Notes under the pieces: generated by a model
Told to the model about the DNA's origin: nothing
What the model saw: the letters and a program-made list of their open reading frames with translations, nothing else
Database searches by the model: none
In this document: one piece after another, positions 1-64,000 of the stretch
Numbering within the stretch: position 1 is the stretch's first letter
Layout: every line of letters begins with the position of its first letter
NCBI GenBank assembly: GCA_963575745.1
Contig: CAUYUJ010021148.1
Coordinates: 243,148 to 307,147 of the forward strand
DNA from: Prorocentrum cordatum
Taxonomy: Eukaryota > Sar > Dinophyceae > Prorocentrales > Prorocentraceae
Direction of reading: 5' to 3'
Length of the DNA: 64,000 nt
Translations under genes and position numbers: made by a program

Positions 1-175
1 CTGAGGTTCGCGCGGGAATCTCGGATCGGCGCTGGGGCCCCCTCCCTGGCGCGCGGAGCGCGCCAGGGGCGGCGCTGGAGGCGACGCCAGGGAAGTCCAG
101 CGCGGACCCGAGAAATCCGCACGGACCTCCGAGTTTTTCTGCTTGTGTCATTCTTCGTTCCCCTAAGATCGGGGG
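1..175 (-). mobile_element. FB1 foldback element, copy A (left edge cut by window)
   Basis: GC-rich palindromic element. The left arm has TCGGATCGGCGCTGG and the right arm the inverted CCAGCGCGGACCCGAG and CGGACCTCCGAG. The inner core runs CGCGCCAGGGGCGGCG, opposite to most FB1 copies. The right tail (tgcttgtgtcattcttcgttcccct) is shared with the copy near 23.1-23.3 kb, so the element extends beyond the GC core. Confidence 0.75.
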
Positions 176-176
176 T

Positions 177-332
177 GGACAGAGCCCCCAACAGTGACAC
201 GTCGATTAGTGGATTGTCCGTTCTCGGTTCTCGAGATGGCACCGTGGCCACTATTTGCCAGGCTTGCGCCCGCCAGTTTTTGGCCTCAGGTCGTTTTCAC
301 TAAACCAAGTTTTACTAAAGGGAGGTCTGTCC
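177..332. mobile_element. FB6 MITE-like element, copy 1
   Basis: Starts GGACAGAG and ends GTCTGTCC, with imperfect terminal inverted repeats of about 38 bp (GATTAGTG inside the left arm, CACTAAACC inside the right). It shares the internal block TGACACGTCGATTAGTG with copies at 30.13 and 46.54 kb. All three are 154-156 bp. No open frame of interest, so non-autonomous. Confidence 0.8.
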
Positions 333-416
333 ATCCACGATAATAACGCTGAGATGAGGACCACTTCGGGATCGGGCGGGACTCGTACTTTCGAGCCGCT
401 CCTCAGATGTACCCTC

Positions 417-572
417 AAGTCGGGCATGTCCCTCGACGGGAGGAAGATTCAATTCAATATGGGAAAACATAGCCAGGTGACGATTCTTCGTGCCTTGTTG
501 ACTACGTTTGAGTAGTTTGTCCATTCTTCATTTTTCTCCCAAAATTCGCCTGTAGGAGGACATGCCCGACCT
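417..572. mobile_element. FB2 MITE-like element, copy 1 (complete)
   Basis: Begins AAGTCGGGCATGTCC and ends GGACATGCCCGACCT, inverted repeats of about 14 bp. The interior is AT-richer than the flanks. The 3' part (CGCCTGTAGGAGGACATG) recurs in all FB2 copies. 156 bp, non-coding. Confidence 0.8.
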
Positions 573-1359
573 AAATCTACCCTGACACCCTCTCGCCGTG
601 AGCAATCACGGTGTGCTGTGGTTTGCGAGTTGTCTGCCTCCAGGGGGCCCTCACCGGGCCACAGGAACGTCAAAACACGGTTCGGGATGAAAGGCGGGTC
701 CTGGGGAAGGGGCCCAGACTTCGGTGGAAACGCGCTGTGACAAGAGCACGACGGAGGCTGCCTGGGCAGGTCGGGGAACCTATTCGTGGACGAGGCGCGC
801 CGTTGCAAGAAGAAGGCTCTTTCGTTCCTCGCTCGGCGCTCCTGGAAGGCAGCAGGGTGGCTGTGGCGGACGGAGCGCGTCCCCCAGGCGTTCGCGCTCG
901 GAACGCCGACGGTGCGGGGGGGCCCCGGCGGCCCGCGCAGGCACGGCGGGTTTTCGTGCCGCTTCGGCGTGGCGGCGGCGCCGAAGCGGGCGTTCAGTGC
1001 TGAGCCCGGGGACGAGTAATACAGGCGGCCCGGATTAGCAGGTCGACCCTTGCCAGATCAAGGGTACCCTCGTGTCCTGTGTCCTGCGACCCATGTCTCC
1101 TGCATTCCTATGGCGATGTGGACCGCGGAAGGGTCCTGTGTCGTCTCGCGCGTCCTGTCCAACCGAGTCCGACGGAGAGGATCGCGCCTCGCGCGTCGCG
1201 GCCCGGGCCCGGGCCGGAGCAGCTGCCCTTGCCTGGGGGGGGGGGCGCGCGAGGGTCCCAGAGCGCGAAGAGGAGCCCGTGCCGCGCAGCACGGGGGCGC
1301 GAGGCACGGAGTGTGGTGAGCCGAGCAGGAAGTCCACATCGTCGAGATCGGATCGAGAG
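573..1359. other. GC-rich spacer with one FB4-like segment
   Basis: No gene recognised. 635-765 carries the FB4 blocks in order (GGGGGCCCTCACCGGGCC, then GGGAAGGGGCCCAGAC, then a GTGACAAGAGCACGAC tail). The remainder is very G+C rich with open frames in several phases but no recognisable protein. Confidence 0.5.
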
Positions 1360-1550
1360 TTATGATGTTCCAACCTGCTGTAGCCTTGACCACCGGGAAG
1401 AGCTCCGAGCACCAGAAACAGCTACCGCAACTCGAGGGTTTTCACGTGGCGGGCCCTGGGAGACACTCTTTCGACACTCTTTCGACACTTTTCTGGGTGC
1501 TCGAAATTATTTCTGGGATGTGGCCCTTAGGTACGATGGGAGCAACATAA
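1360..1550. mobile_element. FB5 MITE-like element, copy 1
   Basis: The left end TTATGATGTTCC and right end GGGAGCAACATAA are inverted repeats. They extend about 55 bp, with CCGAGCACCAG facing CTGGGTGCTCGAAA. The centre holds a short direct repeat, CACTCTTTCGA. It matches 29907-30118 over its whole length. Confidence 0.8.
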
Positions 1551-3022
1551 GTCAAGAGTTTTGGGGGACCTCCGAGACAAGGAGATCGTTCGAGACTGAA
1601 CCGTTCACGCGGTGTCAGCAACCAGGGACGGCGTCGCCACGGCCTGAAATTGCAATACAGGGTGGCCCAGGATCGATTCCGACCGGTGGCCGTGCGGACC
1701 CACATTGTTTTCGGGGAACAAACAAGTGATAGTGTTTTATTCATTGCTTTGCCGATCAGCGCCGTCTCTTTCACCCCCCCCCCTGGAGCAGATCTTGGCT
1801 GTTTTTGGCGCCTGGTGCGAGCAGGTGGAGTCTCTCCCCCACGGGACGCACCGCTGCAAGCAGCCGCGTTCGGCAGAGATCCGGAGCCAGAACCCCCCCC
1901 GGGTCCCCCCCCCTTCCGCCCAATTTCGAAGCGCCGAAGAAAACGCTCGCTCACGGGGAACTTTTTGATCCGCGGGTCGAGAGCGTACCTCTTCCGGTCG
2001 AAGCTAAGCGGGCCGCGCACAGCTTTAATTACATCGGCCCAATGAAATTTCTTGGAATTTTCATCACGACGCTGGCCGGCGGAAGTCGACGGAAGTAAAA
2101 CGAGGCGGAAGACGGGGGAAGGCCGCCGGAAGGCTTGCCAATGTCAGCGGAAGTAAACGACGCCCCTTCCGAACCCCCTACCCCCGTAGAAGCCTAGCAA
2201 TGTTGTCTTCCTCCGTGGGCCGGGCGGGATCCCGCCTGGCTTATTCCGCTTTAATATTATAAGTTTAGTTCAGGACGATCAAAATCCCACCCATTAAAAA
2301 TGGGGTAGACCAAAATCCCGGGCCGTTCACGGATCCCACCATGCTGGGATCGGCTCGAAGTAAGATGGGGCTCATAAGTTGCAGTATTATTGCCGTGTTG
2401 GGGTCGTCTTGAGGTCATCTTGAGATCATATCCCGGTCATGTTTGGATCACGCAACCATCGCGTGGTCATTATGAGGCCACCCTGGGTGCGCTTGGATCC
2501 ATCTTGTTGCCATCGGGCCATCTCGGCGTCACGCGTTGCTCATGTGTTTCGTCATCTGCGAGTCGGCCTGAGACGGTCCAGAATCCATGGCGGGATCGCT
2601 TTGGGGTGGCATCATCCTGGGTCCTCTGGACGTTATCGTCCGTGGCCTGAGGCATTCCTGGAAGCATGTTGTGGCCATGGGACGTCTTGGGATCGCGTGC
2701 GTGCGAACGCTGAGCACGCGCGCGCGACTTCTCATCTTGCCGACGGGTTTACATACATTTTATTCCTCTTGCGAGTTTCCAAGGAAACTTTTGTTGGAGC
2801 CAAGTAACAGAGGGGGGAAGGCAGAAGGAGGGGCCTCACGTCAAGGCCAAGAGAGGGCAAAACCCTGGAATCAGGCGGTGGAAAACGGTGTGCTTGCAAG
2901 CTCACGTGGAACAAACAAGCACATGAGCACACACTGTCGGAGGCCCGCGTGGACCTCCGAGAGTTTATGTCTATGCCCTTTGGTTGTTCCTGCATCCTTC
3001 GCCCTCCGAGAAGTATATACTT
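1551..3022. other. Unassigned intergenic sequence
   Basis: No gene, RNA gene or clean repeat recognised. 2100-2390 is AT-richer with imperfect GGATCCCACC/CCCACCATT words. 2400-2680 is a degenerate quasi-repeat of the 'cattgtggccat...cttggatcat' type seen again at 24.0-24.6, 45.8-46.3 and 60.35-60.75 kb. Confidence 0.4.
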
Positions 3023-3060
3023 CAGTCGGGCCTGCCCCTCCTACAGGAGGAATAACCCTG
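3023..3060. mobile_element. FB2 5'-end fragment
   Basis: CAGTCGGGCCTGCCCCTCC then TACAGGAGGAATA matches the 5' end of FB2 (compare 40683 and 21020). The 3' half is missing. Confidence 0.55.
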
Positions 3061-3076
3061 GGAAGCAATCAGTAAA

Positions 3077-3098
3077 CCCCCCCCCCCCCCCCCCCCCT
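3077..3098. repeat. Poly-C tract
   Basis: Homopolymer of about 22 C directly after the FB2 fragment. Length is uncertain in any assembly. Confidence 0.8.
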
Positions 3099-3149
3099 CA
3101 TCAGAGGAAATTATAACGCTTCCGGCACCGGGGCCGGGGCGGAAGCGAT

Positions 3150-3870
3150 ATCCCCCGCAGGTCACCAGAGGTCCGCGGAGGGGAGGTCCCCGGAGGTTCC
3201 CAGGAGGCATCCAGAAAGGCCTCCACAAGCCTCTGAATGCCCGGTCCCCTTGTTCCCCCGAGCCCAGCGACAAGGCACACTTGCCCAGAGTCGCTTCCTG
3301 TGATTTTGTGCGTTTCTGTGAGATTCCCCAGAGATTCCTTTGATACTCCGATTGGCTTCTTTTGAGATTCCTTGCCGTTTCCATTGTGATTCTTTTGGGA
3401 CTCCTTTGAGACTCCTCTGGGGGTCCCTTGAGGTTCCGGTCGTATCCCTTTGATGCCCCATTGCTTAAGGGAGCATCACATCGACATCCGGGGCCGGTGG
3501 ATTATTTCATTTTCAATAAATGTGCTAACATATCGCGGGGGGGTTCGCGGAATCCGTCTGCGATATCTCTCCGTGGACTCTCCCATAGGATCCCCTGAAA
3601 TAATCAATTTCCCTAGTGCGGTCGCCATAGGGATGGCTTATGTCCACGCGAGCCCGCGTTTTCCAAATTCCTTAGATTCCTTCGTGGTTCGTTTGAGCTG
3701 CCGCTGAGATGCCTTTGCGATTTCTGTTGGGCTCCTTTGAGATTGCTTTGAACTTCCATTGGTTCCTTTGATATCATGCGTGGGATTATTTGTGATGTTC
3801 TTCTGGGATTCCTTTGGGGGTCCTTCCAGGTTCCTCTGACATTCCTTCGACAATCCCTGAAGGGAGCATC
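3150..3870. repeat. Degenerate TTTGAGATTCC quasi-repeat in two blocks
   Basis: 3290-3440 and 3660-3855 consist of loosely repeated 'gattcctttgagattcctttggg' words of about 15-20 bp with no fixed period. The two blocks are separated by one copy of the 96-bp direct repeat at 3466-3954. Open frames here are translations of the repeat. Confidence 0.5.
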
Positions 3871-3954
3871 ACATCGACCTCCGGCGCTTGTGGATTATTT
3901 CATTTTCAATAAATGTGCTAACACATCGCGGGGGGGTTCGCGGAATCCGTCTGC
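3466..3954 (+). repeat. Two direct copies of a 96-bp sequence
   Basis: 3466-3561 and 3859-3954 both run from AAGGGAGCATCACATCGAC to CGGAATCCGTCTGC with few mismatches and share ATTTCATTTTCAATAAATG. Shorter relatives (TGTGCTAGCGATATCGCCGG) follow at about 4150 and 4206. Confidence 0.8.
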
Positions 3955-4390
3955 TGCGGTGATTTCATTGTTTGTCATTTTTGATTTACCTTTGATTTCC
4001 GATGCGCGTCAGTTTCCCAGTGTTCTAGCAAGGCGGGAACCCATTGGCAAGCGTTCGTGCGCATTGGTTCTTCAGGCTGTCGCCTCACGTTGCCGCCGGC
4101 TTCGGGCCGGGGGGGGGGGCAAATTAATTAATTAAATTTATTTTTTAATGTGCTAGCGATATCGCCGGAGGGCGCCGCCCAAAATGATTATTTATTTTAT
4201 TTTCTGTGCTAGCGATATCGCCGGGGGGGTTACCGTTTGCTTCCCAGGGTTATGCAAACATGGTCAAATAATAGTCGGGGGACCTTTTTCCCCATATCCT
4301 AAGGATTGGGGTTCTTGTTATTACTCTGACGCCTCCCACTCCTCCTCCTCCTTCCTCCCGCTCGCGCCTCCCTCCTCCCAATGCTAATCA

Positions 4391-4490
4391 CCAGGTAAAA
4401 CAAGACAAGATAAGATACTACAAGATAAGATAAGATAGCACAAGATATGATAAGAAGAGATTTCAAGATAAGATAAGAAAAGTTAAGCTC
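4391..4490. repeat. AAGATAAGAT minisatellite
   Basis: AT-rich run of AAGATAAGATA variants (5-10 bp units) directly before the 152-bp satellite. The sequence between 3955 and 4390 is AT-rich spacer with no gene seen. Confidence 0.7.
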
Positions 4491-4510
4491 ACACTCACAC
4501 TTTCTCCTGA

Positions 4511-5190
4511 TCACAAAACGCTGCCAGGGGCATCATTTGGGAGCCCCAAGGGGGAGCCACCCTGGCTGATCTCACGAGCCCGTTCGCGCCGATTTTGGTG
4601 GGACGTCTCAGCTAGAATTGCCGTTTGGCGCCCCCAACATGTATCTCTTGAGAGCCTCATGGTCACAAAACGCTGCCAGGGGCATCATTTGGGAGCCCCA
4701 AGGGGGAGCCACCCTGGCTGATCTCACGAGCCCGTTCGCGCCGATTTTGGTGGGACGTCTCAGCTAGAATTGCCGTTTGGCGCCCCCAACATGTATCTCT
4801 TGAGAGCCTCATGGTCGCAAAACGCTGCCAGGGGCATCATTTGGGAGCCCCAAGGGGGAGCCACCCTGGCTGATCTCACGAGCCCGTTCGCGCCGATTTT
4901 GGTGGGACGTCTCAGCTAGAATTGCCGTTTGGCGCCCCCAACATGTATCTCTTGAGAGCCTCATGGTCACAAAACGCTGCCAGGGGCATCATTTGGGAGC
5001 CCCAAGGGGGAGCCACCCTGGCTGATCTCACGAGCCCGTTCGCGCCGATTTTGGTGGGACGTCTCAGCTAGAATTGCCGTTTGGCGCCCCAACATGTATC
5101 TCTTGAGAGCCTCATGGTCACAAAACGCTGCCAGGGGCATCATTTGGGAGCCCCAAGGGGGAGCCACCCTGGCTGATCTCACGAGCCCGT

Positions 5191-5191
<1 letters not shown>
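4511..5191 (+). repeat. 152-bp satellite, 4 full units plus a half unit
   Basis: Units begin TCACAAAACGCTGCC at 4511, 4663, 4815, 4967 and 5118 (periods 152, 152, 152, 151). They are almost identical, so expansion or homogenisation is recent. Each unit contains a hairpin, CCAGGG...CCCTGG, enclosing GGGAGCCCC/GGGGGAGCC. The fifth unit is broken after CACGAGCCCGT, where the (GA)n tract begins. Confidence 0.92.
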
Positions 5192-5231
<40 letters not shown>

Positions 5232-5264
5232 AAGAGAGAGAGAGAGAGGAAGCGAGAGAGAGGG

Positions 5265-5295
<31 letters not shown>

Positions 5296-5350
5296 CGGAG
5301 AGAGAGAGAGAGAGGGAGTTGAGAGAGGAGACAGGCGAGAGAAAGAGAGA

Positions 5351-5412
<62 letters not shown>

Positions 5413-5446
5413 AGAAGAGAGAAGAGAGAGAGAGAGAGAGAGAGAT

Positions 5447-5522
<76 letters not shown>

Positions 5523-5692
5523 CGAGAGAGAGAGAGAGAGAGAGAGCAGAGAGAGAGAGAGAGAGAGAGAGAGCGGGAGAGAGCGAGGGAGAGCGAGAGA
5601 GAGCGAGAGAGAGCGAGTGAGAGCGAGAGAGAGAGAGAGAGAGCGAGAGAGAGCGACAGAGAGCGAGAGAGAGCAAGAGAGAGCGAGAGAGC

Positions 5693-5738
<46 letters not shown>

Positions 5739-5802
5739 GAGAAAGAGAGAGAGAGAGATATAGAGAGAGAGAGAAGAGAAGAGAAGAGAAGAGAGAGAGA
5801 GC

Positions 5803-5835
<33 letters not shown>

Positions 5836-6060
5836 GAGAGAGCAGAGAGATAATAGAGAGAAGAGAGAGAGGAGAGAGAGAGAGAGAGGCAGAGATAGAG
5901 GCAGAGAGAGAGAGAGAGGCACAGAGAGAGAGGCAGAGAGAGAGAGAGGCAGAGAGACAGAGGCAGAGAGAGAGGCAGAGAGAGAGAGGCAGGGAAAGAG
6001 AGGCAGAGACAGTGAGAGGGCAGAGAGAGAGAGACAGAGAGAGCAGAGAGAGCAGATAGA
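5192..6060. repeat. (GA)n tract of about 870 bp
   Basis: Almost pure GA dinucleotide with sparse GC and GG interruptions. The long Ser/Leu and Arg/Glu frames on both strands are repeat translations. A polypurine strand of this length could form triplex DNA. Confidence 0.95.
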
Positions 6061-6169
6061 GGCAGCTCAGTCACACTTAAATCCAGATTCGTCCTCACCG
6101 AGTCCCACCACCAAGGGAGCGCCAGCAAGGAGATGCACATATGGGGATCCCCACGCAGTGAATAATTGT

Positions 6170-6264
6170 TTTTTTTGCGTGTTGACTTTTACTGAGTCCT
6201 TTCGGGGGTATTTGTTTTAATCATGTTTTGACAAAAATCCGCCCGTAGGGGGACATGCCCGACC
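6170..6264. mobile_element. FB2 3'-half
   Basis: AT-rich interior followed by AATCCGCCCGTAGGGGGACA then TGCCCGACC, the FB2 3' end. No 5' end with AGTCGGGC is visible upstream; (GA)n is close by. Confidence 0.6.
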
Positions 6265-6289
6265 CAAGTCTTTCCTTCTGCTGCCCTTC

Positions 6290-6392
6290 CTGAGTATGAC
6301 CTAAAAATATTATGGGGGCAATGTTCTGAGTATGTTTTGAGTCTGTTTCATGTTTCTGCCAACATCCGCCTGTAGGAGGACATACCAGACCT
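6290..6392. mobile_element. FB2 3'-half, second
   Basis: Ends CATCCGCCTGTAGGAGGACA then TACCAGACCT, a slightly diverged FB2 3' end. It lies in tandem, about 128 bp after the previous half copy. Confidence 0.6.
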
Positions 6393-6471
6393 AACGCTCC
6401 ATGTCTGCGGTGATACATCTGCGTTACCGGCATCAGCCATTTCTGTCGGCAGCAGATCATGGGAGTTTCTC

Positions 6472-6640
6472 ATGTCCTCGCAATGCCGTTTTTAGAGGGT
6501 GCACTAGCGTGCGCTATCGTTTGGTAGTCGTCGAGAAAGCGCCCACTTAGCGTGGATGGGCGTCGATGTAGCGTCGGAAAGCGTCGAATAGCGTCGATTC
6601 GCAAGAGCCAACTCTAAATTGCATGGGAGGCGCCCGTGAA
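6472..6640. repeat. R14 dispersed repeat, copy 1
   Basis: Shares with 56688-56840, in order: TGTCCTCGCAAT, GTGCACTAGCGTGCG, GCGTCGATGTAGCGTCG and GTCGATTCGCAAGAGCCA. Both copies lie downstream of FB2 3' ends. Confidence 0.65.
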
Positions 6641-7039
6641 CATACGCATAGGCGGTCGGAGGTTTGCGTGCACTCGCCTCCAGGAGGGCCGAGGGAGGGG
6701 AAGCGAGGAGCAAACGAGGAGGAAACGCGGAGGAGGTGACGAGTAGGGGGAGAAGTGGGAAAGGACGGGAAATGGAGGAACGAGGGAGGGAGGTAGGAGG
6801 CGGGAGGAAGGCCGGAAGGAGGAGCAGCACATGCTCTGTTCAGAGCGGGCGCCCTGCCGAAGACAGGCTGGGGCACTGGGGCAGCCACGAGAGTGCGAAG
6901 ACAGTCGCACTTCGCGGTCTGGGCGATCTCAGAGCGAGGCGCGAAGGTATTCGCGCTTCGCGGTCTGAGGGGTGCTCCGCGATCTCAGGGCGGCGAGGGA
7001 CTGCATCGCGGGCTTCGCGGTCCGGGCGGCCCTAGAGCG
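6641..7039. other. Purine-rich spacer ending in TTCGCGCTTCGCGGTCTG repeats
   Basis: 6700-6830 is polypurine (GGAGG/GGGAGG). 6890-7030 repeats TTCGCGCTTCGCGGTCTG-like words three to four times. Similar GCGAAGGTACTCGCGCTTCGC words recur at 9897-10010 on the far side of the inverted array. No gene seen. Confidence 0.5.
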
Positions 7040-9880
7040 AAGGTCTGGGAGCGGGAGGCTCGAACGGGGTGCACGCAGGGCTTGGAAGCAAGGAGTTTGC
7101 AAGCGCTGTCGGTCCTGGAAGCACGAGACCTGAACGGGCAGGGGGGGGGGGCAGGAGGCCAGGAATCTGGGAGCGCTCAGTGGGGCCTAATGGGCGAGAA
7201 ATCGTCGGAGCGGGTGGTGGGGCCTGGAAGCAGGGGGTGGGGCAAGGCAGCCTGGCCCGGAAGCGACGACTTCGAACGGGCGGCGGGGCCTGGAGTGGAG
7301 GAGTTTGCTCGAGGGGTCGGGCCCGGAGGCGGGCGCTGTGAGCGCGCGGCGGGGCCCGGAAGCAGGAGCGTTGGATGAGCAGTCTGGCCTGGAAGCCATT
7401 GGATTCGAACTGGCGGCGGGGAGCTCGGAACAGACCTGGCATCGCTCGGACATGTGCATATTTTTTTCTCGGCGAGGACCCTTGAGGACCATCCTGGACC
7501 ATCGAGCGCAAAAAAACAAGCACGAAACCCAAAAATGCGGGGGAGATGGACGTCCGAGCGACGGCAAGTAGAGGAGTTTGATCGGGGAGGCGGGCCTGGA
7601 AGCAGGAATCGTGAACGGGCGGCGGGCGGCGGGGCGAGGCAGCGAGGGGTTTGGCTCGTCGATCTGGTTGGAAGCAGGGCGTTTGAACGGGCGGCGGGGC
7701 CTGGAATGGAGCACGTTGACTGGGGGGTCGGGCCTGGAACCAGCTGGTTTGGGTAAGTAGCCTGTCCTGGAAGCCAGGGATTGGAATGGGCGGCGGGGCC
7801 TGGAATTCCGGAGGAGTTTGATCGGGGAATCGGGCTTGGAAGCAAGGGATTTAAACGGGCGTGCGGGCTTGGGCGGAGCCCAGATGAAGGAGTTTGCTTG
7901 GCGGCCAAGTCTGGGAGCAGGAGGCTCTCCGGGCGATGGCCTGGAAGCTGGTGATTTGAGTCGGGGCCTGGAAGCAGAAGATTCGAAGATTTGGGCTTCC
8001 AGGCCAGACTGCCTGTTCAAATCCCCTGCTTCCAGGCCCCGCAGCCCCCGAAAATCCCCTGATTCCAGGCCCGACTGGACTCTCACACTCTTGGCCTCCA
8101 GGCCCCCTTCAAATCCTTTGATTCCAGGCCAGACTGACTGTCTATCCAAATCTCCCGCTTCCAGGCCCCGCCGCCCGTTCACAACACCTGCTTCCAGGCC
8201 CGATTCCCCAGTCAAACTCGTATGTTCCAGGCCCCGCAAACAGCTCGAATCCTTGGCTTCAAGCCAGACTGCTAAGTTAAATCCCCAAGTTCCAGGCCCC
8301 GCCGCCCCTTCAAACCTTCCGCTTCCAGACTCGACTCCCCGAACACATTCCTTTACTCAAATCACAAAGTTGCGGACCAGATTGCCCACTCAAATCTTTT
8401 GTTTCCAGGCTCCCCCGCCCGTTTGAACCCTGCTTCCAGGCCCGACCTCCTAATTCAACCTTCGATTCGAATCCCGAGCTGCTTGCGCAATTCCCCTGCT
8501 CACGGCCCCCGCCGCCCGTTCAAGTCTTCTGTTTCCAGACCAGGCCCCGCTCAAATCCCCTATTCCCAGCCGCGCCGCCGATTCGAACCCTTGGCTCCCA
8601 GGCCAGACTGACTCCGGCTCGAAACTGCCCAAGCGTACTGCACATCCCCTGCTTCCAGCCCGCACCACCCGTTCAAATTCCTGGCGCCCAGAGGCCCGAC
8701 TGCCCAATCAAGATCCCCCATTCCAGGCTTCGCCGCCCGCCCGAGCCCCTGGCGCACAGGCCAGGCTGCCCACTCGAATCCCCTGCTTCCAGGCCCCACC
8801 GTTCGTTCAAATCGCCCGCTTCCATGTCCGACTCCCCAAGTCACTTTTTCATGTCAAGTTCCGCTGCCCGTTCAAGTCCTTCCTGGGTTCAGGCCAGACC
8901 GCCTATTCAAATCTCTGATTCCAGGCCCCACCGCGCGTTCAAATCCCCTGCGCCCAGGCCCGATTCCCCGATCAAGCTCCTCTTGTATTCCAAGCCCCGC
9001 CGCCCGTTCAAATGCCCGGCTTCCAGGCCCGACTCGCGCGCCTCTATTCCAGGATCCGCCGCCTCTGCAAGTCCCTGGGGTTCCTGGTCAGACGGCCCAT
9101 TCACCCCCCTCGCTTCCAGGCCCTGCCTCCCGTCCCATTCTCCAGCTCGCAGGTCCCACTCCCCAGTCAAACTCCGTCATTCCAAGCCCCGCCGCGCGCT
9201 CGAGTCCTTGGCTTCCAGGCCAGACTGCCCATTCAACCCCGCTGCTTCAGGGCCCACCGCCCACTCAAAGGCCCCGCCTCCAGGCGCGGTTCCCCAATCA
9301 GACTCCCCGGTTCCAGGCCCCACCGCCCGTTCAAATCCTTGGTCCGTGCGCCCCTTTACGCCCGTTCAAATCCTCGGCCAACAGTCCCCGCCGCCAGTTC
9401 AAATCCCCTGCTTCCAGGCCCGACTGCCCAATCCGACCTCTCCATCTATTCCAGGCCCCGCCGCCTGTCCAAATCCAGGGCTTCCAGATTCAAATCCTTC
9501 GCTTACAGGCCCCACCGCCCGTTCCACGCTCCTGCGTCCAGGCCCGACCGCCCTCCCAAGATCATGCCTTCCAGGCCCACTGCCCGCTCGAACCGTTGGC
9601 TTCCCGGCCAGACTGCCTGTTCAAACTCCGTGCTTCCAAGCCCCGCCGCCCGTCCAAATCCCTTGCTTCCAGGCCTGATTGCCCTTTCAAATCTCCGCCT
9701 TCCAGACCCCTTGCCTGTTCACATGTGATAATTCATGACTTGGCTGCCCTTTCAAGTCCCCTGCTTCCAGGCCTTGTGGCCCTTTCACATCTCCGGCGCC
9801 CAGTCCCGACTGCTGGCTTCCAGGCCCCGCTGCCCGTTCAAATCTCTTCATTCCAGGCCCGACCGCCACTCGTCATTTCC
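7040..9880. repeat. Head-to-head inverted minisatellite array, 33-37-bp units
   Basis: From 7040 to about 7985 the units read GGCGGGGCCTGGAAGCAG then GATTTGAAC. From 7985 to 9880 they read as the reverse complement (TTCAAATCCCCTGCTTCCAG). The switch lies at a local palindrome, CAGAAGATTCGAAGATTTGG, centred near 7984. Two sub-types alternate (a GCCGCCCG and a GACTGCCC version). Many units carry GTTCAAATC, an exact match to the RNA polymerase III B-box consensus GWTCRANNC. Open frames are repeat translations. Confidence 0.88.
7437..7566. mobile_element. FB8 MITE-like element nested in the array
   Basis: Begins TGGCATCGCTCGGAC and ends GTCCGAGCGACGGCA, inverted repeats of about 22 bp. It breaks the array, and a second copy is at 45355-45464. 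It holds TTTCTCGGCGAGGACC and an A-rich centre. It is clearly younger than the array around it. Confidence 0.85.
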
Positions 9881-10531
9881 AGGCCTCGATTTCGCGGCGA
9901 AGGTACTCGCGCTTCGCAACCCTCATCCTGTTCTGGGGGCTGGGGGAAGGGTGGCGGCGCGAACACGCGAAGGTGATCGCGCTCCGCAGAGCGCGAAGCG
10001 CGAAGATAATTGCCGCAGTTCTGAACAGCTGTTGCGCGCCGACCGCGACCTCCCTGGGCACCCTGTCAGGGCCCATGTCGACTCGACCGATCCGATATCG
10101 ATGTTGGCGGGCCCGATCCTGCTCGATTCCTATACCCCGACGATCCGACGCGGCCCGATGAGTGTACCCTGGCGCAGCCGATGCGCTTCGATTCCAAATC
10201 CGTGCCGATGCGGCCCGATCCAGGGCAGAGCCCGATCGGATCCGATTTCCCGACTCGATGCCGACCCGTCCTATACATGTTTTGCGCGCCGCCGAAAGCG
10301 GCAGGGGCCGCCCGCGAGCACACCACCTCGGCTGCAGTCCTCGGGATGTTGAATTCCGCATCGGCGCTGGCATATCCGTGGCCGAAGTTCGTTTCCATTC
10401 CGTGTGGCACACTCGCGCTTGATCGCTCTATCCGGTGCGCAGTCTGGCCCGAGTTGGCTCGCTGGACCTGCAGCGGGGCTCCACAGCGTTCAGCCATCCC
10501 CACGAGGACTGACCGTGGAAGAGCAGCAAAC
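9881..10531. other. Spacer with GCGAAG palindromes and CCGATCC words
   Basis: 9897-10010 has near-palindromes such as GCGAAGGTACTCGCGCTTCGC. 10080-10290 is rich in CCGATCCGAT/CTCGATTCC words resembling 32240-32425. No gene recognised. Confidence 0.45.
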
Positions 10532-10715
10532 GGTATGAGCACACAATGCCTCGGAGCTCCGCGCGGATGCCTCAGATCGGCGCCTGGATTCCCTGGCGGC
10601 GCCTCTGGCGTCGCCCCTGGCGCGCTCCGCGCGCCAGGGAAGGGGGGCCCAGCGCCGATCCGAGAAATCCGCGCGGGCCTCCGAGAACTTCTGCTTATAC
10701 TCTGTTTTGTCCTTC
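10532..10715 (+). mobile_element. FB1 foldback element, copy B
   Basis: The left arm CTCGGAGCTCCGCGCGGAT is inverted at the right as ATCCGCGCGGGCCTCCGAG. The core GATCGGCGCC faces GGCGCCGATCCGAG-type sequence, with CTGGCGCGCTCCGCGCGCCAG in the centre. Orientation is that of the majority of copies. Confidence 0.85.
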
Positions 10716-10978
10716 CTTTTTTCTGTCCTTCGTGCTCTCACCCCCTGTCGCTTGTATGCCGACCTCCTACTCGAGCAGTGGCGAAGCGCCATGGCGTGCC
10801 TATAGGCCTACCAAACAATGTTCTAAGTACATTCTGTTGTGTCGAAGAAATGTTCTCAGAGCATTTCTGGCTGGGACTGTCTTGTTGTAACACATCTTGT
10901 TTACGTTATATTGCTTTTGTTACCTATACGACCATCCTTCGGGTGATAAGGAGGTTCGGGGGGGGAGGAACCAACGTC

Positions 10979-11106
10979 TCACTCGATCGGTCTCACTATC
11001 GATCTCACTATCGATCTCAGTATCGGTCTCGCTCGATCGATCTCCCTCGATCGATCTCACAATCGATCTCACTCGATCTCACTCGATCTATCACACACTC
11101 GATCTC

Positions 11107-11120
<14 letters not shown>
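10979..11120. repeat. TCGATCTCAC minisatellite
   Basis: About 10-20-bp units of TCGATCTCACTCGATC variants. The reverse complement of the same unit makes up 61105-61370. Confidence 0.85.
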
Positions 11121-11528
<408 letters not shown>

Positions 11529-11752
11529 GCGGGACACCGCGGGACACTGGCGGGACACCGCGGGGCACACACGCGGGACACCGCGGGACACTGGCGCGGG
11601 ACACCGCGGGTCACCGGCCGCCCGGAAGGGAGACATTTGGTCCGGCCGCGCCTCAGCCACATGGGACACCAGCGGGACACCGGCGGGACACCGCGCGCCA
11701 CCGGCCGCCCGGAAGGGAGACATTTGGTCCGGCCGCGCCTCAGCCACAGGAG
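11529..11752. repeat. GGGACACCGC minisatellite with an 87-bp-spaced duplication
   Basis: Repeated GCGGGACACCGCGGGACAC words. A block with CCGGCCGCCCGGAAGGGAG and CATTTGGTCCGGCCGCGCC occurs twice, at about 11613 and 11700. Confidence 0.8.
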
Positions 11753-12182
11753 ACTTTCTTCTCGCCCGCCCACGCAGCTTCGCCTCGCCCGCACGCACGG
11801 CACGCACGAACACGAAACCGAAATCGATTTCCCGGTAGGGGGGCTCTCCGTTCCACTTCGATTCGATCTCACCCCCTCACCTCCGATTAGAACATTGTGG
11901 TGTTCTAAGAACATGTCGTGGTAGGCCTATAGAAATGCCGGGACGGTCGGTCCCTGCTCAACCTACTCTTCGACCCGCCTCTTCACCGTTGCTACCATTG
12001 GGGTATTTTGCTAGGGCGATTTGCCCCACCTCCCCCGAGCCCCCCGATAGCGGGCTGCGTCCGACAACGGACAAAGATCGGATCGGGCGGTCCCTTTGCG
12101 TGAACATTGAAATTGACGGGCGCGGGGAGCGCGCTAGACTTGTATTCTTTTTCAGGGCAGCGCAGTCGAAGAACAACAGGTG

Positions 12183-12352
12183 GCACATGCAGAGTTTCTC
12201 GAAGGTCCGCGCGGCGCTCTTGGGTCGGCGCTCGGGCCCCCCTGGCGGCGCCTCTGGCGTCGCCCCTGGCGCGCTCCGCGCGCCGGGGAGGGGGGCCCAG
12301 CGCCGATCCGAGAAATCCGCGAGGACCTCCGAGAATCTATGTGCTTCCCAAA
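12183..12352 (+). mobile_element. FB1 foldback element, copy C
   Basis: GGTCGGCGCTCGGGCCCCCC on the left and GCCCAGCGCCGATCCGAGAA on the right. Core CTGGCGCGCTCCGCGCGCC. The right arm ends in GGACCTCCGAGAA. Confidence 0.82.
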
Positions 12353-13107
12353 TCCCTTTTTAATCGTCCCTTGGTCCAGTTCTTTGAGGCGCCGTTTTTA
12401 TAATTGGGTGGTCCGGTTTATGAGGGCGTTTCCTTTGGATTGGAGCTTAGGGGGTCCGGCTTCGTAAGGCGCCCCGTACAAGAGGGGGGTTTGGAATAGT
12501 AGGTCGCATTTGGAGGGGGATCCGGTTTTTAAGGGGGGTCGATTCAGAAGAAGGGATTTGGAGTACGCCGTGCTGTGTTCTAGGCAGGCCTCCCAGGAGC
12601 TGCCGCCCGACACCGCCCGGCCGCCAGGGCAACAGGTCCGTGGTGCGCATGGCGCACCTCGACAGGCACGTCTACCGCGGTCCCCAGGCCCCGCCGCCGC
12701 GCCCCCTCTCCCACGCCCTGCAAGTCATCCAGGGCAGGGCGCGGTGCCTGGCTGGGCGATCAACGGCCGTCTCCGAGCACCTGCTGCGCTAACTCGTGTG
12801 GCGCTCCTCCTCCTCCTCCTCCTCCTCCTCCTCCTCCTCCTCCTCCTCCTCCTCCTCCTCCTCCTCCTCCTCCCCTCCTCCTGTGCCTGGGCCTCCCAGG
12901 CCTCGTCGTTGGCCTGCCGTCAGTCGCACATTGAGAGAACGCCTTCCTGGACAAGCCGACGAAGGAAACCTGCACCGGTTCAGTCGACATTGGTATTCGA
13001 GTGCGCCTGTGCATGCACTCCCTGATTGTGTTCGCAGATCGACGCGCGCTTTCCCTCGGTCGTTTTTGGACGCCCCCTCCCCGGGCGCTCCTGGAGCCAT
13101 CTTAGGC
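12353..13107. other. Spacer with (CCT)n and R15 copy 1
   Basis: 12805-12873 is (CCT)n. 12930-13030 (GACAAGCCGACGAAGGA, then TGGTATTCGAGTGCGCCTG) resembles 22585-22690 (R15). No gene recognised; frames through (CCT)n are artefacts. Confidence 0.5.
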
Positions 13108-13515
13108 AGTGCCCCCCCCCCCCCCTCCAGGAGGCCAAGATGTGGCCAAAACCTTAGAGTAACATCGGTGATGTTGACACTGTCGCCGAGGCCTCCTGGA
13201 GCGTCGTAGGGTGCCTCTGGGAGGCCTCTTGGGACCTCCTGGGGGTCCCCCCCCCCAGGAGGCCAAAGTGTGGCCAAAACCTTCGAGTAACATCGGTGAT
13301 GTTGGCACTGTCGCCGAGGCCTCCTGGAGCGTCGTGGGTGCCTCTGGGAGGCCTCTTGGGACCTCCTGGGGGTCCCCCCCCCCAGGAGGCCAAAGTGTGG
13401 CCAAAACCTTCGAGTAACATCGGTGATGTTGGCACTGTCGCCGAGGCCTCCTGGAGCGTCGTGGGTGCCTCTGGGAGGCCTCTTGGGACCTCCTGGGGGT
13501 CCCCCCCCCCCCCGA
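13108..13515 (+). repeat. 127-bp tandem repeat, 3 units plus a partial
   Basis: AACATCGGTGATGTTG occurs at 13161, 13289 and 13416 (periods 128 and 127). Units include GCCTCCTGGAGCGTCGT and a C-run of 8-12. The centre of each unit is a small palindrome, ACATCGGTGATGT. Confidence 0.9.
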
Positions 13516-13642
13516 GGCCTGTGGCGACGAGCGAGGGGCACGCACCCGCGTGGACCCACCGGGGGCGGGGCGGGCCCAGACCCCCCTCGAGGCATGCGCG
13601 GGCCACGACGGGCGCTGTGACCCTGTCTTCGGCCTCGGGGGC

Positions 13643-13920
13643 AGGAGGAGGAGGAGGAGGAGGAGGAGGAGGAGGAGGAGGAGGAGGGTAGAGGAGGAGG
13701 AGGAGGAGGAGGAGGAGGAGGAGGGAGGAGAGAGGAGGAGAGGAGAGGAGGAGAAGAGGAGGAGGAGGAGGAGGTAAAGGAGGAGAGGAGGAGGAGGAGG
13801 CGGAGGAGGAGGAGGGTAAGAAGGAGGAGGGAAGCGGAGGAGGAGGAGGAGGAGAGGAGGAGGAGGAGGGATTGGAGGAGGAGAGGAGGAGAGGGAGGAG
13901 GAAGGAGGAGGAAAAGAAAA
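13643..13920. repeat. (GGA)n tract
   Basis: Polypurine GGA trinucleotide with GGGAGGA and GTAAAGG interruptions. Both-strand Arg/Glu/Gly and Pro/Ser frames are repeat translations. Confidence 0.93.
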
Positions 13921-13997
13921 GCCGTCGGGGGTAGGGGTTCGTCTCCGCGAAGGGCGCGCCGGTGCTGGGCCTCGGGACCCTCAAAGAACGACTCGGG

Positions 13998-14128
13998 ATG
14001 TCTAGGCTTCCCAGGTGGGGTCCGAGCAGGTGGGGTTAGAGGATCGCGCCGCATCGCCGATGCATTGGCGATGCGGCGCGATCCTCCGACCACATCTGCT
14101 CGGACCCCACCTGGGAGGCCTCTAGGAT
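13998..14128. mobile_element. FB9 near-perfect 131-bp palindrome
   Basis: The left arm runs CCCAGGTGGGGTCCGAGCAG, then GAGGATCGCGCCGCATCG. The right arm is its reverse complement (CGATGCGGCGCGATCCTC, CTGCTCGGACCCCACCTGGG). The dyad lies near 14064 (CGATGCATTGGCG) with only a handful of mismatches over about 65 bp per arm. A diverged copy is at 56893-57105. Confidence 0.9.
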
Positions 14129-14459
14129 GAAGAACTGGTCCAGGGAAATGGATCGAGACCTCCAGGGGTCGGCGTCATGAAAAATCATGGCGTCGAGCTT
14201 CTGGGAAGGGGGCTATGGGTGCGTGTTGACGGGTGGGGGTCCCCGCTCGAACGGGCGCCTCCCCCAGGTTCCGACAGCCCGCATCCACATTCACTGCCAG
14301 TCCTCCTCCCTCCGACCCCCAAATGGGATTGGGGTGTGTTGTGCGCTCGTCCTCTCTTGGGGTGTGCTCTGAACAGAATCTCGATCTGAATCCGGCCGTG
14401 GCGACGAGGAGTTTCCCAGGAGGCCCAGAATCGAAGAACAAAACATTGAAGAAATAGAA

Positions 14460-14583
14460 GAATCGTTTGGAATTCCGCGCGGATGTCTTGGATCGGCGCT
14501 GGGTGCCCCTGGCGGCGCCTCCGGCACAAGTCCTGGCGGGCTCCGCGCGCCAGGGAGGGGGGCCAGCGCCGATCCAAGAAATC
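14460..14583 (+). mobile_element. FB1 foldback element, copy D (right arm cut)
   Basis: Left arm TTCCGCGCGGATGTCTTGG and core GATCGGCGCTGGGTGCCCC. The right arm stops after CCAGCGCCGATCCAAGAAAT, just before the hairpin at 14589. Confidence 0.78.
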
Positions 14584-14588
14584 GACAG

Positions 14589-14712
14589 TGTGCCTCCATC
14601 GAGGGAAGATGATCCCGATCTCGGCGATGGTGGTAATTCTCGGGCTTCCTGAGAGGCCGAAATATTACCACCGTCATCAAAATCTGGATCGTTCTCCCCG
14701 TGGAGGCAACCC
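14589..14712. mobile_element. Hairpin (foldback) element abutting FB1 copy D
   Basis: The left arm TGCCTCCATCGAGGGAAGAT ... GATGGTGGTAATTCTCGG is inverted at the right as CCGAAATATTACCACCGTC ... CTCCCCGTGGAGGCA. Arms are about 53 bp with a short loop near 14650. Single copy in this window. Confidence 0.75.
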
Positions 14713-14829
14713 CTGGTTTTGGTGCTGGTTCCCACCTCCAGGCCTCCAATTCTTGGGGCGTGCCCTGACCAGGACTTCGACGGGAATCTGGCCGAGGCGA
14801 CGAGGACCTTCCCTGGAGGCCCAGAAACC

Positions 14830-15196
14830 TCAACCCCCGAAGCCTCGAGAACATCGATGCTCCCCAACTCGCTCGAGGTTCCGCCCCGCTCAAGGGCCCG
14901 CCGCGCAAGGTGGAACGCCGAGGGTGAACGCCGCGATCGTTCCAGGTTGAACGCTGCACGAAACCAGCGCACAGGTCGGCAGCGCGCGGACGGGACGCAT
15001 CTTCCAGTATTCCCGCATCCGATGATGTCATTGGATGCTGTTCCTCCCATGGCGCCTCATCCTCATCCCCGACCTCCTTCCACCCGCACATCTCCCTCGT
15101 CCTTCTCTGCTCCTCCCAGCTCGAACCTCGATCCATCGAATCTCGATCCTTGATCCTCGAACCATCCCCCATCGCCCCCCCCGCGACAGCTTGTGC
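14830..15196. other. Unassigned GC-rich spacer
   Basis: No gene or clear repeat recognised. CTCGATCC words near 15120-15165 precede the (GGA)n tract. Confidence 0.4.
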
Positions 15197-15257
15197 AGAG
15201 GAGGAGAGGAGGAGGAGGAGGAGGAGGAGGAGGAGGAGGAGGAGGAGGAGGAGGAGG
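15197..15257. repeat. (GGA)n tract
   Basis: About 20 GGA units, upstream of the truncated retroelement L1. The flank continues GGA-rich to about 15290. Confidence 0.9.
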
Positions 15258-15879
15258 ATGGAAGAGAGGAGGAGGGATGGACGGCTCCCAGCGAGTTGGC
15301 AGGCAGCGAGTGGATCGACGCCATTCGACGAAGTCAGTCTCTCTTCGCAATGTGCCACCTGCACCAATTCCAGCGCCTCAGCTGGACGTGTCATTGGCTT
15401 CTTTATGGTGAGTGCTGTGCTGCGTGCTGGCGCATGGCTGCACGGTGGAAGTGATCAGGGACGTTGGCACCAGCCCGCGTTTTCCGGGCATGCTCACCTT
15501 GCTTGGTGTCACCAGCTCTGACACGCAGTACCGAATTGTTCGGCTTCCGCGGCGTTGTCCCAGCGACATACCCATCGGTTGTCGACGGTCAGATCCGCAG
15601 CCACGTTGGGACCACGCCACTCAGCAGATGGTTGGAGGCTCCATCGACGACAAGTAGCAGCTCTGGGTCACCAACGCCGAGCTCGACCGTGCTGACTTGC
15701 ACGACATCGATTGCACCTCGCAGCCAGCGTACTTTGGCCGAGCTCGACCGCTCTGCTTCACTTCCACGCCTCTGCCTGCTCCCATGGCGCTGGCTTTTCC
15801 AGTGCTCAGCCCTGCTGCCCTCTGGTGGAGGCTGCTGACACGCTGCTTTGAAGGTCTTGCGAGGTGACAGCCGCCGCAT
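15258..15879 (+). other. Possible decayed 5' part of retroelement L1
   Basis: No domain recognised with confidence. The base composition resembles the coding region that follows, and open frames run on to the RT frame, so this may be remnant endonuclease or linker sequence. No spliced leader is present. Confidence 0.3.
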
Positions 15880-16944
15880 TTGCGAGCTGGTACCCTTCGC
15901 CCAGCGCGCAGTGTCCAAGCTCAGCTTATGTTTATATGCGCTCCCTCAGAAGAAGCTGAGCCTTGGACACAGCAGCTGCTAGACTATGCTTTCTCTCTGC
16001 CGTATGCCCTGGCTTCTGCAGCAGCGCAAGCGACCAAGGTTCGCGCCATCGTTGTCTTTCGAGTTGCCCAGAAAGCCAAGCAAACAGGGTGGCGCGAGAA
16101 GGTGCGTCGGCACAGCCGTGGTGGCGCTGCTGCCCTCTTCGCTGTCACCAAGCCCGCCACGCCGTGGCACTCCAGCAAGTTTAACGCTGCAAGGGCGCCG
16201 TGCGCAGTTCAGGAGGAGGTGGAGACTCTCACTCGTGGGTGGTCGGACGGGTGGAATGTTGGACATGCCTCGGGCAGCATTCCGTGGCCGTCGTATCTCG
16301 GACCTCACTTTGAGCGACCGTCGCTCGAAGCCTTCAAGAGAACCATGCACAGTTTTCCCAAACGCCCAGGATGTGGTTTTGATCAGATTTGCCCTCGGCG
16401 ACTTCTTGGGTGTTCGAACCCCGCCGTGGTATCCTTGCTCGCCCTGCTGGTCGATGTTGAAATTTCCTGCGACTGGCCGCGTATCTGGACCGAGGTGGTG
16501 TTTATTTCCAAGCGCGCCGGTGGCCTTCGGCCCACTACGTGCAGGCACATTCTTGTGCACATTCGAGGACGACTGCGCAAAGGGCTTGTTGCCCAGTGGC
16601 AAGCGCGCACTCCTCGTCCCTATTGGTGGTCCACGGCAGGCAAATCCAGCGACGTATTGGTCTGGTTGCAGTTTGCCCCTGCCGAGCGGGGTCGAGTCAA
16701 AGGCTTTTATAGTGCCCTCGCTTTGCTTGACTTGCAGAAGGCTTTCGAGTGTATTCAGCACTCTGAGCTTTTAGCCGTCGCCGTCTTGACTGGGTTTCCG
16801 ACTCGTCAGTTGAAGCTCTTGGTCGAGCTTCATCGGCGCCCAGGGTCCTGGCGCTTAACGATGCAGTGTCGTGCCCCCGTTCTACCTTGCAAGCTGTGCT
16901 GCCAGGTTGTCACTCCGCCGCGCTCATGTTGCAGCTCGTTTTAG
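15880..16944 (+). pseudogene. LINE-type reverse transcriptase, N-terminal part (element L1)
   Basis: Open for 354 codons. The first 130 residues are the linker seen before RT in dinoflagellate LINEs (REKVRRHSRGGAAALFAVTK). RT motifs follow: GCGFDQICPRRLL (GxDxxxP-type), WPRIWTEVVFISKRAGGLRP (K-x-G-x-RP), then LLDLQKAFECIQHSELL containing the first catalytic Asp, and GFPTRQLKLLVELH. The frame is lost near 16880 and RT continues in the frame starting 16866. The role would be target-primed reverse transcription. The element is 5'-truncated and dead. The first ATG is arbitrary. Confidence 0.8.
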
Positions 16945-17753
16945 TGCTGCCACTCGACACACTGCAGGCAGCCTTCAGGCACATGCATGTAGGCAATGTG
17001 ATTGACGAGTGTGTCTTGCAGAGGCTCGGTCGTGAGCCTGATGTCGCAGACGAGCTTGTCGGCGCAATCTTGTCTTTGCATGCTGAATTGAAAAAGATGC
17101 GGCCCCCCATCGCCTTGAAAAAGAGCCGCGCTGTTGCCTCCTCCCCCGGTCTGCGCACATCTCTTGCGCAGCTATTGATCAGGTTTCAGGCGGTTGGCAC
17201 TCGTACTGAACGCAACTTGGGCATTGACTTTGCGTCGGGCAAGACGGCCCCCCAGGCCAATCGCGCTAGTCGGAATAAGCCAGCCAGGGTTCAGACTAGC
17301 AAGATTCGCGCGTTTACTAGGCGTGTGAAGAAGCATATGCTTCACAACATGGTCCAGAGTGCCTCTCTGTCGCCCTCCAAGTATGGCCACAAGGTGCTAG
17401 GGTCCACTGGCGTTAATCTTAGGCAAGGTCGCATGATGCAGGCACAGGTTCAGTTGCATAGGCTTCATGGCAAGTCCATTACTCTTATAATCACGTTGGC
17501 TCCCTCCCCTCGCACTGACCCCGCCTATTCCTTCGACGTCGACGCGCTGTGCTCGCATGCCGCCGATGTTTGGGAGCAGCGGCTTCCGCGCAGGATGCTG
17601 GAGCAAGGGCGGAGAGACGCGCCTGAGCGGTTGAGGGGGAATCAGAACCTCTGGGCTAGCATCCGCGGGACTCTGCTTGCGTTGCCACTGGTCTTCGAAT
17701 CGGCGTTGTTCTTGACGGCTTTTCCCTGGCCCACCGACAGTTGGGCGGCATAG
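16866..17753 (+). pseudogene. LINE reverse transcriptase, C-terminal part (element L1)
   Basis: Continues RT after a frameshift. AVLPGCHSAALMLQLVL corresponds to the xPGCxxA box. VIDEC at 16998-17012 sits where the YxDD catalytic box is expected, so the second Asp is replaced by Glu. IALKKSRAVASS is the GLxLxxxKS box and NLGIDFASGK the thumb-border LGxDF motif. The following basic stretch (NKPARVQTSKIRAFTRRVKK) is typical of the post-RT region. The motif order makes the assignment firm; the altered active site and frameshifts mean no activity is expected. Confidence 0.78.
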
Positions 17754-18828
17754 GCGTTGCCGAGGTCGGGCCCAGGACCGTCGCTCGCTGCCTTTCCAGA
17801 GTTGTCGACGCTTGGCTCTGGAGCAAGGTGGCCGTTCGCGAAGGGGTCCCCGACCTTGATCAGGGATGCATCACCGAGCTCCTTCGCCGTCTTTTGCGGT
17901 CCACGCAGCCACTTCCCACGGAGAAGGGCGATTTTCAAACGGTTGTTTGTGGGGGGGGGAATGGCCTCAGCAAAGACAATGGGCATGCAGCCTCGCCGCT
18001 GACCCCTTGTGCAAGCCGTGCCAGGAGTCCCCAGGCATTATGTTGCATCTACGCGCAGTTTGTGGAGGTCACGATGTGGTGCCGCCCGACACGCAGCCTC
18101 CCGAGCTTTTGGAGCCCTTGCTCAGGTCATGCTCCGATGCCCTCCGTCGCCTCTCCTCCGAGAGACTGCTCGCGCCCGATGCGCTGCTGCCTGCTGATCG
18201 ACGGTTCGCTGCTGGACCTGCGGGCATGTCCGGACATTTTTTTCTGGACGGGAGCTGGATGGACCAGCATCTTCCGCGGCACGCTCAAGCAGCTGCCTGG
18301 GCTGTCGTTGCTGCGCAGCCTGAATATCCCTTCCGAGTTCTGTCCGCCACTGTCGGCGTTGCCACGTTGCCGTGACATCGATTGCGCGGAGTTGCGTGCC
18401 TTCCTGCGCGCTCTCCAGCACTCGGCGCCAGGCAGCACCTTTTTTAAAATACGGACTCCAGCTCTGTACATGGCGGAGTGCAGAGAGGTCGCCGTGCTTG
18501 CACCTCTGCGCCCTTGGCCCGGCCTGAAGTTTGGGCCCAGGTCTGGAACCGCGTCGAGGACCAGGGCGGAAGCGAGCAGATTGACCTCCGCCACGGCACA
18601 GCTCACTGCACCGAGGCGCGTGTTCAGTTTGGCCTTGCCACTCGCCCCGAGCAGATCGGGCATTCCGAGGTTGACAATTGGTCCCAGAGGGTTGCTCCGC
18701 GGGCGCGGATCCCCGAGAGGCCCCGTCAGGCGCGGTTGGCCACGGCCGCTGTCCTCGAAGCTTGGGGCACCTGGGTCCGTCGCCTCGGCCCGCGCGTGTG
18801 CGATCTCGCTGGTGTGCACGCTAGTTGA
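17754..18828 (+). pseudogene. Zinc knuckle and RNase H remnant of element L1
   Basis: Frame 1 near 17990-18060 gives CKPCQESPGIMLHLRAVC, a Cx2Cx8Hx4C zinc-knuckle-like motif. GHFFLDGSWMD near 18229-18258 resembles the RNase H DGS strand. NCAELRAFLRALQ-type sequence lies in another frame near 18380. EVWAQVWNRVEDQ near 18520, then AHCTEARVQFGLATRPEQ and GHSEVDNWSQR (compare GNxxADxxAK), complete an RNase H fold over 18600-18690. At least two frame changes break it. The order RT, zinc knuckle, RNase H equals that of L2, so L1 and L2 are related lineages. Confidence 0.65.
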
Positions 18829-18830
18829 GG

Positions 18831-20139
18831 TGAAGCAGCGGAGCCAAGGAGGTGCCCAGGGGCGCGTTCCGGCTCGTGGTGTCTCCTCCGCTGCTCGTCG
18901 CGCCCCTCGCTTTCTCTCGGGCCGATCAAGCCTGCGCGCGCGGCCCTCGCTCGAGGACGCCAGCGCGTGGTGCCTCCCTGCCAGGTGGGCGGGGCGAGCG
19001 GGCGGGCGCGGTGCGTCGTGTGTCGTGTGTGCGGGGAGGGGGGGGCCGAGGCCTCGGCAGCTCTCTCCGCCTCTTGTCCTGGGCCGCCCGCTCCCGCCAC
19101 GGGGAGGGGGCGCGGGTGCCGGCCAAGCTCGGCCGTGCGCCCGCTCGACACCAGATCGGTGGGGTCTGGCGGACCCTTTAGCCAACCCTTCAAGCCTGCC
19201 GACGTCGTTCGAGCTGGTGAGGGTTTCGGCGATGCTGGCGTTTTGGCCGTGTCGCACTCAACTCGTTCCGAGTTTTCCGTCGGCGGGAGTGATGTTGAGG
19301 ACTTCGGGCGGTGGCACGAGCGGTGCCAACCCAAGGGCATGAGTCGCCCGCCCGAGTCATGTGGGCGTGACAGGACTTGTTGCGCTCCTGGGCTGGAAGG
19401 GAGGGAGGGAGGGGGGATGAGGAGGAAAACTGGGACGAGGAGGAGCCGGCGGAGCAGGGGGACGCGGGGAGAGTGTGCTTGTGTACCCCCCACCCTCCCC
19501 CCGCACGCAGTTGGCGCAGCGGCCGTGTCACCAGCTCGCCGTCGCCGCCGCTGGCCCCCTGGGCCGCAGCACCGGTGCGCCCCCCTGGGGAGCGTGGGGT
19601 CGGGAGCGGAAAAGAGGGGGGTGATGACTAGGGGGGGGTGGATTTCATGGCGCGGGCCATGATTTTTCCTCAGATTTCATGGCGCCTCTTCTTATTTCAT
19701 TACGTCCCAGGCCCCCCCGCTGGGCCGCGCACATGCCGCCGGTCATGATTTGCGCCCCCCTCTTGGCCGCTCCCGATGGGGTCGGGGGTAACGATAGCGG
19801 GGGATACGCATAAGGGGGGGATGCATCGTCCTCGACTGGTTAATACATCAACGCTGCACCGTTGAGACCAGGGCACGTTGCCCAACGACATATGTGGGCC
19901 ATGCATCGACGGTGCATGCACGATGCATGGGGCGGTCTGCATCGACGATGCGTCCACGATACATGGGGGATGCATCGGCGATTCGAAGTCGATGCATGCC
20001 CTCCTATGCCTGTCCCCCCTATAGTTGCTCCTCTGGGTGGGATCCCGCTGCTGCTCGTCGGGGAGGGCAAGTCGGGGGCGTCCACGAGCGGAGGTCCTGC
20101 CGTTGTGAGAAAAATGCGCGGCCGAGGGTGTTCGCCACT
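18831..20139. other. Spacer after L1 with short dispersed repeats
   Basis: 18840-19180 is extremely GC-rich. 19616-19700 (GGTGATGACTAGGGGGG, ATTTCATGGCGCGGGCCATG) is R17, repeated at 31075-31165. 19885-20000 repeats GCATCGACGATGCATGG-like palindromic words also found inside FB9 at 57 kb. No gene recognised; a C-terminal tail of L1 could extend to about 19370. Confidence 0.45.
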
Positions 20140-20262
20140 TTTGTGGCTCTGGGGGCCCTCGCTGGGCCCTGGCACCACCAGAGAACAGCTCTGGATAAAC
20201 AAACCGTCCTCGGGAGAGGTTCCAGGTCTGTGGGGAGCCACGTCGTGAAGAATCACGACGGA
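20140..20262. mobile_element. FB4 element, copy at 20.1 kb
   Basis: FB4 blocks in order: GGGGGCCCTCGCTGGGCCC, a central A-rich part, CCAGGTCTGTGGGGA, then ACGTCGTGAAGAATCACGAC. The last block is itself a short inverted repeat. Element ends are not certain. Confidence 0.55.
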
Positions 20263-20694
20263 AGATCTCTGGGGGCGTGGGGCGAGGACGAGAAGGCATC
20301 CAAGGTAGGCAGGGATTCGCCGCGTATGCTCGGACGTTCTCGCAGCCGCGCCTCGCGGAGAGCGCGCCGCGCGGGACGGCCGCGGGAGAGCCGAGCAGCG
20401 GCCGGGGCCGGAGAGCGCTCTCCTCTCCAGGACCACCAGAGCAGGCACGTCAAAGGTGGTCTTCACGCCTCGCCCCTGAAGCTGACGAAGAGGTGCACAG
20501 TCCACCCCTGCGCGTGTGTCCAACGTTTTGGCTTGAGGCCGGGTGTGGTGCAGGAGTGTCAGGTTGACCCAACAGGTTGCCTGCGCCCCTTGACGTCCGT
20601 TTGGCGTGCTCTGCAGACCTGGACCCCGCAGCCCTGCTCAAGAAATAGACACTGGTCGGGGCCACAGAATACCCCAGATTGAAGAGCCCCCTCC
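20263..20694. other. Unassigned GC-rich sequence
   Basis: No gene, RNA or repeat recognised apart from scattered GCGCGCC-type words. Confidence 0.4.
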
Positions 20695-20872
20695 TCTCAG
20701 GAGAGGAGAAAACACACAGACACAATTAATCGCCGACTCCCAGGAAAGTATGGGAAACTAGGGGAAGGGCGGGAGAGGAGGACGAACACCCAGAAAATAT
20801 AATGGAAGATATATGAGGCCTCCTGGATATTTGTGCCTATTCATTTGTGTCCCTGGGCCCCTCTTTGTCCTC
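20695..20872. repeat. R13 dispersed repeat, copy 1
   Basis: Shares with 32641-32803: ACACACAGACACA..TAATCG, an AT-rich centre (GAAAGTATGGG, AGAAAATAT), and TCATTTGTGTCCCTGGGCCC. The ends GACACA and TGTGTCC are weakly inverted. About 165-178 bp. Confidence 0.7.
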
Positions 20873-21019
20873 TTCTTTCCACGTGCTCCTTGGCCCCCCT
20901 CGTCCGCGCACATGGCCTCGGACCATACGTTGCGCTGAGCCCCCATCCTCCCGCAGTGGCCACGGCGCCCCCCCCGAAGGAGAGGGGGTTTCTCCTGGGA
21001 GAAGGCGCCCTCTTGGGCG

Positions 21020-21174
21020 AAGTCGGGCATGTTCCTTCTACAGGAGGAATACCCAAAAGTAGTCCGAAAATGGTCTGCGGACGATGTTTCGACTATGTTG
21101 TGACTATTTCTGCGTATCTCGTTGACTATCTACTTGTCCTCCAACGTCCGCCTGTGGGAGAACATGCCCGACCT
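21020..21174. mobile_element. FB2 MITE-like element, copy 2 (complete)
   Basis: Begins AAGTCGGGCATGTTCC and ends GGAGAACATGCCCGACCT. 155 bp, AT-rich interior (GTTGTGACTATTTCTGCG). An FB7 copy follows about 80 bp downstream, as at 44.9-45.2 kb. Confidence 0.82.
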
Positions 21175-21255
21175 GACTCTTGGGCCTGGTCCCTGCCCTG
21201 CCAGGCCGGGGGGCCCTCGAGAACGACCCCGGGCGAAGAGGTCGGACCCCAGGAC

Positions 21256-21448
21256 CCCAGGTAAGGGGACCAGGTTAGTGGTAGGGCCCCAGAGCCCTTG
21301 AATTGGCCAGAGTCACTAAACCAGGTCTGCCGTAGCTGGTGTTTTTCGGGTGACGGCAGCACTGGTTCGTGGAACGGGGCGGGGGGGCGCACCCCAGTAC
21401 ACATCACTAAACCAGGTCCCACTAAACCCAGTTCTGCCAACGCCCGAG
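21256..21448. mobile_element. FB7 MITE-like element, copy 1
   Basis: GGGACCAGGTTAGTGGTAGG at the left faces CACTAAACCAGGTCCCACTA at the right as inverted repeats. The interior shares GGTCTGCCGTAGCTGGTG and TTCGGGTGACGGCAG with 45018-45213. Confidence 0.75.
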
Positions 21449-21533
21449 GATGGCTGGAGCTGGCGGGGGCTCCCAGGTGGCCCAGCAGTGGTTCCGGCCA
21501 GCAGTCGGCGGCGAGCGAGGGGGTCAAGCAGTG

Positions 21534-21756
21534 GCGAAGCGTCCTTGCGTGCCTGTGGGCCTACCGAACAATGTTCTAAGAACCTCTTGTGGCTTCCACG
21601 ACATGTTCTTAGAGCATTTCTGGCTGGGCCTGTCTTGTTTTAACACACCGGACTAATGCTCCAGGAACGTTGTCTTTGTTATTAGAACATGTTTGGGTTC
21701 TAAAAACATGTCGTGGTAGGCCTATAGGAATGCCGGGACGGTCGGTCACTGCTCAA
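21534..21756 (+). mobile_element. FB3 MITE-like element, copy 2 (intact)
   Basis: 223 bp from CAAGCAGTGGCGAAGCGTCC to GACGGTCGGTCACTGCTCAAG. Internal palindromic words GTTCTAAGAAC and ACATGTTCTTAGAGC. This copy shows what is missing from the split copy at 10.77 kb. Confidence 0.85.
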
Positions 21757-21759
21757 GGG

Positions 21760-21950
21760 GGGGAACCGAGAAGGAGAAGGCCTTCTCAGAAGGCGGCGGG
21801 ACTTCTCAGAAGCCCTCACGCCAGTGAGAAGTTCTTTCCGTCTTCGGGGAAGTCTTGGAACACTTCTCGGAGGGCCAGAGGACTTCCGAGCTTTCTGAAA
21901 AGTCCCGCCGCCTTCTGAGAAGCCCTCCTGCTTCTCACTTCCCCCCCTCG
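21760..21950. repeat. R18 inverted TTCTCAGAAGG block next to FB3
   Basis: AGAAGGCGGCGGGACTTCTC near 21790 faces AAGTCCCGCCGCCTTCTGAG near 21900, a foldback of about 180 bp. Related blocks lie next to FB3-type sequence at 62890-63045 and 46785-46880. Confidence 0.7.
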
Positions 21951-22029
21951 CTTGGCGCCGGGGCAGGAAGAGCGGGCAGGTTCGAGAGGTGCTGGGCTCG
22001 GAGAGGTGTTTGGCCTTCTGCGGCCCCAT

Positions 22030-22205
22030 GGGGGCTGCTTCTGGGCCCCGGGGCCGCGAGCAAAACGGGTCCGGGATGAATCATTGCACCAGATGGACCC
22101 CGGGAGGCGTCCGGGGACCGATTTTGAATGGATGTCGCCCCCCCTTCCTCACCGATTTGCTGGCGTCCCAGCCAAATCAGACCCCCCAGCCGCCTCCCAA
22201 CGCCC
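22030..22205. repeat. R12 dispersed repeat, copy 1
   Basis: Shares with 62085-62258: GGACCCCGGGAGGCGTCC (GGACCCCAGGAGGGGTCC in the other), GGGACCGAT(T/G)TTGAA and CAGACCCC..CGGCCGCCTCC-type ends. Its start resembles FB4 and it may be a diverged FB4. Confidence 0.6.
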
Positions 22206-23079
22206 CCGCAGGGCCTGCTTACAGTCAGTTCGTTGAGGTAATTAGGGTCCAGGTCGAGGTCGGAAGGGGCTTGGTGGTTCCTCAGGTCTGGGTGCGTTCC
22301 GTTGCTTTTCGAGTGGCGAGCCCCTTGGGTGTTCTTTCAGTTTGCTAGCACGCGCGGACTCAGTTTGTCGATCATGCTCCTGGGAAGGGGTTCGGTCGTT
22401 CCTTCGAATCCTACGGATCGACTTGGAGGAAAAGGGTTTCCTTCCTTATCAGCAGCCCGACTGTACCTCACGACACGTTTCCTTCATGCCAGCTCCCGCG
22501 AGGCGCAGGAAGCGCAAGATGTGCAAAAAGCCACCAATGCCTTCTTGTTGTTTCGTGATTCGTGCCTGCTAGATTCGGCCCACCCAGACAAGTCGACTGA
22601 GGAGATCTGAACCAGTTCACTCCACACTGGCATTCGAGTGTACTGCTGCAGTCCACAGTCGGTGTCGCTAATCGACGTTCGCTTCGCGAGACACTTTCGG
22701 CTGTGTGCTGGACGTCGGTTGGCTGTCCCACTGGGGCCCACTAGGAACGCGGTGCCGCGCGCACGTCGAGTGCCCCTGGTAGCTTTCCCTGAGGGGCGGC
22801 TTGCGAAGGGGGGGTTTTGATCCACCCCGATGGATGGCGTCCTGGCCTTTGCTGTGATGTCTCGGAGGTTTCTCGGGGGCCCTCCGGCGCCGGGAGACCT
22901 TGGGGGAGCTGTGGGGTAGCTCTCGAAGCAGCGTTGGGCCATCGTGGCAGCACCGGCGGCGGCCTGGGGCGCTCCTGGAGGCCGCGAGCAGCCTTCAAGC
23001 GCCCTGGGCGGCGTTGGGCCGCGCAGGAAATAGAGAGTCTCGCGACGGGGGGTGATGCATGCAGGGGGCGGGGTGCCTA
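22206..23079. other. Unassigned sequence with R15 copy 2
   Basis: 22585-22690 is R15 (GACAAGTCGACTGAGGA, then TGGCATTCGAGTGTACTG; compare 12.93 kb). Just upstream, 22520-22610 reads ATNAFLLFRDSCLL then SAHPDKSTEEI before a TGA. This is faintly like the start of an HMG box but too short to call. The rest is GC-rich with no gene seen. Confidence 0.35.
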
Positions 23080-23280
23080 AGAATGGGGGAAGGAAGAATG
23101 ATATAAACATAACAACTCGGAGATCCTCGCGGATTTCTCGGATCGGCGCTGGGCCCCTGGTGCGCGGAGCGCGCCAGGGGCGGCGCTGGAGGCGCCGCCA
23201 GGGGGGTCGAGCGCGGATCCGAGACATCCGCGCGGACCTCCGAGTTGTTATTTTTATGTCATGCTTCGTTCCCCTAGAGA
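23080..23280 (-). mobile_element. FB1 foldback element, copy E (best preserved)
   Basis: Arms of about 73 bp. The left is GGGGGAAGGAAGAATGATAT ... ATAACAACTCGGAG ... TTTCTCGGATCGGCGCT. The right is its inverse, GATCCGAGACATCCGCGCGG, CTCCGAGTTGTTATTTTTA, GCTTCGTTCCCC. The inner asymmetric core is in the same orientation as copies A and I. About 200 bp, defining the full FB1 length. Confidence 0.88.
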
Positions 23281-23761
23281 AGATTACAGACACCCTACCA
23301 GACGGCACTTCGGCGTTCTGCCACGCCTTTTAGCGTGCCAGGAGGCACGCTGGGCGAGCTTCTTGGAGGCAGCTCGAGCAAGCGTGCCAAGATGGCGACC
23401 AGGGGAGTTTCGGGGATGTACTGCGCGCGAAGGCCTTACGGCCGGTGCCGCCGACACTGTTCGCTAGGGCGGGGAGGAGGAGTAAGAGGATTTCGCAGTA
23501 GGAGGAGGAGAAGGAAGTTGAGGAGGAGGAGGAGGAGGAGGTGGAGGAGGAGGTTTGGGGGCACGTTTTCTGTGGCCACGGCTGGACGCAGCTCGCAAAA
23601 GACCCCGAGATGGCCACCAGGCGAGATACAGGGATCTGGCTGGAGCGGCTTCGGCCAGGGGAGGGTGCCACCATGATGGAGGATTTGGCCAGGCGGATGT
23701 GTGTTTGCGATGTTCGGCATCCAGGGCATCAAAAGGCACTCGTGGACGCAGCATAGATTGG
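23281..23761. other. Spacer with short GGA tract
   Basis: 23495-23560 is GGA-rich. Two related words (GCCAAGATGGCGACCAGG, GAGATGGCCACCAGGCG) flank it. No gene recognised. Confidence 0.4.
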
Positions 23762-23912
23762 ATGAGCATGATGTCTCAGAGTCCCGCCTGCATTTTTCGG
23801 ATCGGCGCTGGGCCCCCCTGGCGGCACGCCCCTGGCGCTCTTCGCGCGCCAGGGCTGGGGGGTCCAGCGCTGACCCAAGAAATCTGCGCGGACCTCCGAG
23901 AAATTCTTCTCG
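23762..23912 (+). mobile_element. FB1 foldback element, copy F
   Basis: Core CGGATCGGCGCTGGGCCCC with the right arm CCAGCGCTGACCCAAGAAAT and GCGCGGACCTCCGAGAAATT. Slightly shortened centre. Lies less than 500 bp from copy E in the opposite orientation. Confidence 0.82.
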
Positions 23913-24039
23913 GTTCGCGTATCCCAGCCCGTTCAGAAAATGTGTCTATGAGGGTTGGTTGGGAAAGGGACGACGAGACACAAGCAGTTAAACAACGCAG
24001 GCAGCCAGGATGAACAGAGAGATCTCTGGGAGCCAAGGG

Positions 24040-24640
24040 GGTGGCCTTGGTGGACCCCTGGAGAATGGGGACCAGGGCAGGAGGAGGATCAAGAGGAGGC
24101 AAACCGCCTCTTGGGGTCCTCGTGGGACGCTCTTGGGGCGTTCCTGGGCACTCTTGGGACCCATGGAGGGCCTCTTGAGGCCATCGTGGCGGCCAGCAAA
24201 GCAGAGGGGGTCCCGATTTTGCTCCCCCCTCTTGGGCCATCAACATCGCCTCTTGGGGGGCTCTTTGGCCGACCTTGGGCGCTCGTGGTGCAGTGTTGGG
24301 GGCTTCGTTGGCCCCTCCTTGGACCCCTCTGGGGGTGCTCTTTGGCCAACTCGGGGCAATCTTGAGGCCTCAAAAGCTCATCGGTCGCGAAAAGGCGAAC
24401 ATGTAGCAATCATTGATTTGTCTCAAGTTGTTGGAAGTGTTTGGCCTCCTGGGGGGGGAGTCCTGAGGGGCTCCGAGAATACGTACAGCCGTCTTGCAGT
24501 CCCCGTCGGGCCTCTTGGCTCTTGGGGGCATGTCGGATGTTGTTTTGAAATAGGTTCGGCTATCTTGAGCCGCCTTGGAGGCCATCTTGGAGCATCAGGA
24601 GCCCACTTCGAGCCATCTTAGGCCGTCTTGCCTGCCCTAC
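24040..24640. repeat. Degenerate CTCTTGGGGCC/CATCTTGGAGCC quasi-repeat
   Basis: Words such as CTCTTGGGACCC, CTTGAGGCCATCGTGG and GCCATCTTGGAGCA recur every 20-30 bp without fixed period. The same style occurs at 2.4-2.7, 45.8-46.3 and 60.35-60.75 kb. No protein recognised. Confidence 0.5.
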
Positions 24641-25212
24641 CCCTCGCTCAACCACCTAAGAAACCTCAGGGAGGGGAGGGGGAGGGTGCTCCTCCCCGAA
24701 GGGAAGGGGGGGTTGGGAAGAGGAAAGGAAGAGATCGTCAGACCATCTACGCCAAAAGGGCTGCTGGGAGTCTGCGCATGCCTCGTGTCGTTCCTCTACG
24801 CTGGGGATGACCAACCTGTCTCCAGGAAGTAGCATGAGTAGCCTCGAGAGCGGGGCGCAAGCAGGGATGTGTGTTTGTTGCGGTGCGCTGCTGACCACCA
24901 GGCTCCAAGTGCAGGCAGAACAATTAGGGTCTTGGGTGGCAGCAGGCTTGTACAGAGCCGTTGGAGTACTTCGAGCTGGGGTTTAGAGATGGCGTGGGGA
25001 CCGAGGGGAGCGACGACGCAGGGATCCCAGGCGAGCTGCTGCCAATCCACCACACTCACTTCAGGAGTGCATGGAGGCCCTCTTCCACCAATCCAAATGG
25101 GGGGAGTCGAGCAAGGAGCCAAGACATCCGACCGGGCCTCCGAAAGTGCATCGTCATGCTGTTAGTTCTTCTTTTATGATTCAGAACATGCGAGGCGTGC
25201 ACAGACAGCTGG
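24641..25212. other. Unassigned sequence, possible FB1 right-arm remnant
   Basis: 25110-25150 (CCAAGACATCCGACCGGGCC, TCCGAAAG) resembles an FB1 right arm without a left partner. Moderately long frames on both strands at 24796-25122 have unremarkable composition; no family recognised. Confidence 0.35.
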
Positions 25213-25274
25213 GACATCGGCGTCAGCAGGGGATGATGATGATGATGATGATGATAATGATGACAATGATGATA

Positions 25275-25310
<36 letters not shown>

Positions 25311-25575
25311 CTGATGCTGATGCTGATGCTGATGCTGATGCTGATGCTGATGCTGATGCTGATGGGGATGCTGATGATGACGATGATGATGATGAGGATG
25401 ATGAGGATGATGCTGATGATGAGGATGATGATGAGGATGATGAGGATGATGAGGATGATGAGGATGATGAGGATGAGGATGAGGATGAAGATGATGAGGA
25501 TGACGATGAGGATGATGATGCTGAGGTTGAGGTTGATGCTGATGCTGCTGATGATGATGATGATGATGATCGTGC

Positions 25576-25636
<61 letters not shown>

Positions 25637-25778
25637 GCTGATGATGCTGATGATGAGGAGGAGGATGGTGATGATAATGATGCTGGTGATGGTGATGATG
25701 ATGACGACGCTGATGATGCTGGTGCTGATGCTGATGGCGATGATGAAGATGATTATGATGATGAGGAGGAGGATGAGA

Positions 25779-25826
<48 letters not shown>

Positions 25827-25965
25827 CTGATGCTGATGCTGATGCTGATGCTGATGCTGATGCTGATGCTGATGCTGATGCTGCTGATGATGATGATGTT
25901 GATGATGGTGGTGGTGGTGATGCTGATGATGGTGATGATGAAGAGGATGAGGAGGATGACGATGA
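25213..25965. repeat. (GAT)n / (GCTGAT)n tract of about 750 bp
   Basis: GAT trinucleotide with hexanucleotide GATGCT and GATGAG sub-blocks at 25310-25370, 25430-25500 and 25825-25890. Poly-Met and poly-Ile frames are artefacts. Confidence 0.95.
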
Positions 25966-26044
25966 TAAAGTTCTTAGCCGTGTAGCGCACGGCGGGACGC
26001 CAAGCTTCCAAAGAACAAGCTGGTCGGAGTTGTATCTGGTCGGA

Positions 26045-26700
26045 GTTGTCGGGCTGGTCTGGTTTGAGCCTGGTGCTGAAGCTTTAGCTAAAGCTTTAGC
26101 TTAGGATTCAAGCGAGAGTGGTTTAGGGGAGGTCCCGGAATGCATTTTCAACGACGACGACCGAATTGCAGTTTTTTTTGCATTGCAGTTTTTTTTGCAT
26201 CTGGTCTGGCTGGTCTGGTTGGAGCCTTGTGCTGAAGCTTTAGCTTAGGATTCGGGCGAGAGTGGTTTAGGGGAGGTCCAGGGATGCATCTTCAACGACG
26301 ACGACCGAAAAACAGTTTTTTTTGCATTGCAGTTTTTTTTGCATTGCAGTTTTTTTTGCATCTGGTCTGGCTGGTCTGGTTGGAGCCTTGTGCTGAAGCT
26401 TTAGCTTAGGATTCGGGCGAGAGTGGTTTAGGGGAGGTCCAGGGATGCATCTTCAACGACGACGACCGAAAAGCAGTTTTTTTTGCATTGCAGTTTTTTT
26501 TGCATTGCAGTTTTTTTTGCATCTGGTCTGGCTGGTCTGGTTGGTCTGGTCTGAGCCTTGTGCTGAAGCTTTAGCTTAGGATTCGGGCGAGAGTGGTTTA
26601 GGGGAGGTCCAGGGATGCATCTTCAACGACGACGACCGAAAAGCAGTTTTTTTTGCATTGCAGTTTTTTTTGCATTGCAGTTTTTTTTGCATCTGGTCTG
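26045..26700 (+). repeat. 145-170-bp tandem repeat with T8 blocks, about 4 units
   Basis: AGGATTC marks units at 26102, 26247, 26408 and 26578 (periods 145, 161, 170). Each has GAAGCTTTAGCTTAGG, GAGAGTGGTTTAGGGGAGGT, CAACGACGACGACCG and then CAGTTTTTTTTGCATTG repeated two or three times. The number of T8 blocks and of GGTCTGGTT words explains the period change. The first unit has an extra palindrome, AAGCTTTAGCTAAAGCTT. Confidence 0.9.
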
Positions 26701-28075
26701 GCTGGTCTGGTTGGTCTGCTCTGAGCCTGGTGCTGAGGCTTTAGCTGGCGTTGGCATGGCGTTGGGTAGAAGGAGGGGGAGGAGGAAGAGCATCACCATC
26801 TCTGACGATTCCAGACTGGCGCCGTCTGGGGGGGTACGTGGTCACGCATGGACCCCCAGCGCGGCGCTGCTCGGCGATGGAGCTTACTTAGCTGTACTCC
26901 ACAACGGCCCAGGTCGAGAAAAAACGCGGCCGCTCCTCGATCCTGGTCTTGTTACTCTGGTCGTGTTAGTCTGGTCTGGTCTGGCTGGTCTCGCGTCGAC
27001 TGGTTGGTCGAGTAGTTCACCTCGTTGGTCTGGTTCGTCTGGTGTGGTACGTCCGATTGGTTCGGTTTGTCTGGTTCGGGTTGCTTTATCGGTCTGGTTC
27101 GCCAGGCTGGTCTAATTGGTCTGGCTGGTCTGGTCGGTCTGGTTGGTCTAGCTGGTCTGCTTGGTCTGGCTGTTTTTTTGCTCGTTGGTCTCGTTGGTCT
27201 AGCTGGTTTCGTCTGGTTGGTCTCATTGATTGGTCTGGCTGGTTGATTGGTCTGGCTGGTCTGGCTGGTCTGGTCTGCTCTGGATGGACTGGTTGGTCTG
27301 GCTGGTCTGGTCTGGTTTGGTCTGCCTGACCGGATCGACTGGTCAAGCTGGTCTGCTTGGTCTGGCTGGTATGTTTTTTCTCGTTGGTCTCGTTGGTCTG
27401 GTTGGTCTTGTCTGGTCTGCTCTGGCTGGTCTCGTTGGTCTGGTTGGTCTGTCGCGTTGGTCTGGCTGGTCGGGTTCGTCTGGGTGGTCTGGTCTGGTTG
27501 ATTGGTCTGGCTGGTCTGGCTGGTCTGGTCTGCTCTGGATGGACTGGTTGGTCTGGCTGGTCTGGTCTGGTTTGGTCTGCCTGACCGGATCGACTGGCCA
27601 AGCTGGTCTGGTTGCTTGGTCTACTTGTTCTGCTGTCTGCTTAGTCTAGCTGGTGTGGTTGGTCTGGTTGGTCTGGCTGGTCTGCTTCGTTTGGTTGGTC
27701 TGGTTAGTCTGGCTGGTCTGGTCTTGTTGGTCTGGTTGGTTGGTCTGGCTGGTCCGGCCCGTCAAGCTGGTCTGGTTGGGGTTGGTCTGGCTGGTGTAGC
27801 TGGTCTAGCTGGTCTTGTCTGGCTGGTCTGTTTGGTCTGGCTGGTCTGGTCTGGTCTGTCTGGCCTGATCGGTTGGTCTACAGGTCTGGTCTCATTGATT
27901 GGTCTGCCTGGTCTGCTTGGTCTGGCTGGTCTGCTTCGTCTACTTCCTTTAATTGGTTTGGTTGGTTGGCCCGGTTAGTCTGGCGCGTTCGGTTCTGGCT
28001 GGTATGCTTGGTCTGGCTGGTCTGATTGGTCTGGTTGGTCTGGCTGGTCTGGTTCGTCTGGTTCGTCAGGTTGGT
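26690..28075. repeat. GGTCTGGCT minisatellite, about 1.4 kb
   Basis: Units of 5-10 bp (TGGTCTGGC, TGGTCTGGT) with strong strand bias (T/G on +). A higher-order block containing GGATGGACTGGTTGGTCTGG and GCCTGACCGGATCGACTGG occurs twice, near 27285 and 27535. 26745-26960 is a less repetitive insertion. Confidence 0.9.
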
Positions 28076-28369
28076 TGGCCGGGTCGCGTCGCGCCGTCGT
28101 CCTCGTCCCCACCCTCGATTTTCTCGTCGTCGTCGTCGTGGTCAGCGTCGTCGTCGTCGTCGTCGACGTCGTCGTCGTCCTGCCATTTGCGTCGCCGCAA
28201 CCGGGCGCGGGACCGAAAGCGCTGAAACGTCGAGCCCCACTGCGGCGGAATTGAGGTGGCGGAGAGGAACATCAGCAGCCATATCAGTTCTTATGCCCCA
28301 AAGCAAGGTAAGGCGCTGGGGCATAAGAACTTTGCGCCTCGAGCGGCTTAGAATAAGAAGGAGGAGGAG
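28076..28369. other. Spacer with (CGT)n and a perfect hairpin
   Basis: 28118-28178 is (CGTCGT)n. 28286-28331 is a hairpin: AGTTCTTATGCCCC, an 18-nt loop, then GGGGCATAAGAACT, perfect over 14 bp. The right arm is not followed by a T-run. Confidence 0.7.
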
Positions 28370-29420
28370 GATGGTGATGGTGATGGTGATGGTGGTGGTG
28401 GTGATGGTGATGGTGATGGTGATGGTGATGATGATGATGATGAGGAGGAGGAGGAGGAGGAGGAGGAGGAGGAGGAGGAAGAAGGGGCGGGGGAGTGAGG
28501 GCGGGAGGGAGGGAGGGGGGAGGGATGGGAGGGAGGGGGAGGGAGGGAGGGATGGGAGGGAGGAGGGAGGGGAGGAGGAGGAGGAGGAGGAGGAGGAGGA
28601 GGAGGACGAGGAGAGGCGAGGAGGAGGACGAGGAGGAGGGAGTGAGGAGGAGGAGGAGGAGGAGGAGGAGGAGGAGGAGGAGGAGGAGGAGGAGGAGGGA
28701 GGGGGTTGAAGGAGGGGAGGCAGGAGGAGGAGGAGGAGGAGGAGGCAGGAGGAGGAGAAGGGAGGTGGTGAGGAGGCGGGAGGAGGAGGAGGAGGGGAGG
28801 GAGAATAGGAGGGAGGTGGGGCGAGGAGGATAGGAGGCGGAGGAGGAGGAGGAGGAGGAGGAGGAGGAAGAAAGAGGGGGCGGGGGAGGAGGGCGGGAGG
28901 GGGGAGGGGAGGGTGGGTGGAGGGAGGGAGGGAGGAGGGAGGCGGGAGGAGGAGGAGGAGGAGGAGGGGAGGAGGAGGAGGGACGAGGAGGAGGACGAGG
29001 AGGAGGACGAAGAGGAGACGAGGACGGAGGGAGGAGAGGAGGAGGAGGAGGAGGAGGAGGAGGAGGAGGGGCGGGAGGGGGTTGAAGGAGGGTGAGGAGG
29101 AGGAGGAGGAGGAGGAGGAGGAGGAGGTGGAGGACGGGGGGAGGAAGAAGTGGTGAGGGAGGCGGGAGGAGGAGGAGGGAGGAGGGGGAGGGGAGAATAG
29201 GAGGGAGGAGGGGGAGGAGGATGAGGAGGAGGAGGAGGAGGAGGAGGAGGAACAAGAGAAGGAGGAGGAGGAGGGAGGAGGAGGGAGGAGGAGGAGGAGG
29301 AGGAGAAAAAGGATGAGGAGGAAAAGGAGGAGGGGAGGAGGAGGAGGAGGAGAAAAAGGAGAGGGGAGGAGGAGGAGGAGGAGGAGGTGGAGGGAAAAAA
29401 GGAGGAGGAGGAGGAGGAGG
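28370..29420. repeat. (GGTGAT)n then (GGA)n polypurine tract, about 1 kb
   Basis: 28370-28440 is GGTGATGGTGAT. 28440-29420 is GGA/GGGA with two imperfect copies of a block (GAGTGAGGGCGGGAGGGAGG at 28.5 kb and a GGGGGAGGAGGGCGGGAGG relative at 28.88 kb), so the tract itself has been duplicated. Confidence 0.93.
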
Positions 29421-29906
29421 AGCCGCCGCCGTGGGCCCTGCCCCCCAGGAGGCGAGTTCGACCCAGACAGCCCGGGGGCGTGCATACAGAGGAGCCGCGC
29501 CGCCGCCGCCGCCCCCGTGCTTGGGGAGGTTCCCCTGGAGTGGGGCGGCCCCGGCTGGCCTCAACAGCCTTCGTCGTTGCTGGCGCCTTTCTCGAAGGCC
29601 CCCCTCCTCGAGGAGGAGGAGGGGCGATCCTCCTCCCTCCTCCTCCTCCTCCTCTCCTCCTCCTCCTCTCCTCCTCCTCCTCCTCCTCCTCCTCCCCCTC
29701 CTTTCCTCGCCTGCTGGCGGCCCCCCCAGGGAGTCCCCCCTCCTGGAGGTCCAGACGGCCCCCCCAGGGAGTCCCGGCTGGCCTCAACGGGTCCCGCCTC
29801 CGACGGCACCCCCCGGGAGCGCTCCGCGCCCCTGGACGGAGGTGCCGAGACCCGCCCCGGACTGCTCGGGGGGCCTGCTGAGGCCCGGCTGGGACCACCT
29901 CTCGGA
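29421..29906. other. GC-rich island between (GGA)n and (CCT)n
   Basis: 29633-29703 is (CCT)n, so purine strand polarity switches within 230 bp. 29704-29900 repeats GCCCCCCCAGGGAGTCCC and GGCTGGCCTCAAC twice. No gene seen. Confidence 0.6.
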
Positions 29907-30118
29907 TTATGATGTTCCAACCTGTTTTAGCCTTGACCACCAGAAAGAATTCCGAGCACCAGAAAAAGCACCGAAACTCTGTGGTTTTCACGTGTCGGGC
30001 CTTGGGAGACACTCGCCCGACACTGTCTCAAGACTCTTTCGACACTCTTTCGACACGTTTCCGTGTGCTCGAAATTACTTCTGCGATGTGGTCCCTAAGT
30101 ACGATGGGAGCAACATAA
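29907..30118. mobile_element. FB5 MITE-like element, copy 2
   Basis: TTATGATGTTCCAACCTG at the left and GATGGGAGCAACATAA at the right. Matches 1360-1550 with an extra CACTGTCTCAAGACTC insertion in the centre. An FB6 copy begins 12 bp downstream. Confidence 0.85.
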
Positions 30119-30130
30119 CTCTCGGAGGTC

Positions 30131-30284
30131 GACAGACCTCCTACCCTGACACGTCGATTAGTGAATTGGCCGTGTTCGGTTCGCGAGAGGGCGTCGCGGC
30201 CTTTATTTTTGCGGGTCCAGGTCCGTCGGATTCGGTCCCAGGCCGTCCTCACGAAAGGGAGGTTTACTAAATGGAGGTTTGTCC
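30131..30284. mobile_element. FB6 MITE-like element, copy 2
   Basis: GACAGACCTCCTACCCTGAC to AAATGGAGGTTTGTCC, 154 bp, sharing TCGCGAGAGGGCGTCGCGGC with the 46.54-kb copy. Confidence 0.85.
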
Positions 30285-30345
30285 ACCGCCGAACCTCTGG
30301 GGTCGGGGATCTACTGGCACGGGTCAAACCAGACCCAGTTCAGTC

Positions 30346-30440
30346 AGGCCCTGCAGGATCCCGCAGGATCCCGCAGGATCTTGCAGGATCCTGCGCCCAA
30401 ACCCGGGTCAGTGCGCCCCTGGCCCTGCAGGATCTTGCAA
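30346..30440. repeat. GCAGGATCCC minisatellite
   Basis: GCAGGATCCCGCAGGATCC words repeated five times, then two more relatives (GCAGGATCTTGCAAGG) to about 30440. Confidence 0.75.
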
Positions 30441-30875
30441 GGTCCGGCGTTCTGACTGACCCCCGTTTGCATTGACCCCGTCTCTTGGGCCCTGAGGGGC
30501 GGCTTGTTGAGGCCAGCCGGGTCTCCCTGGGGGGGGGAGATCGCCAGCCCGAGACATACCCGTACAATCAAGATTCGAAGGAGGAGAACCTTCATCAATA
30601 CGCGGCTGGAACGAGGATTGAGATCAGCCCTAGCTGTGGAGGGGTACCCTGATGTTCTCCTGGTTTGGGCCGTCCACGGAATGACCTTCGTTTGGCGCAT
30701 TTCCATGGGCCATCATGGGATCTTGGGCTCTCGGGAAGGGGCACGTATTCTTGATGGAAGTTATGGTTCCCATGTTTCGACTGTACGCTTTGATATTTTG
30801 GAGGCTCGAAGAAGGCACTTCCCCTCCACTGATGGTCCTCTCTCCCTGTAGGACTAGAAGAAGCGAGCACGCATC
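30441..30875. other. Unassigned spacer
   Basis: No gene or repeat recognised. Less GC-biased than its surroundings around 30580-30840. Confidence 0.4.
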
Positions 30876-31056
30876 GGCGTAAACACAAACGTTCAGAGTT
30901 CCGCGCGTATTTCCTGGATCGGCGCTGGGCCCCCTTGGCGGCCCCCCGCTGGCGGCCGCCCTGGCGGCGCCCCTGGCGCACTGCGCGCGCCAAGAGGGGG
31001 GTGTGGCGCCGATCCAGGGAATCTGCCCTGACCTCCGAGAATGAATGGTTTTATGC
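30876..31056 (+). mobile_element. FB1 foldback element, copy G
   Basis: Core TGGATCGGCGCTGGGCCCCC, right arm GCGCCGATCCAGG and CTGACCTCCGAGAATG. The centre carries an extra GGCGGCC repeat, making it longer than other copies. Confidence 0.82.
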
Positions 31057-32239
31057 AGAACCTTGCGGGGGCGTCAAAGAAGGGGGTGATGACTAGGGGG
31101 GGCTATCATGGCGGGGGCCATGATATCTCCCCAGATTTCGTGGCGCCCCCCCTCTTGAACGCCCTCCTCTTGGCCACCCCCGAACCGTCTTCTTAACCAA
31201 CTCCTACAGTCAAGCCGCTGAAGCAAGGACCACGTTCACACTGGCCTCATGAGGGGCCCTGGTTTCCGTGCAGTGCTTCCGATCTCGGCCTGAGCACCTA
31301 TTCGTTGCCGAGGCTCGCAGTGGCGAAAAGAGCTACTTCGTTCCGTCTTCCTGTGGTTCTTGTGGTAGCCGGATGGCTGCATCTGGCTGGCATCATTCGA
31401 TCTCGGTGCCAGTCTTCTGGATGTCCTCGGCGTCTGAGGGCGCGTCCCTGAGATTGTCGAACTGAGGGATGGGGATGAGCTCGAGTCTGGTTACGGGCAG
31501 AGGGTCAGGAGCAGGAGGTACCCCCCCTCTCCTCCTCCTTGTCCCCCCCCCCTCCACGTCCTTGAGTAGCTGCATCCGACCCATGACCTCATTTCCTTTA
31601 TCATTGTGCTTTGGGACACTCGCTTTGTAATATGTGAGCCTATATTGCGTCTGCCCAGTATCGCTCTCGTATGGGTGACTAGCTCCAGTTCCATGTTCCA
31701 TTTCATCTCCCGATCCTCCCTCGTCCCCTCCCCCCTCATCGTCATCCTCCTTCTCTTCCAGCCTTGAATCCTTCGAGCCTGGGCGTCCCCTCTAGAAGCG
31801 AAGTTAGCCTACGGTCATAATACGTTCCATGGTCGCGACGAGGGGTCCCAGCGGGCCCAGTACATAGTTAGGGCCCGTCATGGTAGCCCGGCGACTGTAT
31901 GTGTGATTGGCGACGTGATTTGGCTGCAGGTTTCGTTCCTGGGCGAGCGCCACGTGATCCAGGCAGAGCTACTGATCTGCGAGAAAGCAGCACGCGGTGC
32001 TGCCCCATGCGCGCGTGTCTTTGGCTTGTCCCGGGGCGCGTCAGAACAAGAATACAAGAATTTGGAAGGAACTTCAAACGTGACCACGAGAAGGCCCCTG
32101 ACGACCCAAGAAGGCTCGAGATCGCCCAAAGGCCCTCCGCCGCCCAAGCCCCAAGATAGCTCGAGAACGCCCGGAGATCTCCAGATCCTCCGGATCTTGG
32201 ATAACCCCCCCCCGCTCATTGCATGCCCGCCCAGGGTCA
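31057..32239. other. Unassigned sequence with R17 copy 2
   Basis: 31075-31165 is R17 (compare 19616). A 103-codon minus-strand frame at 31393-31701 and a + frame starting 31903 (IGDVIWLQVSFLGERHVIQ) have fairly protein-like composition. Neither matches a family I know and no spliced leader or clear intron borders support them. Confidence 0.35.
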
Positions 32240-32425
32240 ATGTCGATCCTTCTCGATCCGATCCACTATCGATGTTTGCCGGCTCGATTCGGCTCGATTC
32301 CGATATTGCAGCGAGCCCATGCAGCCTCATGCCTACATGGCGCGGTTGCGAGTCTTGGCGCGTCCGATCCGATTTCGGTTCCGCGCAGATGAAGCCCGAT
32401 CCGACACACTGCCGATCCCATCCTG
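32240..32425. repeat. CTCGATTC/CGATCCGAT word-rich segment
   Basis: CTCGATCCGATCC, ACTATCGATGTTTGCCGGC and CTCGATTCGGCTCGATTCC recall 10080-10290 (ATATCGATGTTGGCGGGC). Possibly a diverged dispersed repeat. Confidence 0.4.
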
Positions 32426-32532
32426 TCTGATCCTCACCCCCCTGCCGTCATTTTTCCACGACGCAGACTGTGTTTGGGTCCACTCCAGCCCCCTTCTCCC
32501 CTTCCCCGCACCCTCTTGAAGTGCAAAAACTA

Positions 32533-32832
32533 CATGAGCATAATTTCTCAGAGGTCTGCACGGGTTTCATGGATCGTCGTTTGGCCCCCCTTGGCGGCGC
32601 CTCCAGCGCCGCCACTGCCGCGATCCGCAGGCCAGAGAGTAGGAGGGGAAAAAGCACACAGACACAGTGAATCGTCGATTCCCTGAAAAATATGAAAAAT
32701 ATGGGAAGTGGAGGGGGACACAAAAATCTAAGAAACATGGAAAATATGAGGGATCCTGGGATTTGTGTGTATTTGTTTCTGTGTCCCTGGGCCCCTTGTG
32801 CGGACCTCCGCGGATGTATGCTGATGCAGTTC
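32533..32832 (+). mobile_element. FB1 foldback element, copy H, interrupted
   Basis: Left arm CTCAGAGGTCTGCACGGG and ATGGATCGTCGTTTGGCCCC, partial core to about 32640. R13 is inserted, and a short right arm (TGCGGACCTCCGCGG) resumes at 32798. Confidence 0.65.
32641..32803. repeat. R13 dispersed repeat, copy 2, nested in FB1 copy H
   Basis: CACACAGACACAGTGAATCG to TTTCTGTGTCCCTGGGCCCC, matching 20695-20872. Nesting shows R13 moved after FB1 copy H was in place. Confidence 0.7.
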
Positions 32833-32848
32833 TGTTTTATTTCGAGGG

Positions 32849-33054
32849 GAAGCGGAGGAGGAGGAGGAGGAGGAGGAGGAGGAGAAGGAGGATGAGGAGG
32901 GGGAGGGGGAGGAGGGGGAGGGGGAGGGGGAGGGGGAAGGAGGCGACAGCGTGGGAGACGGGGGAGGAAAAGTGACAGGAGGAGGAGGAGGAGCTGGCAG
33001 AGGAGGAGGAGGAGCTGGCAGAGGAGGAGGAGGAGTAGGAGGAGGAGGAGGAGG
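32849..33054. repeat. (GGA)n tract, 5' flank of L2
   Basis: GGA/GGGGGA with two copies of GGAGCTGGCAGAGGAGG just before the spliced leader. The same repeat resumes at 39192 after L2. Confidence 0.92.
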
Positions 33055-33076
33055 TCCGTAGCCATTTTGGCTCAAG
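33055..33076 (+). other. Dinoflagellate spliced-leader (DinoSL) sequence, exact
   Basis: T followed by CCGTAGCCATTTTGGCTC and AAG, identical to the published 22-nt consensus (first base U, A or G). It is followed by CCAT rather than a GT donor, so it is not an SL RNA gene. It is a leader copied into the genome from a trans-spliced transcript. Confidence 0.96.
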
Positions 33077-33091
33077 CCATTTTGGCTCAAG
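33077..33091 (+). other. Relict spliced leader (15 nt)
   Basis: CCATTTTGGCTCAAG directly after the full leader. This is what remains when the AG inside an older genomic leader (CCGTAG) is used as the acceptor for new trans-splicing. It records at least one earlier retroposition cycle. Confidence 0.95.
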
Positions 33092-33268
33092 TAACCATTT
33101 TCTCGAGGTGTTTTTTAGAGACCAAGCCTTTCGGGCCCCCCAGTCGGCTGCCCAGCCAGGGGCCCCTTCCATTTCTTTTCCTCTCGGCTGGCCAAGCCAG
33201 CACGAGAGAGCAGCATCAGACACGATACCGCACATCGTGACACACCTTTTGCCTCACCATACTGGGCC

Positions 33269-34462
33269 ATGGGCAAACAGGGGACAAATGGAGCCCCACG
33301 TGACTTTTCTTGGGAGTGCAGTGAGTGCAAAGCCAGTACCAGTCGTAATCTCAATTGGTGCTGGCGCTGTGGTTCCCATTGGACGAAGACGGCTACGGGT
33401 TGGTCGCATCCACACGGAGGCGCAGGCGGCAGCCCCCGAGGGAACGGACTACAACGCGCAGACAAAGGTGATGGCAAACAAAAGGGCAAGAAGGGCAAAG
33501 GCAAAAAAGGAGGACAGGCACAAACAGAAGGTCGTGATGCGCGTGATGTTTCTCCTGGCAGGGATGACTCTAATTCCGTGGCTTCAAATCCCTTCAAACT
33601 TGGTGTATCTGACGAACTCAGCGCCATGGACCTTTCTAGCCCAGACAAGGAGAAGAAGCACAACGTTGGGAACATTGGACATCAGATCCAAGTACTCCAG
33701 CATGCCTATGACACGCTCGCCAAAGGGGATGACGGAGCTGAAGGAGAGGCAGCCAAGGCCCGTCAACGCAAACTCCAAGCACCCCGAGAAGAGCGAGACA
33801 ATGCAAAGCCCGCCAGCCACTGACTCCTCGTGGCCAGCGGAAACATGTCCAAGTTCGAGAAACAGGTCGAGAGCCACACCAAGACGGTGGGCATGCTTGA
33901 AGTCAAAGTCCAGAATGCAGCAGCACACCTACGTGAGCAAGAACGGGAGCTGGAGATCGCGAAGCAGAGCCTGGCAAAGGCCAAGCGGAAGCTTCAGGAG
34001 GTCAACACGGATATGGTTGTACACAAAGCGGTTGTGGCGGCCGCGAGTGAATCGGGAAGTCGGCCTTCCTCTCCCAAGCCCTCGCCCAAGCAGATCTTCG
34101 CGCTCACTCCCGACGAACTGCAAGCTGTCCTCGCCACGCGGGCGGCATATATTTCTGGTTATGACGAGAGCCAAATTAACAATGCCATGCAGTTATTGGG
34201 ACCACTTTTCGGTCCACTTCCATCAGACGCAGCAGATGTACCCGTCCCAGCAGAGCCACCAGCAGCTGATGCTCAAGGTGCAGACGCAGGACAGGGTGAT
34301 GCCAGAGGTAGTGCAGGAGATCGAGCTGGCCGTGCCCGCTCTGAGGCATCCTGCAGCCCCCACAGGAAGCCCCTTGCTAAGGCCCAGGCTACGAAGCCAG
34401 GCCCCAAGGGTGATGCGTCCAGGGGAGATGGCAGCCGTTTGCCTGCCAAGAAGGATGGGTAG
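33269..34462 (+). pseudogene. L2 ORF1: RanBP2-type zinc finger and coiled-coil protein
   Basis: One frame (397 sense codons) interrupted only by TGA at 33821-33823. Residues 15-34 read WECSECKASTSRNLNWCWRC, an exact W-x-C-x2-C-x10-C-x2-C RanBP2-type zinc finger, a fold known to bind single-stranded RNA or ubiquitin. A Gly/Lys-rich basic stretch (KGKKGKGKKGG) follows, then an acidic/Ser region. After the stop comes a heptad-rich coiled coil near 33850-34020 (KVQNAAAHLREQEREL), and an Ala/Pro-rich tail rich in Lys/Arg. LINE ORF1 proteins are RNA-binding chaperones that often combine coiled coil and zinc motifs, so this is the likely role. The start ATG at 33269 is the first in frame after the leader. 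It ends 35 nt inside ORF2. Confidence 0.75.
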
Positions 34463-35399
34463 CCCATCCACCAGTTGGGCCCACCATGAGACTCCCCCCA
34501 CCTGTCGGCCTCCCGACCCTCCTCACCCAGTCTCAGGTGGCCCCGCTTTTCACATTTGCACTGTCAATTCCTCAGGCTGGACCAGGGCCCTGGACCACCT
34601 GAAACAGTCTCACGCCCATATTGTCGTAGTCCAGGAGCATGAGCTCAGCCAGGACAAGATAGGCGCTGCCAGCATCACCGCGTTGAAGTTCGGTTGGGGG
34701 AGTTGCTGGGCCCCCGCCCTGACTACCGCCAAGGGGCACCAGTCGGGAGGCGCTGCCATTCTGCACGGAAGTTACTTTGATTTGCGGCAAGAAACGGGAC
34801 GAGGGATCGTGGCCCCAGGGAGGATCCTCCACGCGTTTTGCCGCATTCAGAGCTTGGGCGTCTTCTCGATTTTCGCCAACTACTGGATCTCAGGAGCTGG
34901 CTTGTGGAAGCGTAATCTTGATTTCTGTCAACGGCTGGGAGAGCATGTTCTTACCCGAGGGCTACCGTTCGTGGCCGGTGGAGATTGCAACATGACGCCT
35001 GGCGAGATTAGCATTGGTTGCGAGCCAGGGCGCTTTGGAGGAGAGGCAATCTTCGACCCGAGCGCCCACGCCTGTTCTATTGAAGACTCGCACCGTACTA
35101 TTGATTTCTTCATACTCAGCAAGATACTTGTCAAAGCTTTTCTCGCCATCAAGGCTGATCTTTTTGGTGATGTTTTCCCGCGCAAGCCAGTGGATTTGCA
35201 TTTAACGGTGGAGGCATATTTTTTACAGGTGGAACGTCTTGAGGCGCGCCAGAAGCTTCCAGTCCAGCTCCCAGTTGGACCAGTGCTACCCCCACCTTCC
35301 TATCAGGACCTCCAAGATAAAATTGCTGCTGCTGCGCCCTTCTCCAAAGGGAACAGGCACCGTGCCCCCGCCCGCTTGGAGAAAGCTGAGCTCGAATGA
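34428..35399 (+). pseudogene. L2 ORF2, EEP (AP-endonuclease-like) domain
   Basis: From the ATG at 34428, which overlaps the end of ORF1. After a Pro-rich lead come the EEP motifs: TVNSSGWTRALDHLKQ, HIVVVQEHELSQD (the xxxQE box with the metal-binding Glu), ARG-like strands, FVAGGDCNMTP at 34978-34998 (GDxN box), SHRTIDFFILSK near 35087-35120 (SxIDY-type box) and PVDLHLTVEA. This domain nicks the target in LINE integration. The frame meets a TGA at 35397, but similar sequence (LNQVYSEWCSQAWAELKQAF) continues in frame to a C-run at about 35468. The same frame is open upstream through all of ORF1 (from 33108), which I treat as a shadow. Confidence 0.8.
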
Positions 35400-36923
35400 A
35401 CCCTCAACCAGGTGTACTCGGAGTGGTGCTCCCAGGCCTGGGCAGAGCTCAAGCAGGCTTTTCATGACCCCCCCCCCCCCCACGTCGGGCAGAGGGGGGC
35501 CTTCCCTACGAAGTTAGCCAGGTCGGCCTTATGACCCTTTTGATCACCAAGGACAGCCCCCGGAGATCCGAGGCCCGTTGCGTCGGATGGCTGGGGCGAA
35601 CATTAACCGAGCTTCGGCCCCTCCTTGCGAGTGCTGAGAGAAGGCGCACGTTGGGCACGCACCTCCCTCCTCATTCGGCACACCAGAGGAATTCGCAAGA
35701 AAGGAAGCCCTTTCTCCATATTTTGGCATCAGGGCAGAGAGTTTGCGCACATCATTTGTACGAATGCCCTTGGCCCGATCTGGGGCGCCCACTGTCGGAG
35801 CTGGGAACCCATTGCCTCGCCAAATAACGCACGCAGCTGAGGAAGGATTGGATTAAGCGGTGTGAAGAAGCTCTTGCTGGAGGTGCCTCTTCGGGCCCAC
35901 CAGTTTACCAAGCTCGCCAGTGAGTTTAAAGAAGATCTTGTTAAAGATCATGAGGGCAACCCCACCGCCTCCTTTTCCAACCGTTTCAGCCACCAGATGA
36001 GCATCTGGAAAGAGGCGCGGGAAGCGAGCCAGACTAGCCCTTCGATCATAGACGAGGAAGAAGATTTGGACATTCCCCCAGGGCCCGATGTTGAAGAGAT
36101 AAGGGGCCTGTCGAGGAGTTTCAAAACGGCGACCATCGCCATTGGCGGATTTCACCCCCGCCATGTTGCCCTCATTGGGGACGAAGGACTCAGGGTCCTG
36201 TCGGGGATGTTTACCTGTATGAACATCCCCGGCAAGAGTCCTGAGGGACTCCGACAGCTCATCGTTGCTCTCTACAGGAAGCCACATGAAGGCAGACGGC
36301 CCATAGGATTCTACCAGTCCACCACCAGATTTTACTCCAAGGGCCTGGCCAACGACTGCAGGAGATGGGAGTCTCGCTGCGCGGCCAGCCCAGTCTTCAA
36401 TATGGCGCCGCACAGGTCGACCACGGACGCAGTTTGGCGCCAGGCTGTTCGAAATGACCTCCGTCACAATGAAGGCAAAGTTGTTTTGGCCTTGCTTGCG
36501 GACCTCAAACAGTGCCATGAACATATGAGGCACAATTTGCTCTGGAGTGAATCTAAGGACTGTTGTTTTCCCCTTCACGTTGTTCGTTTTACTATCAACA
36601 GCTATCGCTGGCCTCGTCGCTCACTGATGGACTCGGCTCTGAGTGAGGAGATAGAACCCACGCGCGGCATCGCGGCAGGCTCCTCCACGGCCACGTATGA
36701 AATCAAAGCCGACATGCCCCCCTCGACCCGAGACATCAAGTTAGGAGAAGACGAGGACCTCACCATTCACATTGATGATATCTCCACGTCGGTGGCCATG
36801 CCGACGGCCACGAGCTGTTTGAATTCGTTGGCCACCCTGGTGGGCCTAGTCTTCGACCAGCTCACCAACAGGTTGGAGCTGCCGGTTGCTTTAAAGAATG
36901 CAGTTCGCGACGAACTCCAGTGA
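35400..36923 (+). pseudogene. L2 ORF2, linker and reverse transcriptase
   Basis: The linker is scattered over frames: a C-homopolymer near 35468-35480 shifts the frame, TLTELRPLLASAERR lies in frame 2, TAA at 35825, and RKDWIKRCEEALAGGA at about 35843 precedes the RT frame. The RT frame from 35862 is open to 36923. GGFHPRHVALIGDEGLRVL and KPHEGRRPIGFYQSTTRF are the fingers motifs. LLADLKQCHEHMRHNLLW has the first catalytic Asp (codon 36501). GIAAGSSTATYEIKAD is the AGxxxA box. LTIHIDDISTS carries HIDD at 36768-36779, so all three catalytic Asp are kept. RLELPVALK starts the GLxLxxxK box before a frameshift at about 36890. Confidence 0.85.
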
Positions 36924-37706
36924 AGTGGCCAAGCTGGCGCCCGCCGCGCTAGGAGCTTACGGTCATACTGTTGCTGGGCATGTTGCCAATGTAGGAGTTG
37001 ATTTTTCCGCGGGGGAATCCAGGTGCTCCAAGGGTGCCCGATCCAGAAAAAAGTCGCGGTGGAACAAAGGCCTACGTAGGCTGATCCTGGTGCAGAAACT
37101 CAGAGGGGCCACGGTCAAGAAAGGTAAGATTCTTGTCTGCGGAATCAAGCCCAGCCTCACCTACGGGGAGGAGGTCCAAGGGCACTCCCCCGCTGAGCTC
37201 AGAGCCCTGCGCCTCCAGACGGCCAAAAGTGTCGGACTCTGGGGAGAGGGGCTAATCTTGATTTGTGCTGGAGCTTGGTCCCCAGCAGAGATCCGATGTC
37301 TCACGCTGGAGCCTCGCTCCGCAGGTATTGTGCCGAGTGGTGGTCTGCCACGGACCCGCTGCTCTGTGCTAAAGATAACCTCATGGCGCGAGATCTCAGG
37401 GAAGCCTTCAACCTGGCCAAGGAACGATTTGACGCCCACCCCCCTCCAAAACGATGGCATCAAGTCACCCAGCGCCCCCTTTCGGACATGCTTTTATTGG
37501 TGCACGCAGGCTGGTTGGGAGCTTGTGGACCCCGCCTGCGTTCGCACGCCAGGTGGAACCGTCTGCAACGTTACCCTTGCCCCGCCAGCCCAGATTTTTG
37601 ACCTCTTAGGCAGGGGCCTACAGAGGCAAGCTCTCCACGGGACCGTCTGCACCAAGCCGCAGGACGTGGGCTCCGACCGCGCTGCGCAGATTCGCGAGCG
37701 CGGGCT
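36898..37706 (+). pseudogene. L2 ORF2, post-RT connector
   Basis: Frame 1 resumes the RT thumb: QFATNSSEVAKLAPAALG, then NVGVDFSAG (LGxDF-type) and a basic run (KGARSRKKSRWNKGLRRL), then GIKPSLTYGEEV (the GxxPxxxYG motif common after LINE RT). Near 37240 it shifts to frame 3 (LRRYCAEWWSATDPLL, RWHQVTQRPLSDML), and near 37480 back to frame 1 (TLAPPAQIFDLLGRGLQRQ). All pieces align in order with a single LINE polyprotein, with three or more indels. Confidence 0.7.
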
Positions 37707-38626
37707 ATGGGCCCACCCTGTCTCGCGAGCCTGGAGCTCATCAAAGCACACGCCTGCTGCAAAGCAGATCCTTCGTCAAATGTTCACAGGATGCGATGCC
37801 AGGTTTCCCCGAAATGCCAACATTGCGGAGCCCCCGGCACTCCATTCCATCGAGTCTGGAGCTGCCCTTTCGGGGGTTCTCTGCGCCAAGACTTGGGCGC
37901 GGAGCTCGTTGAAGCTGCGTTGGAGGCTGGCCCCGCGGACCCGCTTTTCAACTGCCCGTGGTTCCCCGCGCCCATTATCGAGAACCCCCCCCCCCCCCGA
38001 CACCGAGGTCGTTGAGCACCTGGAACGAGGGGGCCCCATCGACCAGTTTGTTTGGGACACCCCAGGGGTGGAAGTGTCTATTGATGGGTCCGTGGTTCAT
38101 CCCACCACCACCCTCCTCAGCAGAGGAGGTTGGTGCGCTGTCGAAGTCACCCCACATGGGGGCCTCCGCAGGGCCGTCCGAGGCGCCCTCCCCTCCTACG
38201 CCCCCACGTAACGCCAACGCGTCAGAGCGCCATGGTCTGCTCCATGGGACGGCGCATTTCCATATCGACCATGATGCTGAGCCAGCCCGTGTCATTCAAG
38301 ATTGCGCAGCTGTTGTGCATGGCGCAGATACCCCTCTCCGCTCGAGAGACGGCAGAAAGCAGCTGGCTGGACACTCGCGCCATGTGTATATGAACACTGG
38401 GATGCGAGGCTGGACTATACCCAAGATTCGTGCTCACCAGTCCCTTCTGCGTGGTGACAGGGGGGTGGAAGAGCAAACGAGGGTCCTGGGCAACCACTGG
38501 GCCGACGTTCTCGCCAAAGAGATTGCCACCAATCAGTTGAACCCTCAAGATGTGGAGCGTGTCGAGGCAGGTTATAAGCTGAGGCTTGACGCGTACCAGG
38601 CTTTCGTTTTAATGCTCGAGCCCTAA
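37707..38626 (+). pseudogene. L2 ORF2, zinc knuckle and RNase H
   Basis: CQHCGAPGTPFHRVWSCP (Cx2Cx7Hx4C) near 37808-37870 is a zinc knuckle of the kind placed between RT and RNase H. Frame 1 gives VEVSIDGSVVHPTTT at 38068-38112 (the DGS strand). Frame 2 continues HIDHDAEPARVIQDCAAVV and RGVEEQTRVLGNHWADVLAK at 38461-38520, the GNxxADxxAK signature. RNase H would remove the RNA strand during second-strand synthesis. A TAA ends the frame at 38624-38626 but recognisable sequence continues. The same order in L1 supports a common lineage. Confidence 0.78.
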
Positions 38627-39094
38627 GGTAAGTCTAGGGATGTGTTCGGAGACCTCCAGAAGATCCCCAGGGCTCCAAAAGTTTCCACGAGAGGGCCCAC
38701 CCGTCATCGTTTCAAGTGGACCCTCAACAGATGGCAGCGTGTTGACTGTGGGAGGGCGACAGCCAACCCGCTCTCGCACCGCCGCGGATCCTGCACCCCG
38801 CTGCCATATTCCTTGCAAGCTGTCCTCAACCAAGCAGCCCCGCTGGAGCCCGCCCACGACTTGTGGGCAGGACGCCTGGAGGCCGCTGGCACGGCAGTCC
38901 TGTTCTGCAATCGTTGTGGGTCGTACTCCAATGGTCGCGCGAACCATCTGTTGTGTCCGTGTACGACCCACAAGATTGCCAAGCTCAGAATGCTTCGCAG
39001 TTGCAAGCTTCCATATCCTAAAGGGGTTCGGTTCTCGAAGCCGTGGCGTGTCCCGACAGGGCTGTTAGCCCTGCGCCCGCCTTTCGGGCTCTGA
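38627..39094 (+). pseudogene. L2 ORF2, C-terminal Cys motif domain
   Basis: Same frame as RNase H after the TAA. THRHRFKWTLNRWQRVDCGR-like sequence, then LEAAGTAVLFCNRCGSYS near 38878-38930 and HLLCPC. Cx2C followed by a C-x-C pattern suggests a terminal metal-binding motif. Ends at the TGA at 39092-39094. Function unknown. Confidence 0.6.
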
Positions 39095-39191
39095 GCCGTT
39101 CGCCCTGACACAATTCCTTTTCACCCCTTTTGGGATTGCGGAATTCGTTCTTTGAATGGATTGCCGTTTCACCTGCCTTGTATGTATGTAG

Positions 39192-39545
39192 GAGGAGGAG
39201 GAGGAAGAGGAGGAGGAGGAGGAGGAGGAGGAGGAGGGGAGGAGGAAGGGGAGGGGGAGGGGGGGGGGGAGGAGAGGGAGGTGGGGGGGGAGAAGGATGA
39301 GAAGGAGGGGAGGATGGCAGGAGGATTTGGAGGAAAAGGGCGAGGAGGGAGGAGCACAGGGGAGGAGGAGGAGGAGGAGGAGGAGGAGGAGAAAACGGAG
39401 GAGGAGAAAATGGAGGAGGAGAAAATGGAGGAGGAGGAGGAGGAGGAGGAGGAGGAGGACAAGGAGGTCGAGGAGGAGTTGGTTGGAGGAGTTTGGAGGA
39501 GGAGGAGGATGAGCAGGTGGAGGAGTAGGAGGGGGAGGAGGAGGG
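39192..39545. repeat. (GGA)n tract, 3' flank of L2
   Basis: GGA/GGGA with GAGGAGAAAATGGAGGAGGA repeats. Taken with 32849-33054 it appears to be one microsatellite split by L2. Confidence 0.92.
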
Positions 39546-39759
39546 GGAGGATGAGAAGGGCGAAGATCAGGCCTCTCGAGGAGTCCTCCCTCCCCCGCCG
39601 CCTGTGCGCGCAGGATCGGGTCCCTCCGGCGCGCCACCCCAGGAGCCCCCACCGCCCGCAGGGGTGCGGCCAGAGAGCCGCGGGTGCCCGCTCTCGGCAG
39701 GGGTGGGGCGCCTTCCGTGCTGCGTGTGCACCCACCCCAAATTCCCCCTGGACTTATGA

Positions 39760-39930
39760 GAAAATCGCGACGGGAGGGTTTTTGTATTTTTGGGCCTCCA
39801 GGGGCCCTCACTGGGCCACGGGGCCGTCCAACAATTGCGCAGGAGGGAGAGCCGGTCCAAGGGAAGGGGTTCAGACCTCTGGGGGTCGACGTTGAGGAAC
39901 AGTCACGACGTCGGGGGTCTGGGACCAGAG
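39760..39930. mobile_element. FB4 element, copy at 39.8 kb
   Basis: AAAATCGCGACGGGAGGG, GGCCTCCAGGGGCCCTCACT, GGGAAGGGGTTCAGACCTC, GGGGGTCGACGTTGAGGAAC and GTCACGACGTCGGGGG. The GCGACGG and CACGACGTC ends are inverted, which suggests a foldback of about 170 bp. Confidence 0.65.
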
Positions 39931-39942
39931 AATATTCGGATT

Positions 39943-40120
39943 GAAGTTCCCTCGAGGTCCGTTCTGCCTGAGCAGGCTTCCCTCTGTTCTGAACAGCCTT
40001 CCCTCGAGAAGGTTCTGATCAGGCTCCCTCGAGCTGCTCTTCTGCCTGATCAGCCTCCCCGGATCGAGCTGCCTCGAGAATGTGCTGATCAATTTTCCCT
40101 CTGTGCTGCCTGTGCGCCCA
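39943..40120. repeat. CCCTCGAG/CTGATCAGG degenerate tandem
   Basis: CTTCCCTCGAGAAGG, TTCTGATCAGGCTCCCTCG, TGCCTGATCAGCCTCCC and GCTGCCTCGAGAATG repeat with a spacing of about 35-40 bp and alternate orientation. Confidence 0.6.
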
Positions 40121-40131
40121 TCAGAGAAATC

Positions 40132-40293
40132 AGCATAAGCATCACATGTCGCATCTACGCCTGGAGATCTTGGATCTGCGCTGGGCCTTTGCGCGCTCTG
40201 CGCGCCAGGGGCGGCGCTAGAGGCGCCGCTAGGGGAGCCCAACGCCGACACACGAAATTCACGCGGAGCTCCGAAAGACTTGGTTTCTTTCTC
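40132..40293 (-). mobile_element. FB1 foldback element, copy I
   Basis: GCGCGCCAGGGGCGGCGCTA core in the orientation of copies A and E. The arms ATCTTGGATCTGCGCTGGGC and GCCCAACGCCGACACACGAA are more diverged. The left tail CAGCATAAGC matches the tail of copy J. Confidence 0.72.
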
Positions 40294-40299
40294 TATTTC

Positions 40300-40490
40300 C
40301 AGACCCCCGTCTCGCGTCGTGAAGAAATCGCGACGGAAGGTTTGGGTTATTTCGGCCCTTGGGTGCCTCGCTGGGCCCCAGAAACTGTCGAACCATGAAT
40401 CACGATGACACGCCGGTCTCGGGGGGAAAGGGGTCGAGACCCCGGGGGTCCGCATTAGCGAAGGAATAACGAAATTGGGGGTCGGGGCTA
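40300..40490. mobile_element. FB4 element, diverged copy
   Basis: GTCGTGAAGAAATCGCGACGG, CCTTGGGTGCCTCGCTGGGC, GGGGAAAGGGGTCGAGACCC and AATAACGAAATTGGGGGTCG. Blocks are in FB4 order but loosely conserved. Confidence 0.5.
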
Positions 40491-40682
40491 GGTGGCTCGC
40501 ACAGTGGGGGGGCATGCCAAGAAACACCCGGCTCGCCTCCAGGGCGCACTGGGTTTTTTGGGTGCCGATGGCTTTGCCACGGAAAGCGTGACGCTCCCAC
40601 ACCCAAAATCAGTGGACGTCCTGGGGTCTCGGGGCTGGGGTTCTTGTGGAAGGTTTCTCGTGGACTGGCCTCCACTGGAATT

Positions 40683-40760
40683 AAGTCGGGCCTGTCTCTC
40701 TACAGGAGGAATGTCCAAAAATAACTAAAAGATTGTCAGGCCATGATTTTGTTAGTACAG
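40683..40760. mobile_element. FB2 5' fragment
   Basis: AAGTCGGGCCTGTCTCTCTA then CAGGAGGAATGTCC matches the FB2 5' end at 56229 and 3023. No 3' end seen nearby. Confidence 0.55.
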
Positions 40761-41339
40761 GGAGTTCAAAAACTAGGACGGCATGCCCAGGCTCAGTCTC
40801 GCGGGCTTACTCTAAAGTCAGATGTTCAAGATTATTTGTTTTGTTTCATGCCCTGCCGTCATCGCGCGAGTGATACTCGAAAACCTAGTTTAAAAAATGG
40901 TCATTGCTATCTTCCCCGAGATTTTCCTCCGGATTGTCCTCCAGATTTTCACCCAGATCTTCTAGGGAGGCAACATCAAACCTGTAAAGCGTACCCACCC
41001 AAAGTGAGCCAGTAAACCGTACCCACGTGTGGAGTTTTGCCCATTGATACATCATATGTACAGCGACTGATTGCTTACCTGCGTTTCATCATCTTTGTGG
41101 GTAGACGGGAGATCTAGTTGTCCGTCCATCTGGCTTTTCGTTGGGGGGGGGGGGGCTTCCCCTTCCTTTTGCAGAGAAGCGGCTGACAGAGGGCGGAAGT
41201 CGGACATCCTACAACACTATGCTCGACAGCTCCTACCGACACTCTTGGAATCCAGCCATGGCTTGGACGCTAGCTGTGTGCCCACGTATCCATATCGCGC
41301 GCGGCTGTGAGTGCAACGCGTACCTTCTTTGTCATCCTC
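40761..41339. other. Spacer with CCAGAT and GCGTACCC precursor words
   Basis: 40915-40965 has CCTCCAGATTTTCACCCAGA-type words. 40985 and 41014 have TAAAGCGTACCCACCC and TAAACCGTACCCACG. Both word types build the large arrays further right. A G12 run lies near 41143. No gene seen. Confidence 0.5.
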
Positions 41340-41690
41340 TTTCCGTCTCTGCATCCCTCCGCCCTTCAGTCCCTCCCTCCCTCCCTCCGTCAGCCCTCCC
41401 TCCTTCCCCCTTCCCCTCGCTTCTTTCTCATCCCCCGCCCCTCTCTCCTCACTCGCCCCTCTTTCTCCTGTCTCCTCTCTCCCTCCCTCTTCCTTCCTCA
41501 TTCCTCCTTCCGCACTCCCTGTTTCCCCCTCCTCTCTCCTTGCCTCATTTTGTTCTCACTGATATCCCTCTCCTCCCGTCCCTCTCCCCCTTCCGTTCCC
41601 TTCGCCATTTCTCCCTCTTCCTCGTCCCCTCTTCCGTCCTCCCTCCGTCCTTCCAGAGTCCGACTCCGCCCCTCACCCCCCCCCATCCTT
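41340..41690. repeat. Polypyrimidine CT-rich tract
   Basis: CCCTCCCTCC/TCCTCTCTCC low-complexity sequence, no exact period. Confidence 0.8.
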
Positions 41691-41889
41691 CGTCCCTGGG
41701 TGTCAGGGGCTGTGTCTCTGGAGCTGCTTCGGGGGCCCGCGTCCTGGCATGCTCAGGGGGCTCGGGGTCCTCCTCTGGGTCCGTGTGACCTGGAGGCAGG
41801 GCCCCTGCGGAAGGGGGCCTGAATTCCCCTCCGTGCGGAACAGTGTTCCGCGCTCGACGGAACACTGTTCCAGGGCGTTTGTGTTGGAG

Positions 41890-42165
41890 GCCGGACAGGC
41901 CAGGAAAGCGCACCCACGACCCTGGGCAGCGAGCAGACCAGTAAAGCGTACCCAGGGGACGCTATTTCTCTGGGCGGGGAACAGACCAGTAAAGCGTACC
42001 CACCCGGGCCTCGGCTCGCTGAAAGGACAGTTACAGGGATCCCGCCCCCCATGGGCGGCGATCAAGCCAGGAAATCGTACCCACCCCAGTTTGGGCGGGG
42101 AACGGACCAGGAAAGCGTACCCACCAGGGTCTGGGCGGCGAACAGACCAGTAAAGCGTACCCCCC
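41890..42165 (+). repeat. GTAAAGCGTACCCACC repeat, 6 copies
   Basis: CCAG(G/T)AAAGCGTACCCACC-like words at 41904, 41941, 41991, 42071, 42109 and 42150, spaced 38-80 bp and mostly preceded by GGGCGG(C/G)GAACAGACC. An inverted pair, GTGGGTACGCTTTGCGGTGG, is at 43040-43070. Confidence 0.8.
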
Positions 42166-43084
42166 AAACCAGCCGGCGGGCAAGTATTCCGCGAGTCCAG
42201 GAACATTGTTCCGGGACTCGCGGGGACGGGGTCCGCGGCGCGGGAGGGGCTCTGGGACGTGGCCCCAGGGAAGCAGGCACTCGCCTGGAGCCTTGTGGGG
42301 TTCTCTTCCACCGAGGCAACGGCCTTCGGGCTCCAGGGGACGAACCTGTGGGACGGGCGAGGAGGCCTTCAGGAATCCCCCGAAGGCGCCGTAGGAGACC
42401 GCAGAGCCACCAGGTCGGCCCAAGACCTGATGGCATTGTTTTTGTCTTGGGGCTCCAGGGCCAATTGCGGCCCACGACCGCGTCGTGGGGGCCGAAAACC
42501 AACTCTGCCCCCGAATCGTCTTCGAGACCCAAGGTGGTCGACGAAACTGGCGTGGAGCGCGTGCTCACGGACGAGGGCGCCGCCAAGGCTGGCAGGCACA
42601 TGCGGATCGGTTCAGCATCGTTGTGAAGACGTCGAAGAATAATATAATAGATCGGTTCGCTTCCCAATGTGCTTGGTGTCAGCCGCTGGTGCATTGAGCA
42701 AAAATGGCCCCTTCGCGCGCGTGTTTGCCCCTTTGCGCGTTGGGGTTGCGCGGGTGTCAGAAAACGTCAACAGAAGTGCACTTGTGCTTGCGCAGTGTAA
42801 TATTTCCGAGTGAAACTCACACGCGTGTTCTAGCGTTTACAAGTTGGCACGCACGCTGCAAAGAATATGTGCCGCGTGTTTCGGTGGCCCCTGGGGCCGC
42901 GCCACGGGGTTGAGCGAATTGATATAGCCCCCCTGCGTGACTGGCGACCGTGCGTGAGTAGGTCCATGAAACGGTACGCACAGAATACTGCGCGGAGTAG
43001 CATTCCAAAAAATGCGGAACACTTTCCCGAACTGTGGAAGGTGGGTACGCTTTGCGGTGGGTACGCTTCACAGGTCCCTTTGCC
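42166..43084. other. Unassigned sequence between the two arrays
   Basis: Short palindromes (GGAACACTGTTCC-type at 41830-41875; CCACGACCGCGTCGTGG at 42470) and no recognisable gene. 42640-42870 is less GC-rich. Confidence 0.4.
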
Positions 43085-44735
43085 CCCGCCCAATCTTCCC
43101 CCAGATGTTTCCTTTGACCTCCCCGCAGATCTTCACCCAGATCTCCTCCCAGATCCTCACGCAGATCTTGATGCCTTCCTCCAGATCATTATTCAGATGT
43201 TCTCCTCCTTTTCCGCCAAACCCCCCCCCCCCCCCCCCCCCCGGATCTTCACCCAGATCTTCGCCCAAATCCCCTCCCAGATCTTCGCCCAGATCTTCCC
43301 TCAGATCCTCGCCCAGATCTCCCCCCAAATCTCCCCCCAGATTTTCCCCCCGATCTCCTCCCAGATCTGTCCCCAAACCTTCCCCCAGATCTTCCGCCAG
43401 ATCTTCCCCCTGATCTTCCCCCCAGATTTCCCACCAGATCTTCTTCGGGATCTTTCTCCAGATATTACCCCAGATCTTCGTTTAGATGTCTTCGCCCAGC
43501 TCTTCCGCCAGATCTTCCCCCAGATCTCCCCTCCAGATCTTCCCCCAGATCTTCCAGATCGCCGCGCAGATCTCACACCAGGTCTTCCCCCAGATGTTCC
43601 CCAAGATTTTCCGCCAGATCTTCCCCCAGATCTTCCCCCTAGATCTTCCCCCAAATCTGGGGGGGAAGATCTGGGGGATCGAGGTTCGAGGTTCGAGGTC
43701 CTTCTCCAGATCTTCCTTCAGATTTTCGCCAGGTCTTCCAGTAGATCTTCCCCCAGATCTTCCCCTGGATTCTTCCCCAGAATTTGCCCCCAGGTCTTTC
43801 CCCTGATCTTCCCCCAGATTTTCCCCCAGATCTTCCTCCAGATCGTTCCCCAAATCTTACCCCAGATCTTCCTCCATATCTTCCCCCAGATCTGCCCCCA
43901 GATCTCCCTCCAGATCTCTCCCCAGATCGTTCCCTAAATTTGTCCCAGATCTTACCCCAGATTGTCCTCAAGATCTGCCCCCAGATCTTCCTCCAGATCT
44001 CCCCCCAAATCTTCCCCCTGATCTTTCCCCAGATCTCCCCCCAGATCTTCCCCCAGATCCCCCTTCAGATCTTCCTCCAGCTCTTCCCCCAGATCTTCCC
44101 CCAGATCTTCCTCTAGATATTCCTCCAGATCTTCGCCCGGATCTTTCACCAGATATTATCCCAGATTTGCTCCCAGATCTTTCCCCAAATCTCCCCCCGG
44201 ATGTTTCCCAAGATCTTCCGCCAGATCTTCCCCCAGATCTTCCTCCAACCTCCAAATCGTCACCCAGATCTGTCCTCTGATTTTTCCCGATGTTGTCCCG
44301 CAGAGTTTTTTTCATGTTTCACCAGTCTATTCACCCAGATATTGAGTCAGATCTTCCCCCAGATTTTGCTCCAGATCGTCCTCCAGATTTTCACCCAGAT
44401 CTTCCCCCAGAGTTTTCTCCAGATCTTCCCGAGACTTTCCCGCAAATCTTGCTGCAGATTTACGACGCACTACACCGCCAAATCTCCCGCAGCACATTCC
44501 CCAGGTTTTCGCCCAGATCTTCCACTTGATCTTCCCTCAAATGTCCCTCCAGATCTTCCTCCAGACTTCCCGCCAAATATTCTATCCGAGATGTTCCCTC
44601 AGATCTCCCCCGGATATTCCGCCAAATCTTCCTCCAGATTTATCGCTTTGCAACCGCGCTAGATCTTCCATTGGACACTCCCCAAATCTCCCGACAGATC
44701 TTCCCCCAGATCTTCCCCCTGCTGTTCCAGGGCGT
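43085..44735 (+). repeat. CCCCAGATCTTC array, about 1.65 kb
   Basis: 12-bp units, CCCCCAGATCTT with variants, carry dozens of AGATCT sites. 43660-43685 is locally inverted (GGGGGGAAGATCTGGGGG). 43223-43242 is poly-C. The three-frame Pro/Asp/Leu/Gln/Ile open frames are repeat translations. Confidence 0.92.
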
Positions 44736-44869
44736 CCCTTGTTTCATTTCATGCCGCGTCGCGGGTCCGGCTCTTGTTTGTTAACTTACCAGTTTTGTTT
44801 TCTGTCTCGTTTCGGGGCTGCGATCTCTACGCGACAACCTAGAATATGTTATTCCTTGTTTTTTAGAAT

Positions 44870-44975
44870 TCCTTGTTTCCAACCTCCCTCTATGTTTGAG
44901 CACTGGTTGGGAATATGTTGCATCGTTGTCATTTCTCCTCCAAAATCCGCCTGTAGGGGGACGCGCCCGACCTAA
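44870..44975. mobile_element. FB2 3'-half
   Basis: TCCTCCAAAATCCGCCTGTA then GGGGGACGCGCCCGACCT, the FB2 3' end. The 5' part lies in or was lost to the neighbouring sequence. FB7 follows 43 bp later. Confidence 0.62.
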
Positions 44976-45017
44976 CACTGGAAAGCCGCCACCCTTGCCA
45001 CGTTCGGGTATGGCCAG

Positions 45018-45213
45018 GACCCCTGGTAAGGGGATCCCGATAGTGGTAGGGCCCCAGAGCTCTTAAATTGGCCAGAATCACTAAACCAGGTCTGCCGTAG
45101 CTGGTGTTCTTCGGGTGACGGCAGTTGTGGTCAGTGGAACGGGACGGGGGGGGCGTCCCCCAGTACGCATCACCAAACCAGGTCCCGATAAACCCAGTTC
45201 TGCCAACGCCCGA
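45018..45213. mobile_element. FB7 MITE-like element, copy 2
   Basis: TAGTGGTAGGGCCCCAGAGC, GGTCTGCCGTAGCTGGTG and AAACCCAGTTCTGCCAACGC match 21256-21448 with about nine in ten bases conserved by eye. Confidence 0.82.
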
Positions 45214-45354
45214 CACGAACACTGGAGAGCTGCCCCCCTCTCTCTCTCGCGTGGCTCGGCGGGGCGCCGCGGTGCCCGCAGCTCGCGTGCGGGCCTGCGC
45301 CCGTCGGTTCTGGCCCCGGGCCGTGCGTCGCGGCACGGTGTTCTGGCAAGGGCT

Positions 45355-45464
45355 TGGCATCGCTCGGACGTGTGCATTTTCTTTCTCGGCGAGGACCTTC
45401 GAGGAGCATCCTCGACCGCGAAACCGACAAAAACATAGGGGAATGGACGTCCGAGCGATGGCCA
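45355..45464. mobile_element. FB8 MITE-like element, copy 2
   Basis: TGGCATCGCTCGGACGTG to GACGTCCGAGCGATGGCCA, 110 bp, missing part of the A-rich centre present at 7437-7566. Confidence 0.83.
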
Positions 45465-46482
45465 GAGGGGGGTGGGCGCGCCCACCCCCCGCACGAGACT
45501 CGGCGGAGAGCCCAGGGTTCGGTCGGGCGGGCCCCTCTACAGGTGGATGTTGGACGTGTGTGTATATATATGTGTGTGTGTGTGTTCCTCTTCCTATATG
45601 TTTATAAGCCCTGGCGGGGGGACCCCCCCAAAAAAACCGGACTCCCGGGATCTGGGGCTTTGAGACCCTCCGGACGGGCCTCGAAGCTGCCCCCCGGGCC
45701 TCGCAGGGCGTTTTGCCAACCCTTCCCAGCACACCTACGGCGATCAGGGGGTCATCGGAGACATCCCAAAAACCTCCAGGACAACACAAGAGCGCTCCAA
45801 AAATGACCGACGTGACCTCAAGAGCCCAAAGGCCTCCAGGACGGCCCCAAAGAGGCCTCCAAGAGCACTCCCAAGAAGGCCCCAAGAGGCAAAAATCATA
45901 GATGTTCTATTGTTTTTGGTGAATTGTGGGGTTATCTTTTTTTCGGCTTCCCGACGCTCCAAGACGGCGGTGTTCTGGGCGTCCGAGGCCGCCTGGGAGG
46001 CTCCAAAATCGCCCCACAACCATCCGAAAGGGCTTCCAGTCAGTCCAAGAGACCCCAAAACTGCACGACACGGGTCCAAGATGGCCCTCAGAGAGCCCCA
46101 TGGCGGCCCAAGATGGCCCCAAGACACCCTCCGAAGCATTCCAAATCGTGACCCGGCCCGGTCGTTCAGGGAGACCGCGGTTGGAGGCAGGGTGGCCCGA
46201 GGAAGCCCCCAGAGGCCCCCAGAATACGCCCAGGAGGCCTCCAGAAGGCCTTAAGAAAACCTGAAACAACTTTTGTGAGGCCCCCAGAGGCCCTCAAAGG
46301 AGGAGCCTCCGCAAAAAAAGAGCTGAGGAGGATGGGGAGAATGCGCTGGGGACAACGACAAAACATTATTAAGGCGGCGATGCCAGAAAAGGCAACAAGG
46401 ACTTATCGCTGAATTGTCGGCTTCCGCCTGCATACCAAAATTCAAGGACCAAGGTGCATGGCGCGAAGCGCCACTGCAGTCT

Positions 46483-46484
<2 letters not shown>
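45465..46484. other. Spacer with TG/TA tract and CCAAGATGGCCCC quasi-repeat
   Basis: 45560-45600 is (TG)n/(TA)n. 45510-45545 resembles an FB2 start (GGTCGGGCGGGCCCC). 45780-46270 repeats CCAAAAACCTCCAGGA and CAAGATGGCCCCAAGA words, the reverse-strand counterpart of the 24.0-24.6-kb quasi-repeat. No gene recognised. Confidence 0.45.
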
Positions 46485-46529
<45 letters not shown>

Positions 46530-46530
46530 A
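46485..46530. repeat. (TA)n/(TATG)n microsatellite
   Basis: About 15 TA followed by TGTATGTATGTA, directly before FB6 copy 3. Confidence 0.9.
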
Positions 46531-46537
46531 TGGGTGT

Positions 46538-46692
46538 GGACAGACCTCTTACCCTGACACGTCGATTAGCGAATTGGCCGTTTTCGGTTCGCGAGAGGGC
46601 GTCGCGGCCGTCGTTTTTGCGGGTCCAGGTCCGTCGGTTGAGGTCTTAGGCCGTTTTCATCAAAGTGAGGTTTATTAAAGGGAGGTTTGTCC
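46538..46692. mobile_element. FB6 MITE-like element, copy 3
   Basis: GGACAGACCTCTTACCCTGA to TTAAAGGGAGGTTTGTCC, 155 bp. Same CCACCGCCGA follows its right end as follows copy 2. Confidence 0.87.
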
Positions 46693-47251
46693 ACCGCCGA
46701 GGGTCCAGACCTTTCGGTGGTCGACGGTGTGAGAAAATCACGACGTCGGGGGTCTGGCCCCCAGCCGTCTCAGAGAAGTGTGTTGAGCCGTCTCCGAAGG
46801 CACGGGTGGCTTCTCGGAAGGGTGACGGGCTCTCGAGAAGCCCCGCCGCTTCTGGACAGGCGTGCCCCCTCTCACTTCCCCTCGCGCGCGCGCCGCCGAT
46901 TAAAGTTCGTAGAACATTTGTGGTCGAGGCGATGCCGTTCTGAGGCATCGGCTCTATGTTCCACTAAGAACATTATCGATGTCATCAGGGCGCTCATCAG
47001 GGGCGGCCAATCGTAATACCCAGAGCAGACGTACCCTGAAGAGATAAAATCAGAGACAACCTCGGGATACTCAGAGGCTGGGTTTTGGCGCTCACTGTGG
47101 CTGGCACCTCGGTCCCTGCGAACCTTGCGAATCCTTTTGTTCTAAGAGACTGTCAAGGTAAGCCCATAGCGATACCAGGATGCGAAAATCCCTGCTCAAT
47201 CGTTGTTTTCGCTCGCCTTGTCGTCGGCGCCATTATACCGAAGCAGAAGAA
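46693..47251. other. Decayed FB4, R18 and FB3-like pieces
   Basis: 46695-46758 has GGGTCCAGACCTTTCGG and GTCGACGGTGTGAGAAAATC (FB4). 46785-46880 is R18-like. 46905-47205 begins GTAGAACATTTGTGG and ends AAAATCCCTGCTCAA with TAAGCCCATAG (FB3-like, diverged). No gene seen. Confidence 0.5.
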
Positions 47252-47436
47252 GCATGGCATAAGCATAAACTGTCAGAGGTGGGCCGGCATCTATTGGCTC
47301 TTGGATCAGCGCTGGACCCACCTTGCCGCTCTGGCGCCCGCCCCTGGCGCGCTCCGCGCACCAGGGGTCCAGCGCCAGTCCACGGAATCCGCCCAGGCCT
47401 CGGAGAGTTCCTGCGTATTCTTTCTCCTCGTCCTGC
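47252..47436 (+). mobile_element. FB1 foldback element, copy J
   Basis: AGCATAAGCATAAACTGTCAG on the left, core GGATCAGCGCTGGACCC and GCGCTCCGCGCACCAGG, right TCCAGCGCCAGTCCACGG and CTCGGAGAGTTCCTGCG. The right end runs into (GGA)n. Confidence 0.82.
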
Positions 47437-47439
47437 AGC

Positions 47440-47588
47440 AAGAGGAGGAGGAGGAGGAGGAGGAGGAGGAGGAGGAGGAGGAGGACGAGGAGGAGGAGGA
47501 GGAGGACGAGGAGGAGGAGGACGAGGACGAGGAGGAGAGGAGGAGGAGGAGGAGATGGAGGAGGAGGAGGAGGAGGAGGAGGAGGACT
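47440..47588. repeat. (GGA)n tract
   Basis: GGA with GGACGA interruptions. Confidence 0.93.
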
Positions 47589-47874
47589 GAGGAACACACG
47601 CCGACACTGCTGCTCGTCCTTGAGAGCCCTCGTCCCCACGGCTGCCTCACGGCTGCCTTCGGACACGCCCCCAGGCAGGCCCGCCCCGGGGGCGACGCCA
47701 GACGCGCTTCCAGGCGCGCTTCTGGCAGCGCGCTCTCTGGCACGTCCCTTGCAGCGACTCCCAGGCACGTCCCTATAGGCGCGCCCTCCTCCCACACGCC
47801 ACCAGGAGGGGCACCAGGCCCTGGCACGACCCCAGACGCCCCCAGACACGTGTCCGGAGACGCCCGGGGAGTTG

Positions 47875-48050
47875 TTGGTTCCCCGCATGCTTAGCGGGGT
47901 TCTGGTTTTCTTCCCACCCGCGTCGCACCCGCGTTCACGCACACCCGCCTCCCCTCCTCACCTTTCCTCAGTAGCGTAATTCCCCACATGTTTCGTGGGG
48001 TTCTGGTTATTCCCCACATGATGTGGCCCCACATGTTTCGTGGGGTTCTG
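47875..48050. repeat. Repeated CCCCACATG hairpins with GGTTCTGGTT tails
   Basis: TCCCCGCATGCTTAGCGGGG near 47879, and CCCCACATGTTTCGTGGGG near 47983 and 48027, each followed by TTCTGGTT. Stems are 5-6 bp. 47589-47870 is GC-rich with no gene seen. Confidence 0.65.
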
Positions 48051-48119
48051 GTTTTCTTCTCTGCCGCGTCGCAACCGCGTCTTCCTCACCCGCATCCCTA
48101 TCCTTCTCCCTCTCCTCAC

Positions 48120-48310
48120 GCACACACAGACACACACACAACACACACGCACACACACGACGTATGCGTACATACTGGGCACACACACACACACATCAGG
48201 CACACGTCCCGATACGGCCGCTCACGTATGCGCTACATACTGGGCACGCACGTGAGGCACACGTCCCGATACGGCCGCGCACGCATCATCCACATACACA
48301 TGACATGCCA
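48120..48310. repeat. (CA)n and CCCGATACGGCCGC short tandem
   Basis: CACACAGACACACACACAAC run, then CACGTCCCGATACGGCCGC twice (48204, 48260) with CGTATGCG..ACATACTGGGCAC between. Confidence 0.8.
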
Positions 48311-48350
48311 TGTACAAGACGTGCGTGTAGCATTCGCAGTGCACGGCAGG

Positions 48351-49196
48351 CTTGGCACTTTCTCGACACCATAAGGGGGTGCGCAGGGTGTGGTCCCCGA
48401 GCGCGGCGTCTATGCGGGCCATGGCGCAGGGCATGGCAGGCGTGGCGCTTTCTCGACACCATAGGGGGTGCGCAGGGGGTGGTCCCCGAGCGCGGCGTCT
48501 ATGCGGGCCATGGCGCAGGGCATAGCAGGCGTGGCGCTTTCTCGACACCATAGGGGGCGCACAGGGGGTGGTCCCCGAGCGCGGCGTCTGTGCGGGCCAT
48601 GGCGCAGGGCATAGCAGGCGTGGCGCGTTCTCGACGCCAGAAGGGGGTGCGCAGGGTGTGGTCCCCGAGCGCGGCGTCTATGCGGGCCATGGCGCAGGGC
48701 ATAGCAGGCGTGGCGCGTTCTCGACACCATAAGGGGTGCGCAGGGTGTGGTCCCCGAGCGCGGCGTCTATGCGGGCCATGGCGCAGGGCATAGCAGGCGT
48801 GGCGCTTTCTCGACACCATAGGGGGCGCACAGGGGGTGGTCCCCGAGCGCGGCGTCTATGCGAGCCATGGCGCAGGGCATAGCAGGCGTGGCACTTTCTT
48901 CTCGGCGCCACAAGGGGGTGCGCAGGGGGTGGTCCCCGAGCGCGGCGTCTGTGCGGGCCATGGCGCAGGGCATAGCAGGCGTGGCAATTTCTCGACACCA
49001 TAAGGGGGTGCGCAGGGTGTGGTCCCCGAGCGCGGCGTCTATGCGGGCCATGGCGCAGGGAATAGCAGGCGTGGCGCTTTCTCGACGCCAGAAGGGGGTG
49101 CGCAGGGAGTGGTCCCCGAGCGCGGCGTCTATGCGGACCATGGCGCAGGGCGTAGCAGGCGTGGCACTTTCTCTACACCATAGAGGGTGCTCAGGG
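48351..49196 (+). repeat. 89-91-bp tandem repeat, about 10 units
   Basis: TCTCGACACC-type words start at 48361, 48451, 48540, 48629, 48719, 48808, 48899, 48990, 49080 and 49170. Each unit has GGTCCCCGAGCGCGGCGTCT, GGGCCATGGCGCAGGGCAT and AGCAGGCGTGGC. Period changes of one base shift any reading frame between units, so the open frames on both strands are not a protein repeat. Confidence 0.94.
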
Positions 49197-49384
49197 GGGT
49201 CGGTGTCACAGGGCCTATGGACCCACTCAGGGTACTCAGGCTCCCACCTCATTGACAGGTGCCACCAACGGGGTCGGCGAAGCAACGGCCACCTGCATCA
49301 TTCTCGCAAGCTTCACGCCAGCTATCATCACGCCAGACATATTGTAAGTATGTGGGGTTCCTCGGTAGCGTAATTGCTGTGTTT

Positions 49385-49500
49385 GGGGGCCCTCGCCCAG
49401 CCCCCGGACCGTCAAAAAGCCATTCAGGATGCCCAGGGAATGGGTCGAGACTTCCAGGGGACCGCGTTGTGAAGAATCGCGACTTCGGGGATATGGGCTT
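49385..49500. mobile_element. FB4 element, copy at 49.4 kb
   Basis: GGGGGCCCTCGCCCAGCCCC, CCGTCAAAAAGCC, GGGAATGGGTCGAGACTTCC and GCGTTGTGAAGAATCGCGAC. Best conserved FB4 block order. Confidence 0.62.
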
Positions 49501-49639
49501 CATGGCTTCTAGAAATCACGATCCCCGACACGCCCCCAGATTCGCCCGCCATCCCACAGGCGACACGGTCGTCAGAACATCGAAAGTGTTGGTAGGGCGA
49601 CTTGTTGAGATGATTTGCCTCCGCGTGTCCTTGTGCAGG

Positions 49640-50515
49640 TTCTCCTCATCATCCCTCCTTCCCGTCCTCCTCCCCCTCCTCCGCGCGACCAGATCTGCCT
49701 CCTCCTCCTCCTCCTCCTCCTCCTCCTGTTCCTCATGTTATCATCCTCATCCTCCTCCCCCTCCTCTTCTTGTCCTCCTCATCATCCATCCTCCTCCTCT
49801 TCCGCCTCTTCCACTGCGTCCTCCTCCACCTACTCCTTCTCCCCCTGCTTTCCTCTATCTCCTCCTCCCTCCTCCTTCCCTCGTGGGTACCCATGCCGCA
49901 GACCCCCCCCGGGCCCGGAGGAAACCCGCCCCAGTCCGACTTGGGCACGGAGGACGCCAGTCCAGGCCGAGCCGCCTACGCCGCCCGGGAGGAGGGGGAA
50001 GGACGAGGAAGCCGTTCTTCGGGGAAGGGGAGGACGAAGAAGGGGCCTCATTCCGCCTCCTCATCATCACCACCATCATCATCAGCAGCATCATCATCAC
50101 CATCATCGTCATGCTCATCCTCATTTTCATAGTCAGCATCATCAGCATCATCATCATCATCATCATCACCAGCATCATCATCCCCCTTCTCCTACTCCCC
50201 TATCATCCCCCCTTCTCCTCCCCGCTCCTCCTCCTCCTCCTCCTCCTCCTCCTCCTCCTCCTCCTCCTCCCTCCTCCTCCTCCTCCTCCTCCTCCTCCTC
50301 CTCCTCCTCCCTCCTCCTTCTCTCCTCCTCCTCCTCCTCCTCCTCCTCCTCCTCCTCCTCCTCCTCCTCCTCCTCCTCCTCCTCCTCCTCCTCCTCTCCT
50401 CCTCCTCCTCCCCCCCAACTCCTCCTCCTTTTCTCCTCCTTCTCCTCCTCATCATCCTTCTCTCCTCCTCCTCCTCCTCCTCCTCCTCCTCTTCCTCCTC
50501 ATCCTCCATTCTTTC
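49640..50515. repeat. (CCT)n and (ATC)n polypyrimidine region
   Basis: CCT trinucleotide at 49640-49880 and 50210-50515. (CATCAT)n at 50060-50185. 49880-50055 is GC-rich filler. Pro/Ser/Leu and Arg/Gly/Glu frames are artefacts. Confidence 0.92.
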
Positions 50516-50579
50516 CTTGTAGATAGCTCCTCCGCGTCTCACCCTGGGGTTGGTCGGATGGGCGGGCCCTGGCGTTTCG

Positions 50580-51110
50580 CTCGAGACGTCCCTGCCGTGT
50601 AGGACCCCGGAGCTCAAACTTAGCAACAGTTTCACGGATGGAGCGCGGGCTGTTTTCAAGGCGCGGTTTCCGCTTTGGCGCCGCGAGTATTCGTTTGAAG
50701 CGTTGCAAGAGCTTCACGGATGGAGGGCGGGTGGTTTTCAACGGATGGTTCTCGTTCTAGCGCCGCAAAGATTCGTTGAAACGGAAGTCAAGAGTTCACG
50801 GATTGAAGGTGGTTCCTTTGCAACTTTGCAACATGAGGTTCTCGCCTCAGCGCCGCGCGCATTCGTTTCAAACAGCTGCAATCCTTTCACGGATTCCTAT
50901 GGTTCGCGTACCAGACATCAAGTTCTGGAGCGATTCAAGATTGCCAGCGCAACAGTTGATTCGCGGCGTTGAAGTTCCAGGAATGGTGTTCTGACGCGAT
51001 TCAGGATCGTCGAGACGCAACAGCCAAATTGTTTCGCGGCGTTGAAGTTCCGAGAACGGTGTGCTGGCACGTTGAAGATCTGTGCCCCCCAACGGGCCTT
51101 GAATAGTTGT
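50580..51110. repeat. Degenerate repeat of about 75 bp (TTCACGGAT ... GCGCCGC ... ATTCGTT)
   Basis: TTTCACGGATGGAG, TTGGCGCCGCGAGTATTCGT, CTTCACGGATGGAGG, CTAGCGCCGCAAAGATTCGT, TCACGGATTGAAGG and CAGCGCCGCGCGCATTCGT recur at 70-90 bp. From 50955 the words appear inverted (CGCGGCGTTGAAGTTCC twice). It lies just upstream of the spliced leader of L3. Confidence 0.6.
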
Positions 51111-51136
51111 AAGGGCCTATGAAGACCTCCTCCTCC

Positions 51137-51158
51137 TCCGTAGCCATGTTGGCTCAAG
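51137..51158 (+). other. Dinoflagellate spliced-leader sequence, one mismatch
   Basis: T, CCGTAGCCATGTTGGCTC, AAG: the DinoSL with T to G at the second T of the TTTT run. TTCCG follows, not a GT donor, so it is not an SL RNA gene. No relict copy follows. Confidence 0.88.
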
Positions 51159-51357
51159 TTCCGAACCTGCCATAGGGGTTTGGAAGTTTCTACATCTGAC
51201 GGGGAGTCTCGAAGGCCTCCGCGCCCTGCAGCAATTGTGTCGCTCGATCCCCGTGGGAGCTTCAGGGGCCGTCGGTCCCGTTTTCCCGTTCCCTCGCCAC
51301 ATGTGCGCGCGACCCTTCTTCCTCGCATCACGCCAGCGAGCCTGGCTCGTTACAGCA

Positions 51358-51586
51358 TGGCGCCCCAAGAAGAGAGCCCGATCCGACGAGGATCAAGATG
51401 AGCTTCTGTCGGGCATCGGCCAGGTGCTTTCCGAGATGGAGCAGGTTAGCTCCAGACAGGGCAGCGTCGGGTCGCAGGTCGCCCCCTCGCCGAGATGACG
51501 GAGACCTCTGGGTCCACTGGAAGAACAACAACAATTCGTCCTCCTCCTCCTCCTTCTCCTCCCACCTTCCTCTTTGTTCCTCTTCC

Positions 51587-51617
<31 letters not shown>

Positions 51618-52173
51618 CTTCGCGTAACAGTGCGTCTACTGGGCTCCCCTTGCTTGTCGGCCACGGCGCAACTTCGTGGCCGTGCCTTGGAACGGCCACA
51701 CTTCATTTGCATGTGTCAATACTGCCGCCCGCACAGGTCAGAGGAGCAACCAAGTTTCTGCCAAGTGTCCCCCCACCCATGACAAAGCTGTGCCCTGGAA
51801 GCCCACGTGCAGGAGGGGGCCTGATTTACCTGTGCCAGGAGGCGGTAGGTCTGCGGGCGTGGGGCTCTTTTTCGCAGTTGACACCTCGGGCGGCACTGAT
51901 ACTTTTGCGCGTCCCAAGTTCGGGACTTTCCCGATATCCAGACCTATGCCATCGTCGCAATTTCTGAACCCCAACCTCGAGCCCGCCCTCTCCACTGCAG
52001 CCGAGAAGTCCGCGCTCAGGCAGGTGCGCGCACACATCGATCCCGCCGCGGAGGCTCGCTTGTTTTTGCGCGGCGCTGACGGCCAGCGCGCACCCACCCG
52101 CGGCCTCGGCAAGTTCGCCAGCAGCGTCGCTGGGGATCTGGGGAAAGTGGCCCAGCCGATGCCTCCTCGCTGA
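51358..52173 (+). pseudogene. L3 ORF1-like region
   Basis: The ATG at 51358 starts MAPQEES in one frame, while the neighbouring frame reads KKRARSDEDQDELLSGIGQ. One extra C in CCCC at 51363-51368 separates them, and the joined start would carry a PKKRAR-type nuclear signal. Acidic and Gln/Ser-rich sequence follows (LSEMEQVSSRQGSVGSQ), then DLWVHWKNNNN in another frame, a (TTC)n run at 51590-51622, and a Cys-rich patch, CMCQYCRPHRSEEQPSFCQ, near 51710-51770. From 51676 another frame is open to 52173 (SALRQVRAHIDPAAEARLFL). Probably a nucleic-acid-binding ORF1, but no family is certain. Confidence 0.45.
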
Positions 52174-52689
52174 CGAGTCGTGGACGAAGGGGGGGGGGTC
52201 AGTCTGCGGGGCGTCTGGGCAGGATCTCTGCCCGCATGTGTTGGGGGGCCCTAAGGACCCTGAAGAGCCGAACTCTCTGGTGCTGCGCGGTGTCCTGGAC
52301 CCGGGGCCCCCTCCCGATCGCGCCCCTCCTGCCTCGGCACTCTCGGTATTCCAGAGGTCCGATGGCCCCCGGACGCTGCCCCGGGCATCGAGGCTTTCGG
52401 GTTCTCCGCTGCGGTCGGCGCCGTCTGGCTGGAGGCGGGCGGTTCCAATCCGGATCCAGCCGTTGCTCCTGCAGAGAGCAGGGGCCTTCTTCGCGCGGCC
52501 GCCGCTCGGCATCTCGGGCGGCTCGAGCGCGGGCAGGCCACCGACGAGCAAGACCTACATCGGCACCTCGGCCCCCTTTCGATCCAGCACATCCGACGGC
52601 AGCTCGACGAGCTCGAACGAAGCGACGCTCCCCCCAACGATGGGTTGAAACGCAGGTGCGGTTAGTATCGTAACACGCACCTCGGGTTC

Positions 52690-53560
52690 GGCCAGGCGTT
52701 CCGCCATCCTTAAAGGCGCAGTTGACCCCGCTGGCCATCGGCTCTCAGACCCCGACGAGGTTTCAAAGAGGTTGGCTTCGCTCCAGGACACGGCGCGCAG
52801 CGGGGGATGTTCTTGCGACAAGGCGCGTGAGAACATCGCGCCTTTCGTGCAGCCCTGCCCACCTCGCGCGCTCTGGAAGCTCGAGTTCGGAGCCTTCGCC
52901 GAGCTTGTTCGGCGTCGTCGGGGCAGCGCCCCTGGCCTTGACGGGGCCCTGTCTTTTTTTTTCTCGAGGGCTCGCCCTGGGGATCGTGGTCTGGAAGTTC
53001 TGGTTGCCATCTACGAGGTGGTCCTCGACGGCACGTTCCCTGCGACACCTTTGACTTTGCCATGCGCGTCTTCCTCGCGAAGCGCACCTCCGCCTCCGAC
53101 TGCTCTGAGGGCGCTTCCTGGCTCCCTGCTTCGACTCGGTCGACGTCGCCGTCGAGCGCCGAGAGCAAGATCGCCAGCCCTTGGGGGCCCCAGGAAGGGT
53201 GGGTTCCAGCTCCAGAGGGGGGCCATGCAGGGGCGCCCAAAATCTGGAAACGCCCGAGCCCTGGCACTTGACCCAATGATTCTGCATGTTTCATCCTGCA
53301 GCCCTCGGCATCCAGTTGCCGTCGCCGCCTTTGCCGACGACGTCGGCCTCGGCGCTTTTGATCTCCACCAGGCGCTGCGCTCGTTGCTGCCGGCGTGGAG
53401 CGTCGTCGGCTGGGCCCGTGCTCAAACCGTCGTAGTTGTAGTGACCGCTCTGCCCAGGAACGAGGTCCTTTCTTACCTCGGGATCCTCTTGGGCCTGGCA
53501 GGGAGGGCGGCGGCGCGGCGCGAGGTTGCCTTACATATCTCGGGCGCGATCAGGTTTTGA
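52690..53560 (+). pseudogene. L3 reverse transcriptase with internal deletion
   Basis: The frame from 52772 reads RALWKLEFGAFAELVRRRRG, SAPGLDGALSFFF (GxDG-type fingers motif) and EVLVAIYEVVLDGTFPATPL. It then loses similarity. A neighbouring frame (FAMRVFLAKRTSASDCSEGA) continues the family for a short way, and the first catalytic-Asp block is missing. Sequence resumes in frame with GFQLQRGAMQGRPKSGNARA (QGxPxSG box), LALDPMI and VAAFADDVGLGAFDLHQALR, whose FADD is at 53330-53341, then EVLSYLGILLG. LALDP and ADD spacing fit LINE RTs. The deletion and frameshifts make it inactive. Confidence 0.72.
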
Positions 53561-54233
53561 AGCGTGTGAACGTCGGAGCCGCGTGCGTGCAATACTTTCT
53601 GTCGCAGTGCCTTGGGCCGCGTCGCCCAGTGTTATTCCTCCACTTCCGAAGCATATCGTCTTGAACGGGAATCCCTCCAGACCCTCGTCCTGGCGCCCAG
53701 GGGCGCTCTCTCGCGCAATCGTTCGAAGTCGCCAAGGACTTTGGCTTGCCCGCGCAGGCGAGGTCTCGTGCGTGCATGGCCCAGGCGGCGCAGTGCAGAC
53801 GTGCTTCCTATGCAACGGCATTCCGCGAGGCCTGCGAATATTTCGACGAGCCGGCGACAGCGACGTAGCCTTGGCCACGCACGTCCGGGGACAACGGTGA
53901 CAAAAGAGTTGTATCGCTCAAATGGTTCGTAGCTATCGAGCTCTGAATGCCCCACGATAGATCTCTGCAGGCTCGCTGTAACATTTCTACAGACGAGCTC
54001 GACAGGCGACGCAGGTATTCAATATCGGGCTGGCCCTTGCCCAAGTTGCTCTGGCCATCTCGCATCCCCGTCGGTCGAGTTGCCTTGCTCCCTGGTTCCT
54101 CACGATCGCGGCCCTTGTAGGGGTCACCAACAGTTGGTGCGCCACTCGCCGTTTTCGGGAACGCGCTAAGAGGCACCGATGGCGCCAATTCGTGGCGGCA
54201 GGAGATGACATCCCGCACCACTGTTATGTCTGC
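53561..54233 (+). pseudogene. L3 post-RT C-terminal remnant
   Basis: RVRAILSVAVPWAASPSVIP at 53584-53645 resembles the post-RT segment of dinoflagellate LINEs. RRRFRERAKRHRWRQFVAAG then DDIPHHCYVCP just before the TGA at 54231 is the basic/Trp tail. The middle is spread over frames. Assigned mainly by position after the RT. Confidence 0.5.
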
Positions 54234-54559
54234 CCGTGACTCATCTTTCTTTTAGCTCGCTTGCCCCGCCTTCCTCCGTCGTTCGCCTCCGCCTCGGCTG
54301 CCTGTCGTCTCGGTCTTTTCGGTCTCGACCCGCTCCCCGCTGATCAAGGAATGTCCATCGCATGCCTGCACGACGCACTCAACCCGCATAGGAAGGATGG
54401 GCAGCCTTCCCAAGGGCCCCCCTGCATCCTTCCCTCCGCGGTGCATCCTTCGTCGCTATCATTGGCCGAGCCCCGCTGGATTGAGCAGAGCATTGAAATC
54501 CATGGGCCACGCAGCGTGAAGGGTGACTCCCTCCACGGAGCATCGCCGCCATCATTGAT
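54234..54559. other. Spacer between L3 and the satellite
   Basis: No gene or RNA recognised. Starts CTCATCTTTCTTTTAG and may include the 3' untranslated region of L3. Confidence 0.4.
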
Positions 54560-56020
54560 TGATTGTCACATCCGAACACATCCAATCCTCAATATTTGAA
54601 CCTCCCTCAGCAGGCAAGAGGTTATTGAGGTGGAAGAGCCGTCTCTCTGAACCGCCTGCGCCCAGAGGGATTCTGGGACATCCGAACAACCCCTCCCTCG
54701 GTCTGAACTCCCTGCCCCCCTGTCAACCAATTTCCCCCCCCCCGCGGAAGTAGCATGCAAGAGATTGTCATTTCGGAATAGTTGTTTCGATGAACCACCT
54801 GCGCCAGTCCTTGAACCTCCCTCCTGTCCCCCTCGCAACCCCTCTCCCCCCCCTCACCGCGAAGGCAGCAGGCAAGAAGTTGTGGGGGTGGACGAGCCGT
54901 GGAAGAGCCGTTTCTTTGAATCGCTTACGCCCAGATGGATGCGTGGACATCCGAACAGACCAATCATCAGTCTTGGAACCTCCCGCGTCCCTCCCTCAAC
55001 CTTTCCCCCCTCCCCCCGCGGAGGCGGCAGGCAAGAGGTTGTGGGGGTGGAAGAGATGTCTCTCTGAACCACCTGCGCCCACAGGGATGCTGAGACATCC
55101 GAACACACCAATCCAAACCAATCCTCAGTCCTTCAACCTCCCTCCTCCCCCCACCCCGCGACCTTTCCCCCCACCCCGTGGAGGCAGCAGGCAAGAGGTT
55201 GCGTGGGGTGGAATAGCTGTTTCTCGAACCGCCTGCGCCCAGAGGGATGTTGGATGTTGGGACATCTGGACGATCCCATCCTCAGTCCATCGACCGAGGT
55301 TGTGGGGGTAGAAGGCCCGTCTCTCTGAACCGCCTGCGCCCAGAGGGATGCGTGGACATCCGAACAACCCAATCCTCAGCCCTTGGTCATCCCCCTCCTC
55401 CCACCCCCTCAACCCCTCCCTCCCCCCGCGGAAGCACCAGGCCAAAAGTTGTGGGAGTGGAAGACCCGTGTCTCCTGAGCCGCCTGCGCCCAGAGGGATG
55501 GTGGGGCATCCGAACAACCCAATCCTCAGCCTTTGATCTCCCTCTTCTCCCCCTCAACCCCTCCCGCGGAGGCAGCAGGCAAGAGGTTGTGGGAGTGGAA
55601 GAGTCGTTTCTCTGAACCAGCTGCGTCCAAATGAGTGCTGGGACATCCGAGCAGCCCAATCATCAGCCCTGTACTTGAACCCCCCTCCTGCCCCCTCAGC
55701 CTCTCCCCCTCCCCGCGGAGGCAGCAGGCAAGAGGTTGTGTGGGGTGGAATAGCTGTTTCTCTGAACCGCCTGCGGCCGGAGGGATGCTGGGACATCCGA
55801 ACACATCCAATCCTCAGTCCTTGAATTTCCATCCCCCCCCCCCTCCCCCCACCCGCGGAGGCAGCAGGCAAGAGGCTGTGGAGTTGGAAGAGGCGTCTCT
55901 CTGCACCGCCCGCGCCCAGAGGGAGGCTGGGACACCCGAACAGCCCATCCCATCGGTCCTGGAACCTCCCTCCCCTCCCCCTGTCAACCGTCTCCCCCCC
56001 CCCGCGGAGGCAGCAGGATG
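54560..56020 (+). repeat. C-rich satellite with unit of about 145 bp, about 11 units
   Basis: CAGGCAAGAGG-type words at 54611, 54754, 54869, 55028, 55188, 55437, 55576, 55725 and 55865, plus relatives near 55296 and 56010. Each unit: GGTTGTGGGGGTGGAAGAG, CTCTCTGAACCGCCTGCGCC, AGAGGGATGCTGGGACATCC, GAACAACCCAATCCTCAGTC and a variable C-rich spacer ending CCCCGCGGAGGCAG. Length varies 115-160 bp, mainly in the C-rich spacer. No protein repeat. Confidence 0.93.
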
Positions 56021-56228
56021 CAGCTGGCGGTGCAGCAGCGCTCGGCGCCCCACCACCGCAGGGGCTAGGCTCGCCGGCCCCCCGCGGGCGCCCGGAGCGC
56101 CCCCCTTCCCTGACGCCGCCGCGGAGGCGCGCGCGGGCGAGCGCGCGGACGCCCGAGCCTGGCCTGCGCCAGCACGTCGCGGACGGCTCGGGCACATCGT
56201 GCGTTTCGCTTCTGTCTGCGGCAGGCTG
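56021..56228. other. GC-rich unique segment
   Basis: GCGCGCGGGCGAGCGCGCGG-type sequence between the satellite and FB2. Nothing recognised. Confidence 0.4.
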
Positions 56229-56418
56229 ACGTCGGGCCTGTCCCTGTACAGGGGGGGATTTTCGACGAGAAATAAAGAATATTTCAAACATAATCAAAAG
56301 ATAGTCCAAAGATGGTCCGGGACGATTTTTTCAGTACTTGTCGACCATTTTGGCATATTTGTAGGGTTGTTTTTTATTTTTCGTCGAACATCCCCCTGTA
56401 GGGGGACAGGCCCGACTT
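56229..56418. mobile_element. FB2 MITE-like element, copy 3 (longest)
   Basis: 190 bp. ACGTCGGGCCTGTCCCTGTA then CAGGGGGGGATTTTCGACGA mirrors TCGTCGAACATCCCCCTGTA then GGGGGACAGGCCCGAC, inverted arms of about 38 bp. Very AT-rich centre (AATATTTCAAACATAATC). This copy defines the family. Confidence 0.9.
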
Positions 56419-56687
56419 AATGTTTGCGGTAGGTTCGTGTGGTGTCGGCGCGGCGGCAACCCCTCCGCGGGCTTGCGAGGTCGAGCGCCGCCCTGTGGCC
56501 CGGGCGTCAGCCGATGTAGAAAGAGAATCGGCGAGCGAAAGGCAGCCGAAGCTCTTGCAGGCGGAACGATCCGCGCGGTGTCAGAGACCAACGCTGGGGT
56601 CGTCACAACACGAACCTGCCGTTTGCACGCTCTCTGGCATCCTCTCTCGCGACGGAGGGTTCGGTAGAAGAGCGGAGCATTGTGTGT

Positions 56688-56840
56688 CCTCGCAATTCCG
56701 TCGTCAGAGTGCAGTAGCGTGCGTGAGTTTCCGATAATCGATGAGAGAGCGCCGACTCGGCATCGATTAGCGTTGATGTAGCGTCGACTGGCGTCGATTC
56801 GCAAGAGCCAGTCAGCTGGTACGGGAAGTTTCCATGAGTT
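56688..56840. repeat. R14 dispersed repeat, copy 2
   Basis: TGTCCTCGCAATTCCGTCG, GTGCAGTAGCGTGCGTGAG, GCGTTGATGTAGCGTCG and GTCGATTCGCAAGAGCCA match 6472-6640. 56419-56687 upstream is unassigned. Confidence 0.65.
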
Positions 56841-56892
56841 GCTGCAGAAGTCTCTCACGGCGGAGGGCTTGCGCCCATTCTCGGCCTCTGAG

Positions 56893-57105
56893 GTTTAGGA
56901 TTCCCAGGTGGGGTCCGAGCAGATGGGGTCGGGGGATCGCGCTGCATCGCCAATGCATCGCCGATGCGGCTCGATGCGGAGGCCGATGTTCTCCACGCCG
57001 ACGTCGCCGATGCATCGCCGACGTCGCCGATGCATCGGTGATGCATCGACGATGCGGCGTGATCCCCCGACCCAATCTTCCTCAGACCCCCTTTGGGAGG
57101 CCTCC
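56893..57105. mobile_element. FB9 palindromic element, copy 2, with expanded centre
   Basis: Left TTCCCAGGTGGGGTCCGAGC, right CTCAGACCCCCTTTGGGAGG, inner GGGGGATCGCGCTGCATCG facing GATGCGGCGTGATCCCCC. The centre holds six or more CGATGCATCG/CGACGTCGCCGATGC words instead of the single dyad at 14064. Confidence 0.8.
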
Positions 57106-57195
57106 ACGAGTGGCCCTCACCCGGGCCCCGGGAAAGGAGACTTTTTGGTAGCTGTGAAAGTTTCACGGTGGAGGATGTTTGGGGTGCTTCCATCG

Positions 57196-57385
57196 AAGAA
57201 GAAAAGCACCATACACATAATCTTTTGGTGTTCCGCGCCGATGGCTTGGATCCGCGCTGGGGCCCCCCTGGCGGCGCCTCCGGCGTCGCCCCTGGCGCGC
57301 TCCGCGCGCCAGGGAAGGGTCCAGCGCGGATCCAAGAAATCCGTGCGGAGCGCCAAAACTTGATGTGTATGCCGTTTTCTCTTCC
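57196..57385 (+). mobile_element. FB1 foldback element, copy K
   Basis: ACACATAATCTTTTGGTG and TTGGATCCGCGCTGGGGCCC at left, GTCCAGCGCGGATCCAAGAA and AACTTGATGTGTATGCCG at right. Related words GGAGGATGTTTGGGGTGCTT and GGAGGATGTCTGGGCTGCTT lie on the two flanks. Confidence 0.84.
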
Positions 57386-57389
57386 TCTG

Positions 57390-58740
57390 GGCGGAGGATG
57401 TCTGGGCTGCTTCCAGCCACGCCGCCACACCGTGCACCGCAAGGAGGGCGCGGCTTCTCTTGCTTCATCTTTTCGTGGCCCAGGGCCATCGGCCCGTGGC
57501 CGCACCACTCTATACAGATCTCCTCGTTGCGTGGCGATGGCCCCTCGTGTATTTGCTTCTGTGAGCTCGGGCTCAACAGCCCCAGCCTGCGAACCCGGGC
57601 TGTTCTTGTCATGGTCGTTTGAAGGCGAGCATTCAAAATGTTTAAGATCCAGCAGTCACAACTTTTAAGTTCAAGGCATTTTCCTCGTCTGTTTTTGCCG
57701 ATCCGGGCCTTAGCCACTCATGCCCCTCTCTAGAAACTGTTGGAACAGATCATAGAACGCGGTTGGGCTCTAGGAGCAAGTGCGTATGTGTTATTGTTCC
57801 CTTGCACATTTTGCTTACAATGGTTCTCCTCTTTCTGCTCCTATCCTTCTACGGCGGCGGCTGCAACGAGTCATCATCTCCGCATCGCTCCGATCCCGTA
57901 CGCTCTTTCCCCCTCCTCTTCCTCCCCAGGGCCACCAAAGAAGGACTTGGGATGAGAAGCCAGCCCCAGGGAAGGGGTCCAGACTCTTGGCGAGCCTGGC
58001 TGGGAAAGTATCACGAAGGAGGATGTCTGGGTTGCTTCCAGCCATGCCGCCACACCTTGCACCTCAAGGAGGGCGCGGCTTCTCCTGCTTCATCCTTTCG
58101 TGGCCCAGGGCCATCGGCCTGCGCCCGCACCAGCCTATATGTATTTGCTTCTGTGAGCTCGGGCTCAGCAGCCCCAGCCTGCGAACCCGGGCTGTTCTTG
58201 TCATGGGCGCTTTAAGGTCAAGCAGCCATAATGCTTGAGATCTACCAGACACAACTTTTAGTTCAAGGCAATTTTGCTCGTGCCAAGTTTAGCAGCATAG
58301 CCTTTTCAGTCCAATTAGCTGGGAGCGTGCACTACAGAGAGGAACATGCGCTAAAGATTGGGACGGACGCGAAAGTGAAACAGTGCAAATACGCAGCACG
58401 CCACCGCTCACTCTTTTCCTCCTCTCCTCCTCACCTCGCATCTTATTTCCTCTTCGCACCGCATATGAAAGCAGATATTCTCATCGTTCAACGTTGGCAT
58501 CTCTGCTCATTTCGCCTCATGATTATCCTACCCGTTTGGAAAAGATCATAGAACGCGGTTGGATTCTAGGAGCAAGCTTGCTTGTGTGAATTATCGTTCC
58601 CCTGCCCATTCTGCTCCCAGTGGTCCTTCTCTTCCTGCTCTTATCCTTTTACGGCGGCAGCAGCAACGACGCATCATCTCCGCGAAGTTCCGATCCCATA
58701 CGCTCCCCCCTCCTCTTCCTCCCTCCCTCCCCCCTCCCCA
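57390..58740 (+). repeat. Tandem segmental duplication with unit of about 620-720 bp
   Basis: 57394-57690 matches 58018-58275 (GGAGGATGTCTGGG(C/T)TGC, GGAGGGCGCGGCTTCTC, CCTGCGAACCCGGGCTGTTC). 57748-57925 matches 58545-58740 (GATCATAGAACGCGGTTGG, CTTTTACGGCGGCAGC-type, GATCCCATACGCTC). Unit 2 has an extra 250 bp (58280-58545). The repeat contains a mononucleotide-rich CCTCCTCTTCCTCCC end. Confidence 0.82.
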
Positions 58741-60240
58741 GATGTGGCTAACACGGCAGTGGTATTGCAGGGTGACCCTCGAACCTCAGCGCGTTGACTA
58801 CCAGGCTCAATGCCAGACATTAGCACTGTTTGGAGCAGCAGTGGTTCTGCAACATGTTGGTGATGACCGCTTGGTGGGCCCTTAGTCTCAGCTTGAAGAT
58901 GAGGCGGTGGCGAGTGGCGCCCCCACAACACAGATTGCCAGGCTGGCTTGCACATGGTTGGCACGCGGCACGCTTGCTTTACCCAGTCAGTGTGAGAATA
59001 CTCTTTGCAGGCACGCATTTTCTTGCCGAATGGCGCGCTGCTCACATGCTTTGAACGTGGCGAGGTTGTACGGCTATTTGTGCAGCAACTGTACTGTGTT
59101 AACGGGACATAGTCTGTTGCTTGCGAGATAAGGGCGGCCAGAGAGGATTGAGATGGAAGGTGATTGCTTGTTGGTAACTTGACATTGGTAATGGTAGAGG
59201 CGGTAGTAGTGACGTTGATAGTTGTTGTCGTATTAGGAGTGTTAGCGGTATTCGTCGCACGGGTGCCATTGTATAAACAGTATTTTTGTAGACAGTAGAG
59301 AACAAAGTATTGCATTATCATGTTCCAGCACCGCGCCCGCAATTGTCAGGTACGGTTGATGTTCCCGCCACGGATTAGTTGTGTTGATACCGTTATCTTC
59401 TCATCAGCGGTCCCGTGTATCATGATAGGGTGCTAGAGGGAATTGTTGTATTTGTGTCGGGTGCATCGGGGCGGGTACCTTTCGTTTGCTCCCCATTCGA
59501 CCAGGTTGCAGCAAAGGTTGGGAAGTGGGCCCGTCCGTTCATGCGCAACGTGTGTTTCGGTGCACGAGTTCGCTGGTCGACGTCGCGGCGAACTGTTTCA
59601 AGTTGGCTTTTCTGAGACACCACTAGCTCTGCTGCCTCTGTCGGCGGGATCGCCGTTGGTTTGTCACGTCCTGGTAGCGTGCATGGAGCACCGTGGGGTT
59701 TGGCAGTTCGCTTGCAGCAACGTTAGCGTGACAAAGCCACTCAGCATTCCAGCGTGATTTTTTTTCCGCTGGTCGCTTGCACGAGGAGGACCTGGCATGT
59801 TCGACCGTTTTATGCCGCTGGATGTTTGTGAGCGGCGAGCGTTTTACACGTTCTCAACATGTGCGATTTGGCATCACCGCCATACCCATGTTTTAGACCG
59901 AGTCTCATTTCCCGAATGCTTATTGTGGCAGCAGGCCCGATCGGACTCAATCGGCAGGTCGGCGGCCAGAGTTCGGTGGGATCGCCAAAGTGCGCGGTCG
60001 GCGCAGAGCTTCCCGACAGAGTGCATGTATTCGCAGGTTGTGGCAGCGAGATGCCGAGGAATCGTGGCACCATCCCAGGCGAGCTGCTCCCGCTTCTGGT
60101 CGTGGAGCCCTGCGACCCTGGCTTGTGGCTTGTCCGAGCAGGAGGGCGCTCGAGGCAGCGCTGTTAGCAGAGCGTTGGAATGCCACACTCCGAGGCCAGT
60201 GAGCATGCGTTTTAAAGGATTGGGGCAGCCGTCGTGCCCC
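58741..60240. other. Lower-GC unassigned region
   Basis: Least repetitive 1.5 kb of the window. A 223-codon minus-strand frame (58674-59342, Thr/Asn-rich start) and a + frame at 59797-60363 exist. No motif, spliced leader or intron signal supports either. 60240-60300 turns GGA-rich. Confidence 0.35.
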
Positions 60241-61100
60241 GAGAGGGAGAGGATGGAGGAGGAATCGGAGGAGGGGGAGGGGGGGAGGAGGGAGGATGAG
60301 GAGCAACAGGCGCATGCGGAGGAGGGTGGCTTAGGGCCATCTTGGAGGGCATCGATCAAATAAGGGGGGGATCTTTCATTGGCCTCGCCCCTCCAGAGCC
60401 CTTACAAGTCACCTATTGGACAGTGGACCCCTCCTGGAGCGCTCTCGGGGCCGTAGTGGGACCCTTTTGGGGTTCCTCATCGGACTCCCTTGGGCCTGTT
60501 TGGATCCAGCTTGAGGCCTCAAGCACCAACGGCGAGAGGGCAAAAGAACATGAGTTGCTCAGCGATTGCTGAAGGATGTTGACCTCCTGGTGGCTTCCAA
60601 GGAAGGCTCCGTGGCCACTTGTGGCAATCGCTGGGCGGCCTCGGGGCCTTTTGGGGAAATGCTGGAAGTTAGCTTGAGCCATCTCGTGAACCGCCTTGGA
60701 AACCATCTTGCGCTCTCCGAGGCCCTCTTGAAGCCGTCGTGGGCGCTCCAAAGGGTCGTGGTCCCTCCCCTCTGGACACAGGGGGAAGGGGCAGGGGGAG
60801 GGGTCAAGATTCCCCCCCCCCCCGAGGGCGGCCGTCTCGCCAACTCACATCCGCCTTCCCACCACAGCAGTAGCACTCGAACCTCGGGCAGGGGCCGCCA
60901 TCGACCACGATCGAGAACCAAAGCAGACGCCAGCCAGGTTCGCGACGCCCGCGAGGCGCGCCGCGCGTGCCGGGGCACCCCGCATCACCGCTTTTCGGAT
61001 AGCAGCACAGAGTGATCGCGGGGCTCGCTCCCGCGCACGATCGCTGCAAGAATCGGCGCCCCCTTCGCCCCTGCTGGAAATTAGACCAGAGAAAAGCCTC
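60241..61100. other. GGA patch then quasi-repeat sequence
   Basis: 60240-60330 GGA-rich. 60350-60750 is the CTTGGAGGGCATC/CCTCCTGGAGCGC quasi-repeat type. 60800-61060 is GC-rich with CGCGCACGATCGC words. No gene recognised. Confidence 0.4.
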
Positions 61101-61104
61101 AATC

Positions 61105-61370
61105 GGTGGACGGGTTAGAGATTGGTGATATGGGTACTGAGATGGACTGTGAGATCGATAGTGGAATCAACAGTGATCAAGATTGTAAGGTCGATTGTGA
61201 GACCGATAGTGAAGTCGAATCAACGAGATCGATAGTGAGATCGATCGTGAGATCATTCGTGCGATCGATCGTGAGATCGATACTGGGATCGATTGTGAGA
61301 TCGATTTGTGAGATCGGGAGAGAGGTGGGTAATGAGATCGATGGTGAGACCGACCGATCAGGAGATCGAC
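61105..61370. repeat. GATCGATNGTGA minisatellite
   Basis: GAGATCGATCGTGAGATCG units of about 10-20 bp. Reverse complement of the unit at 10979-11120. Confidence 0.88.
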
Positions 61371-62084
61371 CAGGAACCGGGGACCCCGGGAACCCCCGTC
61401 GCCCACCGAAATCGGCCCGGAACCAGCAACCAGGAATTGGGGAACACAGAACCCGGAACCCGGGAACCCGGCCGCCCACCGAAATCGGCTCGCCTTGTGC
61501 GCCAAATCTTTCAATCTCCGCTAGGACCCCTTCAGTGCATGCACTAATTCGGGGAAGACAGCGCAGCGTGATCGCTTCGTGCCCGCGCATGACCCAAAGT
61601 TTGCCGCAGAGTGCACCTGTTATGTTGTTTTCTGACAGGGACGTGTGGGGGGGGGGGTCGCAGCGTGCGCAGCAGGCGGCAAGCCGTCCCTGTCAAAACC
61701 CATGCACAGTGATCGCGGCGCGTGGCGTTCGCCACTGGCTGGGCCAGACTCTCGGCCTCTGCAGCGAGAGGAATCGGCCGTGCAGTCCTGCGCTGCCCCT
61801 GTGGCGCGTGGCCGCAGTGGGAGCCCTGCGGTGCGGGCTCCTGCTGCCGCCGCTCCGCCGCCGCCGAGCCGCGGCCCGCCCGCACACCCCCCGACCCGCC
61901 CCGCAGTGCCCACTTCGGCCAGATTCGGGCGGCCCGATCCGATTCGATCCCGAGTCTTTCAGAGAGCAATGCGGCTGGGTGCTGGGGCTGCATGGCTGGG
62001 GGTCTGCTGAGGCCCAGCAGTGGGCGCAGCAAGCGAGTTTGGGCTCGACGAGTGTGTTGTGCTGTTCTGCTTCCGGTGGCCGTG
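61371..62084. other. Unassigned, with short repeats and a hairpin
   Basis: CGCCCACCGAAATCGGC occurs twice (61401, 61471). 61625-61700 has TTTTCTGACAGGGACG facing CGTCCCTGTCAAAA. The rest is GC-rich and no gene was recognised. Confidence 0.45.
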
Positions 62085-62258
62085 TTTGAGCCCCGGAACC
62101 GTCAACAACGGACCCGGGTGAAACACTGCGCCAGATCGATGGACCCCAGGAGGGGTCCAGGGACCGATGTTGAACGGATCTGTTTTCACCTCCCCCTTTT
62201 GACCAATTTCCTCGGGTGCCCAACCAGCTCAGACCCCTCGGCCGCCTCCAAGCCTGAT
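62085..62258. repeat. R12 dispersed repeat, copy 2
   Basis: GAGCCCCGGAACCGTCAAC, GGACCCCAGGAGGGGTCCAG, GGGACCGATGTTGAACGG and CTCAGACCCCTCGGCCGCC match 22030-22205. Confidence 0.62.
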
Positions 62259-62647
62259 GGTCGGTTGCATGGCGCTGCTGTGCTCCCTGGCGCAAGACGT
62301 CCGATACGATCGAGTTCCCGTTTCGCTGCTGATTGCTTCTGCCGCGACCCAGAAGGTCCAGCTTCGGACTCTCGATGTGTGCGAGGTGGCCCCAGGCTTT
62401 TCTCCTCCGCGAGATGGGGGACGCATGCGGGCGGTGCCACTGGAGCCTTCGGTGGAGCTCCCTATGCGGCCACGAAGCGCTGCACCGTGTGGGGGTGGCG
62501 CATGCGGGCGGTGCACCGGGGGGGGGGGGGGGGGGCGACCCGGGCGCGCTTTTCTCGCAGCGCGGCCGCGCGGCTGGCGGCGGGGCAGCAGCCCGGGCCC
62601 CCAGCGCACCGAGAGAGAGGTCGGCGGCGCGCCTCGAGAGGGAAATG
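62259..62647. other. Unassigned, with GCATGCGGGCGGTGC duplication
   Basis: A + frame from 62257 reads VGCMALLCSLAQDVRYDRVP then VSLLIASAATQKVQLR. Composition is protein-like but no family is known to me. GCATGCGGGCGGTGC at 62424 and 62503, and a G14 run at 62518. Confidence 0.35.
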
Positions 62648-62885
62648 TCGAGCAGTGGCGAAGCGTCCTGGCTGGCCTGCAGGAGGCCCACCACGGAATG
62701 CTCTAAGAACTTGTTGGGGGGTGCACGAAGTGTTCTTAGTGAACGTTTCTGGCTGAGACTGTTTTGTTCTAGTACATCGGGTTTTCGTTCTGAGAACACT
62801 GCTTTGTTCTTAGAACGCTGCCAGGTCCTACGAACATGTCGTGGTAGGCCTATAGGGATAAAGGGGCGGCTGGTCCCTGCTCAAG
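62648..62885 (+). mobile_element. FB3 MITE-like element, copy 3 (intact)
   Basis: CGAGCAGTGGCGAAGCGTCC to CGGCTGGTCCCTGCTCAAG, 238 bp. Shares CGTTTCTGGCTGAGACTG and AACATGTCGTGGTAGGCC with the other copies. Confidence 0.86.
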
Positions 62886-62889
62886 AGTG

Positions 62890-63045
62890 AGAGGGGACAG
62901 GCCATCTCAGACGGCGATGGGGCTTCGAAGGATCCCTCGCGCCTTCTGGGAAGCCGCCTCTGTCTTCGGAGAAGGCTGAGGGAACCATTCAGAAGGCGCC
63001 CCAGGCCCTCCTGGCCTTTGAGAAGGCCCGCCCCCTCGGACTTCC
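62890..63045. repeat. R18 block next to FB3
   Basis: GGCCATCTCAGACGGCGATG, GCGCCTTCTGGGAAGCCGCC and CATTCAGAAGGCGCC. Related to 21760-21950 and again directly follows FB3. Confidence 0.6.
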
Positions 63046-63539
63046 CTGCTGGGGTCGCCGCCGAACAGAGTCAGGGGTGTATGCGGCTCGGTCGGCTTCG
63101 AGACTGCTTCGGCAGTCTGCTGCACTCGGTCGGTTCGGTTGGGTCGGCTGCTGCGCCGCTGCGTCATCCTGGGGTGGTTCTGCTCCGTCGGTGTAGGTCG
63201 GTTTCGGTGCTTCGTTGTCGGTTCGGCCGGTTTTCGGCGTCGCCGTCGCTGTGGACGCCTACGCACGAGAAACAAGACGGAGGTGCTTGACAGGTAGCGG
63301 TGCCCAGGGTTTTTCCTTCGGGCCGTATCCCAGTCTGGGGGCCCTTCACTCAAAAGTCGTACGAAGGAGTCAGGGCATCGGAGGGGGCCGGGTGCTGCCA
63401 GAAGTGGCCCTGGCAGACAGGCGCAGGTGGCCTCCGGAGCACCAGTCACAAAGAGGGGGGGGGGGGGCCAATCGGCATCGGGGTGCCGAGGTACAGGGGT
63501 TCCAGATGTTGCTCGCCGTCCTCAGGCTCCCAGGGGCGG
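63046..63539. other. Unassigned GC-rich sequence
   Basis: CGACTGCTTCGGCAGTCTGC-type small hairpin near 63105. No gene recognised. Confidence 0.4.
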
Positions 63540-63640
63540 CGGCGGCGGCGGCGGTGGCGGAGGCGGAGGCGGAGGCGGAGGCGGAGGCGGAGGAGGCGGA
63601 GGAGGAGGCGGAGGAGGAGGCGGAGGCGGAGGAGGTCCTC
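63540..63640. repeat. (GGC)n/(GGCGGA)n tract
   Basis: GGC trinucleotide then GGCGGAGGCGGA hexanucleotide. Confidence 0.92.
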
Positions 63641-63747
63641 CCAGGGGCCCCAGAGAGCGTCGAAAGACGCCGAGAGATGCGAAGCCGGCTCTGGAGAGAG
63701 AAGCCCTGGGGTCTGGGGCCGGTTCCCCGCCGTCGGAGGGCACCAGT

Positions 63748-63885
63748 GTAGACACCTGCACCGGTCTTGGCCAGGCCTGTCCTGGGCTCGGGACCGGCGT
63801 CTGCGCCTTCCTGCTCGAGCCCAGAGGGCGCAGACAACGGTTTTTGGCCCAAGAGGAGCCTGGCCGGAATCGGTGCAGGTGTAGG
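63748..63885. mobile_element. Hairpin element with GACACCTGCACC arms
   Basis: TAGACACCTGCACCGGTCTT, GGCCAGGC and GGCGTCTGCGCC at left face GGCGCAGACAACGG, GCCTGGCC and AATCGGTGCAGGTGTAGG at right. Arms of about 60 bp, single copy here. Confidence 0.75.
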
Positions 63886-64000
63886 TCCAAGACGCCTGCG
63901 GCGAGTCGCCGCCGCCCCCTGCCTGTTTGGAAACGCGCATGTGGCCGAACGTTGTGGCCGGAGGCCTGCCAAGCTATCGGACCATGTGTTCCCCGAATCG

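Follow-up and report, generated by a model that had tools for sequence, protein, structure and literature searches.

LINE copying starts at the 3' end, and how an intact 5' end persists is an old question. A locus in the dinoflagellate Prorocentrum cordatum raises this question in an unusually concrete form. At one place in a stretch of 64,000 nucleotides (assembly GCA_963575745.1, contig CAUYUJ010021148.1, positions 243,148 to 307,147 of the forward strand), the whole of which we analysed and refer to as the window, a LINE begins with a spliced leader (DinoSL) followed by a relict leader. Does the leader belong to the element and, if it does, is it inherited as DNA or remade by the host? A first-pass annotation proposed that the LINE's RNA is trans-spliced, then reverse-transcribed as far as its 5' end and reinserted, that the genomic leader is the acceptor for the next round, and that every cycle adds a new leader and replaces any lost 5' end. 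As judged from sequence, this mechanism is partly supported: it fits in its core, and it fails in its bookkeeping of one leader per cycle.

The features of the window that enter into the argument are these:

32850 to 33054, + strand: tract rich in (GGA)n, the 5' flank and presumed target, from the sequence and from the prevalence of such tracts in family copies
33055 to 33076, + strand: complete 22-nt DinoSL, first base T, the 5' edge of the element, with the boundary taken from the target-site duplication of sister copy L017
33077 to 33091, + strand: 15-nt relict leader CCATTTTGGCTCAAG, from the sequence
33095 to 33107, + strand: CCATTTTCTCGAG at the start of the body, possibly a third, decayed leader (weak; local score 8)
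33269 to 34462, + strand: ORF1, with a CxxC..CxxC zinc motif near its start and one in-frame TGA at 33821-33823, from the translation
34491 to 35399, + strand: endonuclease-like region of ORF2, with motifs QEHEL, GGDCN and RTIDFF seen by eye in the translation
35841 to 36920, + strand: reverse transcriptase (RT) region, from matches to RVT_1 and to a EukProt protein
36895 to 38208, + strand: continuation of ORF2 in another frame; the Pyramimonas protein P0002 runs across the frame change
39179 to 39190, + strand: 3' terminus TGTATGTATGTA, not poly(A), with the same type of end in sister copies
39191 to 39550, + strand: tract rich in (GGA)n, the 3' flank
51137 to 51158, + strand: second leader of the window, with one mismatch, after cctcctcct

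The complete leader, TCCGTAGCCATTTTGGCTCAAG, is present without a mismatch and the exact relict lies directly 3' of it, a combination whose chance expectation is 0.00 in 100 dinucleotide shuffles. The annotation was thus exact about the full leader and relict at the element's edge, and its placement of ORF1 within about 200 nt also holds, since the start codon at 33269 lies 178 nt past the end of the relict. The element occupies 33055-39190 (6.1 kb), and both of its junctions are seen, within (GGA)n.

Its coding capacity is that of a non-LTR (LINE) retrotransposon, as judged by its reverse transcriptase: the RT region matches a Pyramimonas EukProt protein that carries PF00078 at E 1.1e-64, and it matches RVT_1 itself at E 4.7e-5 and 23.6 bits, below the curated cut-off of 29.6. 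LINE proteins from other loci align across both the RT and the endonuclease-like region, for which the Pfam search of the window copy gave no match. The zinc motif of ORF1 has sub-threshold Pfam zinc-ribbon matches only (E about 0.09); an RNase H-like stretch at the end of 36895-38208 was seen by eye only, and a Pfam search of the ORF2 continuation returned no RNase H match. The window copy is dead, because ORF1 has an in-frame stop and ORF2 is split over frames. We also considered, and ruled out, a retrogene derived from a cellular mRNA: the element encodes its own RT, and its end TGTATGTATGTA is not of the poly(A) type.

For the RT (35841-36920) the searches found just two protein relatives, both EukProt sequences from the green alga Pyramimonas sp., at 50% and 40% identity; they may reflect contamination, horizontal transfer or a family of old shared descent. 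The only named protein match comes from P. cordatum, a LINE protein at 30% identity. With the C-terminal part as query, no protein relatives were found, and in IMG/VR there were none for the query spanning the ORF1 and endonuclease frames, for the RT query or for the 36-nt leader pair.

The annotation had called for a count of leaders over the genomic copies of the element. We therefore searched the source assembly (4,128,499,153 bases in 21,875 contigs) with two family probes. A leader-free probe of 409 nt from the body found 25 places, and a 26-nt body pattern with at most 3 mismatches found 20 (reversed control, 9), of which 16 were known and 4 new. Together these give 29 loci with the family 5' body; with L016 excluded, since it is cut by a contig end, 28 are informative. 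One leader heads 13 of them, two leaders head 14, and a single copy (L086) has no recognisable leader. Most copies thus start with a leader, and 27 of the 28 informative loci carry leaders or relicts at the 5' junction, as does a DinoSL-tagged retrocopy. The two-leader class includes copies with decayed leaders (L010, L019, L022, L028 and L087), and the one-leader class includes L011 and the shortened L033. The joint between leader and body is identical across the family, barring L011 and small indels. The annotation would have been contradicted by leaderless copies that continue upstream into conserved sequence: L086 is one copy in which no leader is recognisable, and on inspection of the family loci nothing but a GGA/TCC tract was seen to be conserved on the upstream side of the leader.

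In L011 the leader joins the body 25 nt further in. We dropped this copy as proof of a new acceptor, as a deletion between the near-repeats GGCTCAAG and GGCTCCAG fits equally well.

None of the 28 informative loci of this family has three clear leaders. At the body start of the window copy, the local score of CCATTTTCTCGAG is 8, against a control mean of 4.25, and 0.7% of 594 windows reach 8; most of the other copies compared score only 5-6 at this site. Over 45 leader sites, the mean score for a third, decayed leader at the body start is 5.1 versus 4.1 (Wilcoxon p 0.0009), and 18% of the sites have an empirical p of at most 0.05. Such a third leader is thus suggested in the window copy and weakly, if at all, in most others, and the excess is small. 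Among the same 45 sites, other families contain leader arrays of three (L043) and four (L059).

The position of the leader within the insert is given by a sister copy. At L017/L093 (contig C1681), the 14-nt sequence GGCGCCGGAGGAGG abuts TCCGTAG on its 5' side and is repeated directly after the 3' terminus. This is a target-site duplication, the one clear case read in the family, and together with the lack of terminal repeats it agrees with a non-LTR retrotransposon; in the window any such duplication is hidden by the GGA flanks. Because the duplication abuts TCCGTAG, the T of the 22-nt leader is the first inserted base.

At the other end of the element, eight 3' ends were fetched and five were readable; all five, like the window copy, end in a TATG-type terminus, beyond which lies GGA-type sequence. 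With a 3' probe we obtained 42 matches, and among the best 19 of these, compared with the 5'-body places, 13 have a known 5' end and 6 do not. For each of the latter six we fetched three probes of 201 bases. Element sequence is absent at all three in C13551, at the two nearer the 5' end in C5891 and C11523, and at the one nearest the 5' end in C1520; C21610 extends at least to element position 1,521, and C10865 has no element at its 3'-most probe, its other two probes reading N. The family therefore combines a constant 3' end with four copies that lack 5'-ward sequence, which can be truncations or rearrangements. In the one such joint that was read, at element position 4,585 in C5891, the element follows directly on GGA-type sequence and no leader stands between them. 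The claim that a lost 5' end is replaced thus finds no backing here: copies lacking the 5' end exist, the joint that was read had not been re-headed, and L011 is explicable by deletion. A leader-like stretch occurs beside a GGA tract at about bases 33-58 of L126 (- strand), 3 kb from a truncated copy of the family.

What do these elements insert into? The 40 nt before the leader contain a GGA/TCC tract in 23 of 27 family copies (21 GGA, 2 TCC), compared with a background of 4-5% (53 of 1,280 positions in the window, 73 of 1,480 in the fetched loci). Among the 20 first-listed genomic leaders, 16 have such a tract before them, as do 19 of 30 leader-plus-relict sites; the two sets overlap by four sites. 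In 20 copies of a second LINE family, described below, TCC precedes the leader in 16 and neither GGA nor TCC in 4; the two families differ in the strand of the tract, since GGA predominates in one and TCC in the other. The 3' flanks of L090 and L096, which are different insertion sites, appear similar by eye past the GGA tract, and some target tracts may for that reason be part of a dispersed repeat.

The leader is not confined to one family of LINEs. The genome contains 14,218 exact 21-nt leaders and 1,202 exact leader-plus-relict pairs, with none of either in the reversed controls. As a sample we took the first 20 leaders in listed order, all on contigs C1 and C2, and 14 of these precede RT or endonuclease sequence. 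In seven, tblastn places a window-like RT within about 4.7 kb of the leader; six more have Pfam matches to RT or endonuclease (L078 to endonuclease only, under the cut-off); and L077 matches the RT of L072. The tblastn queries were drawn partly from leader-headed loci, and the Pfam step is independent of these. The remaining six (L065, L067, L071, L075, L079 and L083), which have no RT or endonuclease match by tblastn or Pfam, may be genes, decayed LINEs or something else. As a background we used 13 window tiles of 4.6 kb, which gave matches in w32201 and w36801 (the window LINE) and in w13801 (a LINE at about 16 kb); the tile holding the window's second leader had no tblastn match. RT-like motifs, APGLDG (52928) and FADD (53330), lie 3' of that second leader, and window positions 51137-53600 are probably, by these motifs, a LINE from another group that has decayed. 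When scanned for strict RT motifs, only this element showed the motif pair and none of the 20 loci did; the scan has missed RTs, however, and it is no negative evidence because it missed the seven loci that are positive by tblastn.

Two other observations concern the window. The LINE at about 16 kb has RT sequence at 16042-16755 (+) with no leader nearby; this LINE may be 5'-truncated, because its match is limited to the C-terminal part of the L082 protein. An interspersed repeat of about 130 bp has many copies on both strands, for example at 3-165, 10550-10687, 12198-12335, 23103-23244 and 57211-57349.

Several LINE families with unrelated body starts carry the same leader. In the second family, the sequence GGATACCGCTAGTCCGCGGC lies just inside the 5' end and occurs at 2,225 exact places (control, 0); at 1,708 of these an exact TTTTGGCTCAAG stands 10-40 nt upstream (control, 0). 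We fetched 20 of the roughly 517 places without this exact leader end, and 17 of the 20 show the relict part in the right place with 0-3 mismatches. In the other three, what is left of the leader is too short or too altered to be counted by itself: five mismatches in the relict part at both L098 and L107, a match that has no significance in isolation, and no more than CCGTAGCC at L103. Copies of this family (L001, L007, L035 and others) have a variable stretch after the leader, often folding into a hairpin, and then the near-invariant GGATACCGCTAGTCCGCGGC with a small stem. A covarying hairpin was rejected, as the consensus fold of 30 sequences kept the invariant stem only. A search of 10 loci against Rfam (E up to 1) yielded 14 matches, all below the gathering score, and no 5' ribozyme.

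We consider it probable that this non-LTR element replicates through an mRNA that is trans-spliced to the spliced leader, and that the leader, remade by the host at each retroposition, is the true 5' end of the element. The host would splice DinoSL onto the RNA at an acceptor that coincides with the LINE's 5' end or lies close to it. The RT would prime at a nick in a GGA/TCC tract and copy the trans-spliced RNA through to its 5' end, and a full-length insertion would hence begin with a complete leader. The genomic leader would in turn supply acceptors for the next round: use of its internal GTAG would yield a leader plus a relict, and its closing CAAG, which also ends in AG, could reset the copy to a single leader. 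The leaders at 27 of 28 loci, the duplication abutting the leader in L017 and the leaderless joint in C5891 form the pattern that the annotation's trans-spliced RNA, copied to its 5' end and inserted, would predict, and its proposal that a genomic leader acts as acceptor fits a relict that begins right after the leader's GTAG.

It is important, however, to weigh this reading against others. The LINE's RNA may be trans-spliced like any dinoflagellate mRNA, so that the genomic leader is a passive tag while transcription and the choice of acceptor are set elsewhere. The same tags are present on genes that arose by retroposition of mRNA (PMC6050394 and PMC3229502), about 30% of the long reads from Hydra transposable elements bear a leader (PMC12220107), and any need of the LINE for its leader is something we infer from sequence. 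The cut of the relict right after GTAG in two-leader copies, however, suggests that the genomic leader sometimes is the acceptor. We regard the passive tag as a real possibility, and lean against it.

Alternatively, ancestral LINEs might have acquired the leader in one or a few events, so that it is now encoded in DNA, inherited and kept by selection, for instance as an initiator, a binding site or a signal for translation; its first base would then be the start of transcription. Its near-universal presence at one joint in the family's 5' ends is what inheritance would produce. In order to separate inheritance from renewal, we used a tree of 20 family copies built from the body minus its first 30 nt. 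Leader number changes 7 times on this tree; shuffled labels average 6.8 changes, and 72% of shuffles have 7 or fewer. L025 (one leader) and L027 (two leaders), for example, are 98.6% alike. The inner branches total 1.17 substitutions per site, from which about 25 substitutions would be expected in an unconstrained 21-nt leader, and none is common to two or more of the 20 rows (L010, too decayed, was left out of this count). Leader number thus shows no sign of following descent, and the pattern favours renewal; strong selection would also fit, as it too would keep a leader unchanged over deeply split subfamilies. Beyond the tree, C8A is common to L017 and L087, and G15A to L028 and L031, pairs that may reflect chance or inheritance. 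Against inheritance, too, several LINE families with unrelated body starts share one leader, and it is identical to the one spliced onto the host's own mRNAs (DinoSL, PMC6050394). We judge the inherited leader improbable. That the LINE merely landed next to an unrelated leader-tagged retrocopy, for which the 14,218 exact leaders of the genome would speak, is refuted by a joint that recurs at 27 of 28 loci with differing flanks and by the L017 duplication, which places the leader within the insert.

We return, therefore, to a leader remade by the host. The annotation's addition of a leader in every cycle does not survive the counts: the number of leaders does not simply grow, because one- and two-leader copies interchange on the tree and none has three. 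Slippage on the 15-nt repeat could also change leader number without splicing. L086, in which no leader is recognisable, and the two paired changes may count against renewal. We infer from sequence the trans-splicing of LINE RNA, the use of genomic leaders as acceptors, the reset at CAAG, host read-through transcription and the lack of an own promoter. A fuller account built on these would have the LINEs give 5'-end formation over to the host: with no promoter of their own, they would insert in GGA/TCC tracts of transcribed DNA and be trans-spliced out of long host transcripts at their own leader acceptors, CAAG holding the count, GTAG adding one, and the 5' end renewing itself. We put this account forward tentatively, as somewhat more likely to be wrong than right.

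Microsatellite-targeting LINEs insert into simple repeats, and the 5' ribozymes of R2-type LINEs set the 5' end of the RNA; the window LINE differs from these in its GGA/TCC target and in a 5' end that would come from host trans-splicing. Slamovits and Keeling are said to have described, in 2008, DinoSL-tagged retrogenes and the recycling of cDNA. The window LINE resembles such retrogenes in having a leader at the 5' edge of the retrocopy and a 15-nt relict cut after the genomic leader's AG, but here the LINE itself is the retrocopied RNA, the joint recurs throughout a family, and a TATG-type terminus takes the place of poly(A) at the 3' end. The recycling of cDNA from leader-tagged genes is known (PMC6050394, PMC3229502 and PMC12014239). 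As in Hydra, transcripts of transposable elements would be given the host's spliced leader; there the leader is seen in RNA, whereas the accessible text of PMC12220107 describes no leaders at the genomic 5' ends of elements. SymbioLINE-Dnmt and other dinoflagellate LINEs likewise have an endonuclease and RT, and the term 'spliced leader' is absent from the main text of PMC5890265. The trypanosomatid elements L1Tc/ingi, with their Pr77 5' hallmark, are also LINEs in hosts with spliced-leader trans-splicing and polycistronic transcription; they are reported, however, to carry a 5' ribozyme and a promoter of their own, from which unspliced transcripts arise. Leaders near endogenous copies of viral RdRp have been read as signs of retroposition (PMC10235124), and Polarella has relic leaders on transcripts and an enrichment of RT domains among single-exon genes (PMC7245778). 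In the accessible parts of the open-licence literature we found no description of LINEs whose 5' edge in the genome is a leader, including those of PMC11453091, PMC5890265, PMC7789003, PMC8045281 and PMC3942190.

A 5' end made by the host would be a new kind of answer to how LINEs maintain their 5' ends. As a mark of complete reverse transcription, the leader lends itself to counting in thousands of copies across the genome. Genomic DinoSL serves to call retrogenes in dinoflagellates. Since 14 of the 20 first-listed leaders precede RT or endonuclease sequence, retrogene counts based on genomic leaders would, in this genome, largely count LINEs.
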